Assembly: GCA_020721005.1 (NCBI GenBank)
Contig: DYNP01000003.1
Location: 1-64,000 of the forward strand
Length of the DNA: 64,000 nt
Direction: 5' to 3'
DNA from: Thiomargarita sp.
Lineage (GTDB): Bacteria > Pseudomonadota > Gammaproteobacteria > Beggiatoales > Beggiatoaceae
The notes under the pieces are model-generated. The model made no database searches, was not told the origin of the DNA, and saw only the letters and a program-made list of their open reading frames with translations. Positions 1 through 64,000 of the stretch are shown here, piece after piece. Position numbers and translations under genes: made by a program. Position 1 is the stretch's first letter; the number at the start of each line of letters is the position of its first letter.

Positions 1-182
1 GCCGGCTAAAGCCTCCACTCCAAGGGCTTACCACTGGCCGGCTAAAGCCTCCACTCCAAGGACTTACCGCTGGCCGGCTAAAGCCTCCACTCCAACCTAC
101 CTTCTAAAGCCTTCACTCCAACTATCTTAACTGAGGGGCAACTCTCATTTTTTCATGATCGTATACTTTTGCAAGTGGTCTA
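1..182. repeat. Right-hand end of a hairpin-repeat element (cut by window edge)
   Basis: Three copies of a GGCCGGCTAAAGCCTCCACT-type unit (starting near 1, 36 and 72) plus a degenerate fourth near 104 are followed by a tail ending in TACTTTTGCAAGTGGTCTA at 164-182. The same tail closes the complete element at 22818-23337, where it pairs with an inverted copy at the other end. I therefore read this as the right terminus of a related element whose left part lies outside the window. No gene is visible here; the 86 bases after it lead into the first coding region. Confidence 0.75.
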
Positions 183-268
183 ATTTTTGTTGTTATGGCA
201 ACTGAGTCTCATAAGAGATCTAGGTAACTTTTATAAGCTACTTTTTTCACTGTTAATTGGAGGATAAT

Positions 269-2179
269 ATGTGCAGTCGTTTGAGAGAAACTACATCACC
301 GTTTAAAGAATGGTTGGTATTGATAACCTGCTTGTTCCTGACGGGCCTGTTTAACCCATCGTTTTCTGAGGAGAACAGTACTGAAAATAATCCGTTAGAT
401 ATTATTTTCTCAGAGGTTTCTGAAACGCAGATTGTGGGAGAATCTTCTCAATTGGGAATTAAACTCTCAGCCACTCGTGAGAATGACAACGATGTCGTGT
501 CAATTCAACTGAGCGACAATAAAACCGTCGTGTTAAGCCGCAACGTTGGCCATCTCAATTTCTATGTATCGAGCAAACAGCTTGATACAGCAACCAGCTT
601 TGTTGCGGAAGATAAAGAACTCACGGCGGTTGATTCGTTAACCCAATACCTGTGGCAGTATCGTGGTTATAGTGGGTTAGGAGATACCTTATTAGACGCG
701 CTTCTAGTGTTGTCCAATTGGCCGCAGGGTGTGGCGTTTGAAGAGCCTGAGTTGTCAACTGATAATCCTGACCGAGCCGCTACTTATCCATTATCTGTAA
801 GCATGAACACTCAGGATGGGACCTATTCTTATAAGTCTTATTATGGTGGTCTTATAGAGAGTAACCCTTTTGGTTTAATTGGATGCGGTCTCGACACCAT
901 TTTGGCGAAACTTTTATTGGAATGTAGTAAACAAGTTAACCAGGGTCAGAGTGTAACCTTAACCGCCACGCCTGCGGCTGACTATGTCTTCAAAGGATGG
1001 AGTGGGGATTGTACGGGCACCATGACGACTTGTACCGTGAGTATGACTGGGGCCAAGTCGGTGACAGCCACCTTTGAGCTGAAAACTTATCCACTAACCA
1101 TAACCAAATCAGGCTATTTGGGTACTGTGAGCAGTTCTCCCACTGGTATTAACTGTGGTACTACATGTAGTTATGTCTTCCAAATAGGCAGTCATGTGAC
1201 CTTAACCGCCACGCCTGCGGCTGGCTATGTCTTCAAAGGATGGAGTGGGGATTGTACAGGCACCACGACGACTTGTACCGTGAGTACGACTGAGGCCAAG
1301 TCGGTGATAGCCACCTTTGAGATGAAAACTTATCCACTAACCATAACCAAATCAGCCAATTTGGGTAGTGTGAGCAGTTCCCCCGCCGGTATTAACTGTG
1401 GTAGCGTGTGTAATTACAGCTTTCCAACAAACAATAATGTGACCTTAACCGCCATGCCTGCGGCTGGCTATGTCTTCACAGGATGGAGTGGGGCTTGTAC
1501 GGGCACCACGACGACTTGTACCGTGAGTATGACTGGGGCCAAGTTGGTGACGGCAACTTTCACTCTTAATGTTTACTCATTAACCGTATCCACAACCATT
1601 GATGATGGAGGCACATTCATATCCCCATTTACCAGGGGTGCGCCAGTGATACAAAGTTCTCCCGCTGTCATCAACTGTGGTGGCAACAGCGGTAATGTGT
1701 GTAGCTATCTCTTTAACAAAGATAGCAATATCGCTTTAAATATCACAATTCCCGATAATGAATATATATTCAGTGCCTGGGGTGGTGCTTGTGCTGGTAA
1801 AGCACAGGACGGTTGCACGGTGAGTATGACAGCCGCTCAGACTGTCACAGCAACATTCGTTCGGAATACTTTAAAGGTATATCTCCTTCCAAATATACTT
1901 GCTGTAAACCTGACAGTCTCTGGAATTCCCTGTTATTCCACAAGCAGTTCCCAACTGGCATGCCAAGATACTCAAAGTTTTGGAAGGACTGTGGTATTAA
2001 CGGTAGCGCCTGCCGCTGGTTATTTATTCAAAGAGTGGAGTGGGGATTGTACTGGTACGACAAACTCTTGTACTGTGACCATGAACGGGCCTAAAACTGT
2101 ATCGGCAAACTTTGCTCAAACTGATCCATTAAATGTAACTATTCCCGTAAATACTGTTCCGACAGTTCCGGTAGAGTGA
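269..2179 (+). CDS. Exported InlB-B-repeat protein, paralogue 1
   Basis: 636-residue secreted protein, first of four tandem paralogues. The start at 269 is chosen because GGAGG at 259-263 sits just upstream and paralogues 3 and 4 begin with the same ATGTGCAGTC; an in-frame TTG at 257 would overlap the ribosome site. A Sec signal peptide (LVLITCLFLTGLF core, cut near SFS/EE) is followed by a conserved N-terminal domain of about 135 residues (FSEVSETQIVGES to LSTDNPDR) that I cannot assign. Then come repeats of about 80 residues of the form INCG...C...VTLTATPAAGYVF-GWSG-C-TCTVSMT-AKSVTATF, which match divergent InlB B-repeats (beta-grasp-like modules of surface proteins). Paired cysteines in each repeat suggest disulfides. 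The reading frame ends within what looks like a broken further repeat. Adhesin or matrix role is inference. Confidence 0.88.
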   Translation: MCSRLRETTSPFKEWLVLITCLFLTGLFNPSFSEENSTENNPLDIIFSEVSETQIVGESSQLGIKLSATRENDNDVVSIQLSDNKTVVLSRNVGHLNFYVSSKQLDTATSFVAEDKELTAVDSLTQYLWQYRGYSGLGDTLLDALLVLSNWPQGVAFEEPELSTDNPDRAATYPLSVSMNTQDGTYSYKSYYGGLIESNPFGLIGCGLDTILAKLLLECSKQVNQGQSVTLTATPAADYVFKGWSGDCTGTMTTCTVSMTGAKSVTATFELKTYPLTITKSGYLGTVSSSPTGINCGTTCSYVFQIGSHVTLTATPAAGYVFKGWSGDCTGTTTTCTVSTTEAKSVIATFEMKTYPLTITKSANLGSVSSSPAGINCGSVCNYSFPTNNNVTLTAMPAAGYVFTGWSGACTGTTTTCTVSMTGAKLVTATFTLNVYSLTVSTTIDDGGTFISPFTRGAPVIQSSPAVINCGGNSGNVCSYLFNKDSNIALNITIPDNEYIFSAWGGACAGKAQDGCTVSMTAAQTVTATFVRNTLKVYLLPNILAVNLTVSGIPCYSTSSSQLACQDTQSFGRTVVLTVAPAAGYLFKEWSGDCTGTTNSCTVTMNGPKTVSANFAQTDPLNVTIPVNTVPTVPVE

Positions 2180-2235
2180 GTAGTTCGCCCGCCGACATTA
2201 ACGGTGGGGTACCGTGTGTAGTTATAGTCACTGTT
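2170..2235 (+). pseudogene. Out-of-frame remnant of a further InlB repeat
   Basis: Immediately over and past the stop of paralogue 1, another frame (codons from 2170) reads GRVSSSPADINGGVPC, which corresponds to the repeat opening GSVSSSPAGINCGTVC seen in the paralogues. This indicates that paralogue 1 once continued, and that a small indel brought the stop at 2177-2179 into frame. The remnant is not expected to be translated. Confidence 0.6.
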
Positions 2236-2260
2236 GGAGTTCGCGGGTGCTCACTCCAAC
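2233..2260. terminator. Hairpin after paralogue 1
   Basis: GTTGGAGT at 2233-2240 and ACTCCAAC at 2253-2260 form an 8-bp perfect stem with a 12-base loop. There is no T-run, so intrinsic termination is uncertain. The arm shares GGAGT with the hairpin-repeat family and may be a fragment of it. Confidence 0.4.
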
Positions 2261-2473
2261 TGACCAAATCCCGCTTAGGGAGTATAAACGAAGCGTCATA
2301 CGCCTTAGCTGAATTTCAATATGTTGGTGCATAACACGTCTTTTCAGTACACTATGTTGATTGACATTACTCTCAACTTTATTGTTATCATGACACTTGA
2401 GTCTCACCAGAGACTCCGGTAACTTTTATGAACAACTTGTTTCATTACTAAACTAATAATCGGAGAATAATTT

Positions 2474-4369
2474 ATGTCTAGTCATTTAAGAACCACTAGA
2501 CCACCGTTCCCAACACGGTGGGTCTTGATAACCTGCTTGCTACTGATGAGCTTGTTTAATCCCTCATTTGCTCAAGAAGAGGGCAGCGGTGATAACACCG
2601 CTGTTAGTGTTGTTTTTGCCGAGGTTTCGGACACGCAAATTGTGGGAGAATCTCCCCAATTGGGAATTAAACTCTCAACCACTCGTGAGAATGACAATGA
2701 TGTCGTGTCAATTCAACTGAGCGACAATAAAACTGTCGTGTTAAGCCGCAATGTTGGAAATCTCAATTTCTATGTGTCGAGCAAACAGCTTGATACAGCA
2801 ACCAGCTTTGTTGCGGAAGATAAAGAACTCACGGCGGTTGATTCGTTAACCCAATACCTGTGGCAGTATCGTGGTTATAGTGGGTTAGGAGATACCTTAT
2901 TAGACGCGCTTCTAGTGTTGTCCAATTGGCCGCAGGGTGTGGCGTTTGAAGAGCCTGAGTTGTCAACTGACAACCCCGACCGGGGTACCCTAACTTACCC
3001 ATTAACGGTGACTATTATTCCAAATACTACTTTAACTGGTAAGGTAACTGGTGGTACTTCCCTTGGTTCGATTAACTGTGGTGGTATTAATAATATTTGT
3101 CAAGGAAATTATGGCGGGATGGTAACACTAACCGCCACGCCTGTGGCTGGTTATTATGGCTTCAAAGGATGGACTGGGGCTTGCACTAACACCACAACGA
3201 CTTGTACGATAAACATGACAAGTCCTAAGACGGTGACGGCAATATTTACGGAACTTCCCAAATATGCGCTTTCCATAGCTGTTAGCCCAAGTACCGCTGG
3301 TAAAGTGACCAGTGCTGTCGGCGGAATTAACTGTGGTAGCGATAGTAGCGTCTGTAATGTCAATCTTGGAGGAAAGGTCACGTTAACCGCAACACCCAGT
3401 TTAGGTTATTCATTCAAGGGGTGGAGTGGGGCTTGTACTGGAACGGCCACCACTTGTACGGTCAGCATGACTGCCGCTAAATCGGTGACAGCCACCTTTG
3501 AGGTGAAAACTTATCCACTAACCATAACCAAATCAGCCAATTTGGGTAGTGTGAGCAGTTCCCCCGCCGGTATCAACTGTGATACTATCTGTAGTTATAA
3601 TTTTGAAGAAGGCAGTAATGTAACACTAACAGCAACTGCTATTAGTGGTACATTTACAGGATGGAGTGGAGGTTGTACTGGTACTGCACCGACTTGTACA
3701 GTGAACATGAGTGCGGCTAAATCGGTCACAGCTAATTTTTCCTCTGGTTACCTATTATCGTTATCCACAACCGTTGATAATGGAGGCACATTCATATCCC
3801 CATTTAGTTGGGGTGCGCCAGTCATACAAAGTTCTCCCGCTGGCATCAACTGTGGTGGCAATAGCGGTAATGTGTGTAGCTATCTTTTTAATAAAGATAG
3901 CACAGTCACATTAAACATTCTAGGTAGTCGTCTCTATGCATTCAGTGCCTGGGGCGGTGCTTGTGCCGATAAAGCACAGAACGGTTGCACGGTGAGTATG
4001 ACAACTGCTCAGACCGTCACAGCGGCATTCGTCAGGAATATGTCAAATGTATATGTCGAGGTAATATTAAATATATATGTCCCGCATAATATGTATGTCC
4101 CGTCGTCAAGTGTTGGAACAGTGACTACCAGTCCTTCATCTGGAATTTCCTGCTATTCTGTGAACAGTTCCCAACTTATGAACAGTTTCCAACAACAGCA
4201 GTGCCAAGGTTTTAATAGTTTTGGAAAAACTGTGGTATTAACGGCTATGCCGGCGGCTGGTTATAAATTTACAGAGTGGACTGGGGGGGCTTGTAGCGGT
4301 ACGACAAATCCTTGTACAGTGGTCATGAATGAGTCTACAAATGTATTCGCAAACTTTGCTCCGCAATAA
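2474..4369 (+). CDS. Exported InlB-B-repeat protein, paralogue 2
   Basis: 631-residue secreted paralogue with ATG at 2474 behind CGGAGA at 2461-2466. Signal peptide (WVLITCLLLMSLFNPSFA, cut before QEEG), then the shared unassigned N-terminal domain, then about six divergent InlB-type repeats, each with INCG and GWSGACTG/TCTVSMT motifs. Bases 2777-2970 are identical over 194 positions to 569-762 in paralogue 1, while flanking bases differ, which indicates recent recombination or gene conversion. Near 4282 a G7 run adds one glycine relative to the other copies (WTGGACSG versus WSGACSG) while keeping the frame, as expected from strand slippage in a G tract. Likely exported by Sec and possibly onward by type II secretion; surface role inferred. 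Confidence 0.88.
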   Translation: MSSHLRTTRPPFPTRWVLITCLLLMSLFNPSFAQEEGSGDNTAVSVVFAEVSDTQIVGESPQLGIKLSTTRENDNDVVSIQLSDNKTVVLSRNVGNLNFYVSSKQLDTATSFVAEDKELTAVDSLTQYLWQYRGYSGLGDTLLDALLVLSNWPQGVAFEEPELSTDNPDRGTLTYPLTVTIIPNTTLTGKVTGGTSLGSINCGGINNICQGNYGGMVTLTATPVAGYYGFKGWTGACTNTTTTCTINMTSPKTVTAIFTELPKYALSIAVSPSTAGKVTSAVGGINCGSDSSVCNVNLGGKVTLTATPSLGYSFKGWSGACTGTATTCTVSMTAAKSVTATFEVKTYPLTITKSANLGSVSSSPAGINCDTICSYNFEEGSNVTLTATAISGTFTGWSGGCTGTAPTCTVNMSAAKSVTANFSSGYLLSLSTTVDNGGTFISPFSWGAPVIQSSPAGINCGGNSGNVCSYLFNKDSTVTLNILGSRLYAFSAWGGACADKAQNGCTVSMTTAQTVTAAFVRNMSNVYVEVILNIYVPHNMYVPSSSVGTVTTSPSSGISCYSVNSSQLMNSFQQQQCQGFNSFGKTVVLTAMPAAGYKFTEWTGGACSGTTNPCTVVMNESTNVFANFAPQ

Positions 4370-4379
4370 GTGACAAGCA

Positions 4380-4676
4380 CAGGGTGTGCAATATCTTTTT
4401 CTTACACACCCTTGATAATCCAACTTCAAGATTTAACTTTATAAACACTTCTTTTTCACAACAATCGGAGGATAATATGTGCAGTCAGTCAGTTAAAAAA
4501 ACGCTTCCATGGTGGCAAAAACCATTGGTAGGAATCGTTTGGGTGCTCATGCTGGGCATCTGTAACCTGTCCGTTGCCCAAACAGAGAATGAGGGTAACG
4601 AAATCGATATATCGTTCTCAGAAGTTTCTGAAACGCAAATTGTGGGAGAATCTTCTCAATTGGGAATTAAACTTTC
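4380..4676 (+). repeat. Duplicated leader module of paralogues 3 and 4 (copy 1)
   Basis: This 297-base stretch, holding the upstream hairpin, leader, ribosome site and first 67 codons of paralogue 3, recurs at 6149-6445 in front of paralogue 4, with the only difference I see at 4404 versus 6173. Divergence begins abruptly inside the N-terminal domain. Both genes thus carry the same expression signals. Confidence 0.8.
4382..4411. terminator. Hairpin between paralogues 2 and 3
   Basis: GGGTGTG at 4382-4388 pairs with CACACCC at 4405-4411, with a U-rich loop (TATCTTTTTC). It lies just after the stop of paralogue 2 and before the leader of paralogue 3, so it may act as a terminator or a 5'-leader stem; there is no trailing T-run. 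Confidence 0.5.
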
Positions 4677-6126
4677 AGCCACTCGTGAGAATGACAACGA
4701 TGTCGTGTCAATTCAACTGAGCGACAATAAAACTGTTGTGTTAAGCCGCAACGTCGGAAATTTCAATTTCTATGTGTCAAGCAAACAGTTTGATACAGCA
4801 ACCAGTTTTGTTGCAGAAAGTGGAGAAAGTACTACTATTGATGTGTTAGCTGAATATTTATGGCAGTATCGTGGCTACAATGCGTTAGGAGATACGCTGT
4901 TAGACGCACTTCTGGTGTTGTCCAACTGGCCGCAAGGGGTGGCGTTTGAGGAGCCTGAATTGTCAACTGATGAGCCTGACCGGGCCGTTACTTATCGATT
5001 ATCTGTAACCATCAATACTAATGGGGCGAACGATTCTCTTGATGGCGGTAATGTAGCGGATTCAGCTTATGGAACTTACGGAATTCAGTGTGGCGAGTTC
5101 AGTTCATATGTTAGCTTAATGTGTTCTCGCGACTTCTTATTAAATAAGAGTGTAACCTTAACGGCGACACCCGCTCCAGGTTATGTGTTTAGTGGGTGGA
5201 GTGGTGGTTGTACTGATACTACAACGACTTGTACAATCACGATGACAAGTTCTAAGACTGTGACGGCAAAATTTACGGTTGCTACTAAATATGGGTTAGC
5301 AATAGCTGTTAGTCCAACTCTAAACTCTGGTAAAGTGATCAGTTCTGTTGGTGGAATTAATTGTGGTAATGGGGGTACTGTTTGTAACTCGAACTTGGGG
5401 GGAAACGTGACTTTAACAGCTACCCCCACCCCTGGTTATTCATTCAAAGAGTGGAGTGGGGCTTGTACTGGAACAGCCGCCACTTGTACGGTCAGTATGA
5501 CTGCGGCTAAATCGGTGACAGCCACCTTTATTGAGAACAGTTATTCATTAACTGTATCCACAACTATTGACAAGGGGGCTGTATCCCCATTTATTAAGGG
5601 TGCCCCAGTGATAGAAAATTTCCCCACCTTTGTTTACTCTGGTGGCAACTACGTTTATGCGACCAGCGTTATTAACTGTGGTGGCAACTACATGTATGCG
5701 TGTAGCTATCTCTTTCCTAGAGATAGCAAAGTCCGATTAAAGATGACAATTCCCGATAGTCAATATGTATTCAGTGCCTGGGGCGGTGCTTGTGCCGGCA
5801 AAGCACAGGATGATTGCACGGTGAGTATGACAGCCGCTCAGACGGTCACCGCGGCATTTGTCAGGAATATGTTGAATATATATGTCCAACCAACAAATGG
5901 AAGTGCGGGAACAGTAACAGTATCGGGACTTTCCTGTCTTGCTCTAAGCAGTTCCTACCAACGGTGCCTGGGTTCTCAAAGTTTTGGAAAAACGGTGACA
6001 TTAACAGCTACGCCGAAATCTGGTTATAGATTTACAGGATGGAGTGGGGCTTGTAGTGGTATGACAAACTCTTGTACAGTGGTCATGAATGGGCCTAAAA
6101 CTGTATTCGCAAACTTTGCTCAATAA
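4477..6126 (+). CDS. Exported InlB-B-repeat protein, paralogue 3
   Basis: 549-residue secreted paralogue. I use the ATG at 4477 (MCSQSVKKTLPWWQ), preceded by CGGAGG; a longer frame reaching back to 4384 runs through the hairpin and leader and is an artefact of the duplicated upstream module. Signal peptide ends near LSVA/QT. The conserved N-terminal domain (SFSEVSETQIVGES to LSTDEPDR) is followed by about four to five InlB-type repeats with the usual INCG, LTATPAPGYVFSGWSGGC and TVTA.F signatures. One repeat carries an inserted segment near 5620-5690 (VYSGGNYVYATS) that partly repeats the following INCGGNYMYACSYLF. Surface or matrix function is inferred from the family. Confidence 0.88.
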   Translation: MCSQSVKKTLPWWQKPLVGIVWVLMLGICNLSVAQTENEGNEIDISFSEVSETQIVGESSQLGIKLSATRENDNDVVSIQLSDNKTVVLSRNVGNFNFYVSSKQFDTATSFVAESGESTTIDVLAEYLWQYRGYNALGDTLLDALLVLSNWPQGVAFEEPELSTDEPDRAVTYRLSVTINTNGANDSLDGGNVADSAYGTYGIQCGEFSSYVSLMCSRDFLLNKSVTLTATPAPGYVFSGWSGGCTDTTTTCTITMTSSKTVTAKFTVATKYGLAIAVSPTLNSGKVISSVGGINCGNGGTVCNSNLGGNVTLTATPTPGYSFKEWSGACTGTAATCTVSMTAAKSVTATFIENSYSLTVSTTIDKGAVSPFIKGAPVIENFPTFVYSGGNYVYATSVINCGGNYMYACSYLFPRDSKVRLKMTIPDSQYVFSAWGGACAGKAQDDCTVSMTAAQTVTAAFVRNMLNIYVQPTNGSAGTVTVSGLSCLALSSSYQRCLGSQSFGKTVTLTATPKSGYRFTGWSGACSGMTNSCTVVMNGPKTVFANFAQ

Positions 6127-6148
6127 ACATTATTCCATGCCTGTATTA

Positions 6149-6445
6149 CAGGGTGTGCAATATCTTTTTCTTGCACACCCTTGATAATCCAACTTCAAGA
6201 TTTAACTTTATAAACACTTCTTTTTCACAACAATCGGAGGATAATATGTGCAGTCAGTCAGTTAAAAAAACGCTTCCATGGTGGCAAAAACCATTGGTAG
6301 GAATCGTTTGGGTGCTCATGCTGGGCATCTGTAACCTGTCCGTTGCCCAAACAGAGAATGAGGGTAACGAAATCGATATATCGTTCTCAGAAGTTTCTGA
6401 AACGCAAATTGTGGGAGAATCTTCTCAATTGGGAATTAAACTTTC
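6149..6445 (+). repeat. Duplicated leader module of paralogues 3 and 4 (copy 2)
   Basis: Second copy of the module at 4380-4676, ending inside the N-terminal domain of paralogue 4 where TCAGCCACTCG is replaced by TCGGCAGTCCG. The near-identity over non-coding and coding bases points to a recent duplication or conversion. Confidence 0.8.
6151..6180. terminator. Hairpin between paralogues 3 and 4
   Basis: GGGTGTGCAA at 6151-6160 and TTGCACACCC at 6171-6180 form a perfect 10-bp stem, improved over the copy at 4382-4411 by one base change. It separates two co-oriented genes. Confidence 0.5.
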
Positions 6446-7913
6446 GGCAGTCCGCGAGAATGACAACGATGTCGTGTCAATTCAACTGAGCGACAATAAA
6501 ACTGTCGTGTTAAGCCGCAACGTTGGCAATCTCAATTTTTATGTATCAAGCAAACAGTTTGATACAGCAACCAGTTTTATTGCAGAAGGTAAAGAAAGTA
6601 CTACTATTGATGTGTTAGCCGAATATTTATGGCAGTATCGTGGCTACAATGCGTTAGGAGATACTTTGTTAAACGCATTGCTGGTGTTGTCCAACTGGCC
6701 GCAAGGAGTGGCGTTTGAGGAGCCTGAATTGTCAACTGATGAGCCTGATAGAGTATTCTACCCATTAACAGTCATCATCAGTCCGGATAGTACAACTGGT
6801 AATGTAAGTAGTCCTACTAAATTCATAGATTGCGGGAATGGTGGTAAAATTTGTAAACAAAATTACGTAGGGACGATAGGACTAATAGCTACCCCAGCGG
6901 CTGGTTATGTGTTCAAACAATGGAGCGGGGCTTGTACTGGCACCATCACAAGTTGTACTGTGAATATGAGTCTGACCGGGGCCAGGTCGGTGACAGCAAC
7001 CTTCATTAAAGGTCACTCGTTAACCGTAACTACCGCTCCGGCGAATTCTGGTACTGTCAGTAGTTCTCCTATGGGAATTAACTGCGGTACCGTGTGTAAT
7101 TATGATTTTCCAGAAAACAGTGATGTGACCTTAACAGCTACGCCTATAAACGGTAGTTATACCTTTAATGGATGGAGTGGAGCTTGTACGGATACCTCCC
7201 CAACTTGTACGATGAATATGACAGTAGCCAAAACAGTGACAGCCAACTTTGTTGCTCAAAGTTATCCACTGTCCGTAATTATTCAACCTAACGCAACTGC
7301 TGGTAAGGTAACCAATTTTCCTATTTCTTACCCCTTAGTAATTGATTGTGGTTATAATAATGCTATATGCAGTGCTAACGTTTCAGGAAAATTAGAATTA
7401 GCGGCCGTGGCCAGTGCTACTCACATATTCATTGGCTGGAGTAGTGATTCAACCTGTTTTAGTAATCCCGGGGTTAACGAAAAGGTTTGTAATGTAGATA
7501 TGACAACTTCCAAAACTGTGAAAGCGAGTTTTAAACCCGTTACACGATACTACATTCTAGGTGGTACAGAAAGTCACTCTACTTATAGCTCATCATCTCC
7601 ATTACTACCCGCATTGTCTTATAATCTGAACGCATCACTGTCTGGGACTAAACTCACGTTGACCATCTCCAGACGTGATGGGTTAGCCTTTGATACAAAT
7701 TACCCTTATCCAGCAACTAATCCTCTCGAGGTAAGTATTTCTGGTTTTGTTCGCTACCAGTACAGTATAGGTCTTTATGCTGAGTCTTCAAAAGGTAAAA
7801 CACTCATAAGTTATACCCACGACGTTAGTTTAGGAGAATTTATAGATGAGTATGCTGTTTCAATAAACAATCACTTATTCATTCTGGGTCCAGTGATCAT
7901 AAGCCGAGAATAG
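6246..7913 (+). CDS. Exported InlB-B-repeat protein, paralogue 4, with unique C-terminal domain
   Basis: 555-residue secreted paralogue, start at ATG 6246 behind CGGAGG (the extended frame from 6153 is rejected as for paralogue 3). Signal peptide, the conserved N-terminal domain, then three to four InlB-type repeats (for example GWSGACTDTSPTCTMNMTVA). Unlike its sisters it ends in roughly 120 residues without the repeat motif (RYYILGGTESHST to LGPVIISRE), rich in Ser, Tyr and alternating hydrophobic positions, probably a separate beta domain. The last repeat before it is degenerate (SSDSTC, KVCNVDMTTSKTV). Last gene of the tandem array; a hairpin follows. Confidence 0.86.
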   Translation: MCSQSVKKTLPWWQKPLVGIVWVLMLGICNLSVAQTENEGNEIDISFSEVSETQIVGESSQLGIKLSAVRENDNDVVSIQLSDNKTVVLSRNVGNLNFYVSSKQFDTATSFIAEGKESTTIDVLAEYLWQYRGYNALGDTLLNALLVLSNWPQGVAFEEPELSTDEPDRVFYPLTVIISPDSTTGNVSSPTKFIDCGNGGKICKQNYVGTIGLIATPAAGYVFKQWSGACTGTITSCTVNMSLTGARSVTATFIKGHSLTVTTAPANSGTVSSSPMGINCGTVCNYDFPENSDVTLTATPINGSYTFNGWSGACTDTSPTCTMNMTVAKTVTANFVAQSYPLSVIIQPNATAGKVTNFPISYPLVIDCGYNNAICSANVSGKLELAAVASATHIFIGWSSDSTCFSNPGVNEKVCNVDMTTSKTVKASFKPVTRYYILGGTESHSTYSSSSPLLPALSYNLNASLSGTKLTLTISRRDGLAFDTNYPYPATNPLEVSISGFVRYQYSIGLYAESSKGKTLISYTHDVSLGEFIDEYAVSINNHLFILGPVIISRE

Positions 7914-7930
7914 TAACGTAAAAGCGAGAC

Positions 7931-7962
7931 AGAGTGTACACTATTATTTCGTTGTACATTCT
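7931..7962. terminator. Hairpin after the InlB-repeat array
   Basis: AGAGTGTACA at 7931-7940 pairs with TGTACATTCT at 7953-7962 (10 bp with one G-T wobble), loop CTATTATTTCGT. It resembles the hairpins at 4382 and 6151 in position and size and probably ends transcription of paralogue 4. Confidence 0.5.
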
Positions 7963-8033
7963 GGGTAATCTAAACCACCCCAAACCCCTCCTTCCAGTAT
8001 TTATCCATTTAGATAACAAATACGAGGATTATT

Positions 8034-11000
8034 ATGTTTACGCCAATAACATATTTACTACTTAGTCTGCTGTCATTGATGTTACCCATTTCTGCGGCAA
8101 GTGCTGATTCTTGCCCCATGCCAACTGTAGACAGTGCACTTAACTTGACAATCCCTTGCGTTGGCGTAAATGGTCAACAATATGCGGTTGAACTCACTCA
8201 TATAGAGGATACTGAAGGAGACAAATATTGGCGTCTTCACAGCATCAGCGAATCCTCGTGTGACTGGAAAATAAATTTTTGTGCTACGGTAGATGAAATA
8301 CTGCAAGTCACGATCCCCAGTTTATCCTGGGAAGGAGTTGATAGCACTGTAAAATTGAGGAACTATCTTCCTTCCAACGCAACTCCGACCGACTTATTTT
8401 GGAAGTACGTTGAGCATGCACCTACCAAAACACTCTTAGGAGAGACAGATAATCCAGGGACTTTACACCCTTATCACGTCAGTGCTCCCGTTACTGGCAC
8501 TGGTAGGAAGCTGTTGGCAATATATATGGTCGGTAGCAACTTGGAAAGTGGAGCAAGTCAGGCTGCTACGTCGGACTTATTTGAACTCGTCGGGGGATAT
8601 CGTCAATTGACAGATCCCAAAATAGATATCATTGTCGCCTTTGGGGGGTCAACCAAAGACCATTGGCCAGGCATGAAGTTCGCCAATATCACGCAATTAC
8701 TCGAGGATGCCAATGATGCCCGTTTTGGTAACAATCAGGACTACCTCTATCGTTCAGACACTGCTAATATGGGGGATATCAGCTCCCTAAAACACTTTTT
8801 GAACTACTTGCGAGAATCCCATCTCAATTACGATCAACAATTCTTAGTATTTTGGGATCATGGCGCCTCCTATCGAGGATTCGGCAATGACGAATTTTAC
8901 AATATGAAACCCCTCTCATTACCGGATATTCAACGGGCATTGGCTGACAGTCAGCAACACTTCAATCTACTCGGATTTGACGCTTGTCTCATGGCCTCCT
9001 TGGAAACTGCCAAGTATACACATCAGTATGCCGATTACCTGTTGGCATCAGAAGACTTAGAGCCAGGGCATGGTTGGAATTGGACTGACGTGCTGCTTGC
9101 CTACGCCGACTACGATGACATCATCGCAAGGGGTAAAACCATCATTGACCACTATATTAAGGACAGCTCCCATGCGTACAAAAGCTCAGGAAAAACCCTC
9201 TCTTTGGCAGATCTTTCCGTTTTTCCCGAAGTCGAAGCGGCACTTTTGCCAATCCTAAAATGGCTGGCATCCAATTTAACTGCCAATGAGACCCCAATTG
9301 TGACGACATTATCAGAATCTTTACAAAATGTTCGTGGATACAGTAACTCTCACAATATCTCCTTGGATTTAAAAGATTTTTTAGTGCAATTAGAAAGTTT
9401 AACTCATGACATCACAATTGATCCCGTACTTAAAGAACAATTCACCATTCTGTTAGAAACCCTCAATCGCTACCTGATTTACAGTCGTCACGACGGCAGC
9501 CGCCCTTATTCGTATGGTACTAGCCTCGATCGGTTCGACAATGAACCGTACAAAGTGAGTTTACATGACAGTTTGTCTAACCTACAGCAGACTTGGAAAA
9601 CCTTCATGAGCCACGATCAAGAACCGCCACAACAGGTTGATTCTAGCTTAGACGTACAAATAACCGGCATTAGCAATGTCACTGCAGAAGAATTAAAACT
9701 TCTGCGTGATTATATTGAGGAAGGAACACTCACTGCAGAAAATCTACCTTGGTGGGAAATGGCCTATGAAATCATGGCAGATCCTCAAACTACTTTGGGA
9801 GAAAAGCTAACCATCATTGCCGCATTAGAAAATGATTCTAGCAAAAGCTTCAACGGAGATATAATTCGTCAGTACTATCTAAAAAAAGTGGAAATACTGC
9901 GTGTAGAAATATTACGTGGCGTAGAAATTAGCCGAGGGGTAGAATTATTGAGAAATCGACAGATAAATACCCGTTCAGCTCCCCGTTCTACCGTTGATTT
10001 CATCGCCAAACCGCTGGCTTTCACACCAGGAACGCGTCAAAATACAGAACGTACTCGTCAGATTGCTGACCTGCCCATTCCTGCAGAACGTGTTGCTTTT
10101 ACTGCAATAAGAGGTAACAATTCTTTGCCGGAGACCTCAAGAAGTGCAATAATTCTGCCTTTAACCGGCAGCGTCAGCAGTTTTGCCGACCAAACTAACC
10201 TCACATTAACGGCAGTGTACGGTACTATTTACCAAAATCCAGACACTGGACACGCCCAAGATTTCGACAGTTTTGCCGAATTAGAAGTATTCCCCACACA
10301 AGAAGCGGGAAGTTATTTTACCTACGCCTGGAATCGAATGTGGTATACAATTAAATACAGCCCAGAACATTCCTCTTTATGGATACCACTGCGTTTTTCT
10401 GAACACTTTTGGAAAGAAGGTACCGTCTATACCGTTTACACTGGTGAAATTCATTACCGCAATTGGCAATTTCACTATCCAACACCTGCCTCTGACGAAG
10501 AGGCTGAAATCCTTTGTACAGCCAAGGGATTAATTGCTAAGAACCAACGATGCTACCAAAGAGCCGTATTAGAACTGCAAGTTGACCCAAATAACTCCGT
10601 TGTTGCCCACTACGTGCGTCCCTACCAAATCATAGAACAGCAGACTTTATTTGATAAAGAGACATTCTCCTTGGCAGTGGGTGACGAAGTTTGGTTTCTA
10701 TTTGATTCCTTTGGACTAACCCCGGGATCATCGCCAATTCAGTTGGCAAATACATTTTCAGCCCCGGTCGTATTTACGCAACATCCAGTTTTTGCAGTAG
10801 AAATGATGACGGCAGTCAGTGCAACCACCTTAAAACCGAAAAAGTTTTATTACGCTATGCGGGCAACCGACAGTGCGGGTAACATCACTATAGGCGACTT
10901 ATTCCCCGCCAAAACACCGATGCCACCCTGCGCCAAGCTAGAAGAAACGGAAGAAACATTTAAGGAAATAGTGACGAATCTACTAAAAACCCCCTCGATA

Positions 11001-11270
11001 ACCTTTATCAGTCCGTTAGGTGAGGCATTGGATCAAGCAATGTCGACGATGATGGTAATAGCAGAAGCAGAAGAAAAACCTCCATTTTTGGAGGAGGTAG
11101 ATAAACTTTACGAAGCCTTGTACAATAAAAACACGCTTGATCTAGAAAGCTCTGATTGGGTCTGGGAAACCGTCGACTGGCATCAAGTTAAACTCGGAAT
11201 AGAGAGCATTTCTCCAATTTTGGAGAATATTACACAGCGGGAATGCAATCTCGACAAATCTTTAACATAA
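8034..11270 (+). CDS. Exported clostripain-family (C11) cysteine peptidase
   Basis: 1078 residues. Start ATG 8034 has GAGGAT just upstream, followed by a signal peptide cut near SAASA/DS. Residues ~160-430 carry the C11 hallmarks: LLAIYMVGSNLESGA strand, catalytic His276 in WDHGAS and catalytic Cys318 in FDACLMA, with DLEPGHGWNW after them. Clostripains cleave after arginine; whether this one does is unknown. The C-terminal half (to 1078) has no domain I recognise and includes a short imperfect repeat, VEILRVEILRGVEISRGVEL, near residue 620. It follows the four InlB-repeat genes on the same strand, so processing of secreted neighbours is a possible job. Its last 21 codons are part of a 215-bp tandem duplication, and a decayed relative lies at 17776-18275. 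Confidence 0.88.
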   Translation: MFTPITYLLLSLLSLMLPISAASADSCPMPTVDSALNLTIPCVGVNGQQYAVELTHIEDTEGDKYWRLHSISESSCDWKINFCATVDEILQVTIPSLSWEGVDSTVKLRNYLPSNATPTDLFWKYVEHAPTKTLLGETDNPGTLHPYHVSAPVTGTGRKLLAIYMVGSNLESGASQAATSDLFELVGGYRQLTDPKIDIIVAFGGSTKDHWPGMKFANITQLLEDANDARFGNNQDYLYRSDTANMGDISSLKHFLNYLRESHLNYDQQFLVFWDHGASYRGFGNDEFYNMKPLSLPDIQRALADSQQHFNLLGFDACLMASLETAKYTHQYADYLLASEDLEPGHGWNWTDVLLAYADYDDIIARGKTIIDHYIKDSSHAYKSSGKTLSLADLSVFPEVEAALLPILKWLASNLTANETPIVTTLSESLQNVRGYSNSHNISLDLKDFLVQLESLTHDITIDPVLKEQFTILLETLNRYLIYSRHDGSRPYSYGTSLDRFDNEPYKVSLHDSLSNLQQTWKTFMSHDQEPPQQVDSSLDVQITGISNVTAEELKLLRDYIEEGTLTAENLPWWEMAYEIMADPQTTLGEKLTIIAALENDSSKSFNGDIIRQYYLKKVEILRVEILRGVEISRGVELLRNRQINTRSAPRSTVDFIAKPLAFTPGTRQNTERTRQIADLPIPAERVAFTAIRGNNSLPETSRSAIILPLTGSVSSFADQTNLTLTAVYGTIYQNPDTGHAQDFDSFAELEVFPTQEAGSYFTYAWNRMWYTIKYSPEHSSLWIPLRFSEHFWKEGTVYTVYTGEIHYRNWQFHYPTPASDEEAEILCTAKGLIAKNQRCYQRAVLELQVDPNNSVVAHYVRPYQIIEQQTLFDKETFSLAVGDEVWFLFDSFGLTPGSSPIQLANTFSAPVVFTQHPVFAVEMMTAVSATTLKPKKFYYAMRATDSAGNITIGDLFPAKTPMPPCAKLEETEETFKEIVTNLLKTPSITFISPLGEALDQAMSTMMVIAEAEEKPPFLEEVDKLYEALYNKNTLDLESSDWVWETVDWHQVKLGIESISPILENITQRECNLDKSLT

Positions 11271-11636
11271 ATGAGGGAAAACCCTTTTAGAAGGGAAGCC
11301 CTCTTATGGAGTCGAGGCTTTAGCCGGCAGATTGGAGTGGAGGCTTTAGCCGGCCGGCCGTAAGCATCACCCCACACACTCAAATTGCGGCACACCTACC
11401 GCTGGCCGGCTAAAGCCTCCACATTTCTCCAATTTTGGAGAATATTACACAGCGGGAATGCAATCTCGACAAATCTTTAACATAAATGAGGGAAAACCCT
11501 TTTAGAAGGGAAGCCCTCTTATGGAGTCGAGGCTTTAGCCGGCAGATTGGAGTGGAGGCTTTAGCCGGCCGGCCGTAAGCATCACCCCACACACTCAAAT
11601 TGCGGCACACCTACCGCTGGCCGGCTAAAGCCTCCA
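11207..11636. repeat. 215-bp perfect tandem duplication
   Basis: Bases 11207-11421 are repeated at 11422-11636. The unit contains the last 21 codons and stop of the C11 peptidase, a short spacer and a hairpin-repeat copy. The second copy regenerates a full hairpin, while the first is cut within its right arm. The identity suggests a very recent event. About 1 kb from 11271 to 12234 has no gene: repeats to about 11900, then a hairpin-rich leader. Confidence 0.9.
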
Positions 11637-11642
11637 CTCCAA
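11547..11642. repeat. Hairpin-repeat unit
   Basis: TTGGAGTGGAGGCTTTAGCC starts the left arm and GGCTAAAGCCTCCACTCCAA ends the right arm, giving a stem of over 20 bp. The arms enclose a conserved loop containing GTAAGCATCACCCCACACAC and GCGGCACACCTACCGCTG. The same unit recurs at 11714-11809 and 18075-18170 and inverted inside 22818-23337. No coding frame; the small minus-strand frames across it are repeat shadows. Confidence 0.9.
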
Positions 11643-11713
11643 AACCGTTTAGCCTTGTGTGCAACATCCAGCTATAAATAAGGGAAAACCTTTTTTGGAG
11701 TAGAAAACTCCTT

Positions 11714-11809
11714 TTGGAGTGGAGGCTTTAGCCGGCCGGCCGTAAACATCACCCCACACACTCAAATTGCGGCACACCTAGCACTGGCCGGCTAAAGCCT
11801 CCACTCCAA
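11714..11809. repeat. Hairpin-repeat unit
   Basis: Same architecture as 11547-11642, with small loop differences (GTAAACATC, CCTAGCACTGG). It is preceded by AAACTCCTTT, which could serve as the A/T flank of a transcription-terminating hairpin for either strand. Confidence 0.88.
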
Positions 11810-11898
11810 AGTAGCTTAACTGAATAGCAATGCAGCTAAAGCCTCCACTCCAAAGTAGCTTAACTGAATGGCAATGCAGCTATCGCCTCCACTCCAAA
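11797..11898. repeat. 44-bp tandem repeats derived from the hairpin-repeat tail
   Basis: Units beginning GCCTCCACTCCAAAGTAGCT start at 11797 and 11841, with a third partial unit at 11885; each spans CTTAACTGAATRGCAATGCA. The same tail occurs after the hairpin at 18075-18170, linking the two regions. Confidence 0.8.
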
Positions 11899-12062
11899 AA
11901 CAGTACTAACACCTAAAGACAGAAACCCCCACTCCGACGTTTTGGTTGATTCAAGATTCAGTTTTTTATGAGCATTATTATACCGTTCATTCCAAAAAAA
12001 TAGCCGTTAGTCGGAAAATCAGGCTAAATTTTAACTTTTTTTAACTGCTCAACTCCTATAGC

Positions 12063-12193
12063 CAGTGAAAGAGCGTAATATTATTCGATGTACATCCTTC
12101 AAGCGAAAATTAAAGAAGGATGAAACACTGAATTTATACGCCCTTGAACCGTCTTTGCGAAAGCAAAGTTATATCCTTATTTTGAGGATATAA
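12063..12193 (+). promoter_or_regulatory. Structured leader candidate upstream of the giant adhesin gene
   Basis: Three consecutive hairpins lie here: CATCCTTC/GAAGGATG (12093-12100 with 12115-12122); CTTTGC-GAAA-GCAAAG (12153-12168, a GNRA tetraloop); and TTATATCCT/AGGATATAA (12169-12177 with 12185-12193). In addition CAGTG 12063-12067 could pair with CACTG 12126-12130, and GCGTA 12073-12077 with TACGC 12137-12141, which would cross as a pseudoknot. This suggests a folded 5' leader, possibly a riboswitch or thermosensor. I cannot match it to a known family and it lacks the conserved bases of the c-di-GMP-I class. Confidence 0.4.
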
Positions 12194-12234
12194 ACTTCAT
12201 TTTAAGTAATCACTGAGTCTTAAGGAATCAATGT

Positions 12235-12363
12235 ATGAGTTATCATGACCTTACAAGATCTGCCTTTGATAGTGGAGGCAGCGTACGAAAATCCTTCCGA
12301 GAAGTTGTCGGGGGGGGGGACTTTGTCCCTCTATTCTTAACAACCCTCCTGTCCATTCGTTGA
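12235..12363 (+). CDS. 42-codon leader frame ending after a G10 tract; possible phase-variable 5' end
   Basis: ATG at 12235 sits 8 bases after AAGGA (12222-12226), the best ribosome site in the region. The frame runs 42 codons through a G10 run (12310-12319) to TGA at 12361-12363, which overlaps the TTG start of the giant protein. Gain of one G (or loss of two) would join this frame to the downstream gene with no intervening stop, adding 42 residues ahead of the signal-like segment. It is either a coupled leader peptide, a phase-variable start, or a homopolymer sequencing error. Confidence 0.5.
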   Translation: MSYHDLTRSAFDSGGSVRKSFREVVGGGDFVPLFLTTLLSIR

Positions 12364-15300
12364 CTAAGAAGTTGTTGGCAGCGGGGTTGTATGGGTGCTT
12401 GGCGTGGTCGTCGATGGTGGCAGCACAGACGGCACTTCCTCCGCCACTTCCCCCGTCAATATACACTTTTGCGGAACCTGTAACAGGCAATCCAATCAAT
12501 GATACTGTTAACAATACAATTCTTCCTGTTAACGATACTCGGTTGGACCTTACTGGTGGCACCAACTTTACCTTGGCTGTTTGTGCTGAACAAACGCAAC
12601 GCAACGTCGGTTATGCCAGTGTCATCATGGCCAAGAGAAGACAATATCATGGTTGGATGCTTGGTCTTGAGGGTGCATCAGGAAATGCAGGCGATACTGG
12701 AATACTGAAATTTAAAACCCAAGGCACAACTGGCGATCCTTTGGTGTCTAATTTCAGTCTGGCCTTAAACACTCGATATCATATCGCGGTAGTTTTTAGT
12801 GGGGGTCAAGCCACTATTTTCATAGATGGCGAACGAGATGCAACTCGTGCTATACCAGCACCTACGGCACCACCAAATCCTGTCAATTTCCGAGTTGGTC
12901 ACGAAACAGCAGATGTCTTGATTGATGCTGGCCATCCTCAGCGTTGGCATGGTACTCTCAGAGACGTCAATGTCTTCAATATTGCCTTGAATCAAGAACA
13001 ACTCCAGGTATTGAGTGATCGATGCAATCCACCTCCTCCACCTCCTGTTCCTACTCCAGAATGTCGGGAGATTATCGGGGAGCAAATTGCTGCTGATGGC
13101 ACCGTAACCCAGCCAGGGGTTATCGAAAACCTATTGGCTTGTTACCCGCTGATTAACAACTTGCAAGACGGGCATGATACTACTCCTGGAGCCATTCTTC
13201 ATCATGGCGCTCTCAACGACAACGGTACGCAAAGACATGTAATTTACCAAGACCCTCAAGGCACCAGAGTTCGTCAAGCCATGTATTTTGATGGCAGTAC
13301 TTTTGTCGAGATTCCGATGCACCCGGAGTTTATGTTCAAGTCCGGCAAACCCTTTAGCTTTGCACTCTGGGCTGTTTTTGACAATAGCTTGCATTATAAT
13401 CCGTTGCTGAAGTTATCTGACACTGACGGCGCACCTCAGGCAGGTTTGGCCAAACGGCCTTATTTTGACCACCGAGGGAGAATCCTGGCACGGTTAGCGA
13501 CTGCTGCTAACCAAACCAATGTCTTTTCTGAAGAGCGTGGTGGCGAATTACTTAGAAATGATCAGTTAGAACATGAAAAGGCATGGATCCACATTGCTGG
13601 CGTATTTGATGGAGGAGAATTGACACTCTATGTGGATGGACAACCACAATGGTACCGTGATCAGAATGGGAGATGGTTAACCGCCAAACGCTTGCCCTTT
13701 TTTGACTTTGCTAATGGCACTGACATGAGATTACGCATTGGTGCTAATGCCAATCCATTGTTTCCAACTCGCCATAAAGGGTATATAAGCAGCGTTCTCA
13801 TTTATGACCGGGCTTTGGATAATGGTGAAGTTCAGACTCTCGCCGGTGCTACAGATGGTTTGGAAAACATACCTTTCGCAGATGACCCTTGTGTACATGC
13901 AGCCACCGTCACCTCTGACAAGGATGGTCAATGGCAAAATGGCGACACCTGGACGCCAGCTCGTCCTGGAGGTCCAGGACCCAATGATTGGGTACTCATC
14001 CGGGCATTTCATACCGTCACCATGCCTCCAGAAATGAGAGCGGCTGCTGACAGACGAAATGTCACTGGCCTGTGCATAGAAAGAGATGCAACGTTACAAA
14101 GTGCCCCCGGTGGTTCCGTAGCATTAACACCACAGTTTTTCCATAACCGTGGTAGAGTCAGAGGACAAGACGCTTCTCCAGTAGGAGGACGTGTGTTCAT
14201 TAATAATTCCCAATGGTTTGTCAACAATGGCAGAATCGTCTCTGGCAGTGGCAGTAAACCCGGGGCCCGTGGCGGTCGCATAATAATTAATGCGAACTTC
14301 ATTCGTAACTGGGGACGGATACAAGGTGGCGATGGCCAAGATGGCTTTTGCTGGCCAAATAAGATCAATGCCCAACCAGGTGGTTATGTCACCGTCAGAA
14401 CCAATGCTACCAATAGAAATTTCATCAACTTGGGACAAATTGTCGGCGGTAATGGCGGTGCTGTTCCCAAGGCTTGCCGAGAAGTCGGTCTAGTACCGGG
14501 TGTTGGCGGTTGGGTAGTTGCCAACGCGGGCCAACAACGTGGCATCATTCAAGGTCGCGGTGGAGTATGGGCGGATCCTGCCGAACTGATATTTGACGAT
14601 CGCACCCAAATCGATGGCGAAAATGTTTTCGTTGTGGCCGGTGAAGACAACACTATAGAAGCCAATAACTTACTCAGCGATGCGATTCTTGCTGAAAAAG
14701 TCTTAACAGTTGCTGTGGGTCCCGATGGCATCTTGGATCTCAGCCAAGTTGCTGATCAGTCTTTTAGAGCTGGAGAAGAAATCAAATTGTTTGTGGACGC
14801 TGGAAACTTATTGCTTCCCCCAGACAAAACTGTGGAAGATATATTTGACGCTCCAATTTTAACTCAATCTCGTGGCAAAGTGCTTTACTTTGCCACTTGG
14901 AACACTGAGGAAGTGGTCGCTGGTGAACCCAATGCCACCGTGACTTTACCATTGAATCTATTCAATGCAGGTCCCGCGGACGACACCTACACCATCACTG
15001 TTCAAGACAGTCAAGGCTGGTCATTATGCACCTTGCCTGCCACTGTCAGTTTAGACAGTCAAGCCGACACTGATTTAAATTGTGAACTGACTTTGCCAGA
15101 AACCACGGGCGTGAATAATGTGATCACCGTCACTGCCACTTCCGAAAATGATCCCGACATGCAAGCAATTGCAGAAATCGAAGTCTATGTGGGTGAATTG
15201 CCAACTCCACCGTTAGCACCAGCCAATGCCTTCCCTTATGCAGTTTCTGGTATGGTGATCAACTCGGAAGAACAACCGATTATGGGTGTCAAGATCCAGA

Positions 15301-16871
15301 TCGGTGAATTCACAGCCCTGACCGATGAAGATGGTTATTGGGAAATTGCTGAAGTGCCCGAAGGGAAATACCCGGTCATCGTCACCAAAGAGGGTTATTC
15401 CTTTGATTTTGAAAAAGAAGTTGAGGTGGGTAACAGCGACATGACTCTGGCAATCATCGGCAATTCCCTACTTGCTCTGAAAGTTCAAGCCCCCACTTTG
15501 GTTGAACAAAGAGCAGATATCACCTATCAATTCATCGTGGCCAATCAAGGCGAGGTGACAACCACTGGCATCACGTTAGCCCTAGAGCCTTCTTCAGATG
15601 TGACAATATTGAAACTGACCGGGGGAACGGGACTGAATTGCCAACTGGAAACTCTAAGTTGCACTTTATCCTCTTTACTCCCTGGAAAAACGGCCACCGC
15701 CACATTTGTGGTGAACAATATAGGCAAGGACACCTTGGCACATAAGGCTACTTTAAGTTCCCAAAATTATCCACCCGAGGTTCGTATCATTGAAACCAAA
15801 GTCAGACCTGACTTGTGGGTCAATGTCCGATGCCAACCCAACCCTGTGGTTATGTTGGAAAAGTTGCAATGTGTGGTCACGGTACAGCTCAATGACACAG
15901 CGGAAGAAACGGCTACGGGAATTCAGTTGTCTCTTCCCAAACCCATGGGTTTGGAAATCTTAGATGTCACAACCCCTGCTGGGAACAAGTGCGATTCTTC
16001 CAACTCCAACCTCATTTCTTGCACCTTGGCTGACCTTAACAAAGGCAAGTCCACGACAGTCACTCTTGACATGAAACTGTATGATGCGGGCATGTTACTG
16101 GTGAGACAACAGGGCATTACTTATGCCAACAATTACTCAAGCGATAATGGTGGTGGGAATGCCACGATATTTATTCCCGAACACATCAAAGCTGATCTAT
16201 TGGTACTGGTTGACACCACCGGCAGCATGCAAGTGGAATTGGACAGTGTCATCGCCGCCTTTAAACAATTCATCAGCAATCTACCTGACAGTCCGCCCTT
16301 AACCATGGCACTGATAGAATTTAAGGATGATGTCAGAGTGAAAGCATTCACTCAAAATCCCCAAATCCTATTGGAAGCTTTGGAAGGACTGGTTGTGGAA
16401 GGCGGTGGTTTGTGCCCAGAAGCCTCAGCAGAAGCCTTGGAAATTGCTTTGCGGCATGTGAAAGAAGGAGGCACTATCCTGTTATCCACGGATGCTTCTC
16501 CTTACCCAGAAACTGACCTAAATGCGTTGGGAACACTGATCAAGGAGAAAAAAGCTCAATTGCATACCATTATCTCCGGAGATTGCATGGTGACAGACAG
16601 CCAAAATGCAGTATCTGAAGACATGGAAGCCACTCCGGTAACCGAGGAAACTCAGGATTCTGAGACCTCAAACAATTCAGGAGAAGACTCAGGAACTGAA
16701 ACTTCAACCAATCCCGAGGAATCTCAGGAAACTGAAGGCTCAACCAGTCCCGAAGAATCTCAGACTGAAGGCTCAACCCAGTCTGGAGAAAATTTGGCAA
16801 CTGAAACTCCAAATGAAACAGTGACTGTTCCAGAAACAGTAAGTTCAGAAAATTCGGAGGAAAATCCATAA
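12360..16871 (+). CDS. Giant exported LamG / vWA adhesin-like protein
   Basis: 1503 residues counted from TTG 12360; this start has no clear ribosome site, and the real 5' end may be at 12235 (see leader frame). A signal peptide (KKLLAAGLYGCLAWSSMVAA) is followed by two LamG-like concanavalin folds (about 40-225 and 260-505), a glycine-rich stretch with NNGRI/RNWGRI repeats (about 590-760, probably beta-helical), an Ig-like domain, a carboxypeptidase-regulatory-type domain (VSGMVINSEEQPIMGVKIQI, about 960-1030), two DUF11-like domains, and a von Willebrand A domain with a MIDAS-type DTTGSM (Asp1285). The last ~80 residues are a Glu/Ser/Thr-rich tail with PEESQ/TEGS repeats. No wall anchor or autotransporter barrel is visible. 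Probably secreted or surface-held; adhesion is inferred. Confidence 0.85.
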   Translation: MTKKLLAAGLYGCLAWSSMVAAQTALPPPLPPSIYTFAEPVTGNPINDTVNNTILPVNDTRLDLTGGTNFTLAVCAEQTQRNVGYASVIMAKRRQYHGWMLGLEGASGNAGDTGILKFKTQGTTGDPLVSNFSLALNTRYHIAVVFSGGQATIFIDGERDATRAIPAPTAPPNPVNFRVGHETADVLIDAGHPQRWHGTLRDVNVFNIALNQEQLQVLSDRCNPPPPPPVPTPECREIIGEQIAADGTVTQPGVIENLLACYPLINNLQDGHDTTPGAILHHGALNDNGTQRHVIYQDPQGTRVRQAMYFDGSTFVEIPMHPEFMFKSGKPFSFALWAVFDNSLHYNPLLKLSDTDGAPQAGLAKRPYFDHRGRILARLATAANQTNVFSEERGGELLRNDQLEHEKAWIHIAGVFDGGELTLYVDGQPQWYRDQNGRWLTAKRLPFFDFANGTDMRLRIGANANPLFPTRHKGYISSVLIYDRALDNGEVQTLAGATDGLENIPFADDPCVHAATVTSDKDGQWQNGDTWTPARPGGPGPNDWVLIRAFHTVTMPPEMRAAADRRNVTGLCIERDATLQSAPGGSVALTPQFFHNRGRVRGQDASPVGGRVFINNSQWFVNNGRIVSGSGSKPGARGGRIIINANFIRNWGRIQGGDGQDGFCWPNKINAQPGGYVTVRTNATNRNFINLGQIVGGNGGAVPKACREVGLVPGVGGWVVANAGQQRGIIQGRGGVWADPAELIFDDRTQIDGENVFVVAGEDNTIEANNLLSDAILAEKVLTVAVGPDGILDLSQVADQSFRAGEEIKLFVDAGNLLLPPDKTVEDIFDAPILTQSRGKVLYFATWNTEEVVAGEPNATVTLPLNLFNAGPADDTYTITVQDSQGWSLCTLPATVSLDSQADTDLNCELTLPETTGVNNVITVTATSENDPDMQAIAEIEVYVGELPTPPLAPANAFPYAVSGMVINSEEQPIMGVKIQIGEFTALTDEDGYWEIAEVPEGKYPVIVTKEGYSFDFEKEVEVGNSDMTLAIIGNSLLALKVQAPTLVEQRADITYQFIVANQGEVTTTGITLALEPSSDVTILKLTGGTGLNCQLETLSCTLSSLLPGKTATATFVVNNIGKDTLAHKATLSSQNYPPEVRIIETKVRPDLWVNVRCQPNPVVMLEKLQCVVTVQLNDTAEETATGIQLSLPKPMGLEILDVTTPAGNKCDSSNSNLISCTLADLNKGKSTTVTLDMKLYDAGMLLVRQQGITYANNYSSDNGGGNATIFIPEHIKADLLVLVDTTGSMQVELDSVIAAFKQFISNLPDSPPLTMALIEFKDDVRVKAFTQNPQILLEALEGLVVEGGGLCPEASAEALEIALRHVKEGGTILLSTDASPYPETDLNALGTLIKEKKAQLHTIISGDCMVTDSQNAVSEDMEATPVTEETQDSETSNNSGEDSGTETSTNPEESQETEGSTSPEESQTEGSTQSGENLATETPNETVTVPETVSSENSEENP

Positions 16872-16896
16872 CGTTGAAACTTAGGCAATAAACCTT

Positions 16897-16930
16897 CCGG
16901 TAAAGTTGGCAAATTGGCTGACTTTACCGG
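16897..16930. terminator. Hairpin after the giant adhesin gene
   Basis: CCGGTAAAGT at 16897-16906 pairs perfectly with ACTTTACCGG at 16921-16930 (10 bp, 14-base loop), 26 bases after the stop. No T-run follows directly. Confidence 0.6.
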
Positions 16931-16989
16931 CAAAATCTTCTTCTAACGTGATTCGACGTAAATTCGTAGTATTGTTTTAAATCAATAAT

Positions 16990-17024
16990 ATAAGGCGCAA
17001 TAGCGTTAGCGTATTGCGCCTTAT
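16990..17024. terminator. REP-like palindrome between convergent genes
   Basis: ATAAGGCGCAATA at 16990-17002 and TATTGCGCCTTAT at 17012-17024 form a 13-bp perfect stem around GCGTTAGCG. It lies between two convergent genes and could terminate both; the GCGTTAGCG-centred form looks like an interspersed palindromic repeat. Confidence 0.65.
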
Positions 17025-17035
17025 ACCTAGAATCA

Positions 17036-17614
17036 CTAATCTCCCTTCTTCCAATCTGTGCTGATCAAAATCAAAATACCCAGCCAAATCAATAGAGTTA
17101 GCTCAATTCCCCACACGACTTTGAACAGTCCGTGCCATTCAGTTTGCATCCACCAGAAAGCCACCAGCGCCAGTCCTCCTGAACCTACAAATGTCAGCAG
17201 GTCAATCAACAATTGAGTTACTTTGCGAGGCACTCTGAGCTTGTCATTGCGATGTATAAGTTCCCAATTTAAAATAGTTCCTTGAGTGGTCTGAGTCAAT
17301 TGGTTGATTTTTTCTGCCAATTCTTGACGCAGGTATTCTCCAATCGCCGACACTTTTTCGTCAGTGGTAATGTACAGCCAACCCAAAATAATACAAACCC
17401 AAGGAATTACTAAAAAGGCATAGTGTTGGCCAGCGTGAAGAGCGTATGAAGAGACTGCTCCAATGGTGGCCAAGGTTACATAGATCAGGTGTTCCCGCAT
17501 TACAATTCGTGCAATTTGCTCATCTTTGAGTTTTCGGTATTCATTGAGATGGACATGCAGCAGATGGTCTTGTTTAAGCATAGATTTTTCGTCATCAAGG
17601 TGTTCTAAAGACAT
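17036..17614 (-). CDS. Integral membrane protein, unassigned
   Basis: 192 residues. A charged N-terminal helix of about 40 residues (coiled-coil-like, HLNEYRKLKDEQIARIVMRE) is followed by a hydrophobic pair (YVTLATIGAVSSYAL; YAFLVIPWVCIILGWLYI), a cytoplasmic-looking loop of about 50 residues, and a second hydrophobic pair (LLTFVGSGGLALVAFWW; VVWGIELTLLIWLGILIL). I do not recognise a named family. It is transcribed convergently to the giant adhesin gene and has no co-directional partner; the 674 bases on its other side hold a pseudogene and a hairpin repeat. Confidence 0.75.
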   Translation of the reverse strand: MSLEHLDDEKSMLKQDHLLHVHLNEYRKLKDEQIARIVMREHLIYVTLATIGAVSSYALHAGQHYAFLVIPWVCIILGWLYITTDEKVSAIGEYLRQELAEKINQLTQTTQGTILNWELIHRNDKLRVPRKVTQLLIDLLTFVGSGGLALVAFWWMQTEWHGLFKVVWGIELTLLIWLGILILISTDWKKGD

Positions 17615-17775
17615 GGGAATTGATTCCTAATAAGGGGTTGTTAATCCAAAATGTGAGTTTGGAGAATGATGGGCTGATGTTTTTTTGAGGAAACATGTCC
17701 TTAGGTGGGCAGTCATCCAGTTGTCTCATGGGACCATCGTTGAGCAATTAAGGAAGTGCTTGAATGTGCAGCATT

Positions 17776-18275
17776 TGGGCTTCCAATGGAAGGAACTGTC
17801 TATACAGTTTACAGTGGGGAAAGTCATTACCGCAATTGGCAATTTCGTTATCCATCACCTGCCTCTGACGAGGAAGCTGAAGCCCTGTGTACAGCCCAGG
17901 GATTAATTGCTAAGAACTAACGATGCTACCAATTAAACGTATTAGAACTGCAAGTTGACTCAAATAACAACGTGTTGCCCACTAGGTGCGTCCCTACCAA
18001 ATCGTAGAACAGCAGACTTTTTTGATTAAGAGCAACCGACAGTGCTGGTAACACCACCAAGTAAAAAACCACTTTTGGAGTGGAGGCTTTAGCCGGCCGG
18101 CCGTAAGCATCACCCCACACACTCAAATTGCGGCATACCTACCGCTGACCGGCTAAAGCCTCCACTCCAAAGTACCTTAACTGAATGGCAATGCAGCTAT
18201 CGCCTCCACAACCTTTGTCAGTTCGTTAGATGGGGCGCTGGATCAAGCGATGTCGACGAGGATGGTAAAAGGGTA
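17776..18275 (+). pseudogene. Decayed clostripain paralogue interrupted by a hairpin repeat
   Basis: Bases 17776-18063 match the C-terminal part of the C11 peptidase gene (about 10406-10660 and 10860-10890): shared strings include CATTACCGCAATTGGCAATT, ACAGCC..GGGATTAATTGC and GTGCGTCCCTACCAAATC. Bases 18206-18275 match 10995-11060 (GATCAAGCGATGTCGACGA). Stops and indels break the frame (TAACGATGCTACC replaces CAACGATGCTACC), internal sections are missing, and the hairpin repeat 18075-18170 lies between the two blocks. It is therefore the wreck of a paralogue. The gene-free stretch 17615-17775 shows nothing I can name. Confidence 0.82.
18075..18170. repeat. Hairpin-repeat unit inside the pseudogene
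   Basis: Same unit as 11547-11642 (left arm from TTGGAGTGGAGG, right arm ending CCACTCCAA, loop with GTAAGCATCACCCC), with one mismatch in the right arm (GACCGG). It is followed by CTTAACTGAATGGCAATGCA, as at 11797-11898. Its position within a broken coding sequence shows that the unit can insert into, or persist in, decaying genes. Confidence 0.88.
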
Positions 18276-18288
18276 AATCTTGAAATGC

Positions 18289-19542
18289 TCACCCAACTGG
18301 CGGTGAAATTGGGGAACTATCCGACTTTATAGTAGGGACATTTTCTGGCAATGGACAAACATTTATCTTGATTTCCAAAGGCAACTTGAACCAAAAAGTA
18401 CTCCCCTGATTGAGAGCACTGTGAGCCCCAATATACCCTCCCATCTGTTCAACAAACATTTTTGCCACCGCAAGTCCCATGCCTATGCCTTGATACAAGC
18501 GAGTTGAGGAACCATCGACCTGATAAAACGTGTCAAACAAATGTCTTTGTTGTTCCGGGGTAATCCCAATGCCTGTGTCTGTAATTTCAAATTGCACCCA
18601 AGAAACTGTAGATTCGGATTCTAATAATTTGACTTTAAGGGTAATTTGACCCTGAGCGGTAAATTTAATGGCATTATCCATCAATTTGCTCAACACTTTG
18701 GCAATATGCTCTGTATTGCCCCTTAAGGTAATATGCAATTGGGGATCGATTTCCGTCACAATCTGCAAATGTTTCACTTCAGCGCGCAGCATGATAATTT
18801 TCATCACATTTTCAACAAGCTCTAAAACTTGAAAATCATCAATCACTTGTTTTAACTCATTGTTGAACTGTTGAGAAAAATTCAGCATATTGGTGAGAAT
18901 ATCCATCAACTGTTTGCCTGCCTGCAAAGCTGATTGAGCATAATGTTGCTGCTCTTCGGTCAACTCAGTTTCCTCTACCAATAATTCCATCATACCCAAG
19001 ACAATATTCATGGGAGTGCGGAACTCATGACTGATGTTCCGTAAAAATTGCGATTTCAAAATAGACGCCTGTTGAGCCTTCTCATAAGCAATTTGTAAGG
19101 CTTCAAACAGAGACTGAATACTCTCAGTTTTATTAGCCACTTCTCGTTCCAAATTCCTGCGCAAATAAGAAAGCTCAACATGAGTCTGCACCCGCGCCAA
19201 TAACTCTTCTTTTTGGAACGGTTTACTGATATAATCTACCCCCCCCACCTGCAAAGCTCTTACCTTGCTTTCCGTATTCCCCAATGCAGATAAGAATAAA
19301 ACAGGGATCTTCTCCAACTCTGGAGTTTGCTTAATACGTTGACAGGTTTCATAACCATCCCAACCCGGCATAATGACATCCAACAAAATAATATCTGGAC
19401 GAGCCTGTTTGGCCAATGCAAGTCCCCGTTCACCACTGTTGGCCAACACAATATCAAATTGATGCCTCTCCAAAATATCCCCTAAAAAAGCAAGGTTGAC
19501 CAAACTGTCATCAATCACTAATACTAATGGTTTACTGATCAT
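18289..19542 (-). CDS. Receiver-histidine kinase hybrid
   Basis: 417-residue cytoplasmic two-component protein. An N-terminal receiver domain (1-122) has the acidic pair D11/D12, phospho-acceptor D55 (LLDVIMPGWDG) and K107 (ISKPF). A short coiled coil (125-160) leads to HisKA with phospho-His172 (SHEFRTPMN) and a HATPase_c domain with N box (KLMDNAIKF), G1 (DTGIGI) and G2 (GIGMGLAV). No membrane or sensor domain is present, so input probably arrives by phosphorylation of the receiver from another kinase. A G8 run (19239-19246) encodes the GG before VDYISKPF. The divergent upstream gap to 19815 shows no clear promoter. Confidence 0.93.
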   Translation of the reverse strand: MISKPLVLVIDDSLVNLAFLGDILERHQFDIVLANSGERGLALAKQARPDIILLDVIMPGWDGYETCQRIKQTPELEKIPVLFLSALGNTESKVRALQVGGVDYISKPFQKEELLARVQTHVELSYLRRNLEREVANKTESIQSLFEALQIAYEKAQQASILKSQFLRNISHEFRTPMNIVLGMMELLVEETELTEEQQHYAQSALQAGKQLMDILTNMLNFSQQFNNELKQVIDDFQVLELVENVMKIIMLRAEVKHLQIVTEIDPQLHITLRGNTEHIAKVLSKLMDNAIKFTAQGQITLKVKLLESESTVSWVQFEITDTGIGITPEQQRHLFDTFYQVDGSSTRLYQGIGMGLAVAKMFVEQMGGYIGAHSALNQGSTFWFKLPLEIKINVCPLPENVPTIKSDSSPISPPVG

Positions 19543-19815
19543 GTTCGCAGTCCGCTCTCAAATAATGACACAAGCTACTCTCACAACAGCCCCCTCTTCC
19601 CTCATTTTGGGAAATTGGATAACAAGTCTTGATACTCAAATGAATGATAATGAGCGCTAAAAAATTCAACCCATTGGCTAACAACCCATTTTTTCTTAAT
19701 ATTCACCTAGCACCAGTTAAAAAAACAACTAAGCATACCACATTTTACCCTCAAATACCACTATTCTTCACTTTCCTCCCCTCTATTTTAAGCCACTTTG
19801 ATCACTGGAAATCTC

Positions 19816-22719
19816 ATGACTTCCCCTAACTTTTCCCTTATTCGTCGCGTCGATATCCCCAGCCTAAAAATGACTGTTGAAGACTATCAACACCTTCCTA
19901 CTGGATCGCGTCACTTTCATCTGGTGGCTGAAGACAACAACAACGCCTTCCTACTCGCCTTCTTAACCGTCCCCCAAGATTCCACTGGAATCGCCCATGT
20001 CCTTGAACACACCTCCTTATGTGGCAGTCGCAACTATCCCGTTCGCGACCCATTTTTTTCCATGCTCCGTCGCTCACTCAATACTTACATGAATGCCCTC
20101 ACCAGCAGCGACTGGACAGCTTACCTATTTGCCAGTCAAATTCCCAAAGACTTTGACAATCTACTCAAAGTTTACCTGGACGCCGCTTTCTTTCCCAACC
20201 TTAACCCCCTTGACTTTGCCCAAGAAGGACATCGACTCGAATTTACCGATCCCACCAATCCCAACACCCCTCTGGTCTACAAAGGCATTGTTTTCAATGA
20301 AATGAAAGGCGCCATGAGCTCCCCAATCAGCCTACTCTTTCAAACCCTAGAAAGCCACCTTTACCCCACCATCACCTATCATCATAACAGCGGAGGTAAT
20401 CCTTTAGACATTCCCAAACTGACCTATTCTCAACTCAAAACCTTTCATGCCACCCACTATCATCCTTCCAATGCCATATTCATGACCTATGGAGACCGGC
20501 CAGCCACTGACCACCAACAACAATTTGAAGAATATGCCCTCCAACACTTTCAAAAAATACCTCTCCACCTACAAATTCCCGACGAACAACGATATTCCAC
20601 TCCCTTACAAGTCGTCACTTCCTATCCCATAAACGACAACGAAGACCTCCAACAAAAAACCCATGTTGTACTCGCTTGGCTACTTGGAAACACCACTGAT
20701 TCCCAAACCCTGATGCAAACCAATCTGCTGACTGAACTGCTCCTGGGACACAGCGGCTCTCCCTTGCGCCATGCCCTAGAAACCTCCCCATTGGGTACTG
20801 GACCCTCACCCCTTTGTGGACTTGAAGACAACCCCCGGGAAGCCTTCTTTGCCTGCGGTTTAGAAGGCAGTGAACCTGACCAAGCAGAAGCGGTAGAAAC
20901 CCTCATTCTCCAAACTCTGGAACACATTGCCAACGAAGGTGTGCCCTTTCCCCAAATCGAAGCTGTACTTCATCAAATGGAACTCAACCAACGAGAAATC
21001 ACTGGTGACCATTTTCCATACGGACTCAACCTACTCATCAATGCACTTTCCCCACTCATTCACGGAGGAGATCCCCTACCCTTTTTGGACATTGACCCGG
21101 GACTCGAAAAATTGCGAACCCAATCCCAAGACCCTCAACTGGTAAAACAACTCATTCAACAATTACTATTGGATAACCCTCATCGAGTACATCTAGTCAT
21201 GGTCCCAGATTCCCAATTGGCAACCCGGCAACAAGCCCAAGAAACTGCCCAACTGGCAACTCTGCAAACCCAATTAACCGAAGAACAACGGACTGCCATT
21301 CTCCAACAAACTGCCGCCTTAACTCAACGCCAAAATACCCCGGATGACGCTGAACAACTGCCTAAAATTGGTTTGGAAGACGTGCCCACCCAACTCAAAA
21401 TTCCCCAAGGCACCCTACATTCCCGAATCCATCCAGTCACCTGCTTTGGCCAAGCCACCAATGGGATGGTTTACCAGAAAGTAATCATCCAACTCCCTGA
21501 ATTTAAAGAAGAATTAATCAACTTACTCCCCCTATTTTGCGATCTGATGACCGAACTGGGATGTGCAGGAAAAAACTATCTTGACACCGCCCACTGGCAA
21601 GCCGCAGTCAGTGGGGGAATTCATGCCCACATTTCCCTAAGAAGTCCCATCACCGACACCCAACAAACCCATGCCCTATTCTCACTCTCTGGCAAAGCCC
21701 TGATTCGCAATCGAACCGCCCTGACTGAACTGTTACAAGCCACTTTGGAACAGGTACGTTTTGACGAATTCACCCGGCTTCAAGAACTAATCACCCAATA
21801 TCGTGCTGAAACTGAACACAGCATTTCTTCCCGTGGCCACCAACTGGCCCTGTTAACTGCCAACAGCAGTCATAGTCCCACTGGACAACTCAGTCACCTT
21901 TGGCATGGTTTTCCCAACATTCAGATACTTAAAAAACTCGATCAACGCCTGACCCATCCAGAAGAAATTACCCAATTTACTCAACAACTTACCCAAATTC
22001 ATCAACAACTACTCAAAGCACCTCGTCAATACCTAATTGTCAGTGAACCAGAATATCACACTTCACTATTAGACCTCTTAGATCAAGCCAATTCTCCTAC
22101 CAGCACTGCCCCTTTTACTCCCTTTCACTTTCCAACCAATCCCAAACTGATCAAACAAGCCTGGCAAGCCTCGGTACAAGTTAATTCTTGCGTCAAATCT
22201 TATCACACCGTTCCCTCCAATCATCCAGATGCTCCAGCTTTGACAGTCTTAGGACAATTCCTTCGCAATGGTTACTTACACACTGCTCTCAGAGAACGAG
22301 GTGGAGCTTATGGGGGAGGCGCCTATTACGATGGAGACAATGGCAGTTTCCAATTTTATTCCTATCGAGATCCTCGTTTAAAAGCCACCTTGGCTGACTT
22401 TGATCGAGCCTTGGACTGGTTACAAGAAAATACTCATGCCGATCGTCAAATTGAAGAAGCTATTTTAGGAGTCATAAGCCATCTCGACCGTCCCGCTTCA
22501 CCAGCTGGAGAAGCCATCAAAGCCTTTTTTAACCAATTACATGGACGTTCTCCAGAATATCGTCAACGCTATCGTCAAAACATTCTCAAGGTGCAAGTGG
22601 CTGATTTAAAGAGAGTAGCGGCCACTCACTTATCCACTCAAGCCAACACAGTGGTCATTAGCAACCCCATGACCCTGGATCAACTGGGAGATTCAGAATT
22701 CGAAAGATGTTATCCTTGA
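19816..22719 (+). CDS. PreP-like M16C metallopeptidase
   Basis: 967 residues from ATG 19816 (GGAA at 19807-19810 upstream); a TTG 18 bases earlier is in frame but less likely. The inverted zinc motif HVLEH (His61, Glu64, His65) is followed by the family signature TSLCGSRNYPVRDPFF, and NEMKGAMSSP gives the second-shell glutamate region. Length and two-halves architecture fit presequence protease / Cym1-type peptidases (insulinase superfamily) that degrade peptides within a closed chamber. No signal peptide is visible, so a cytoplasmic peptide-scavenging role is likely. Monocistronic; a strong hairpin follows. Confidence 0.93.
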   Translation: MTSPNFSLIRRVDIPSLKMTVEDYQHLPTGSRHFHLVAEDNNNAFLLAFLTVPQDSTGIAHVLEHTSLCGSRNYPVRDPFFSMLRRSLNTYMNALTSSDWTAYLFASQIPKDFDNLLKVYLDAAFFPNLNPLDFAQEGHRLEFTDPTNPNTPLVYKGIVFNEMKGAMSSPISLLFQTLESHLYPTITYHHNSGGNPLDIPKLTYSQLKTFHATHYHPSNAIFMTYGDRPATDHQQQFEEYALQHFQKIPLHLQIPDEQRYSTPLQVVTSYPINDNEDLQQKTHVVLAWLLGNTTDSQTLMQTNLLTELLLGHSGSPLRHALETSPLGTGPSPLCGLEDNPREAFFACGLEGSEPDQAEAVETLILQTLEHIANEGVPFPQIEAVLHQMELNQREITGDHFPYGLNLLINALSPLIHGGDPLPFLDIDPGLEKLRTQSQDPQLVKQLIQQLLLDNPHRVHLVMVPDSQLATRQQAQETAQLATLQTQLTEEQRTAILQQTAALTQRQNTPDDAEQLPKIGLEDVPTQLKIPQGTLHSRIHPVTCFGQATNGMVYQKVIIQLPEFKEELINLLPLFCDLMTELGCAGKNYLDTAHWQAAVSGGIHAHISLRSPITDTQQTHALFSLSGKALIRNRTALTELLQATLEQVRFDEFTRLQELITQYRAETEHSISSRGHQLALLTANSSHSPTGQLSHLWHGFPNIQILKKLDQRLTHPEEITQFTQQLTQIHQQLLKAPRQYLIVSEPEYHTSLLDLLDQANSPTSTAPFTPFHFPTNPKLIKQAWQASVQVNSCVKSYHTVPSNHPDAPALTVLGQFLRNGYLHTALRERGGAYGGGAYYDGDNGSFQFYSYRDPRLKATLADFDRALDWLQENTHADRQIEEAILGVISHLDRPASPAGEAIKAFFNQLHGRSPEYRQRYRQNILKVQVADLKRVAATHLSTQANTVVISNPMTLDQLGDSEFERCYP

Positions 22720-22731
22720 TGAAATAAAAAG

Positions 22732-22760
22732 ACCTGTCAGGCTTTTCCAACCTGACAGGT
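22732..22760 (+). terminator. Terminator-like hairpin after the M16C peptidase gene
   Basis: ACCTGTCAGG at 22732-22741 and CCTGACAGGT at 22751-22760 form a 10-bp perfect stem with a 9-base loop, 12 bases after the stop. A run of A precedes it and TTGATTCT follows, so it may work in either direction. Confidence 0.7.
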
Positions 22761-22817
22761 TTGATTCTCTAACTTTGAAAAAACAAATATTTCAAAATCT
22801 AGGACCAGCTTTACCAA

Positions 22818-23337
22818 TAGACCTCTTGCAAAAGTAAATGATGCGATAAAGGTGAGATACGAAAAAATAAAAGGGAAATCTCCTTTGGAATGAAGGCTTT
22901 AGCCGGTAAGTTGGAGTGGAGGTTTTAGCCAGTAAGTTGGAATGGAGGCTTTAGCCAGCAAGTTGGAATGGAGGTTTTAGCCAGTAAGTTGGAGTGGAGG
23001 CTTTAGCCAGTAAGTTGGAATGGAGGCTTTAGCCGGTAAGTTGGAATGGAGGTTTTAGCCAGTAAGTTGGAATGGAGGCTTTAGCCGGTAAGTTGGAATG
23101 GAGGCTTTAGCCGGTAAGTTGGAATGGAGGCTTTAGCCGGTAAGTTGGAATGGAGGCTTTAGCCGGCCAGCGGTAGATCCTTGCAATTTGTGTATATGGG
23201 GTGATGCTTACCGCTGACCGGCTAAAGCTTCCACTCCAAGGACCTACCGCTGGCCGGCTAAAGCCTCCACTCCAACATATCTTAACTGATCGGCAACCCT
23301 CATTTTTTCATGATCGCATACTTTTGCAAAAGGTCTA
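22818..23337. repeat. Complete hairpin-repeat element with terminal inverted repeats
   Basis: The ends are TAGACCTCTTGCAAAAGTA (22818-22836) and, inverted, TACTTTTGCAAAAGGTCTA (23319-23337): 18 of 19 bases agree. Inside are eleven 26-bp tandem units (22885-23170) of the form TTGGAATGGAGGCTTTAGCC plus GGTAAG. These are followed by the loop sequence of the hairpin unit in reverse orientation (about 23165-23215) and two inverted units (GGCTAAAGCYTCCACTCCAA) near 23220-23276. It encodes no protein, so it behaves like a non-autonomous, MITE-like element. A related right end is at 1-182. Most of the gap 22720-23364 is this element. Confidence 0.85.
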
Positions 23338-23364
23338 ATATCCTTTTAAATTGGGACTATCCAA

Positions 23365-23688
23365 TCACAAAGAAATCGTCAATGGCAATATACCCGGCAA
23401 CTCAATCATAGCTAACTGATGACCAATCAAGGTCAAAGTTCCCAATTGACGACTGTTCCCATCCTTAGAAAATTCAAATTGATAATGGCGCTGCATAGCC
23501 CAGCGTCCTTGGGCATTGCGAATCAATTTGATTCCACACAACACCAGACTGTCATCTAACCATTGCAACTGATGTTGAACACACATATTTCTACTGATTT
23601 GGCTGCCAATCTCCCGGGCACGCAAACTGTCCACCCAAAACCAACCCACGATCACGATCAGCACTAAAATACTTAGGGAACTCATCAT
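23365..23688 (-). CDS. DUF3301-type membrane-anchored protein
   Basis: About 107 residues from the ATG at 23688 (GAGTG just upstream); the frame stays open to 23748 but the extra 20 residues look unlike the family. A single N-terminal helix (SILVLIVIVGWFWVDSLRAR) is followed by a small soluble domain with CVQHQLQWLDDSLVLCGIKL and RWAMQRHYQFEFSKDGNSRQ, which matches the DUF3301 pattern (helix ending in WDS.RARE, then RYRFEFS-DG..R.G). Function unknown. Probably the last gene of a minus-strand run behind the HAD and Cache genes; the repeat element lies downstream. Confidence 0.72.
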   Translation of the reverse strand: MMSSLSILVLIVIVGWFWVDSLRAREIGSQISRNMCVQHQLQWLDDSLVLCGIKLIRNAQGRWAMQRHYQFEFSKDGNSRQLGTLTLIGHQLAMIELPGILPLTISL

Positions 23689-23773
23689 AGTCACTCGAAT
23701 AATATGATTTTGAGTCTGATTCAGACAAAGGAACCTTAACCCAAACAAACTAAAGAAAAAAGCAACAATTGAA

Positions 23774-24763
23774 TCAGGGACGTTTCACAATCACTGCAAA
23801 CACCAAACTGATGAGAACTGCGGACACCAAAATAACCATCAAAATCACATAAAAACGAGTTACATTTTCAGAAATTTCTTGGGTATCATTCTGAATCATC
23901 AAAGTCCAAACATTCAAATCAGGTAACTTGATTTTCTGGTGAGATAAAATCAACTCTTGGGTCTTATAAACACCACTTTCCCCCAAAATCTGCTTAGCCA
24001 AGTAAGGATATTCCCCAGAAAAATGATAACTCGTTTCCAAATCTTTTCCTCGCAATTTACTTTCTTCTGGATGATGCAAAAAATATCCCTCTTGATCCAC
24101 CAAACGCGCTTCCCCCAACAATTTTAGAAAACCACTAATTGCCACATCAAACACCACCATGCCCTCCGGTTGAGAATTCTCCCCCACATTCATTGCATAA
24201 TACAACATGGGTTGATGGGCCTTCTCCGATCCTGTTGAGTTGGCAGGACTGAACAAAATTGGAGAAATAAATAAAGTTTGTCCAGACAATTTAGCAGTTT
24301 GAGTAAAATAAGGGTAATCAGACTGAATTTGTGAAGTTTGCCAAACAAGAGAATAATGTGTCAAATCTTCTGAACTGATTTTAACAATTTCCTGACCTGT
24401 TTTATCCAAGTAACGAATCTGGTAATAAGTTTTACGAATCTGGGCTAACCTCAACAATTCCTTGGCAAAATTATGACGAAGTTGTTCCAATTCATCCGGT
24501 TCAGACTCTACTTGTTGAGACTGCAAAAACAACTTTAATGGCATGGATTCACTGACCAACAACATATCTCCAGCCACTTCCTCTAGAAAAGATTCTATGT
24601 ATTGTTTTAAAACTTTTGCATGAGCGGTCTGAGTCGTCAAAGCCAATTCCTGCAAAGTTTCCTTAGACATTTGCACAGCATAAATACTGGTCATCAAAGC
24701 CGGTGCTAAGATAATCAAAAAAGTGATAATGGTTAATTTCGTACTTAACTGAGAAATATTCAT
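23774..24763 (-). CDS. Orphan Cache sensor protein without output domain
   Basis: About 329 residues from the ATG at 24763 (MNISQLSTKL); in-frame starts at 24820 and 24847 are possible and the choice is not decided by a ribosome site. A first helix (LTIITFLIILAPALMTSIYAV), a periplasmic region of about 250 residues with dCache features (QIRYLDKTGQEIVKISSEDL, LFISPI, GMVVFDVAISGFLKLL, GYFLHHPEES, then a membrane-proximal lobe) and a second helix (FYVILMVILVSAVLISLVFAVI) are seen. The protein stops at VKRP, just where HAMP and kinase or cyclase domains would follow. It is either truncated or signals through a partner. If started at 24847 it would abut the HAD stop. Confidence 0.75.
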   Translation of the reverse strand: MNISQLSTKLTIITFLIILAPALMTSIYAVQMSKETLQELALTTQTAHAKVLKQYIESFLEEVAGDMLLVSESMPLKLFLQSQQVESEPDELEQLRHNFAKELLRLAQIRKTYYQIRYLDKTGQEIVKISSEDLTHYSLVWQTSQIQSDYPYFTQTAKLSGQTLFISPILFSPANSTGSEKAHQPMLYYAMNVGENSQPEGMVVFDVAISGFLKLLGEARLVDQEGYFLHHPEESKLRGKDLETSYHFSGEYPYLAKQILGESGVYKTQELILSHQKIKLPDLNVWTLMIQNDTQEISENVTRFYVILMVILVSAVLISLVFAVIVKRP

Positions 24764-24847
24764 GATTTTACTATTAAAACCGATCCATATCCAATATGAA
24801 ATTTTTATTAGTATTCCCATAACTTGAAGGAATTGTTTTTCAAGCAA

Positions 24848-25543
24848 TCACTGTTCCCAAATTTGTAAAATGTTCTCCAACTCGGACAGGGAATAAATAG
24901 TTCGATCCGGGGGATGTTGCCCTGTCCACGGTTTTCGCTGACGATTCAACCACACAGTTTTCATTCCCAAAGCAGCTGCCCCTTCAACGTCACAAATGGG
25001 ATCATCCCCAACATGCACAATCTGTGTGGGACACACCTCCAGATAATTGCAAATGGCCAAGAAAAGTGCCGGCTCAGGCTTAGCTGCCCCCACTTGCCCG
25101 GCTGTTAATCCTATCTCAAATAAATGACCCAGTCCCACTTTGGTTATTTCTGCAGTCCCATTGGTCACCGCACACAAGGCATAATTCCCATGTAATTTCT
25201 CCAACGCTGGCAATACATCCTGATAAAAGCTGACCTGATGGCGAGCGGTTTGAAAAACCTCAAAGGCCGGTTCCACTAAGTTTTCTGAATAACCCACTTG
25301 TTTGGCTGCAACCATCAGGCTCAACTTGCGCAAAGCAGCTAAATTATGTTTTAATTCAGGTTGTTGCTGCAATAAATTTTGTCGCATTCTATAAAACTGT
25401 TCAATACTAAACTGTTGAGCCATTTTTGGATAATGTAGGGACAACCAATGGTGCAACATGCGCTCACTGTACTGAATGACGGGCTGTACGGGCCACAAAG
25501 TGTCATCCAAATCAAAACAAATGGCCTGAAAAGTATATGGCAT
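24848..25543 (-). CDS. HAD-superfamily phosphatase
   Basis: 231-residue cytoplasmic hydrolase. Motif I is FDLDDTLWP with nucleophile Asp11 and acid Asp13; motif II TNG follows; motif III lysine is in AKPEPALF; motif IV is HVGDDPICDVEGA. The helical cap between motifs I and II (about residues 17-95) places it with subfamily IA enzymes such as YjjG-type nucleotidases or phosphoglycolate-type phosphatases; the substrate cannot be told. It lies between eno and the Cache gene on the minus strand. Confidence 0.9.
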   Translation of the reverse strand: MPYTFQAICFDLDDTLWPVQPVIQYSERMLHHWLSLHYPKMAQQFSIEQFYRMRQNLLQQQPELKHNLAALRKLSLMVAAKQVGYSENLVEPAFEVFQTARHQVSFYQDVLPALEKLHGNYALCAVTNGTAEITKVGLGHLFEIGLTAGQVGAAKPEPALFLAICNYLEVCPTQIVHVGDDPICDVEGAAALGMKTVWLNRQRKPWTGQHPPDRTIYSLSELENILQIWEQ

Positions 25544-25566
25544 GGCTACCTATTCTCTATCGTTCC

Positions 25567-25600
25567 CAATGGGGACAAACTCAACGATCTGTCCCCATTG
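25567..25600 (-). terminator. Hairpin after eno
   Basis: CAATGGGGACA at 25567-25577 and TGTCCCCATTG at 25590-25600 form an 11-bp perfect stem with a 12-base loop, between the eno stop and the HAD start on the minus strand. Without a T-run it may attenuate rather than end transcription. Confidence 0.6.
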
Positions 25601-25639
25601 ATTATTGATGTCTGTCCATCCGAGAATGGACTTTTAAAC

Positions 25640-27779
<2,140 letters not shown>

Positions 27780-27780
27780 G

Positions 27781-30582
27781 TTAAAAGTCCTCCCATCCTT
27801 CTTCATAAGAAGTTGCTGAAGTTTTAATTAAAGCGGGCTCAGCAACCAAAGCCGTGGTTTTTTTGGAGGGCATGGTTGAAACAGAGCGATTGATAACAGG
27901 AGGAGAAGTTTTCTTAGGCTTAGGTTTACTATAAACTGGTGGATGGGCTGATGAGTTGCCAGTCGAAGCGCTTACTTTAGCCTGCTCTTGAATAAGGGCT
28001 TTATTCTCAGACAATAAATTGAGTTTGAAAAAAGCAACTTGCTGATTCAAGCGTTGAGCCTGCTCGCTCAAAGATTGACTGGCTTTTGTGGCCTGTTCCA
28101 CCAAAGCGCCATTTTGTTGAGTCATGGTGTCCATTTGGGTAATGGCCTGATTAACATATTGAATACCCACCGCTTGTTGTTGACTGGCCGTGGAAATATC
28201 CGCAATAATATCGTTGACCAATTGGCTGGCTGTGACAATTTCTCCCAACGCTTCTCCGGAACGATTGGCCAGACGAGTCCCTTCTTCCACTTTACGCACA
28301 CTTTCTTGAATCAACTCCTTAATCTCCTTAGCGGCACTGGCACTGCGTTGGGCTAAGTTACGTACTTCTGAAGCCACCACCGCAAATCCTCGTCCTTGTT
28401 CCCCAGCTCTGGCTGCCTCAACTGCCGCATTTAATGCCAGTAGATTGGTTTGAAAGGCAATTTCATTGATCATGCCGATGATATCTGTGATTTTTTGACT
28501 GCTGGCATTGATTTCTGAAATGGCCTGCACAGCAGACCACACCACTTCTCCTCCCTGTTCAGCTTGGGCTCGGGCAGTTTTAGCCAATTCAGACGCTTGT
28601 TTGGCATTGTTAGCATTTTGTTGAATGGTACTGGTCATTTGTTGCATGCTGGCTGCAATTTGCTCCAAAGAAGCCGCTTGTTCCTCTGTGCGTTGATTGA
28701 GACTGATATTACCTTGAGAAAGCTCTTCTGATGCAGTATTGACAATTTGCGCAGTTTGTTTAATAATCAACATCACTTCAGTCAATTTTTGTACGGTGGC
28801 ATTGGCATCCTGCTTAAGTTGTTCAAAATCCCCACTGTAATTCCCAATAATATTTTGAGTCAAATTTCCCTGTGCCAACGCTGAAAACATCTGCATAATG
28901 TCCCGAATCATGTTTTGATTCAATTCCAAAATAACATTGATGCGACCACTGAAGGTCTCAAAAAAGCCTATTTTGTCAATTAAGTTAATACGAGAACTGA
29001 AATCTCCCTGGGAAGCACTTGAAATTACAGTATTAATTTCTTGTTCAATGGCTTTTTCCAAAGTTTGGTTATTCAATTCGATGACAAACCCCAGCCGTTG
29101 CTTGTCATCATTGAGCACCGGAGTAAAGAAAGTTTTCAGGATCAACTGTCCAAACACAACAGTTTTTTCATCGGTACTCATCAAATTATTAAGAACTTCA
29201 ATATGTTGCAATGGAAAAATATCGATTGATTTTTCCAATAAATCATGAGGGTTAAAATAGGGCAGTTCCTTTCGTATTTGTTCCACACTGTCTGCCAGTA
29301 AGTGTTGAGCCGCCTGATTTAAATAAATGATACGACAATTAGGGTCAAGGATCAAAATGGGAGTGGTCACATTGTCCAACGCCTGATTGATACGTAATGC
29401 AGCCTCTGCAATCTGCCGGTCTCTTTCAATACGTTCACTTAACTGAGTTTGCATTTTTTGTAAGGCTTGTAACAACTGACTGATCTCATCTTTTCCTTTG
29501 ATTTCAAAAATATTATTCAGGTGACCTGTGGCAATGGCATTGGCAATAGAAACTGCCTTATTTAAGGGTCTCGTCATCCCTCTGAGCACCAAATAGACCA
29601 AAGTTCCCACTATAATCATCAGCAGCAACGTGGCACCGATAACCAACAAAAATTCAAAATAAGCTGTTTTTTGAATTGCACTGGCCTTATCATGTAAATC
29701 AGTTGCTAACTTATTTTCCACTTCTTTCAAGAAATTAATTTTTTGAGTTTGCAAAGTTAACCATTTTTGAACATCAACATCGATAGGACTGTCCACTTCA
29801 GTTTTTTGAATACCCAAAGCCAACGCTTGATCTCGAATCTTTTGAGTTTCCAAAAAAGCTGTTTTATTGGCTTGTTGCTCAAAAAACGCCCATTGCTCTG
29901 GAGTGGCAAATAACTTTAAAAGGACACGTCTATAAAAATGTTGTTCGGCCATCAATTCAATAAAACTTTGATACTCTTCAATTGTAAAGTAACCCTTGTT
30001 AAACACGGTAGCCAATGCCGATCGCTCCAATCCTGCCAAATCTTTCGATGCCAAAAAAATAGCATAAGTCCATTCCAGTCGGATAATTTCAGGATGCTGG
30101 CTTAAAGTGGCAATATACTGAATGAGGTCAAGTAAAGCCTGGTTAATTTCTGTATAAGTTTCAATCACTTTTTTCTCAGTGACTTTCAACTCATCCACCC
30201 GTTGTCTTTCAATGCTCAAAGTGGCCACCTTACTCAAAGCCTGTTGCCACATAGTTTGTAAAACGTCATCAAATTTACCAGTCTCCATCTGATTCAATTC
30301 ATGAAGAGCCTGGTCGGTATTTATGCGATTCTGTCGTATTTCCTCAAGAAATTTTTTGCCTTGACTGTCCAAAAATACCCCACTAAAGCCACGTTCCAAT
30401 TGCAGTTGATGCACTAAGGTAGCAATTTTCACTGACAACTCAGCCAACTGCTCTATTTCACTCATTTCCCCAGCAACTTGGTACTTCTCTAAAACACTGA
30501 TAGACACAAAATAAACAAGTCCCAAAATAGGCAAAAATAACATGAGGATGAGTTTATACTTGATTTTAAGGTGAGTAAGCAT
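27781..30582 (-). CDS. Methyl-accepting chemotaxis protein with NIT sensor and CheR-docking tail
   Basis: 933 residues. TM1 ([17 protein letters not shown]), a periplasmic all-helical NIT domain (about 45-300; [20 protein letters not shown]), which in relatives binds nitrate/nitrite, TM2 (about 305-330), HAMP, a PAS domain (about 395-500), a second HAMP-like segment and the signalling domain with hairpin tip [32 protein letters not shown]. The C terminus is GWEDF, like the NWETF pentapeptide that tethers CheR and CheB in E. coli receptors. Upstream of kdsA on the same strand with only one base between stop and start. The divergent gap to 30813 shows a 12-bp palindrome ACTCTATAGAGT at 30750-30761 and nothing else clear. 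Confidence 0.95.
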
Positions 30583-30813
30583 TGAGTCCCTCTTTATGTG
30601 GTAACTGATTGGAGTTGATTTGGCACAAGTAGCCCTTATATTTTATTTAAGTATAATGATTTTAGAAAAATGGGTCAAGTTGATATTGACAAACCCAGGC
30701 CAGGCCGTGACAATTTAATGATTTTGACCCTGATTTTAATCACAAATTTACTCTATAGAGTTATATTTTAGCAAAAATTATGAATTCAGTTACTTACAGT
30801 CCCCAAAATTAAT

Positions 30814-32682
30814 ATGCCTAACACCTTTAAAAACTTACCATTAGCCAAACAATTGTACCAACAAGGCAACTTGTCTGCGGCGCAGGAAATGGCAGAGCAA
30901 CTCTTGCTCCTTCAAGCCGACGATTTTGAGGTACTTCATCTCTTAGGAATCATCGCTGCACAAACTCGTCGTTACTCACAAGCCATTGATTATCTTAATA
31001 AAGCCTTAACTCTACAACCCAATTTGGCCACCCTGCACAACAGTTTGGGGAATATCTATTTTTACCAAAAAAAATTCCCATTAGCCTTGACGCATTACCA
31101 ACACGCATTGACTCTTAACCCCAACTCGCTGGACACTTACAACAACTTAGGTATTCTATGGGGTGAGCAACAACAATTCACCCAAGCCATTGCCTGTTTC
31201 CAACAGGTATTAACTGCTCATCCCCAACATGCCGATGCTTGGCATAATTTAGGTATCGTCTTGAGCAAACAAGGAAAATTAACTCAAGCTCTCTCCTGTT
31301 ATCAACAAGCCGTAACCTTAAGTCCCCATAATGCTAATGCGTACAGCAGTTTAGCCAAATTGTTTAAAGATAAAGGAGAAATTGAACAATCCCTGCATTT
31401 TTATCAAAAAGCTCTCTCTATTCAACCTCATCATTTAGAAACCTATCAGAATTTTTTGTACACTCTCAATTTTTCCCCCAATTACGATCGACCTGCCTTA
31501 TTCTTGGCCCATCAAGAGTTTAATCGCTGCTATGTCCTGCCATTACAACGATTGATTCTCCCTTATTCCCCAAATACAACCCCTCGAAAACGCCTAAGGC
31601 TGGCTTACATTTCCCCCGATTTTAGAAAACATTCCCTGACCTATTTTATCCAACCCTTATTAGCCCATCATGATCACCAACAATTTGAAATCTTCTGCTA
31701 TTATAACAATCAAAAAGTAGATGAAGTCACTTTAAGAATTCAAAGTTATGCTGATCATTGGTGCGAATGTATGACCTTAACTGATGACGAACTGGCCGCC
31801 CAAATCAGAAGGGACCAAATTGACATTTTGATCGATTTGATGGGTCACACGGCCAACAATCGAGCATTGGTATTTGCCAGAAAACCTGCTCCAATTCAAG
31901 TATTTAACACTATTGGCTATTCCAATACCACGGGTTTGAGCACCATCGATTATCGAATTACAGATGCTTACATTGATCCCGTGGGAATTGGAGAACAATT
32001 CAGTTCTGAACAACTGATTCGCATGCCCAACAGTTACTATTGTTACCAACCCAATGAACACAGTCCACCGGTGAGTAACTTGCCTTACCTAACCAAAGGT
32101 TATATGACTTTAGGATCATTTAACACCCTCGCCAAACTCAATTCTCAACTATTACAACTGTGGTCAAAATTGCTAAAACGACTGCCTCAAGTAAAATTAT
32201 CCATTTTATCGCTACAATTAAGAGATTTAGAAACTCGCCAAGACTTGGAGACTAAGTTAATCTCTTTGGGAATTTCCATGGAACAAGTGAACTTAGGGTA
32301 TGCGGCTTCTACCGAAGAAACGCTGCACGCTTATCAACAAGTAGACATTGCCCTAGATACCTATCCCTTTAACGGAGCAACCACCACCTGTCAAGCCTTA
32401 TGGATGGGGGTACCAGTCGTAACCCTCGTAGGCAACACCCCAGCAGCCCGAGCAGGACTCAGTATCTTGTCCACCTTGGGCCTTGTTGAACTGATCGCTC
32501 ACTCTGAAAAAGAGTATATAGCAATTGTTGAACACCTGGTTCAACACCCCAATCTGCTACAAATTTTACGTGGCAGTTTGCGAAATAGAATGCAATGTTC
32601 CCCACTGATGGATGGACTGAATTTCACACGTGCCATGGAACAAAGTTACCTGAAAATGGCCCAAGATGCCCAGTTGATATAA
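30814..32682 (+). CDS. TPR / O-GlcNAc-transferase-like glycosyltransferase
   Basis: 622 residues. About six tetratricopeptide repeats fill residues 1-205 (for example YNNLGILWGEQQQFTQAIACF). The rest matches the SPINDLY/OGT C-terminal catalytic region (GT41): LRLAYISPDFRKHSL, DILIDLMGHTANNRALVFA, KPAPIQV with TTG in the acceptor loop, GSFNTLAKLN, and DIALDTYPFNGATTTCQALW plus GVPVVTLVGNTPAARAGLSI for the nucleotide-sugar site. Bacterial relatives glycosylate proteins or assemble surface sugars; the target is unknown. Single gene, divergent from the chemoreceptor and convergent with uvrA. Confidence 0.92.
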   Translation: MPNTFKNLPLAKQLYQQGNLSAAQEMAEQLLLLQADDFEVLHLLGIIAAQTRRYSQAIDYLNKALTLQPNLATLHNSLGNIYFYQKKFPLALTHYQHALTLNPNSLDTYNNLGILWGEQQQFTQAIACFQQVLTAHPQHADAWHNLGIVLSKQGKLTQALSCYQQAVTLSPHNANAYSSLAKLFKDKGEIEQSLHFYQKALSIQPHHLETYQNFLYTLNFSPNYDRPALFLAHQEFNRCYVLPLQRLILPYSPNTTPRKRLRLAYISPDFRKHSLTYFIQPLLAHHDHQQFEIFCYYNNQKVDEVTLRIQSYADHWCECMTLTDDELAAQIRRDQIDILIDLMGHTANNRALVFARKPAPIQVFNTIGYSNTTGLSTIDYRITDAYIDPVGIGEQFSSEQLIRMPNSYYCYQPNEHSPPVSNLPYLTKGYMTLGSFNTLAKLNSQLLQLWSKLLKRLPQVKLSILSLQLRDLETRQDLETKLISLGISMEQVNLGYAASTEETLHAYQQVDIALDTYPFNGATTTCQALWMGVPVVTLVGNTPAARAGLSILSTLGLVELIAHSEKEYIAIVEHLVQHPNLLQILRGSLRNRMQCSPLMDGLNFTRAMEQSYLKMAQDAQLI

Positions 32683-32749
32683 CTGACACACCACAAGACC
32701 GCGTAGAATTTTTTTATGGTTCGTTAACTATATATAACTCAATAGTCAG

Positions 32750-35578
32750 TTATTTTGCCCTCGTACCCAACCATTCTCTCAAAAATTGTCCTGTGTAAGA
32801 ATGAGACTGCTTTGCTATCTGCTCAGGAGTGCCCACTGCAATAACCTGTCCTCCTCCTGATCCACCCTCCGGTCCCAAATCAACTATCCAATCTGCAGTC
32901 TTGATCACCTCCAAATTATGTTCAATCACCACCACAGTATTCCCATGATCCCGTAAACGCTGCAAAATTCCCAATAATTGTTCAATATCATGGAAATGCA
33001 ACCCGGTCGTGGGCTCATCTAAAATATACAAAGTTTTACCTGTGTCCCGCTTGGACAGTTCCCGAGCCAACTTGACCCGTTGAGCTTCACCTCCAGACAA
33101 AGTCACCGAATTTTGTCCCAAAGTTAAGTAAGCCAGTCCCACATCAACCAAAGTTTGTAATTTCTGCAACAACCCTGGAATAGTCCTAAAAAATACCAAA
33201 GCTTCCTCTACAGTCATGCTCAACACTTCAAAAATATTTTTATTCTTATATTTTACCTCCAAAGTTTCCCGATTATAACGCTGTCCCCGGCACACATCAC
33301 AGACCACATACACATCGGGCAAAAAGTGCATTTCCACCTTGATCAATCCATCTCCTTGACAGGCCTCACAACGTCCCCCTTTCACATTAAAACTAAATCG
33401 CCCTGCCGCATATCCACGTATTCTGGACTCTGGAGTGGCGGCAAACAATTCCCGAATCGGTGTCAAAACACCACTGTAAGTTGCCGGATTTGAACGAGGG
33501 GTACGACCGATGGGACTTTGATCAATATTGACCACCTTATCCACTGATTCCAATCCGCTTATTTCAGTGTAAGGCGCTATTTTTAAATGACTTTTATGCA
33601 AATGGTTAGCCACTGCTGGATACAAAGTATCGTTGATCAGGGTCGATTTGCCAGAACCTGAAACTCCGGTAATACAGGTAATCAGTCCCACAGGCAATTC
33701 CAAATTGATGGATTGTAAATTATTGCCACTGGCCCCTTTCAAAACAATGAGCTGTTGAAGATTTCTCGATTTTCTCAACTTGGGCACCAGTATTTTGCGT
33801 TTTTTGGACAAAAACTGCCCGGTAATCGATTCTGCACTTTGTATAATATCAGCTACGGTGCCCTGAGCCACCACTCGTCCCCCATGCACGCCAGCCCCAG
33901 GTCCAATATCCACAATATGATCAGCGGCTCGAATCGCCTCCTCATCATGCTCCACCACAATCACAGTGTTCCCTAAATTTCTCAAGCGCAATAAAGAATT
34001 CAATAATCGTTGATTATCTCGTTGATGCAAACCAATCGAGGGTTCATCTAACACATACATCACCCCCATCAAACCGGCCCCTATCTGACTGGCCAAACGA
34101 ATTCTCTGCGCCTCTCCACCCGACAAAGTTTCCGCACTGCGAGCCAAGGTCAGGTAATCCAAACCCACATTGATTAAAAATTGTAAACGTTCCCGGACTT
34201 CTTTCAAAATTTTACTGGCAATCTCCCCTCGTTGTCCGGTCAACTCTAACTGATTGAAAAAATTCAAACTTTGATTAATGGGTAACTCCACCAATTGGGA
34301 CAAAGTGTAGCCATTGATCATAACTTGACGAGCCACCTGATTCAATCGACTGCCTTGACAGTCTCGACACGGTTGCAAACTCAGATAATTCTCCAATTCT
34401 TCTTTTAGAGAAACATCAGCAGTTTCATACTGTTTTTCCAAAATAGGAATAATGCCTTTGAAAAGAGTTTGAGGTGGCAGTGCTTGTTTTTTTTCAGCAG
34501 CGGACAGTGAATTTCCGCTAACTGGTTCCCCATACAACAACAAATGTTGTACTTTTTCCGATAATTTCCTAAATGGAGTTGATAAACGAAAATGATATTT
34601 TTGACCCAAAGCTTGATATTGTTGAATGTAAGAAGTCCCAATCTGATCCCAACCTGATATTGCTCCTTCTGATAAACTTAAATCTGTGTCCATAATCAAT
34701 TTTTTAGAATCAAAAAAAGGTTGATGACCCAAACCATTACAAGCGGGACATGCCCCCACGGGACTGTTGAATGAGAATAGACGTGGACTCAATTCTCCAA
34801 CACTGTATCCACATTCCGGGCAGGCAAAATTGGCAGAGAATAACCATTCTTCTTGACGTTCCTCCTTCGTAAAAACAATTTTGGCCAAACCTCCACTTAA
34901 TTTCAAGGCGGTGGCCAAAGAATCAGCCACTCGTTGTTGAACTTCTTTGCGAGCTCTAAATCTGTCCACCACCACTTCGATCGTGTGTTTTTTTCGGGAA
35001 TCCAAATTTGGTACATCTTCTGTCAGGATAACTTGGCCGTTGAGTCTCACCCGCAAAAATCCTTGTTTTTCCAACTCTTGAAACAGTTGGGCATATTCCC
35101 CTTTGCGTTCCCTAACCACTGGGGACAGCAGCATCAGTTGAAGATTGGCTGGCAAAGTAAATATCTGATCCACCATTTGACTGATAGTTTGTGCACTGAG
35201 ACTGTGTCCATGAGTTGGACAATGGGGAATGCCCACGCGAGCAAATAGGAGGCGCAAGTAGTCATAAACTTCGGTCACCGTGCCTACAGTAGAGCGAGGA
35301 TTGTGGGAAGTGGATTTTTGTTCTATTGAAATTGCCGGGGACAGGCCCTCAATGTATTCGACCTCTGGTTTTTCCATTATGGACAAAAATTGTCTGGCAT
35401 AAGAAGATAGAGATTCCACGTATCGACGTTGTCCCTCTGCATACAAGGTATCAAAAGCCAAGGAAGATTTACCAGAGCCAGACAGTCCCGTGATGACAAT
35501 GAAGCAGTCCCGTGGCAAATCCAGGTCGATATTTTGTAAATTATGAGTGCGCACTCCACGCAATTGAATCCATTTCAT
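32750..35578 (-). CDS. uvrA: UvrABC excinuclease subunit A
   Basis: 942 residues, full length. Damage-recognition ATPase of nucleotide excision repair. It contains two ABC modules with Walker [13 protein letters not shown] and [13 protein letters not shown], signature [13 protein letters not shown] and [13 protein letters not shown], Walker [14 protein letters not shown] and [12 protein letters not shown], and zinc-binding cysteine sets CPECG...CPAC and CEAC...CDVC. The ATG at 35578 is preceded by AGGGAGA. Convergent with the OGT-like gene, with 67 bases between. Confidence 0.98.
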
Positions 35579-35660
35579 GTGTTTACTGTCTCCCTGAGTC
35601 AGTTATTGTGGCATTAAAGAAATTATCATTTTAATAGATCCTTAAAACATTTGTTGAATA

Positions 35661-37652
35661 TTATTCAATCCATTTCAATGGTTTACTGGGGGCCAACACT
35701 TCTCCATTGGGTAAAATAGCTAAAAATTGATCCAATGCTGGTAATACGGGCACTTCTTGGGAAGGCAGCAAGGGAATTCCCCGATCTTGTAGGGCTAACT
35801 GTTTGTCTCGCATAGCTTTGTATTTACCACTGCTGATCAATTGTTCAGTTGCAGCATCCCGAACAATAACCGGATGTAGAAATACCATAAGATTGCGTTT
35901 AATCTTCTTGGTACTGTGAGAACGAAATAGCCCCCCTAAGATGGGAATATCGCCCAAACCAGGAACTTTTTGGGTAATTTGTTGTAAATCCTCATCAATT
36001 AGACCACCAAGCACAATCATATTTCCATCTTCTACAATCACTGTAGTTTTGATAGTACGCTTGTTAGTGATAATATCGGCAGTGGCCACGCTGCTGGGAC
36101 TGATGCTAGAAACTTCCTGTTCAATTTCTAATTTCACTGCATTCCCTTCATTAATCTGCGGTCTCACCTTCAATTTTAAGCCCACATCTTCCCGTTGGAT
36201 AGTTTGAAAAGGATTGGTGGCCCCACTGACTGCCCCGGTATTGGTATATTGCCCTGTGACGAAGGGCACATTTTGCCCCACGACGATCTCTGCCTCCTCA
36301 TTGTCCAAGGTGAGCAAGGAAGGAGTGGATAATACATTGGTGTTGACGTCGGAGGAAAGGGCCTGGATCAGCATCGCAAAATTGATGGCGGAATTGTTGA
36401 AGTAACCCAGTCCCAACATAGCACCTGCTTCGGGACTGGGCAAACTGGTGCCTCGATTTTGGTTAAATTGGTAGGCAGTGGTGGCTAAATCGATGATTTT
36501 GGGACCGGTGTTGTCAAAATTACTGGTTCCCAAGGGACTGAGGCTTCGATTGCCGTATAACAGCCATTGCACTCCCAATTTTTGAGCAATGTCATTGGCC
36601 ACTTCTGCAATCACTGCCTCAACCAACACTTGAGCCCGTCTTATATCCAATTTTTGAATCACAATTCGCAAATCTTGTAGAATTTCTGGAGTGGCAGTGA
36701 TGATCAAACTGTTAGTATTTTCATCGGCTTGGATGTAAGTTTGATGGGTTTGTACTGTAATTTTTTTCCCTTCTGCCAATTCTTGAGTTTCCACGATGCC
36801 TTGGGTAATTCCCTTGAGAATGTTCGCCAGTTCGGCAGCTTGAGCATAGCGTAGATAAATGACTTGAGTGTTCCCACTGCTCTTTACAGGAATGTCCAAA
36901 TGGGCAATTAAAGTTCGTAAATGCAACCGTTTATCTTGGTCCCCATTGATCAAAAGACTGTTGGTGCGGTCATCTGCCACTATTTGGGCAGAGGTGGTTT
37001 TTCCCCCGGTTGCAGCATTGGCTGCAGATTGTTGTTCCATTTGAGTGAGCAAACGCGTAATTTCGCTGGCGGTGGCATATTGTAACACAATGACTTCTAT
37101 TTCTTCTTGAGTCGGTAAATCAATGCGTTGGATGATTTCCAAGATGCGTTTAACTGCCGCGGCCCGATCGGAAATGATCAGCGTATTGTTATTGGGATAG
37201 GCGACAAGATGTCCTTGTTGATGAACTAAGGGGCGCAATAGGGGAATGAGTTGGGCAGCCGCAATGTGTTTTAATTGAATCACTTGTGTGATAAGTGCAT
37301 CTCCCAAGTGTTGTTCCGAAGCTGAGAGCACCGGAGTGTTTTCGGATTTAGCCAAGTTTTCGGGCATGATTTTGGTCACAGAGCCCGAGGGAATTGCGCT
37401 AAAGCCATGTACACTGAGAATGGAAAGAAATACTTCATAAATTTCTTCACTGTCCAATGGACTGTTAGAGACCACAGTCACTTTGGCTTTAACTCTGGGG
37501 TCAACGATAAAGGTTTTTTTGGTTACTTCCGAAATGGTGTTGATAAGGAGTTGAATATCCATGTCGGTAAAGTTCAGGGTGACTTTTTGTTGGGCAAGAA
37601 GAGGGGCAGTGAGAAGTGAGAGAAATAAAGTGAGTAAAATACGTGATAACAT
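35661..37652 (-). CDS. gspD: Type II secretion secretin GspD
   Basis: 663 residues. Outer-membrane channel of the type II secretion system. Signal peptide (LLTLFLSLLTAPLLA), N0 domain (VTLNFTDMDIQLLINTISEV), repeated N1-N3 domains, and the C-terminal secretin core with VPFVTGQYTN, EDVGLKLKVRPQINEGN and TTVIVEDGNMIVLGGLI. It lies 17 bases downstream of gspC, the usual order; the other gsp genes are absent here except gspG at 49305. Confidence 0.96.
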   Translation of the reverse strand: MLSRILLTLFLSLLTAPLLAQQKVTLNFTDMDIQLLINTISEVTKKTFIVDPRVKAKVTVVSNSPLDSEEIYEVFLSILSVHGFSAIPSGSVTKIMPENLAKSENTPVLSASEQHLGDALITQVIQLKHIAAAQLIPLLRPLVHQQGHLVAYPNNNTLIISDRAAAVKRILEIIQRIDLPTQEEIEVIVLQYATASEITRLLTQMEQQSAANAATGGKTTSAQIVADDRTNSLLINGDQDKRLHLRTLIAHLDIPVKSSGNTQVIYLRYAQAAELANILKGITQGIVETQELAEGKKITVQTHQTYIQADENTNSLIITATPEILQDLRIVIQKLDIRRAQVLVEAVIAEVANDIAQKLGVQWLLYGNRSLSPLGTSNFDNTGPKIIDLATTAYQFNQNRGTSLPSPEAGAMLGLGYFNNSAINFAMLIQALSSDVNTNVLSTPSLLTLDNEEAEIVVGQNVPFVTGQYTNTGAVSGATNPFQTIQREDVGLKLKVRPQINEGNAVKLEIEQEVSSISPSSVATADIITNKRTIKTTVIVEDGNMIVLGGLIDEDLQQITQKVPGLGDIPILGGLFRSHSTKKIKRNLMVFLHPVIVRDAATEQLISSGKYKAMRDKQLALQDRGIPLLPSQEVPVLPALDQFLAILPNGEVLAPSKPLKWIE

Positions 37653-37669
37653 GTTGATAATGTTTGATT

Positions 37670-38581
37670 TTATTCGGAACTGATCGAATAGTAAAGGGGG
37701 ATAATTTGTTCATTGCGTTTGATTTGTAGATCCAAACGGGTGGTGGTGGCCAGTTGTTCTAATAGTTTTAGTCCTGCTAGTGGGGAGTCTAGTTTTAAGC
37801 CATTGACTGCAGTGATAATATCTCCGGGTTGCAGGTCAAATTTATTTAATAATTCGGGATTTTTACCAGGTTGAAGGCGATAGCCAATAAATTGTCCATT
37901 TTCAGTGATTGGGGAAGCTTGAAATAGAGAGAGCAGTTGGGCAGGATTGGTTTTTAGTTGTTGTTGGTATTTGCCTAACAGTTGATCTGGGGATAGGGTT
38001 TCTTGTGCATCAATGGGATAATTATTGTCAGTGGAGGAATGGGATGGAAGGGAGACAGGTTCAGAGGTTTGAGAGTCTAAGGGAATCAGGGATAGGGTGT
38101 GTTGTTGTTGTCCAGTGAGTAAAGTGACTTGTTTGGGGGCAATGTGTTGAAGTTGGGTGGTTGGGGTTATTGCATCGCCAATTTTGTAGAGTTTGGGGGT
38201 ATTTTCATCCCGGCTTAAGATTGCTAAAGAAGAGGGGGCATGGGAACTGTAATAAATGCCATGTAACTTGAGATTGGAGGGAGAGGGTTTGGGGGAGGGG
38301 TTTGGGGAAATAATTGAGGTGGATGAAGGGGTTGAAGCGATGGTTTTTCCAAATAAGTGAGCATTGAGTAAGGAGGTGAGGTCAATTTTTTGGAGAGGTT
38401 GAGAGTCTGGAGAATGGGTTTGGAAGGCTTGTTTGAGGTTGGGGGAGTTTGTGGGATATTGTAGGGATAAGTTCAGTTGCATAGCATAGTTACCTAGAGT
38501 TATGGCTAGGTATATGTTGGCTAACCAAATCCAAAATTTGGACAGCAATATGCGTTGTAATTGATTGGTAAATAAGGGCAT
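37670..38581 (-). CDS. gspC: Type II secretion inner-membrane protein GspC
   Basis: 303 residues. One N-terminal membrane helix (FWIWLANIYLAITLGNYAM), a homology region (LKLHGIYYSSHAPSSLAILS, then KLYKIGDAI) that contacts the secretin N0 domain in relatives, and a C-terminal PDZ domain (GYRLQPGKNPELLNKFDLQP GDIITAVNGLKLD). Starts the gspC-gspD pair. The 186-base gap upstream contains a G8 run (38643-38650, plus strand) in the untranslated region. Confidence 0.93.
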   Translation of the reverse strand: MPLFTNQLQRILLSKFWIWLANIYLAITLGNYAMQLNLSLQYPTNSPNLKQAFQTHSPDSQPLQKIDLTSLLNAHLFGKTIASTPSSTSIISPNPSPKPSPSNLKLHGIYYSSHAPSSLAILSRDENTPKLYKIGDAITPTTQLQHIAPKQVTLLTGQQQHTLSLIPLDSQTSEPVSLPSHSSTDNNYPIDAQETLSPDQLLGKYQQQLKTNPAQLLSLFQASPITENGQFIGYRLQPGKNPELLNKFDLQPGDIITAVNGLKLDSPLAGLKLLEQLATTTRLDLQIKRNEQIIPLYYSISSE

Positions 38582-38767
38582 TGGCTTTAAAACGAGGGGG
38601 TTGTCATGGTTGATTGTGACCGGATTTAGGGTAGAGATAAAAGGGGGGGGTTCCAGTTTTTAATGGGAGGGTGTGTTTTTGGTTATTGGCATAGGAATGT
38701 GAAATTTTAGGGTTATTTGGGAAATATTTGGAAAAATGAGGAAAAAAATAGTTTTAGTCGGGTTTGG

Positions 38768-39394
38768 TCAGTCAATTTCTCCTAATGTTTGAGCTTTAAC
38801 TACAGCTTGAGTGCGGGTTTTTACGTTGAGTAATTTAAGGGTGTCTCGAATATGGGCTTTGACTGTATTTTCTGAAATATTAATGAGTCGGGAGATTTCT
38901 TTGTTGGAGTGACCATTGGCAATGAGTTTTAGAACTTCTCTTTGACGTACTGAAAGTGTGTATCGTTTTTTGCCCGGGGGGTTCATTTGATTGGTCAGGG
39001 GATTTAGGAGCAATTCGGGCAAGTAACGTCCACCAGAGAGAATGAGTTTGAGGGCATTTAAAATGATTTCGGAGTTGGCAGTTTTGGGAATGTAGCCTCT
39101 AGCCCCTCCTTCCATGGTGGATCGAATGTGTTGAATGTCTTCAGAGGCGGAAAGAATAACCAAGGGAATTTGTCCTTTAAATTTCCGAATGGTGTAAAAG
39201 CCTTCAAGGTCTTCCATGCCCGGCATTCCCAAGTCCAGTATGATAAGACAGATGTCTTCATGTAAATTGAGTAGTTGCAAGCAGTCTTCAATGGAATTGG
39301 CTTTGAGAATGTGAACGTGGTCAGCCAGTTGTTTTAGGATGAGTTGAATGCCTTCGCAGAAGATGGGGTGATCATCGGCTTGTAAGATTTTCAT
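38768..39394 (-). CDS. LuxR/NarL-type response regulator
   Basis: 208 residues. Receiver domain with acidic pair D7/D8, phospho-acceptor Asp54 (LIILDLGMPG) and Lys in IPKTAN, then a LuxR helix-turn-helix (LSVRQREVLKLIANGHSNKE ISRLINISENTVKAHIRDTL). A DNA-binding transcription factor; no kinase is adjacent. It begins 9 bases after the UspA stop, so it is probably co-transcribed with the TRAP transporter genes and may regulate them. Confidence 0.94.
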   Translation of the reverse strand: MKILQADDHPIFCEGIQLILKQLADHVHILKANSIEDCLQLLNLHEDICLIILDLGMPGMEDLEGFYTIRKFKGQIPLVILSASEDIQHIRSTMEGGARGYIPKTANSEIILNALKLILSGGRYLPELLLNPLTNQMNPPGKKRYTLSVRQREVLKLIANGHSNKEISRLINISENTVKAHIRDTLKLLNVKTRTQAVVKAQTLGEID

Positions 39395-39403
39395 AATTCG
39401 TTC

Positions 39404-39892
39404 TTAACGTATAATGGGTATAACAAGTACTGGTATAGGAGAAAGTTGGGTCACTTTACGGGCTGTGGAGCCGATGAGAATTTCTCCTAATGCGGAATGA
39501 CTGTGGGTGCCCATCACGATCAGGTCAGCTTGGAGAATTTTGGCTTGTTCAACAATGGAGTGGGCGGGATGTCCTTCTAACACTGTGATGCCAGCAATTA
39601 AATGGCTGTCTTCGGGGGTGGAATGGAGTTCTTCTTCACAAAAACGTTCGATGCGTTTTTGCATAGTTTGCCGGACTTTGTTCAGGGCTTGTTGGTGATG
39701 TTGTTGGGAAATTTCTTGGGGAATGTAGGTTTCCAGTAAGGCATTACCGTAGGAAGTGAGAGGTTCTAAGATGTGCAGCAGGGTGATTTGGGCTTGGTAG
39801 TGTTGGGCTAAACTGATGGCATAGCGAAATACTTGGCGAGTGTTTGTTCCCAGGTCGGTGCTGTAGAGAATGTGTTGGATGGAAGGTAGCAT
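39404..39892 (-). CDS. UspA-family universal stress protein
   Basis: 162 residues, single Usp domain: ILYSTDLGTNTRQVFRYAIS at the start, and LIVMGTHSHSALGEILIGST followed by PVLVIPI at the end. The nucleotide-binding motif is imperfect (HSHSALG in place of a canonical second glycine), so ATP binding is uncertain. It sits 12 bases behind dctM, an arrangement like TeaABC-TeaD of Halomonas, where the Usp protein modulates a TRAP transporter; a similar role here is inference. Confidence 0.92.
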   Translation of the reverse strand: MLPSIQHILYSTDLGTNTRQVFRYAISLAQHYQAQITLLHILEPLTSYGNALLETYIPQEISQQHHQQALNKVRQTMQKRIERFCEEELHSTPEDSHLIAGITVLEGHPAHSIVEQAKILQADLIVMGTHSHSALGEILIGSTARKVTQLSPIPVLVIPIIR

Positions 39893-39904
39893 AAGATTAA
39901 TCGT

Positions 39905-41194
39905 TTAGAGTTGAGGACCATAGAGTAAGTTGGGTAGAAATAGGCTGATTTGTGGTAAGTAGGTAATGAGCATGAGGAATAGGAGTAGTGCCCCTATCCA
40001 GGGTAAGGAAGCTTTGATGACTTCGGTGAGACCGAGTTGGGTAATGCCTGAGATTACGAAAAGGTTGAGTCCAACTGGAGGGGTAATCATGCCAATTTCC
40101 ATGTTGACGACCATGATGATGCCAAGGTGAATGGGGTCTATGCCCATTTCTGTGGCAATTGGGAACAGGATGGGAGCTAGGATGAGCAGAAGTCCGGAGG
40201 GTTCCATAAAGCTGCCACCTATCAGCAGGAGCACGTTGACAATGATCAGAAATACCCAGGGGCTCATGTTCATACCCAGTAGGATTTCAGCGATTTGTTG
40301 GGGAATTTGTTCAGTGGTGAGAACGTGTCCAAATAGCATGGCATTGGTGATGATAAACATGAGCATGATGGTGACTTTCCCTGAGTCGGTAAGCACTTTG
40401 GGAACGTCTTTGAAACTAAGGTCGCGGTAGACAAAGAGGGCAATGATGAAGGCATAGACGGCAGCCACTGCAGCGGCTTCGGTGGGGGTAAATAGTCCTC
40501 CATAGATGCCGCCCAGAATGATGAAAATGAGGAGCAGTCCCCAAAAAGCTGAGAGTCCAGAGTTGAGGACTTCTGAAAGGGAGGCGGGTTGCATTTTGGG
40601 TAAATTACGATATTTGGCAAAAAGATAGATGCTGGTCATTAACATGAGACCGGCCAGTATGCCTGGTAGAACTCCAGCCATAAAGAGGCGACCCAGGGAG
40701 ACCTCAGTGATGGCGGCATAGACGACCATGACAATAGAGGGTGGAATGAGAATGCCCAGGGTGCCAGCGCTGCCAATAACTCCTGCTGCGAAGGATTTCG
40801 TATAGCCAGTGGAGACCATGCCGCCAATGACAATGGAGCCAATGGCGGCTACAGTGGCTGGCGAGGAGCCTGAGACGGCTGCAAATAGCATGCAGGCCAA
40901 TACCGAAGCAATAGCCATACCGCCACGCAGGGAACCAACACAGGCGATGGCAAAGCGGATGATGCGTTTGGCGACGCCTCCAGTGGATAGGAAGGCAGCT
41001 GACAGTATAAAAAAGGGAATGGCAAGCAGGGTGTAGTGTTGCATGCCTTGGAATAGTTTGAGAGCTAAGGAGGCTAAGGAGTCTGGTGAGAATAAGAGAA
41101 TGGTGAGGACGCTGGAGAGTCCAAGGGCAATAGCGACGGGAACTCCTATGAGCATGAGTAGTAATAGGAGGCTGAATAGGAAGAGGGTGGTCAT
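39905..41194 (-). CDS. dctM: TRAP transporter large permease (DctM)
   Basis: 429 residues with about 12 hydrophobic segments. Large membrane subunit of a tripartite ATP-independent periplasmic transporter, sodium- or proton-coupled. Family patterns include LLLLMLIGVPVAIALGLSSV, GGMAIASVLACMLFAAVSGS SPATVAAIGSI, AGTLGILIPPSI, FTPTEAAAVAAVY and ITPPVGLNLFVI. Overlaps the end of dctQ by four bases (41191-41194), which indicates coupled translation. Confidence 0.95.
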   Translation of the reverse strand: MTTLFLFSLLLLLMLIGVPVAIALGLSSVLTILLFSPDSLASLALKLFQGMQHYTLLAIPFFILSAAFLSTGGVAKRIIRFAIACVGSLRGGMAIASVLACMLFAAVSGSSPATVAAIGSIVIGGMVSTGYTKSFAAGVIGSAGTLGILIPPSIVMVVYAAITEVSLGRLFMAGVLPGILAGLMLMTSIYLFAKYRNLPKMQPASLSEVLNSGLSAFWGLLLIFIILGGIYGGLFTPTEAAAVAAVYAFIIALFVYRDLSFKDVPKVLTDSGKVTIMLMFIITNAMLFGHVLTTEQIPQQIAEILLGMNMSPWVFLIIVNVLLLIGGSFMEPSGLLLILAPILFPIATEMGIDPIHLGIIMVVNMEIGMITPPVGLNLFVISGITQLGLTEVIKASLPWIGALLLFLMLITYLPQISLFLPNLLYGPQL

Positions 41195-41793
41195 GACAGA
41201 GGACCAGTAATCTGATGATTTTTCAGGGTATCTTGAGCTTCATCGGCCAGCAGTTGCATGGTATGACCTTGCAATAGTTTGAACAGGGCTTGACTGAGGC
41301 GCCAAAATAGGAGTAAAAAGCCAATGGGGAGAATGAGGTAAATTGTCCATTGGGGAATGGGAAGGTCTTCTGATAGCCAACCCGCTTGGTATATTTTGTA
41401 GACATATTGGGTGCCTCCAATGAAAAGGAGAACGCTGTATAGAAGGCAGGTCAGCAAGGCGAGAACGGCAAGGCGCTGTTGCCAAGGTTGGGGAAGGAGT
41501 CGGGTGAAGGCATCAATTCCAATGTGGGCACCGACTTTGACGCCAAATGACATGCCAAATAGAACTAACCAGGCAAATAGGTAGGTCGTGAGTTCCAGAG
41601 CCCAGACCATGTGAAAGGTGGGGAACGGTTGTAGGAAGGGTAGATTTTCCAGTAAAAATTGTCCGGATGGGGAAGGCCAGAGTGTGCTGTTTAAGTAACG
41701 AAGCACGACTTGGGTAAAGGTGACAAGGGTCATGCTGGCAAGGAGGAAGGCGATGATTCCTTCTTCCAAGTGGTCAAAAATACGGTTGAGCAT
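41191..41793 (-). CDS. dctQ: TRAP transporter small permease (DctQ)
   Basis: 200 residues with four membrane helices: N-terminal LEEGIIAFLLASMTLVTFTQ VVLRY, LFAWLVLFGMSFGVKVGAHIGID (the DctQ signature region), and two later helices. It is somewhat longer than many DctQ proteins because of an insert after helix 1 (NSTLWPSPSGQFLLENLPFL). It follows dctP after a 243-base gap (41794-42036) in which I see no gene and no strong hairpin, and overlaps dctM. Confidence 0.93.
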   Translation of the reverse strand: MLNRIFDHLEEGIIAFLLASMTLVTFTQVVLRYLNSTLWPSPSGQFLLENLPFLQPFPTFHMVWALELTTYLFAWLVLFGMSFGVKVGAHIGIDAFTRLLPQPWQQRLAVLALLTCLLYSVLLFIGGTQYVYKIYQAGWLSEDLPIPQWTIYLILPIGFLLLFWRLSQALFKLLQGHTMQLLADEAQDTLKNHQITGPLS

Positions 41794-42036
41794 GGTGAAA
41801 GTCCGGTGGGTTAATGGAAGATTGGAATGAGTTTTATGGCATTTTTTCTGATATTGAGTGTGTAACAGGGGGAAAATAGTTTGGGGATATATAAAGGGTT
41901 ATCCAGTGGTTAGTGCCGAGATTTGAGGGGTCGGTTGGCTAATTTGTATGTGGGGAACTGGATAGGTTGAGCAATGAGTAATTGAAATATTCATCCTCAT
42001 TTCCAATTCCCATCCAGTTATGAAAACCTTTTTAAA

Positions 42037-43218
<1,182 letters not shown>

Positions 43219-43314
43219 CTAGCGAATTAAACGGTCATACCTTAAGACAACTCTATTTTTGTGAATTTAGATGAAGACATTGATGAGTGGTAATTACCTA
43301 CAAGGAGCATCTTC

Positions 43315-45369
43315 ATGCCACTAGAAAGTTTCGGAGAAGAAAAACGTTATAATTTTGAACGCATTGGCAGCTTTGGACGCTTTTATACAGGCAATACGTT
43401 TCCCATTGAATACTTGATGACCACTTTTTCTGCTGCAGAACTCTCCGAACTCAGTTTTGCTCGGGACATTCAACCGGAAGTGATTGATTTTGACTTGCTC
43501 ATGCAACGGGATATCGATGAGGAACGCGTGCGTTCCGAAATGGAACCCTACCTAAATCCTCAAATGCTCACCCCGGCTGAAATTCGTTCCCGAGCCATCT
43601 TTTTTCCACCGTTGCTGGCTGCGATTATTCCCACCAAGGGTAAAATCATGCAAGCCTATTACAGTGATGAGCAGGGAGACATTGAATTACATCCCAATCA
43701 TGACCGAGAACATATTATCAGGGAATGGCCCGGTCTCTTTAAACTGACCTATTTTTCCAGCAATAACCCTCAAGCCTATCGATTACCCATTTACAAGGGC
43801 AAAGATGATGACAGTATTGAGGTCTGCATTCAACAAGAGCCTGTGCAATTGGAAGTTCACCTGTCCAGAGGCAACCAATATGGCGCAAAATTGGTTGTGA
43901 TTGATGGTCAACACCGTCTATTTACTCTGCGTAAAGTCTATGAAAAACAACCCGAATTAATGGAAAATCTTGGAGTCCCAGTCTGCATCCTATTTGCCCC
44001 TCACTCCACACAAAAACGAAATCGAGAATATACCTCTTTAATCCGAGTGCCCACAGTTCCCGAAGTATTTCGGCACCTATTTGTAGACGTGAACAGCACT
44101 GCCAAACAAGTCGGTGGACATTTCAACATTCTCCTGGCTGATAACAACATGGGGAATATTGCCTGTCGCAAATTCTGCGACCACATTTTACGAGTCCGGG
44201 GCATCGAAGGACTGGCTGTTATTGAATGGAATACCAAAACCAAAAAACAAGCCACTGCCATTACTCGAGCCTATTCCCTCAGCAGTATTGGCATCATCGC
44301 TAAAGCCTTGACCGAAAGTATAGGTCACCGCAAACTGTTGACGAAATACCTGTTAAAACTTGATGACATCGAAACTGAACTGTATCCCAATGGCGACGAT
44401 GATCCCGACTATCCTATTGTGCAATGGGACAAATTTTCTCTGACCCAAAAAAGTTTGATCGAGGAACAAATCAAAACGCATCTGGTCCCCTGTTTGGAAA
44501 TTCTCTTCTTCCAAACTGAGGAATTTGCCAAAGCCTTTCAACTGTTCCAACACAGTTTAATTGATCTCACAAAAACTGTCCGCAGTGAACAAGCCGATGC
44601 TGCCGACGCTCAACAGGCTCTGCATCAAATTATTGATTATTTACCCATTCCAGAAGGAAAGTCTTTTGAAGGGGCCCGTTTAATCTATCGTAACTTTGAA
44701 TTTCGCGTCAAAAAAGCCCGAGACGAACAAATTGCCAATATCATTCAATATGCCCTGTTCCAAAGAGCCATTTTTGAAGCCTGGGCCCATCTGCTTGAAG
44801 TCACTCGTCCTTTGGAAATCGTTCCCCACTTAGCCACCCAAGGCTTCGCTAAATTATTGGATCTCCTACTTAAAAATCAGGGAGAATTCCTTGACTTTGA
44901 ACGACGTTACCTGCAAAATATCGTGTTCAATGGCAAAAAGATCATCGTGCGCGAAGATACCAAAAAAGCCCTGTCTCTATTGGTACTGGTGTATCTTAAC
45001 AAACCGGGAGTCATTGCCCAAATCAGCACTTTGTTACTCAATTCTCCTTCCCGGCTGTTAAAGCAACGTTTACAAGAAAAAGGGCAAACCGCCCTGTTGG
45101 ACTTCCAAAAAAATTATGAATTGGCCTGCAAGAAAAATTTCAAATCCAATTATCGCACTGACTTGGGACTGACTTCAGTGGAACGGGAGGCATTGATCGC
45201 TGCCGAGGAGACACAGAAACGACAAGCCGGCGAAGGTAAAACCAGCAGTCGTCGCAAAAAAGTCGAGGTTGATAACCAATTTGAGCAATTGGTGGAATAC
45301 CACATCAAACAAGAAATTGAATTGGCTATGGCAGAATTGAAAAAATATTTGGGTGGATCGAAAGTATAA
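43315..45369 (+). CDS. Orphan DGQHR-domain protein
   Basis: 684 residues, no signal or membrane segment. The defining motif is VIDGQHRLFTL with DGQHR at 197-201, followed by VPVCILFAPH and FVDVNSTAKQV, as in the DGQHR domain shared by DndB (a regulator of DNA phosphorothioation) and related ParB-like proteins of DNA-modification islands. Residues ~230-684 are largely helical and unassigned, ending in a basic SSRRKKVEVDN stretch and a Glu-rich helix. No dndA/C/D/E, sspB or deazaguanine-insertion genes lie nearby: neighbours are the TRAP operon and a nitroreductase. A DNA-related role is inferred from the family only. ATG at 43315 follows AAGGAGCA. Confidence 0.85.
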   Translation: MPLESFGEEKRYNFERIGSFGRFYTGNTFPIEYLMTTFSAAELSELSFARDIQPEVIDFDLLMQRDIDEERVRSEMEPYLNPQMLTPAEIRSRAIFFPPLLAAIIPTKGKIMQAYYSDEQGDIELHPNHDREHIIREWPGLFKLTYFSSNNPQAYRLPIYKGKDDDSIEVCIQQEPVQLEVHLSRGNQYGAKLVVIDGQHRLFTLRKVYEKQPELMENLGVPVCILFAPHSTQKRNREYTSLIRVPTVPEVFRHLFVDVNSTAKQVGGHFNILLADNNMGNIACRKFCDHILRVRGIEGLAVIEWNTKTKKQATAITRAYSLSSIGIIAKALTESIGHRKLLTKYLLKLDDIETELYPNGDDDPDYPIVQWDKFSLTQKSLIEEQIKTHLVPCLEILFFQTEEFAKAFQLFQHSLIDLTKTVRSEQADAADAQQALHQIIDYLPIPEGKSFEGARLIYRNFEFRVKKARDEQIANIIQYALFQRAIFEAWAHLLEVTRPLEIVPHLATQGFAKLLDLLLKNQGEFLDFERRYLQNIVFNGKKIIVREDTKKALSLLVLVYLNKPGVIAQISTLLLNSPSRLLKQRLQEKGQTALLDFQKNYELACKKNFKSNYRTDLGLTSVEREALIAAEETQKRQAGEGKTSSRRKKVEVDNQFEQLVEYHIKQEIELAMAELKKYLGGSKV

Positions 45370-45462
45370 ATTTTCCCAAAAATTTTGTGAATCCCTTCAG
45401 ACACGACACTATTCTATCGAATCCAAATAACTTATCTTTAGCAATCACAGGAGTTTATATTG

Positions 45463-46068
45463 ATGTTGAAAAAACCGGCCACCACTGAAATTCCCATTCA
45501 TGAGCTGATTGCTCATCGTTGGAGTCCACGGGCCTTTGATCCAGAGCGTATGGTGCCTCGAGAACAACTGCTTGCCTTGTTGGAAGCTGCCCGGTGGGCG
45601 CCTTCCTGTCGGGGAGAGGAACCTTGGCGATTTTTAATTTTTGACAAACAAACTCAACCCCAGGCTTGGGAAAAAGCCTTGAATTGTTTGGAAGACAGCA
45701 ACCAGAAATGGGCTCAACGAGCCCCAGTATTGATTTTAGCAACCATTGTCAACATCTTTGAGCACAATGACTCCCCCAATCGTTGGGCAGCTTATGATTG
45801 TGGAGCTGCTTGTGAAAATTTATGTTTGCAAGCTGTGCATTTGGGACTGATAACTCACCAAATGGGGGGATTTAAGTTAGCCAAAACTCATGAACTGTTG
45901 GGACTGCCAGTGGAAGTAACTTGTATGAGCATGATAGCTCTTGGTTATCAAGCTGATCCTCAAATTTTAGAAGGTGATTATTTGACCCGAGAATTGGCTC
46001 AACGAAATCGCAAACCTTTGGGGGAACAGTTTTTTGAAGCAGAATGGGAACGTCCATTCAAAATTTAA
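45463..46068 (+). CDS. Nitroreductase-family flavoprotein
   Basis: 201 residues from ATG 45463 (CAGGAG upstream). FMN-dependent oxidoreductase fold: HELIAHRWSPRAFDPE for the phosphate-binding Arg/Ser region, LEAARWAPSCRGEEPWRFLI, and CGAACENLCLQAVHLGLITH, with SMIALGYQADP near the end. The substrate is unknown; relatives reduce nitro compounds, quinones or flavin intermediates. Single gene, convergent with hemA across a strong hairpin. Confidence 0.92.
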   Translation: MLKKPATTEIPIHELIAHRWSPRAFDPERMVPREQLLALLEAARWAPSCRGEEPWRFLIFDKQTQPQAWEKALNCLEDSNQKWAQRAPVLILATIVNIFEHNDSPNRWAAYDCGAACENLCLQAVHLGLITHQMGGFKLAKTHELLGLPVEVTCMSMIALGYQADPQILEGDYLTRELAQRNRKPLGEQFFEAEWERPFKI

Positions 46069-46087
46069 GGAAAGCTCTGGTTAGACA

Positions 46088-46128
46088 GGACCGGCAGCCT
46101 TACGCAGGAAGCCATGAATTGCCGGTCC
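46088..46128. terminator. Bidirectional hairpin between nitroreductase and hemA
   Basis: GGACCGGCA at 46088-46096 and TGCCGGTCC at 46120-46128 form a 9-bp GC-rich stem with a 23-base loop between two convergent stops. Likely transcription barrier for both genes. Confidence 0.6.
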
Positions 46129-46165
46129 CTCAGAAATTGCAGATTCTGAAACGAAATTGCTTATC

Positions 46166-47422
46166 CTATTCCTCTGGCAATTGAAAGAGTTGGCGAGCCG
46201 CTGAGACCAAGTCTTCTCGACCTTCATAACCAGCTTGCCGCAATTGCACACAAGGAGTATGCATTAAAGTATTGGTTAAGGTATGAGCCAAATAATCAAT
46301 TACCTCATAAGGAGGTTTTCCTCCATCCAACATGCGTTTAGCCTTGAGCACCAGATGATGACGAATTTCTTGAGAACGATCTCGCAAATCGCAAATGGTG
46401 TCAACTGTATCTAGGGAATGCCACCAGTTAATAAAATGAGTAACTTGAGTGTCAATAATTTCTTCAGCTTGCAAAGCAGCTTGTTGCCGGGAACGCAAAT
46501 TTTCTTGAATCACTTCATTCAAGTCGTCGACTGTGTATAGGTAAACATCTTCCAGTTTACCAACTTCTGCAGCAATATCCCTCGGAACTGCAATATCCAC
46601 CATAAACATGGGACGGTGTTTACGAAGTTTAATCGCTTGTTTTACAACCTCTTCCCCCAAAATTGGAGTGGGACTGGCAGTGGAAGTCACAACAATATCA
46701 GCTTCTGCCAAGTGCATAGGAATCTCTTCCAAAGTGATGGCATATCCAGCAAAAGTTTTGGCCAATTGTCGAGCTCGTTCGATGGTGCGATTGGCCACAA
46801 TCATCCGTTTTAAACGATTCTCATGCAGATGGCGGGCCGCCAATTCGACAGTTTCTCCTGCCCCAATCAATAAAGCGGTAATTTGATTGAGATCACCAAA
46901 GATTTGTTGAGCCAACCGAACCGCAGCAAAAGCCACTGAAACTGGACTGGAACTGATGGCCGTGTCTGTACGCACCCGCTTGGCTACGGTAAAACTGTAC
47001 TCGAATAGCTTGTTGAGTAATCCCCCGGTCGCCCTTTCCTTTCGAGCCACTTGATAGGCCGCTTTCATTTGCCCCAAAATTTGGGGTTCCCCTAAAATCA
47101 TGGAGTCCAGACCACAAACAACCCTGAATAAATGACGGACAACCCCTCCATTATAATAACTATACAATTGATTTTCTAAGAGGGTCCGGGGTAAATTATG
47201 AAAATGGCTGAGCCAGCCAATCAGAGCATGAGTATTTTCCTGATCCAGGCTACAATAAACCTCTGTGCGGTTACAAGTTGACACGATCACCGCTTCTCTA
47301 ACCAATTCATGTTCCGTCAAATCGTGTAAAGCATACCGCAAACGTTCCGCTGAAAAATTCACCTTTTCCCGAATTTCAACCGGCGCTGTTGTATGATTGA
47401 GTCCAAAAGCAAATAGCTGCAT
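46166..47422 (-). CDS. hemA: Glutamyl-tRNA reductase
   Basis: 418 residues. First committed step of C5-pathway tetrapyrrole synthesis (glutamyl-tRNA to glutamate-1-semialdehyde). Catalytic Cys50 in VSTCNRTEVYC, FGLNHTTAPVEIREK at the start, the GEPQILGQMKAAY loop, NADPH-binding IGAGETVELAARHL, DIAVPRDI and a C-terminal dimerisation helix. The start at 47422 is preceded by a clear promoter at 47504-47531. In many gammaproteobacteria prfA follows; here the nitroreductase is convergent instead. Confidence 0.97.
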   Translation of the reverse strand: MQLFAFGLNHTTAPVEIREKVNFSAERLRYALHDLTEHELVREAVIVSTCNRTEVYCSLDQENTHALIGWLSHFHNLPRTLLENQLYSYYNGGVVRHLFRVVCGLDSMILGEPQILGQMKAAYQVARKERATGGLLNKLFEYSFTVAKRVRTDTAISSSPVSVAFAAVRLAQQIFGDLNQITALLIGAGETVELAARHLHENRLKRMIVANRTIERARQLAKTFAGYAITLEEIPMHLAEADIVVTSTASPTPILGEEVVKQAIKLRKHRPMFMVDIAVPRDIAAEVGKLEDVYLYTVDDLNEVIQENLRSRQQAALQAEEIIDTQVTHFINWWHSLDTVDTICDLRDRSQEIRHHLVLKAKRMLDGGKPPYEVIDYLAHTLTNTLMHTPCVQLRQAGYEGREDLVSAARQLFQLPEE

Positions 47423-47503
47423 GAGGTAAATGATGGTTATCCGTTAATGAATGTTTTAGTTGGAACGTACCCTGGCAATTTTTTACTACGTTAAAATTAG
47501 GAA

Positions 47504-47531
47504 ATTATACCATGATTGCGCTTCAAATCAA
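47504..47531 (-). promoter_or_regulatory. Predicted sigma70-type promoter for hemA
   Basis: On the minus strand TTGATT (47531-47526), 16-base spacer, TATAAT (47509-47504). The predicted leader is about 75 bases. The whole 329-base divergent gap 47423-47751 has no gene; the part toward the FG-GAP gene is AT-rich with no other clear signal. Confidence 0.6.
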
Positions 47532-47751
47532 CCCATCCAATGGCGCTGCCCCTCAATAAATAATCAAGAAAACAAGCAATGTTATCGTTGGACAAAAACC
47601 AGGTTCTAATTTTATTAATAAATATCAATCTATTAGAGTTCTATACAGATCACCGACCGGCCAATTGGTCACCTATTTACAACCCTTTTTTGCTCACTTT
47701 ATGCAAGACCCTCCTGTTTTACAGGATATGCTAAATTTAAGGATTTTTAAC

Positions 47752-48777
47752 ATGTTAAACTTATTTTATCTCCTGTTTTTCAGTATAGAAATACTCAATA
47801 ATCTCCCCGTATTATCCCTAACTTTAACTGATCAACTCCTCTGTGAAACCAATCCGGAACCCCACTGGTTTCACAAACTATTTCAAGATTCACCTGCCTC
47901 TGCTGAGGAACGCATGCCCCTCACTACCTCAGTTAATGCCATGTTGATTCGGGAAAAAACCGGGCACTTGGCAATATATTCTTTCAAAAATGGCTTCTTC
48001 AACGATCCCAAGCAACCTGTAGACAATATTTTACATTTTAGCGAAGCATTGACTGCCGATTGGAATCAAGACGGCAACCTAGATCTCATGGTCAAAACCC
48101 CCACTGGACAACTCACCCTTCTCATTTTCCAAGAGCAAGATTTTGAAGAACTTTACTCATTCCCTAACCAATACATTCAACACAAAATAGGTGATTGGAA
48201 TGGCGATGGCCAACCTGATGTCCTAGCCCAAACCGCCCAAGGAGAACTTCTGCTATTCCTATTTCAAGCCAACTCTGCCAACTTCAGTTCCCCAAAACTC
48301 CTCAGCCGACAATGGACCAGCCAACAATTCCTCACTGGAGACTGGGATGGCAACGGTTTCACTGACCTATTAACTTATGATGAGACTGGATATTTTTACC
48401 TTCACCTGTTCAAAAATGGCAACCTAGACGATCGAAAAAAAATACCTTATACCCATGAACTGACACACTATTTTAGCCAAGATTGGACCGGGAACCAACG
48501 CTCAGATCTACTCGTTAGAACCACAGAGGGTCAACTCCTTCTCTTGCAAACCCAACCTTCAGGAGACTTTTTACCAGCCCAAAAAGTGGCCGAAAACTGG
48601 CATTTTACCCATTATTTCCCTGGAGACTGGGACCAAGATGGCATTGCTGATCTCATAGTCCGTACCTCTAAAGGCGATATTATACTTTATCTATTTCGAG
48701 AACTGACTTTTCAAAAACCCAGAATAGTTGCTAAAAATTGGCACTTTACCTATTATTACCCCTTTAAAAATCGTTAA
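47752..48777 (+). CDS. Exported FG-GAP/VCBS-type propeller protein
   Basis: 341 residues from ATG 47752, selected because AAGGAT lies 7 bases upstream and a hydrophobic signal-like segment (LFYLLFFSIEILNN) starts there; the frame extends to 47665 without these. Five repeats of about 47 residues each carry an EF-like calcium loop: DWNQDGNLDL, DWNGDGQPDV, DWDGNGFTDL, DWTGNQRSDL and DWDQDGIADL. Each is followed by strands ending LLLFLFQ or similar, giving an integrin-type beta-propeller. Probably periplasmic or secreted; binding partner unknown. The small membrane protein gene starts 21 bases after its stop. Confidence 0.88.
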   Translation: MLNLFYLLFFSIEILNNLPVLSLTLTDQLLCETNPEPHWFHKLFQDSPASAEERMPLTTSVNAMLIREKTGHLAIYSFKNGFFNDPKQPVDNILHFSEALTADWNQDGNLDLMVKTPTGQLTLLIFQEQDFEELYSFPNQYIQHKIGDWNGDGQPDVLAQTAQGELLLFLFQANSANFSSPKLLSRQWTSQQFLTGDWDGNGFTDLLTYDETGYFYLHLFKNGNLDDRKKIPYTHELTHYFSQDWTGNQRSDLLVRTTEGQLLLLQTQPSGDFLPAQKVAENWHFTHYFPGDWDQDGIADLIVRTSKGDIILYLFRELTFQKPRIVAKNWHFTYYYPFKNR

Positions 48778-48798
48778 CTTCACACAAAGGACTCCGCT

Positions 48799-49308
48799 AT
48801 GTCACTCCAACAAAAAACAGTCGTTCCCCACGAGACTTCCTCTTCAGAAACCACGTCTACTCGTAACTATGAAGATCGACGATCCGACTTACTCAAAGAA
48901 ATCGACCTCATTCAAGATGTTATTCGACGCATGTCCAACACCTCCTTCGTCATCAAAGGCTGGACAGTCACCATGATGGGCATTATTTTTGCCTTTAAAG
49001 CTGACATCAATGCCACCCATTTTGTGCTCATCCCCATCATACTATTCTGGTTTCTAGACGCCTATTTTCTAAAACACGAACGACAATATCGCAAACTTTA
49101 TCAATGGGTTATCGACAACCGACTGCACGACGACAGCCATCTGTTCAATCTGAACACCTCGCGTTTTAACACCCAATCCACCTTCCAAGTCATGTTCTCA
49201 TTTACCTTAGCCCTGTTTTATGGAGGTGCCCTGTTACTGGTCCTCCTCTACTTTCTCAGTCGCCTCTATTTCCCAGATCTGCTCATCAACTGCGTTCCTA
49301 TAAAATGA
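48799..49308 (+). CDS. Small membrane protein, unassigned
   Basis: 169 residues from ATG 48799 (AAAGGACT upstream). Charged N-terminal helix (RRSDLLKEIDLIQDVIRRMS), a first helical pair (GWTVTMMGIIFAF; FVLIPIILFWFLDAYFL), a cytoplasmic-type segment with KHERQYRKLYQWVIDN, and a C-terminal hydrophobic stretch (FTLALFYGGALLLVLLYFLS). I do not recognise a named family. Its stop overlaps the gspG start by four bases (ATGA), so the two are translationally coupled. Confidence 0.8.
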   Translation: MSLQQKTVVPHETSSSETTSTRNYEDRRSDLLKEIDLIQDVIRRMSNTSFVIKGWTVTMMGIIFAFKADINATHFVLIPIILFWFLDAYFLKHERQYRKLYQWVIDNRLHDDSHLFNLNTSRFNTQSTFQVMFSFTLALFYGGALLLVLLYFLSRLYFPDLLINCVPIK

Positions 49309-49733
49309 TCAAAGAAAAACAAGCTTTTACCCTTATTGAAGTCATGGTCGTCATCGTTATTCTCAGCGTTTTGGCAGCCTTTGTCGTTCCTAAAATTATC
49401 GCTCGACCCGATGAGGCACGTCTGCTCAAAGCCAAACAAGATATGCGTGTTATTGAAGCAGCCCTCAAACTTTATAAACTTGATAATTACACTTACCCTA
49501 CCACTGACCAGGGACTGGAAGCCTTGGTAACTCAACCCCTAGGAGAACCTGCTCCTCGGCAATGGAAAGAAGGCGGCTACTTGGACCAACTTCCCAAAGA
49601 CCCTTGGGGCTTTCCTTATTACTACCTATTTCCAGGACAACACAAAGAATTTGATCTCTGGTCCCATGGAGCAGATGGGCTGCCCGGTGGCACTGATACC
49701 AACAGTGATCTAGGCAATTGGCAACTGGATTAA
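49305..49733 (+). CDS. gspG: Type II secretion major pseudopilin GspG, outside a gsp cluster
   Basis: 142 residues, the usual length. Short leader MIKEKQA, then FTLIEVMVVIVILSVLAAFV (type III signal, glutamate at +5), VPKIIARPDEARLLKAKQD, the globular domain with DNYTYPTTDQGLEALV and DPWGFPYYY, and a calcium-binding end DGLPGGTDTNSDLGNW. The -1 residue of the prepilin-peptidase site is Ala instead of the usual Gly. Placed after a membrane protein and an FG-GAP gene rather than with gspC/D (about 12 kb away). Confidence 0.96.
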   Translation: MIKEKQAFTLIEVMVVIVILSVLAAFVVPKIIARPDEARLLKAKQDMRVIEAALKLYKLDNYTYPTTDQGLEALVTQPLGEPAPRQWKEGGYLDQLPKDPWGFPYYYLFPGQHKEFDLWSHGADGLPGGTDTNSDLGNWQLD

Positions 49734-49802
49734 GCTCTTTTTCTGAAGATCTCAAACCATTCTAAGATCTCAAATTACTCAAGGACGCTGGCTAACTTTT
49801 CT

Positions 49803-49827
49803 CATTCCCACGCTTTTAGTGGGAATG
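49803..49827. repeat. REP-like hairpin after gspG
   Basis: CATTCCCAC at 49803-49811 and GTGGGAATG at 49819-49827 form a 9-bp stem with loop GCTTTTA. The final bases of the window (CGTTCCCACGC, from about 63986) look like the opening arm of the same kind of unit, which suggests an interspersed palindrome; it may also end gspG transcription. Confidence 0.6.
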
Positions 49828-49919
49828 GGCATACAAATACTTTACACCCTCAGCAATCTTCCTAAATTCTACAAACCATCATTCAAACTATCATTCTCAA
49901 CACTTCCCATAACTCTGCT

Positions 49920-51110
49920 ATGATTACCCCAGTTTATGCTTATGAACCTCCTCCTTTAACTTACTCTGCCTCCCTATTTCTCATGCGCACCTCTGCTGAG
50001 ATCCAAACCACCGAAAATTGGTGGTTAACAGTTCTTGATCAACTCAACTCCCAATTTCCTTCTGCCCTGGAACTCATTGTCTTTATTCCAATTTCTCGAG
50101 AACTTTCCCCCTATTCCCCTTCACAAATTGCCTGGGAAACCCAATACCTTAACTTGGCTGATATCGTGCTGGTTTGGTCACCGTCAACAACCCATCAATG
50201 GTTAGAAAAAAACCATCTTCTGGAATTGACCTCTTTCACCAATCCTGATAAACTGTTTTACGGACATCCACCACAATTTTCTTCCAACCTGGACTCACTC
50301 TATTATGAAAAAACTGGCCGCAGAACTGCCACTGAATTAAATTTACTGATTCAAGAGATTTTAACTTATTTAATCATCCACTTAAAAAACTCTCACTGCC
50401 CGCAAAGGAGCAATGGGGAATGCACTGTTCCACTCAACATTTGGACTACTCAACAATTTCAAAGTTGGTATCAAACTCAAAAACACGTTGGTAATCAATT
50501 GATAAATGCCCAATTGCTCTGGCTACATATCATCAAACATTGCCACTACACCTTTTCCTATGCTTTACACGTACAAATTTGGATTGCTGCAGAAAACCGA
50601 ATTAAAAGCAATGAGTTTATCCTGTCTCGACCGGATATTTCAGTCGTGGTCCCCTATTGGAAACATCCCACTGACTTACTTGCCAGTGAAATCGTTCTCA
50701 TAAAAGAATTTCGTGCTCCAGCCCGCACTGTAGATGGTTTTGTCCATGAATTGCCTGGCGGTTCTAACTTTAAAAATCAAATAGATAAGTTACAATTGGC
50801 CAGCGATGAACTGCATGAAGAAACCAGTTTACGCCTCGATCCTCGACGTTTTAAATATCTTGCTTCCAAACAACTGGTAGCCACCTGGTCCACCCATGTT
50901 GCCGATGTTTACGCGGTAGCCCTTGATTGGGCAGAAATCCAACAAGCCAAAACCATCGCCGAATCTGGACAAACCTTTGGGGTCAAAGAAGACACCGAAA
51001 AAACCTATCTTGAAGTTTATCAGTTAAGAGACTTAGAACACTTATTGGACTGGTCCATGACTGGCATGATCTACAAAGCCTTGCTATGGCAAACTGAATC
51101 TCAACCATGA
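49920..51110 (+). CDS. Fusion: deoxyribosyltransferase-like domain plus NUDIX domain
   Basis: 396 residues. The N-terminal part (about 15-125) resembles the Nuc_deoxyri_tr2 group of nucleoside 2-deoxyribosyltransferase-like proteins: ELIVFIP, then IAWETQYLNLADIVLVWSP (Trp72-Glu73, Asp81) and KLFYGHPP. A helical linker (130-230) leads to a NUDIX fold (about 235-390) with HELPGGS (277 on) and DELHEETSLRL. The Nudix box Arg is replaced by Asp296 and the final Gly by Ser303, but Glu297, Glu300 and Glu301 remain, so catalysis is possible. It may act on a nucleoside diphosphate derivative such as ADP-ribose; this is inference. Single gene; no ribosome site is obvious. Confidence 0.75.
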   Translation: MITPVYAYEPPPLTYSASLFLMRTSAEIQTTENWWLTVLDQLNSQFPSALELIVFIPISRELSPYSPSQIAWETQYLNLADIVLVWSPSTTHQWLEKNHLLELTSFTNPDKLFYGHPPQFSSNLDSLYYEKTGRRTATELNLLIQEILTYLIIHLKNSHCPQRSNGECTVPLNIWTTQQFQSWYQTQKHVGNQLINAQLLWLHIIKHCHYTFSYALHVQIWIAAENRIKSNEFILSRPDISVVVPYWKHPTDLLASEIVLIKEFRAPARTVDGFVHELPGGSNFKNQIDKLQLASDELHEETSLRLDPRRFKYLASKQLVATWSTHVADVYAVALDWAEIQQAKTIAESGQTFGVKEDTEKTYLEVYQLRDLEHLLDWSMTGMIYKALLWQTESQP

Positions 51111-51144
51111 TATCGTGACTGATGATTCCTTGTGGATCAACCTA

Positions 51145-51423
51145 TCTACCTATATTAATCGTATATCCTAATTCTCTTAACAACTGCTATAGCTAACACA
51201 CCATAAAAAGACTATGTAGGATGTGCTGAGCGTTTTTTGCGAAGCGCATCAATCAAGGAAGGCAAGTATTTGAGTTTTCATAATTTTATGGCACAAGGCG
51301 TTTTTTGGTGGATTGGGAATATATGGGCAACGCGACAGATGCGCTTCGCAAAAAACGCTCAGCACATCCTACATGATCTACCTATATTAATCATATATCT
51401 TAATCCTCTTAACAACTGCTATA
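51145..51423. mobile_element. MITE-like inverted-repeat element flanked by 47-bp direct repeats
   Basis: Perfect 36-bp inverted arms at 51214-51249 and 51339-51374 (outer end ATGTAGGATGTGCTGAGCG, inner end GCGAAGCGCAT) enclose 89 bases without a convincing gene. Outside them, 51145-51191 and 51377-51423 are a 47-bp direct repeat with three mismatches. It lies between the NUDIX fusion and the large membrane protein and accounts for most of the 365-base gap. No transposase is encoded. Confidence 0.8.
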
Positions 51424-51475
51424 ATCCATAACCACTTACCTATTCTTTCTCACCTTACCTAACAGGACAATCCCC

Positions 51476-53857
51476 ATGAATAATTCCGCCCTTTTATGGG
51501 AAAAATTCTTTTACTACCTGGGCATCTTTATGCTCATGTGGCTCTCATTTCTATATTTCGGTGCCCCAGCAGCAGGAGATAATTCAGAAGCCTCTTGGGC
51601 TCAAGCCCTTGGATATGCCTTCAAACACAATTTCCAAGCAGGAATAGACTATGTATTCACATTTGGTCCCTTGGGCTACCTGTCCAACCCCCAATCCGGC
51701 TATGATGCGGACCTTTTTTACCTCAACCTCATCTGGCATGTGATCACTGCCTGCTTTTTCAGTCTCATCTTCATGCTCAATGTCATTTTTTTAACCAATC
51801 GCACTGACAAATTCATCTACTTCTTCCTGATCATCGTAGTGGTCTCCATGTTCTACGAAGCCCGCTATTTCCTTGCCATTGTGGCTGCCAGCACCCTACT
51901 GATCATACCCACCCCTCGCTTCACGCCCTTTCTCTACCGAGCCCTCCTGATCGTCATTCTCGCTTGGTTTGGCGTCATTGCCCTCACCAAATTCACCCTA
52001 TTCATACTCACCACTGCAGCCACCCTGACCCTATTCTTAACCCTGCTGCTTACCCGATCTTCGCGCCTGGCATTCTCAGCCTTACTCATCTTCACCAGCT
52101 CCCTAATCATCACGTGGTGGTTTACCGGCCAAGCCCTGCCTCACCTTCCCTTATTTCTAAAACAATCCTGGCTCATGGCCAACCATTACAGCGAAGCCAT
52201 GTCCGGAGGATTGCAAGTTAACGAACTCAAACTGGCCTTTATTATTGGAAGCCTGCTATTATTCTCGCTTCTCCTCTCCAATCTCTCTTCTCAATTCAAA
52301 CCACAACGTCTACTCCTAAGCGGACTCATTCTGCTCACCCTATTTCTGGCTTGGAAAGGAGGATTTGTTCGCCATGATTCCCATTCTAGACTGTTTTTTG
52401 CAGTGGCGCTCACCATTCCCTTCTTTATTCACTATTCCCACCGTTTCTTATATCCATTGCGCTACCTGATCATTCTCTTAGCTGCCAAAGGACTGTTTAT
52501 GACTGGAATTTCCTTTAATTACACCGCTGCTAACTTCATTGGTCTTTGGAATCAACACCTGGTTCGCAACCCGGAAACCCTGTTTAATCTATCAACATTT
52601 AAGGCCAATCAAGACCATATCGTTGCTGATCTTGAAAAAAAACACGCCTTACCCAAAACTCAACAACAAGTGGGCATGGCTAGCCTCGACACCTTATCTC
52701 TGGAACAAGGAGTCATTTTCCTCAACAAATTCAACTGGCAACCCCGTCCCATCTTTCAAAGCTATGCCGCCTACAGCCCAGAATTATTAGCCCAAAATGC
52801 CCATTTCTACGTGGAACGGCCCCCAGAATTTGTACTTTACAAACCACACCCCATTGATCGACATTTCCCCCTTCATGAAGACAGTGAAGTCATCAAAATT
52901 CTCCTAAGAGACTATCAACCCTTATTTGTTGAAAAAACCTACCTTCTCCTGAAAAGAGCTGCTCAAGGTCAAGGGACAGTAACCCCGGGTAAAATTTTAC
53001 TCACTCAAACCTTGCAACTCAATGAATTAATTGATTTAACTGCCTTCCGTGATCGCCCTTGGCTACTCAGTCTCGATATTAAAAAAAATCGCCTAGGTCA
53101 CCTCAGCAATTTTCTGTATCGCCTACCAGCCCTCTTCATGGAAATCATCACGGTAGAAGGAGAAAAGTTTTCATATCGCATTATTCCCAGCATAGCCAAT
53201 TCTGCATTCATTGTTAATCCACTGATTTTGAACCAAAATGATTTACTCAATTGGTACCTACAAGCTCCACTGTCAAAAGTAGCCAATTTACGCTTCACCT
53301 TGCAACCGGAACCCCTGTTGGAATATCTACTTGGGAATAGTCAAGTTTTTAAACCCACTTTCACCCTCACCCTGCATGAAAATTCTTTGACTCCTCAACC
53401 ACTTCCTCAAACCCATCGCGAAGAATTACTGGCTCTCTCCTATCCTTTATTTCAAACCATTCCCTACCGCCTATCCAATCCTCATGAAGTGAGGGCTGAA
53501 CAGAAAACTCCAGTCCTGATGGTCCATGCTCCGGGTAAAATGCAATTTCAACTTACCCCTGGGAACTATGAATTGACTGGGCTATTTGGCATCTTGGAAG
53601 GTGCTTACACCCCTCCCAATCCTTATCCAACTGATGGAGTCCATTTTAGCATCACCCTAGATGACCACTCCATACTGTTCACTCAACTGCTTGATCCATT
53701 TTCAAATAAGCAACATCAAGGTTTGCAAACTCTGCCTACCATTCTCATTCAAATTACAAAATCCTCCACAGTGACCTTATCTACCACCCCTGGCAAAGCC
53801 AACAATTCGCAAAGTGACTGGTCATTTTGGGGAAAAATTGCTTTCAAACCGCTTTGA
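51476..53857 (+). CDS. Large polytopic membrane protein, unassigned
   Basis: 793 residues. About ten to eleven membrane helices occupy residues 10-350, with the sequence GIDYVFTFGPLGYLSNPQSG in the first external loop and an acidic site in the loop after helix 1 (PAAGDNSEASWAQALGY). The remaining 440 residues are soluble, with beta-rich stretches near the end (VHAPGKMQFQLTPGNYELTG). The topology (helical bundle with an early acidic loop and a large C-terminal domain) recalls GT-C type membrane glycosyltransferases, but I see no diagnostic motif. ATG 51476 has ACAGGACA upstream. The next gene's upstream open frame overlaps its end. Confidence 0.8.
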   Translation: MNNSALLWEKFFYYLGIFMLMWLSFLYFGAPAAGDNSEASWAQALGYAFKHNFQAGIDYVFTFGPLGYLSNPQSGYDADLFYLNLIWHVITACFFSLIFMLNVIFLTNRTDKFIYFFLIIVVVSMFYEARYFLAIVAASTLLIIPTPRFTPFLYRALLIVILAWFGVIALTKFTLFILTTAATLTLFLTLLLTRSSRLAFSALLIFTSSLIITWWFTGQALPHLPLFLKQSWLMANHYSEAMSGGLQVNELKLAFIIGSLLLFSLLLSNLSSQFKPQRLLLSGLILLTLFLAWKGGFVRHDSHSRLFFAVALTIPFFIHYSHRFLYPLRYLIILLAAKGLFMTGISFNYTAANFIGLWNQHLVRNPETLFNLSTFKANQDHIVADLEKKHALPKTQQQVGMASLDTLSLEQGVIFLNKFNWQPRPIFQSYAAYSPELLAQNAHFYVERPPEFVLYKPHPIDRHFPLHEDSEVIKILLRDYQPLFVEKTYLLLKRAAQGQGTVTPGKILLTQTLQLNELIDLTAFRDRPWLLSLDIKKNRLGHLSNFLYRLPALFMEIITVEGEKFSYRIIPSIANSAFIVNPLILNQNDLLNWYLQAPLSKVANLRFTLQPEPLLEYLLGNSQVFKPTFTLTLHENSLTPQPLPQTHREELLALSYPLFQTIPYRLSNPHEVRAEQKTPVLMVHAPGKMQFQLTPGNYELTGLFGILEGAYTPPNPYPTDGVHFSITLDDHSILFTQLLDPFSNKQHQGLQTLPTILIQITKSSTVTLSTTPGKANNSQSDWSFWGKIAFKPL

Positions 53858-53970
53858 GAACTCCTTTTTCCAGAAAAGAGAAATTCCTCTCCTTAGAAAA
53901 AAAGACAGTGAAAAACCTGTTGTCAAAAGAATTGCAGTTACCTAAATTATTTAATCAACAATATTATTTT

Positions 53971-56900
53971 ATGAAAGAGAAAATCACTGGTTTTTTCCAA
54001 CGCTCCTCATTCTGCTTACTTTTCTTTATTCTCTTGGGTTGGTTTGGCAATTTTTATAGCCTCCCCTTATCTCCTGATATTGACTTAATCTTTGGTAGCA
54101 TTGCTATTTTAATCATTCTCCAAATATATGGATTGACTTGGGGCATTTTAGCCGGTTTGTTGATAAGCAGCAGCACCTATTTTATTTGGAATCATCCTTA
54201 CTCAATATTTATTTTCATTTTAGAAACCATGTGGGTGGGCTGGTTGATCACAAAGTATCATCCTTATAAATTAGTATGGTATGATGCTCTGTATTGGTTA
54301 TTGGTGGGGTTACCCTTGGTGGGAATATTCTTTTATTTTTTCCTAGAACTTCCCTTGCAAACTGTCTATATTATCTTTTTAAAACAATCTATTAATGGTA
54401 TTCTGAATGCTTTGATTGCCAATCTCATTGTAAGTTCCACTCCCTTGGTTCGATGGATTGCTCAAAGTCCCAAACATCATATTATTCCTTTCCAAGAACA
54501 AGTTTATCATCTGTTTACAATTATCGTATTGGTTATTGTCATCATGACATTGGCAGCCACCCATTTCAACATGTATTCGGCGGTTACCCAAATGCACACT
54601 ACGATTAAAACTCATTTGAAAGAAACCACGGAAGATCTTGAATATATCTTTGCCTTTTGGTTAAAGTCCCATCTTAACATTATCAATTCTTTAGCTCAAT
54701 TTGCCACGGAACAAGTGACTGTAACTAAAAAATTGCGATTTTCTGAAGAATTGCAAAATAATACCGAATTGTCTCAAACCGGATCCACTCATTTTACACG
54801 GGTTTACATTGCTGATCATCAGGGACATACAGTCACTTTTTCTCCTCGTTATGATCAAATGGGAAGTTTGTCTATTGGTTTGGATTTTTCAAACAGCCCA
54901 TTTTTCCAAATCCTAAAAACTCAACAACACTCCCTCATCACCGAAATAATAATGCCTGCGGAACGGCAGGAACCGCTGTTTATGTTGGGAACACCTATAT
55001 TATACAATAAGCAATTTTTGGGTTATGTGACTGGGGTGGGTCATCTGCCTAACTTATCTGATTACCTGGAAAGACGAGCCTCATTTTCTAAAATTCCTTT
55101 TTTAATCAGTCTATTGAATCAGAATCACCAAGTTATTAGCAGCACAGACAGTAATCAAGTACAAGGTCAATTGTTAAGTCGTCATCAAGTGGGAGTGGTG
55201 CATGAGCCTATGGAAGAATTGTCGATCTGGTTGCCAGAAAAGGAGCTCAATCAAACTCGTATACAACGTTTACAAAAAGCATTTTATTTGCAAAAACAGG
55301 CTTTACATCCCTTAACCGGTTGGCAATTGGTGGTAGAAACCCCGGCAAGTTTTTACCGTTACCAATTACAGCAATCGTTTATTAAAACTTTAACAATCAC
55401 TTTGATCATTATTCTGATCACCCTGCTAATTGCCAACCATCTCAGTCGTTGGATTGTGACTTCCTTGGAACAATTATGCGCACTTACCAATGATTTAACC
55501 CAGCAAATTTCTACTTTGGGCGAACAATTTTCGGAAAAGACTTCCATCAGTTCATTTACTATTCAACATTGTACTCAATTTATTGAAAATAATCATATTT
55601 TAGAAATCAATGCCTTGGTTAACAATTTTAAAACAGTGGCTTTGGCATTTCAAACTCAGTTGGAAAAAGTGCAACATTTGAATGAAGAGAAGTTACAAAA
55701 ACGAGAGGAACGTTTTAATGCAATTCTTGATAAGTTGCCTGTCTTTTTGTGTTTGATTGCTCAAGATCATTCAATTCGATATGCAAACCGTTATTTTTAC
55801 GAAAAATTGGGCAATCCGCAGGGAAAATTTTGCCATCATTTAATTTTTGGATGTCGCAATTCTTGTCAAGTGTGTCGACCTTTTCAGTTGTTTCAAAATC
55901 CAGCTTTGTCTCTGGTATGGGAATGCACTTCAATAAATGGTTCAACTTACCAAATTCATAATTACGCTTTTACTGATGTGGAAGGAAGTCATTTGATTTT
56001 GGAAATGGGAATTGATATTACTCAGCGCAAACAGGCTGAGCAAGCCCTGCGTATCAGTGAGCAGCGCTTTGATTTGGCTATGCAAGGGGCTAATGATGGG
56101 TTATGGGATTGGTCCATTCAGAGTAATGAGGTTTACTATTCTCCTCGCTTTAAGGAAATGTTGGGTTATTTAGAACATGAATTCCCTAATCATGTGAATG
56201 AATGGCACAAACGGATTCATTTGGAAGATTTGGCGCAGGTGTTGGAGGCTATTACTCATTATCTTTCTAAGCAAACCAATCATTATGAGAATGTACATCG
56301 CATTCAGCATAAGCAGGGCTATTACATTTGGGTATTGTCCCGGGCAGCTGCAGTTTGGAATGAAGAAGGTCAGGCCGTTCGTATGGTAGGAACTCAGGTG
56401 GATTTGACCGCACAGAAGTTGGCGGAAGAGGCGTTGCAGAAGGAACGAGATTTTACCAATACCCTTATTAACACTGCTGGCAGTTTAATTGTGGTTTTGG
56501 ATCAGAATGGGAACATTGTGAATCTTAACCAAGCTTGTGAGAAAATATCAGGTTATACTTTGGAAGAGATTAAAGGGTCCAATTTTATGAATCTTTTTTT
56601 ACTGGATGAGGAAAAGGGTGATGTGGAAGAAGTGGTGAATAATTTAGTAACTTACCATTATAATCGCCATGAGAATTATTTGGTTTCTAAAAAAGGCATT
56701 CCCCATTTGATTGATTGGTCTAACACGGTGTTATTGGATAAACAGGGGAATATCGAATACGTAGTGGGTATTGGGATTGATGTTACTCAGCGCAAACAGG
56801 CAGAAGAGGCTTTGCGGGACAGTGAGCAGCATTGGAGAACTTTGTTTAAGGAGGCTAATATTGGTTTGGTCTTGTTTCATATTAATGGGATTTTTGTGGA

Positions 56901-58650
56901 GATCAATCCTACTTTTGCCCACATCATAGGGTATACGGTTGAAGAAGTGTTTAAATTAGGGCTGAATTTTTGGAAATTGACTGTGCCGGAATATGAATCT
57001 TTGGAAAAAGAGCAATATGCAGTTTTAGAAGCAGTGGGGCGATTTGGTCCCTATGAAAAGGCATGTATTCATCAATCTGGAGAAGCGATACCCGTTAAGG
57101 TATCGGGTTTGATTATTACCCGAGGGGGTGGTCAGTTTATTTGGGCAAATATTGAGGATATCACTTATCAAAAACAGACTGAACGGGCATTGCAACAGGC
57201 AGTCAGTAAAGCAGAAACGGCTAATCAGGCAAAAAGTATTTTCTTGGCTAATATGAGTCATGAGCTACGCACGCCTTTAAATGGTATTTTGGGTTATACC
57301 CAGATTTTAGGTCGAGACCGAACTTTGAGTCGTTTGCAACAAGAGAAGATTGCCGTTATCCAAAAGAGTGGGGAGTATTTGTTGACTTTAATCAACGACA
57401 TTTTGGATCTGTCTAAGATTGAAGCCAATAAGGTTGAATTATGCCCAAATTATTTTGATTTTCAGGGTTTTATTCAAGGTATTACGAGTCTTTTTGAAAT
57501 GCGGGCTCAACAAAAAGGCATTCAGTTTTTATACACATTACCTGCCGATATCTTAGCAGTTGGCATTTATGCAGATGAGAAAAGATTGCGGCAGATTCTC
57601 ATTAATCTGTTAGGAAATGCTATCAAATTTACAGATGAGGGAACAGTTTCCTTGAAAATTGAGACCAATGTCTTGAGTTCTCGAAATGAGCAAATTTTCC
57701 ATTTTAAGATAGAAGATACTGGACCTGGAATTGCGGATGAGAATTTGGAGAAGATATTTTTGCCTTTTCAACAGGTGGGTGTTCAAAGTCATCAGATTGA
57801 AGGCACTGGTTTGGGTTTGACGATTACCAGAAAGTTGATCAAGATGATGGAGGGGAATATTATAGTCACCAGTGTATTGGGGAAAGGCAGTTGTTTTGAG
57901 GTGGTATTACCAATCTTAGTGGAGAATCAGGCAAGGATAAAGGGGGAGGAAGGAAATGGGCTCAGATCATCGCAAATTGTTGGTTTTGAAGGGCAGGCAC
58001 CTTGCATTTTGGTGATAGAGGATAAGCAGGAAAATCGGGCCATGTTGGTGGAGTTATTATTGTCATTGGGGTTTGTGGTCAAGGAGGCAACAGATGGGCA
58101 GGTGGGTTTAGAGTTGGTGCAACAGGTATTGCCAGATTTGATCATTGTGGACTTGGTGATGCCAGTATTGGATGGCTTGTCATTTACACGCCAAGTTCGC
58201 CAAATGAATTTGTCTAAAAAATTGCCCATCATTGCGATTTCAGCCAATGTATTTGAACATCATCAACGGGAAAGTCAAGAAGCGGGTTGTGATGATTTTA
58301 TTGCCAAACCAATTCAAGTGGAAGAATTGCTGAAAAAAGTGCAATATTATCTTGATTTGAAATGGGTTTATGATGAGCATGCTTGGCAGGATGTTAGAGA
58401 AACTTGGGTAACGAAGGTGGATTTTCAACTTGGGCAACATTTGGGGCCCAATACCGAGCAGGCAGGCATTTTGTTTGATTTGGTGATGATGGGCGATTTT
58501 AAAGGAATTTTGGAATATGTTGAAGACCTGGTGCAATATAATGCAGACTTGTTGCCTTTTGCAGAAAAGGTGCATCAATTGGCTAAGCGTTTTGAAGAAG
58601 TAGAATTGCAGGAATTGGTGGCTTATTATCATTTGAAAAATGTTAAATAG
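53971..58650 (+). CDS. Giant membrane hybrid histidine kinase (MASE-like, Cache, four PAS, HisKA, HATPase, receiver)
   Basis: 1559 residues from ATG 53971, where the hydrophobic domain begins; the frame reaches back to 53827 and the start is not settled. Order: six to seven membrane helices (MASE-like), a dCache-like periplasmic sensor (THFTRVYIADHQGHTVTF to VISSTDSN), TM, PAS 1 with a Cys cluster C-x7-C-x3-C-x2-C (HLIFGCRNSCQVC), PAS 2 (GANDGLWDWSIQSNEVYYS), PAS 3 (GYTLEEIKGSNFM), PAS 4, HisKA (MSHELRTPLNG), HATPase (NLLGNAIKF, DTGPGI, GTGLGLTI), a receiver (IIVDLVMPVLDG, IAKPI) and a helical tail that is not a recognisable HPt. The repeats DITQRKQAE link the PAS units. First of five clustered signalling genes. 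Confidence 0.92.
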   Translation: MKEKITGFFQRSSFCLLFFILLGWFGNFYSLPLSPDIDLIFGSIAILIILQIYGLTWGILAGLLISSSTYFIWNHPYSIFIFILETMWVGWLITKYHPYKLVWYDALYWLLVGLPLVGIFFYFFLELPLQTVYIIFLKQSINGILNALIANLIVSSTPLVRWIAQSPKHHIIPFQEQVYHLFTIIVLVIVIMTLAATHFNMYSAVTQMHTTIKTHLKETTEDLEYIFAFWLKSHLNIINSLAQFATEQVTVTKKLRFSEELQNNTELSQTGSTHFTRVYIADHQGHTVTFSPRYDQMGSLSIGLDFSNSPFFQILKTQQHSLITEIIMPAERQEPLFMLGTPILYNKQFLGYVTGVGHLPNLSDYLERRASFSKIPFLISLLNQNHQVISSTDSNQVQGQLLSRHQVGVVHEPMEELSIWLPEKELNQTRIQRLQKAFYLQKQALHPLTGWQLVVETPASFYRYQLQQSFIKTLTITLIIILITLLIANHLSRWIVTSLEQLCALTNDLTQQISTLGEQFSEKTSISSFTIQHCTQFIENNHILEINALVNNFKTVALAFQTQLEKVQHLNEEKLQKREERFNAILDKLPVFLCLIAQDHSIRYANRYFYEKLGNPQGKFCHHLIFGCRNSCQVCRPFQLFQNPALSLVWECTSINGSTYQIHNYAFTDVEGSHLILEMGIDITQRKQAEQALRISEQRFDLAMQGANDGLWDWSIQSNEVYYSPRFKEMLGYLEHEFPNHVNEWHKRIHLEDLAQVLEAITHYLSKQTNHYENVHRIQHKQGYYIWVLSRAAAVWNEEGQAVRMVGTQVDLTAQKLAEEALQKERDFTNTLINTAGSLIVVLDQNGNIVNLNQACEKISGYTLEEIKGSNFMNLFLLDEEKGDVEEVVNNLVTYHYNRHENYLVSKKGIPHLIDWSNTVLLDKQGNIEYVVGIGIDVTQRKQAEEALRDSEQHWRTLFKEANIGLVLFHINGIFVEINPTFAHIIGYTVEEVFKLGLNFWKLTVPEYESLEKEQYAVLEAVGRFGPYEKACIHQSGEAIPVKVSGLIITRGGGQFIWANIEDITYQKQTERALQQAVSKAETANQAKSIFLANMSHELRTPLNGILGYTQILGRDRTLSRLQQEKIAVIQKSGEYLLTLINDILDLSKIEANKVELCPNYFDFQGFIQGITSLFEMRAQQKGIQFLYTLPADILAVGIYADEKRLRQILINLLGNAIKFTDEGTVSLKIETNVLSSRNEQIFHFKIEDTGPGIADENLEKIFLPFQQVGVQSHQIEGTGLGLTITRKLIKMMEGNIIVTSVLGKGSCFEVVLPILVENQARIKGEEGNGLRSSQIVGFEGQAPCILVIEDKQENRAMLVELLLSLGFVVKEATDGQVGLELVQQVLPDLIIVDLVMPVLDGLSFTRQVRQMNLSKKLPIIAISANVFEHHQRESQEAGCDDFIAKPIQVEELLKKVQYYLDLKWVYDEHAWQDVRETWVTKVDFQLGQHLGPNTEQAGILFDLVMMGDFKGILEYVEDLVQYNADLLPFAEKVHQLAKRFEEVELQELVAYYHLKNVK

Positions 58651-58762
58651 AAGAAAATAAATTCGGCTTTTAAAGTACGATTTTACTGGCTGAGTTTGGA
58701 ATTAAGGAAGGAAGGCTGGTGGCTGTAGAAAATTTGAAATTCAGGTAAATGGAGGGTACTCC

Positions 58763-58802
58763 TGCTTGTTAATGAAGACTAATGCTTGTTAATGAGGGCT
58801 AA
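58763..58802. repeat. 20-bp direct repeat pair in a gene-free gap
   Basis: TGCTTGTTAATGAAGACTAA (58763-58782) is repeated as TGCTTGTTAATGAGGGCTAA (58783-58802), with a weaker third part (AGTTTGTTATAGTTAA). The 309-base gap 58651-58959 is otherwise AT-rich with no gene or clear promoter that I can support. It could be an operator array for the kinase downstream. Confidence 0.55.
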
Positions 58803-58959
58803 AGTTTGTTATAGTTAATGGTTATAGTTTTTAAGATAAATAGGGTTATTTTTCCTTTGAAGGAAGCAGTAATTTAAAGAAGTATTTTCCAATTTTAAAG
58901 TGGAAAACAAGAATCATGGTAAGTTTGGAAATTTTAATCTTTTCAGTAGGTAATGAGTC

Positions 58960-60474
58960 ATGTCAAGTGCATATATTGAAGTACCCACTGTTTATTTGGA
59001 AAAGTGGCAGAAAACTGCTGATCTGTTGGCCCATATTTTTGACGTCCCGGCTGGCTTAATCATGCGAGTTTTTCCGTCAGAAATTGAGGTATTTATCAGC
59101 AGTCATACCGATCATAACCCTTATGAGGAGCATGAACGGGCCCCCTTGAATACCGGTTTATACTGTGAAACAGTCATGGCACGGCGGGATATGTTACATG
59201 TTCCCAATGCTTTGGAAGATCCCGTTTGGGAAAATAATCCGGATGTTAAATTGAATATGATTTCTTACTTAGGAGTGCCGCTGATTTGGCCCGATCAGGA
59301 AGTTTTTGGCACTATTTGCATTTTGGACAGTAAAACTCGACATTATACCGCTTTATATGAAGCTTTATTGTGGCAATTCAAAGAGATTATTGATGGGGAT
59401 TTGAAACTCTTGATCAGTGAGCGGGAATCGAAACAACAGGCTTTGGAATTGGCTCAAACTTTAGAGCATTTGAAAACGACCCAAGATGTTTTGGTGCAAT
59501 CGGAAAAGATGGCGGCTTTGGGACATTTGGTGGCGGGAATTGCACATGAAATTAACACTCCTTTGGGAGCGATTCGTTCCTCTGTAGGCAACGTAGCTGA
59601 TTTTCTGAAACAAACTTTACCTCGATTGCCTCTGTTTTTTAAGTCACTGTCTGAGGAACGGGAACGTGATTTTTTTGTGTTGCTTGAAAAGGTTACGCAT
59701 GAACAGTTTTCTTTATCCACTCGGGAAAAGCGGCAACTGAAAAAATCCCTAACCGAGCAGTTAGAAATTTGTGGGATTGAGAATGCTAAATCAGTGGTGG
59801 ACAAATTGATTAACACTGGTGTGCATAACGAAATTACCAACTTTCTGCCTTTACTGAGATCTGCAGAAAGTGAAATTATTTTGGAAATGATTTATGAGTT
59901 GGGAGTTTTGCAGAGAAGCACTCATTCTATTCTCACCGCTTCTGATCGAGCCACCAAAACAATTTTTGCCTTAAAAAGTTTTGCCCGTTTTGATGTGTCT
60001 GGACAAGCCGTGGAGTCCAATGTGATTGATGGAATTGAAACGGTATTGACTCTGTATCAAAACCAGTTAAAACAAGGAGTTGAAGTGGTTAAGCAATATG
60101 GACAGTTGCCGATCATCAAATGTTATCCAGATGAGTTAAATCAAGTTTGGACCAATCTTGTCCACAATGCGCTACAAGCTATGAAAAATCGGGGTGTCTT
60201 GACAGTTTCTGCACAATTATTGGACAATCAAGTGGCGGTTAGCATTATGGATAACGGGCCAGGGATCCCAACGGAAATTCAAGGTAGAGTTTTCGAGGCA
60301 TTTTTTACCACTAAACCTCCTGGGGAGGGTAGTGGTTTGGGATTGGATATTGTTAAAAAAATCGTGGACAAGCACCAAGGGACTGTGCAAGTTCGCAGTC
60401 AACCTGGTGAAACGATATTTACAGTTTTTTTGCCCCTTGTTGGAAGAATTGAGCACAGTGGAACAGTTTCTTAA
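58960..60474 (+). CDS. GAF-domain histidine kinase
   Basis: 504 residues, soluble. GAF domain (about 15-155; TGLYCETVMARRDMLHVPNA, YLGVPLIWPDQEVFGTICIL) for a small ligand or redox cue, coiled coil, HisKA with phospho-His196 (AGIAHEINTPLGAI), a 110-residue helical insert between HisKA and the ATPase that is unusually long, then HATPase (WTNLVHNALQAM, DNGPGIP, GSGLGLDIV). No receiver is attached; two single-domain receivers follow at 60583 and 60975 and are the likely partners. Confidence 0.93.
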   Translation: MSSAYIEVPTVYLEKWQKTADLLAHIFDVPAGLIMRVFPSEIEVFISSHTDHNPYEEHERAPLNTGLYCETVMARRDMLHVPNALEDPVWENNPDVKLNMISYLGVPLIWPDQEVFGTICILDSKTRHYTALYEALLWQFKEIIDGDLKLLISERESKQQALELAQTLEHLKTTQDVLVQSEKMAALGHLVAGIAHEINTPLGAIRSSVGNVADFLKQTLPRLPLFFKSLSEERERDFFVLLEKVTHEQFSLSTREKRQLKKSLTEQLEICGIENAKSVVDKLINTGVHNEITNFLPLLRSAESEIILEMIYELGVLQRSTHSILTASDRATKTIFALKSFARFDVSGQAVESNVIDGIETVLTLYQNQLKQGVEVVKQYGQLPIIKCYPDELNQVWTNLVHNALQAMKNRGVLTVSAQLLDNQVAVSIMDNGPGIPTEIQGRVFEAFFTTKPPGEGSGLGLDIVKKIVDKHQGTVQVRSQPGETIFTVFLPLVGRIEHSGTVS

Positions 60475-60582
60475 GATAAGGAGAATGTTTGAGTGACCAG
60501 TCTCATTCATTTTAGGAGTTCAATTGCTTATTATGCAATGGGACTGGATTGGTAACGATTTGTTGATTGAAGGAGAAATGGC

Positions 60583-60978
60583 ATGAATACTCGAGTAATC
60601 ATGTGTGTTGATGATGAGAGTTTGGTGTTGGAAAATTTGGAAATCGAGTTGCAAAAGGCATTCCGCGGGATTTATAATTTTGAATTTGCAGAGAGTGCTG
60701 AGGAGGCTTTGGAAATTATTGATGAGTTTATCGTCAATCAGGTGGATGTGTTGGTTGTGGTTTCTGATTGGTTGATGCCGGGTATGAAGGGGGACGAATT
60801 TTTGATCCAAGTGCATCAGCGTTTGCCGAATACCATCAAAATTATGTTGACTGGTCAGGCTGATCAAGATGCAATTGAACGGGCTCATCACGAAGCAAAT
60901 TTGTGTCGTTGTTTGTTTAAGCCTTGGAATAGCAAGGAGTTAGTAGAAACGATACGTTCCAGTTTGGCTATCTTATGA
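60583..60978 (+). CDS. Single-domain response regulator
   Basis: 131 residues, receiver only. Acidic pair D10/D11, phospho-acceptor Asp62 (VVSDWLMPGMKGDEF), MLTGQAD and Lys in FKPW. The WLMPG..GDEFL..VH and LFKPWN patterns are typical of receivers found with HD-GYP or complex hybrid kinases. The stop overlaps the next receiver by four bases, so both are coupled. Probably receives phosphate from the GAF kinase upstream. Confidence 0.93.
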   Translation: MNTRVIMCVDDESLVLENLEIELQKAFRGIYNFEFAESAEEALEIIDEFIVNQVDVLVVVSDWLMPGMKGDEFLIQVHQRLPNTIKIMLTGQADQDAIERAHHEANLCRCLFKPWNSKELVETIRSSLAIL

Positions 60979-61487
60979 AGCAGTTGGCAATTGTTTGTGT
61001 GGATGATGACAGTGCCATTTTAGACAGTTTGGAAATGGAGTTGAATAAAATTGTCAATGATGACTATCTGGTTGAGATGGCAGACAGCGCCGAAGAGTGT
61101 TTAGAATTATGTCGAGAATTATTAGAGAATGGTCATGAAATTGCGTTGGTCATTTCCGATTATATTATGCCTAATATTCCCGGAGATGAGTTGTTGAGGC
61201 AGGTCCATCAGTTATCTCCTAATACATTGACGATCATGTTGACAGGTCAAGCCGGTTTAGAGGCTTTGGGCAATGCTATTCGTCATGCCAATTTATATCG
61301 TTATATTTCAAAACCTTGGGAGTTTGAAGATTTTAAGCTCACAGTGACCGAGGCTTTACGCAGTTATCACCAGGAACAGAAATTAATTGCCTTCTTATGC
61401 CGGTTTAGAGGAAAAGATTGCTCAGCGAACTTGGGAATTACAGCAGAAAAATACTTCGTTGTTAAAGTTAAGTCAGGAAAGAAATGA
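60975..61487 (+). CDS. Response regulator, C-terminus apparently frameshifted off a kinase
   Basis: 170 residues. Receiver with D10-D12, Asp62 (VISDYIMPNIPGDEL), MLTGQAG and ISKPW; it is paralogous to the preceding receiver. After about residue 138 (YHQEQKLIA) the sequence turns into unrelated residues, while the +1 frame continues as GLEEKIAQRTWELQQKN, a coiled coil leading to HisKA. The arrangement suggests an ancestral receiver-kinase fusion split by a one-base change near 61386, or a real two-gene overlap of 101 bases. Confidence 0.85.
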   Translation: MKQLAIVCVDDDSAILDSLEMELNKIVNDDYLVEMADSAEECLELCRELLENGHEIALVISDYIMPNIPGDELLRQVHQLSPNTLTIMLTGQAGLEALGNAIRHANLYRYISKPWEFEDFKLTVTEALRSYHQEQKLIAFLCRFRGKDCSANLGITAEKYFVVKVKSGKK

Positions 61488-62169
61488 GTTTTTGGCAATT
61501 GCCGCTCATGATTTGAAAAATCCATTGTCAGCTATTCAGGGATTGGCAGAGTTAATTATCAATGATTATCGGACTTTGTCTCAGCAAGAAGTGGTGGATA
61601 CTTTGAAGATGATAGTCAACAGTTCCAAACAAATGTTTGATATTGTGGATAATATTCTTCAAGTTAATGCCATTGAATCGGAGAAGATGAGGGTTTCTTT
61701 ACAAGAGGTTGATATTTTGTCCACGGCCCATATTTTGTTGGAGCGTTATACAACTCAGGCTCGAGCTAAAAATATTACCTTACATTTCAGTCATCAAGAG
61801 GAAGTTTATTATGCTCAGGTTGATCTGTATTTGGTTGTGAGGGTATTTGACAATTTGATTTCCAATGCGATTAAATATTCTCCATTTGATAAAAATGTGT
61901 ATGTAAAATTGAGTCGGAGGGAAAAAGTAATTCATTGTGAAATTCGAGATGAGGGCCCAGGATTAAGTGAGGATGATCAGAAGAAATTATTCGGTAAATT
62001 CAGTCGGTTGACTCCAATACCCACGGCTCAGGAAAATTCGACTGGTTTGGGTCTATTTATCGTCAAAAAGTTAGTGGAGGCGATGCAAGGCCGAGTGTGG
62101 TGTGAGAGCGAATTGGGAAAGGGCAGTTGTTTTGTCGTGGAATTTTTGGCGGCGTCATTCAGTGGTTAA
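61387..62169 (+). CDS. Histidine kinase (HisKA-HATPase) overlapping the receiver gene
   Basis: 260 residues if started at TTG 61387, which has AGGAA about ten bases upstream and an in-frame TAA immediately before it; no in-frame ATG lies before HisKA. Coiled coil (EEKIAQRTWELQQKNTSLLK), phospho-His41 (IAAHDLKNPLSAIQG), N box (DNLISNAIKYSP), DEGPGLS and STGLGLFIVKKL. No sensor or membrane part of its own. Either a frameshifted half of a receiver-kinase protein (see 60975) or a separate coupled gene. rsmA follows 15 bases after the stop. Confidence 0.85.
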   Translation: MPSYAGLEEKIAQRTWELQQKNTSLLKLSQERNEFLAIAAHDLKNPLSAIQGLAELIINDYRTLSQQEVVDTLKMIVNSSKQMFDIVDNILQVNAIESEKMRVSLQEVDILSTAHILLERYTTQARAKNITLHFSHQEEVYYAQVDLYLVVRVFDNLISNAIKYSPFDKNVYVKLSRREKVIHCEIRDEGPGLSEDDQKKLFGKFSRLTPIPTAQENSTGLGLFIVKKLVEAMQGRVWCESELGKGSCFVVEFLAASFSG

Positions 62170-62184
62170 TTTAAGGGGGAAGCC

Positions 62185-62976
62185 ATGACAGCATTTTTGC
62201 CCCGCAAGCGATTTGGTCAGCATTTTTTGCATGATCGACAGGTAATTGAACATTTGGTCACGGTGATCGCGCCAGAGTTTGCTCAGCAATTGGTGGAGAT
62301 TGGACCGGGTAAAGGGGCTTTGACTTTGCCCTTGTTGGCCCAGGGCTCAAGTTTAATTTTAATTGAATTGGACAGGGATTTGGTGGATTATTTAAAACGG
62401 GTTATTCCTGAGAATAAGTCGGCAGTGATTTATGGGGCCGATGCTTTGCGTTTTGATTTTCGGCAGTTGCCCAATCCACCCTTGAGAATTGTGGGCAATT
62501 TGCCTTATAATGTGGCAACCCCCTTGTTATTTCATTTATTGTCTGGGGGGGCTCGGATTCAAGATATGATTTTTATGGTGCAGAAAGAGGTGGCGGAGCG
62601 TTTGGTGGCCGCGCCTAATTCTCGTCATTATGGACGCTTATCGGTGATGGTGCAATATTATTGTCAGGTGCGGAAATTGTTTGAGGTGGCCCCGGGGGCT
62701 TTTTATCCGCCTCCAAAAGTGGATTCTGCAGTGGTGCAATTGCAACCTCATTTGGTGCCGCCGGTCCGTGTTATAGAATTTAGTTGTTTTGAGCAAGTGG
62801 TCAGTCAAGCTTTTGCGCAGCGTCGCAAAACGTTACGCAATGCTTTGCAGGGATGTTTGACGCAGTCAGATATTGTGACGGCTGAGGTTGATCCCCAAGT
62901 GCGCGCTGAAACTTTAGGACTGGTGGAATTTGCTCGATTGGCGAATCGCTTAAAGGAGGTGTTTACGATAAAGTAA
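62185..62976 (+). CDS. rsmA: 16S rRNA (adenine1518/1519-N6)-dimethyltransferase
   Basis: 263 residues. SAM-dependent dimethylation of two adjacent adenines in helix 45 of 16S rRNA during 30S maturation. Motifs: RKRFGQHFLHD at the start, SAM site VEIGPGKGALTLPLL, LIELDRDLVDYL, catalytic VGNLPYNVATPLLF, and QKEVAERLVA; the C-terminal domain has FYPPPKVDSAVVQL and QAFAQRRKTLRNAL. ATG at 62185 after AAGGGGGAAG. It lies downstream of the kinase genes rather than in the frequent pdxA-rsmA-apaH setting. Confidence 0.98.
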   Translation: MTAFLPRKRFGQHFLHDRQVIEHLVTVIAPEFAQQLVEIGPGKGALTLPLLAQGSSLILIELDRDLVDYLKRVIPENKSAVIYGADALRFDFRQLPNPPLRIVGNLPYNVATPLLFHLLSGGARIQDMIFMVQKEVAERLVAAPNSRHYGRLSVMVQYYCQVRKLFEVAPGAFYPPPKVDSAVVQLQPHLVPPVRVIEFSCFEQVVSQAFAQRRKTLRNALQGCLTQSDIVTAEVDPQVRAETLGLVEFARLANRLKEVFTIK

Positions 62977-63040
62977 ATTCAGACAAAGTGAGGGAATTGC
63001 AATCAACGTTTTAGATAAATAGGAACTGACCGCCTGTTGC

Positions 63041-63075
63041 AAAAAAAAACCCCACTAACGAGGAGGTCAGAGGGG
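63041..63075 (-). terminator. Intrinsic terminator on the minus strand
   Basis: Read on the minus strand: CCCC-T-CTGAC, loop CTCCTC, GTTAG-T-GGGG, then T9. The stem is 4 bp, one T-T mismatch, then 5 bp with a G-U pair. It lies about 190 bases beyond the stop of the FixJ-type regulator; the intervening bases 63076-63263 hold no gene I can support, so it could end a long 3' region or a separate small RNA. Confidence 0.7.
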
Positions 63076-63263
63076 TAAATGCCATGAGAAAATCGGTGTT
63101 GGTTCTCTATTTACTGAGGAATAGAAGTAAGAAATTAAGGATAGCATAATTGATTGGTGAAAAAAAAATAGAAGTGATTGTGCTACTGTTTTAATAGTTG
63201 ACAATCAGTTATAATGAAAAGTTTTGTAATTTACTACAGATTTGCCGGCAGGAATAAGGTAAC

Positions 63264-63899
63264 TCAGTCATTATGAATGGAAATGAGTCCACATTGAATG
63301 GCCATCCGTACTAACTCTGGTAAATTACGAACCTGCATTTTTTGCATGACATTAGCCCGATGTTTTTCAACTGTTTTAATGGTAATTTGCAATTCATCCG
63401 CGATAATTTTATTGAGTTTGCCTTCCACCATTTTTCTCATCACAACTTGTTCTCGAGGTGTCAAATTGGCAAACTGAGCGTGGACATGTTGCTGACGATC
63501 TTCCCTTTGTTGCTGTTCCAATAGGTGTTGAAATACCCGTCGTAAAATTTGTTCAAATTGTTCAATAGAAAAAGGTTTTTCCACAAAGTCAAACAGGCCT
63601 TTTTTCATCTGACTGACAGCCAAGGATACATCAGCCGCAGAGGTCATCATAATGATGGGCATGGTGCATCGACATTGTATCAAATGCTCATGCAATTCAA
63701 TGCCTTTCATATCTGGCATCCAATTGTCCAATAATAAACAACCGGGTTGATGAGGAGAATAACTCGCCAAAAATTCCTCTGCACTGTGGTAACTGACCAA
63801 TTGAGTCTCCAAATTTAAACGTTCCAACATGCTTTTAATTACCACGTGCATCACTTCTTCATCATCTACCACAAAGATCGTTAATTCTTCTTTCTTCAT
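63264..63899 (-). CDS. FixJ-family response regulator
   Basis: 211 residues. Receiver with D12/D13, phospho-acceptor Asp58 (LLLDNWMPDMKG), MMTSAAD and VEKPF, then a linker and a LuxR-type helix-turn-helix (LTPREQVVMRKMVEGKLNKI IADELQITIKTVEKHRANVM). The TPREQ.V...V.G..NK.IA..L..S..TVE.HR pattern is that of FixJ/TodT/StyR regulators. No kinase is adjacent on this strand. Convergent with rsmA. The ~100 bases upstream to the window end show only a partial REP-like arm. Confidence 0.95.
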   Translation of the reverse strand: MKKEELTIFVVDDEEVMHVVIKSMLERLNLETQLVSYHSAEEFLASYSPHQPGCLLLDNWMPDMKGIELHEHLIQCRCTMPIIMMTSAADVSLAVSQMKKGLFDFVEKPFSIEQFEQILRRVFQHLLEQQQREDRQQHVHAQFANLTPREQVVMRKMVEGKLNKIIADELQITIKTVEKHRANVMQKMQVRNLPELVRMAIQCGLISIHND

Positions 63900-64000
63900 C
63901 CTATTTTTCTCTTATTCTTATATTACAACAGGGAGCATCCTGCTTATATTTCATCTAAATTCAGTTTTGCCAAGACAGCATTTTCTCGTTCCCACGCAGA

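Follow-up and report, generated by a model that had tools for sequence, protein, structure and literature searches.

A possible poly-G contingency locus at the start of a large adhesin gene in Thiomargarita

Where does translation of a 1503-codon adhesin gene of a Thiomargarita sp. begin, and could a run of ten G residues ahead of it switch its expression? The gene lies in the window, by which the whole stretch of 64,000 nucleotides analysed here (contig DYNP01000003.1, positions 1 to 64,000) is meant. The sequence-only reading had described a ribosome site and ATG (12222-12237) opening a 42-codon frame that crosses G10 and stops over the TTG of the adhesin gene, and this anatomy was confirmed base by base. 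The features of the region, all on the forward strand, are as follows.

12221-12226, +: Shine-Dalgarno-like (SD) site TAAGGA, 8 nt ahead of ATG 12235 (from sequence)
12235-12363, +: 42-codon frame from ATG 12235 to TGA 12361-12363, crossing G10 (from sequence, the search for homologues and codon score)
12245-12340, +: 31-codon frame from ATG 12245, crossing the tract, with no SD of its own (from codon score and the search for homologues)
12310-12319, +: G10 homopolymer, candidate slippage tract, one of five G10 runs genome-wide, with none longer
12317-12329, +: possible small hairpin GGGAC-TTT-GTCCC that uses the end of the tract (from folding)
12360-12428, +: signal-peptide-like segment MTKKLLAAGLYGCLAWSSMVAAQ from TTG 12360 (from translation, judged by eye)
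12360-16871, +: 1503-codon ORF for a large surface protein with Laminin_G_3, CarboxypepD_reg-like, DUF11 and VWA domains

The stop codon TGA (12361-12363) overlaps TTG 12360-12362 as TTGA. Adding one G to the tract (G11) leaves the frame from ATG 12235 open into the 1503-codon ORF, which bears out the proposal that one extra G fuses the two frames with no stop between them, and removing two (G8) does the same; with G9 this frame hits a stop shortly past the tract. The adhesin frame itself opens only at about 12273, and ATG, GTG and TTG are absent between that point and 12360. ATG 12235 is the only upstream SD-ATG, a change of one G joins it to the adhesin, and with this start the tract stands between the start codon and the rest of the gene. 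A further ATG, at 12245, overlaps as ATGA the stop codon of a 5-codon ORF that begins at ATG 12231, and its frame would join the adhesin ORF with G9. The G10 tract is the sole run of at least 9 in the window. No promoter or terminator was found in a scan of 11900-12500, and the idea that the leader is a repeat element was ruled out, as the genome holds no further copy.

The gene is a plausible target for switching, since its Pfam domains and signal peptide mark it as a surface gene. Relatives of parts of the adhesin, chiefly of its second half, were found in 20 of the 40 genomes searched, and several paralogues are present in its own genome; the relatives in the 40 genomes are at the level of domains, with no orthologue sharing the same N-terminus. 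The genomes searched span 25 genera of a single family, the number published for Beggiatoaceae (PMC11172852), and one named relative is a Thiomargarita, which makes Beggiatoaceae the probable family. The nearest paralogue starts at an SD-GTG without a tract, which was counted against a contingency locus. The window also contains repeats of other kinds. For example, 215 bp are duplicated exactly (100%) in tandem at 11207-11637, upstream of the adhesin, covering the 3' end of a clostripain-family gene and the intergenic region that follows it, and a 26-bp unit, TTGGAATGGAGGCTTTAGCCGGTAAG, is arrayed in 10.8 copies at 22885-23166, with related CTCCACTCCAA/GGCTTTAGCC units at 1-95 and 11791-11898. 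The heptamer TAACTGA, known from direct repeats in marine Beggiatoaceae (PMC4679880), occurs 24 times in the window against 8.8 expected, mostly as single copies, and no shuffle reached 24.

The best single account of the locus, which we hold tentatively and at just under an even chance, is an ordinary poly-G translational contingency locus that was assembled in its OFF frame. Translation would start at the SD and ATG 12235, and G10 would lie in an amino-terminal extension that precedes the signal peptide. Slipped-strand mispairing would alter the tract by one G, so that G11 (or G8) would be the ON state, with the start joined to the adhesin frame, and G10 the OFF state, ending over the TTG and perhaps leaky via re-initiation at this overlapping codon. 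ATG 12235 would thus be the real start, the tract would vary in the population and its state would change the cell surface. Breaks at G/C runs in further surface genes of this genome make a slippage on/off switch probable.

The strongest competitor, which we judge less likely, is a start of the gene at TTG 12360 with a merely incidental tract, the 42-codon frame being either noise or a short coupled re-initiation leader. A complete signal peptide, MTKKLLAAGLYGCLAWSSMVAAQ, with KK, a hydrophobic core and an AxA-like end, begins at this TTG, and the stop/start overlap expected of a coupled leader is present at 12360-12363. However, the second ribosome site of such a leader is missing: no SD-like or purine-rich site precedes the TTG, where the sequence is pyrimidine-rich (CCTCCTGTCC). 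Because an SD by the criterion used here precedes only 8 of 22 unambiguous starts sampled from the genome, this absence is a weak argument on its own. None of the same 22 starts is a TTG, so TTG starts look rare in this genome, although the sample is small. A start at ATG 12235 would give the fused protein an n-region of about 47 residues, which is long even by comparison with other exoproteins; n-regions of about 27 and about 36 residues are nevertheless found at SD starts, in the nearest paralogue and in another very large exoprotein, which makes a longer amino terminus of the adhesin plausible.

The codon scores settle nothing on the choice of start. The part of the 42-codon frame before the tract ranks at the 6th percentile among coding windows, a weak signal that suits a TTG start, but the coding region just past TTG 12360 scores no better, and of the three frames ahead of the tract the one from ATG 12245 scores best (0.14). 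Searches with the 42- and 31-codon peptides returned no convincing homologues.

The number of such runs is also in keeping with an incidental tract and a TTG start, as G10 itself is unremarkable and at chance level. In the 4.05 Mb genome, G/C runs of at least 8, 9, 10 and 11 number 97, 25, 5 and 0, whereas dinucleotide frequencies predict about 132, 36, 9.5 and 2.6. The G10 at 12310-12319 is long enough for a contingency homopolymer (at least 7-8 units), but the genome-wide excess of tracts that is usual for contingency loci is not seen. Furthermore, the genome has intact MutS and MutL, which would lower slippage and was counted against a contingency locus.

The position of the tract, by contrast, is probably beyond chance. 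A scan on both strands scored every G/C run for an SD plus ATG or GTG within 120 bases upstream, whose frame passes the run and ends within 60 codons, and for another frame that is open past the run for at least 110 codons, has a signal-peptide-like beginning and lacks an SD start of its own. For runs of at least 8, this architecture turned up in 2 of the 162 strand tests, where about 0.15 would be expected, and for control runs of 3-7 (504 kb) in 20 of 21,819. A hand calculation gives a Poisson p of about 0.01, a value that is only indicative because the test was designed after the cases were known.

The second case found by the scan is on contig C20, where a C9 tract lies 20 bases past an SD-ATG and is followed by a 2335-codon ORF carrying RHS/YD-shell domains. 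Two more loci carry the C20 leader, on C133 (96% identical) and C112 (78%), and the three paralogues (L178 = G000:C20, L179 = G000:C133 and L180 = G000:C112) share a near-identical promoter, SD and ATG. Their tract regions differ, being C9, CCCCCCACCG and C8 in C20, C133 and C112, respectively, and the alignment of C20 with C133, about 300 bases long, has a single indel, which falls in the tract. In all three leaders the ATG and the surface ORF are out of frame. The protein stretch between tract and signal peptide is similar in C20 and C112; several of the base differences are synonymous, and the one indel measures 3 bases. Since the frame of this conserved stretch holds no start codon, its translation should come from the ATG through the tract. 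That this family codes ahead of any in-frame start speaks against a TTG start for the adhesin. On the other hand, the C112 gene is truncated at 110 codons and the C133 tract is interrupted, which suggests that part of the leader family may be decaying; decay would also fit the OFF frame seen in each of the genome's four start-proximal cases. The nearest relative in another genus has a plain SD-ATG start without a tract.

Breaks at G/C runs also occur elsewhere in the genome. At eight places among the tracts of at least 8, a change of one unit in length markedly lengthens an ORF. Inspection left the window, the C20 and C112 leaders, a haemagglutinin and a methyltransferase; an RnfA-like gene, a HemB-like gene and two overlapping genes, where the ORF also gained length at the tract, were dismissed since they have ordinary starts after the tract. 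The haemagglutinin-like exoprotein with a TPS domain (L181:4026-6489, minus strand, G000:C104) is split at G8 between repeats, and the methyltransferase (L111:15340-16120, G000:C108) is broken at G9 inside SAM motif I. The latter is surrounded by genes for UDP-GlcNAc 2-epimerase, NeuB, nucleotidyl and cytidylyl transferases and DegT aminotransferases, a nonulosonate cluster. About 5 kb further on, a second methyltransferase (L238) reads through a G10. An automatic codon-bias search for split genes at the 97 tracts flagged one natural gene overlap and one false case only; as it missed both mid-gene breaks, these rest on the SAM motif and the repeats.

A less probable explanation of the locus, which we regard as doubtful, is an assembly miscount: the tract would in fact be fixed at G11, and ATG 12235 would simply be the start of a gene product with a long n-region. 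The assembly is a draft of 133 contigs, G10 is among its longest runs and, as noted above, other exoproteins have long n-regions too. However, 42 readings of tracts of 8-10 G/C are intact in other ORFs, two of them G10 and one the second tract of the C20 gene itself; these ORFs are mostly housekeeping and signalling genes, and the intact readings indicate that the general homopolymer error is low. Moreover, the breaks cluster in surface genes, unlike error: about 7 of the 42 intact readings appear by eye to be surface-related, compared with all four broken loci (the window, C20, the haemagglutinin and the methyltransferase), although these classes were drawn post hoc.

The tracts of related genomes offer no parallel, since the SD-ATG/tract architecture was found at none of their tracts of at least G10 and most of their coding tracts read through. 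In one relative an uppS-like gene begins with ATG-C12 and stays in frame, which means that the closeness of a tract to a start codon is not evidence in itself. Runs of at least G10 are more numerous in two relatives (G007 and G013) than in the genome of the window, and the longest G/C run in the family search has 14 bases (L222, G013:C175).

The case for a poly-G contingency locus can therefore be upheld in part. The frame logic of the proposed phase switch is right, and other frame-breaking G/C tracts in surface genes of the genome lend it indirect support; the missing homologue of the 42-codon peptide, its weak codon signal, the lack of a tract excess, the intact MutS and MutL and the signal peptide at the TTG speak against it. 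A more elaborate version, quite improbable in our estimate, is a three-frame switch in which G11 would join ATG 12235, G9 would join the coupled ATG 12245 and G10 would leave nothing but re-initiation at the TTG. The length of the tract would then determine how much adhesin is made and with which amino terminus, and the locus would be one of several surface loci that make up a small phasome of this free-living sulfur bacterium. Least probable of all is recoding, in which transcriptional or ribosomal slippage on G10 would yield a fixed share of fused protein from unchanged DNA: the GGGAC/GTCCC hairpin lies directly past a long G run, but the region that includes it folds only slightly better than shuffles (z-score -1.4), and the C-tract paralogues require different frame changes, with one tract interrupted.

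Tract-based phase variation has been described mainly in host-adapted bacteria. If the poly-G contingency reading is true, a free-living sulfur bacterium would possess a small set of switches in adhesins, exoproteins and surface glycans, which would point to clonal diversification against phages, grazers or mat neighbours. In the literature searched, no poly-G contingency locus is reported for Beggiatoaceae, and the papers on this family found to mention phase variation treat it in general terms or for other repeats only (PMC4679880, PMC4853749). In Neisseria meningitidis, an organism with MutS and MutL, tracts of 8 or more are likewise found in surface genes and are those that mostly vary, but there the polymorphism was verified by re-sequencing and simple sequence repeats exceed random expectation, unlike here (PMC5084427). 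For UspA1 of Moraxella catarrhalis, as the work is summarised in a later paper, G9 or G10 at the 5' end of an adhesin gene similarly changes expression, although that tract is located 30 nt ahead of the start codon and its effect is on transcription, whereas the present one lies between the start codon and the signal peptide (Lafontaine 2001, in PMC4679880). The poly-G/C genes of Campylobacter, whose phasome was delimited with a G/C tract cut-off of at least 7, differ in having many tracts and documented variation in their length, while here there is one assembly, no excess and mismatch repair is present (PMC6321876). They resemble the Thiomargarita loci in having G/C tracts of 7-11 in surface and glycan genes that depend on frame, and SAM-dependent methyltransferases and a haemagglutinin are listed in both, those of Campylobacter with G8-10 and the haemagglutinin being filamentous (PMC6321876). 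Should the G10 tract vary, it would add to these systems a further poly-G locus of a familiar type, in Beggiatoaceae.
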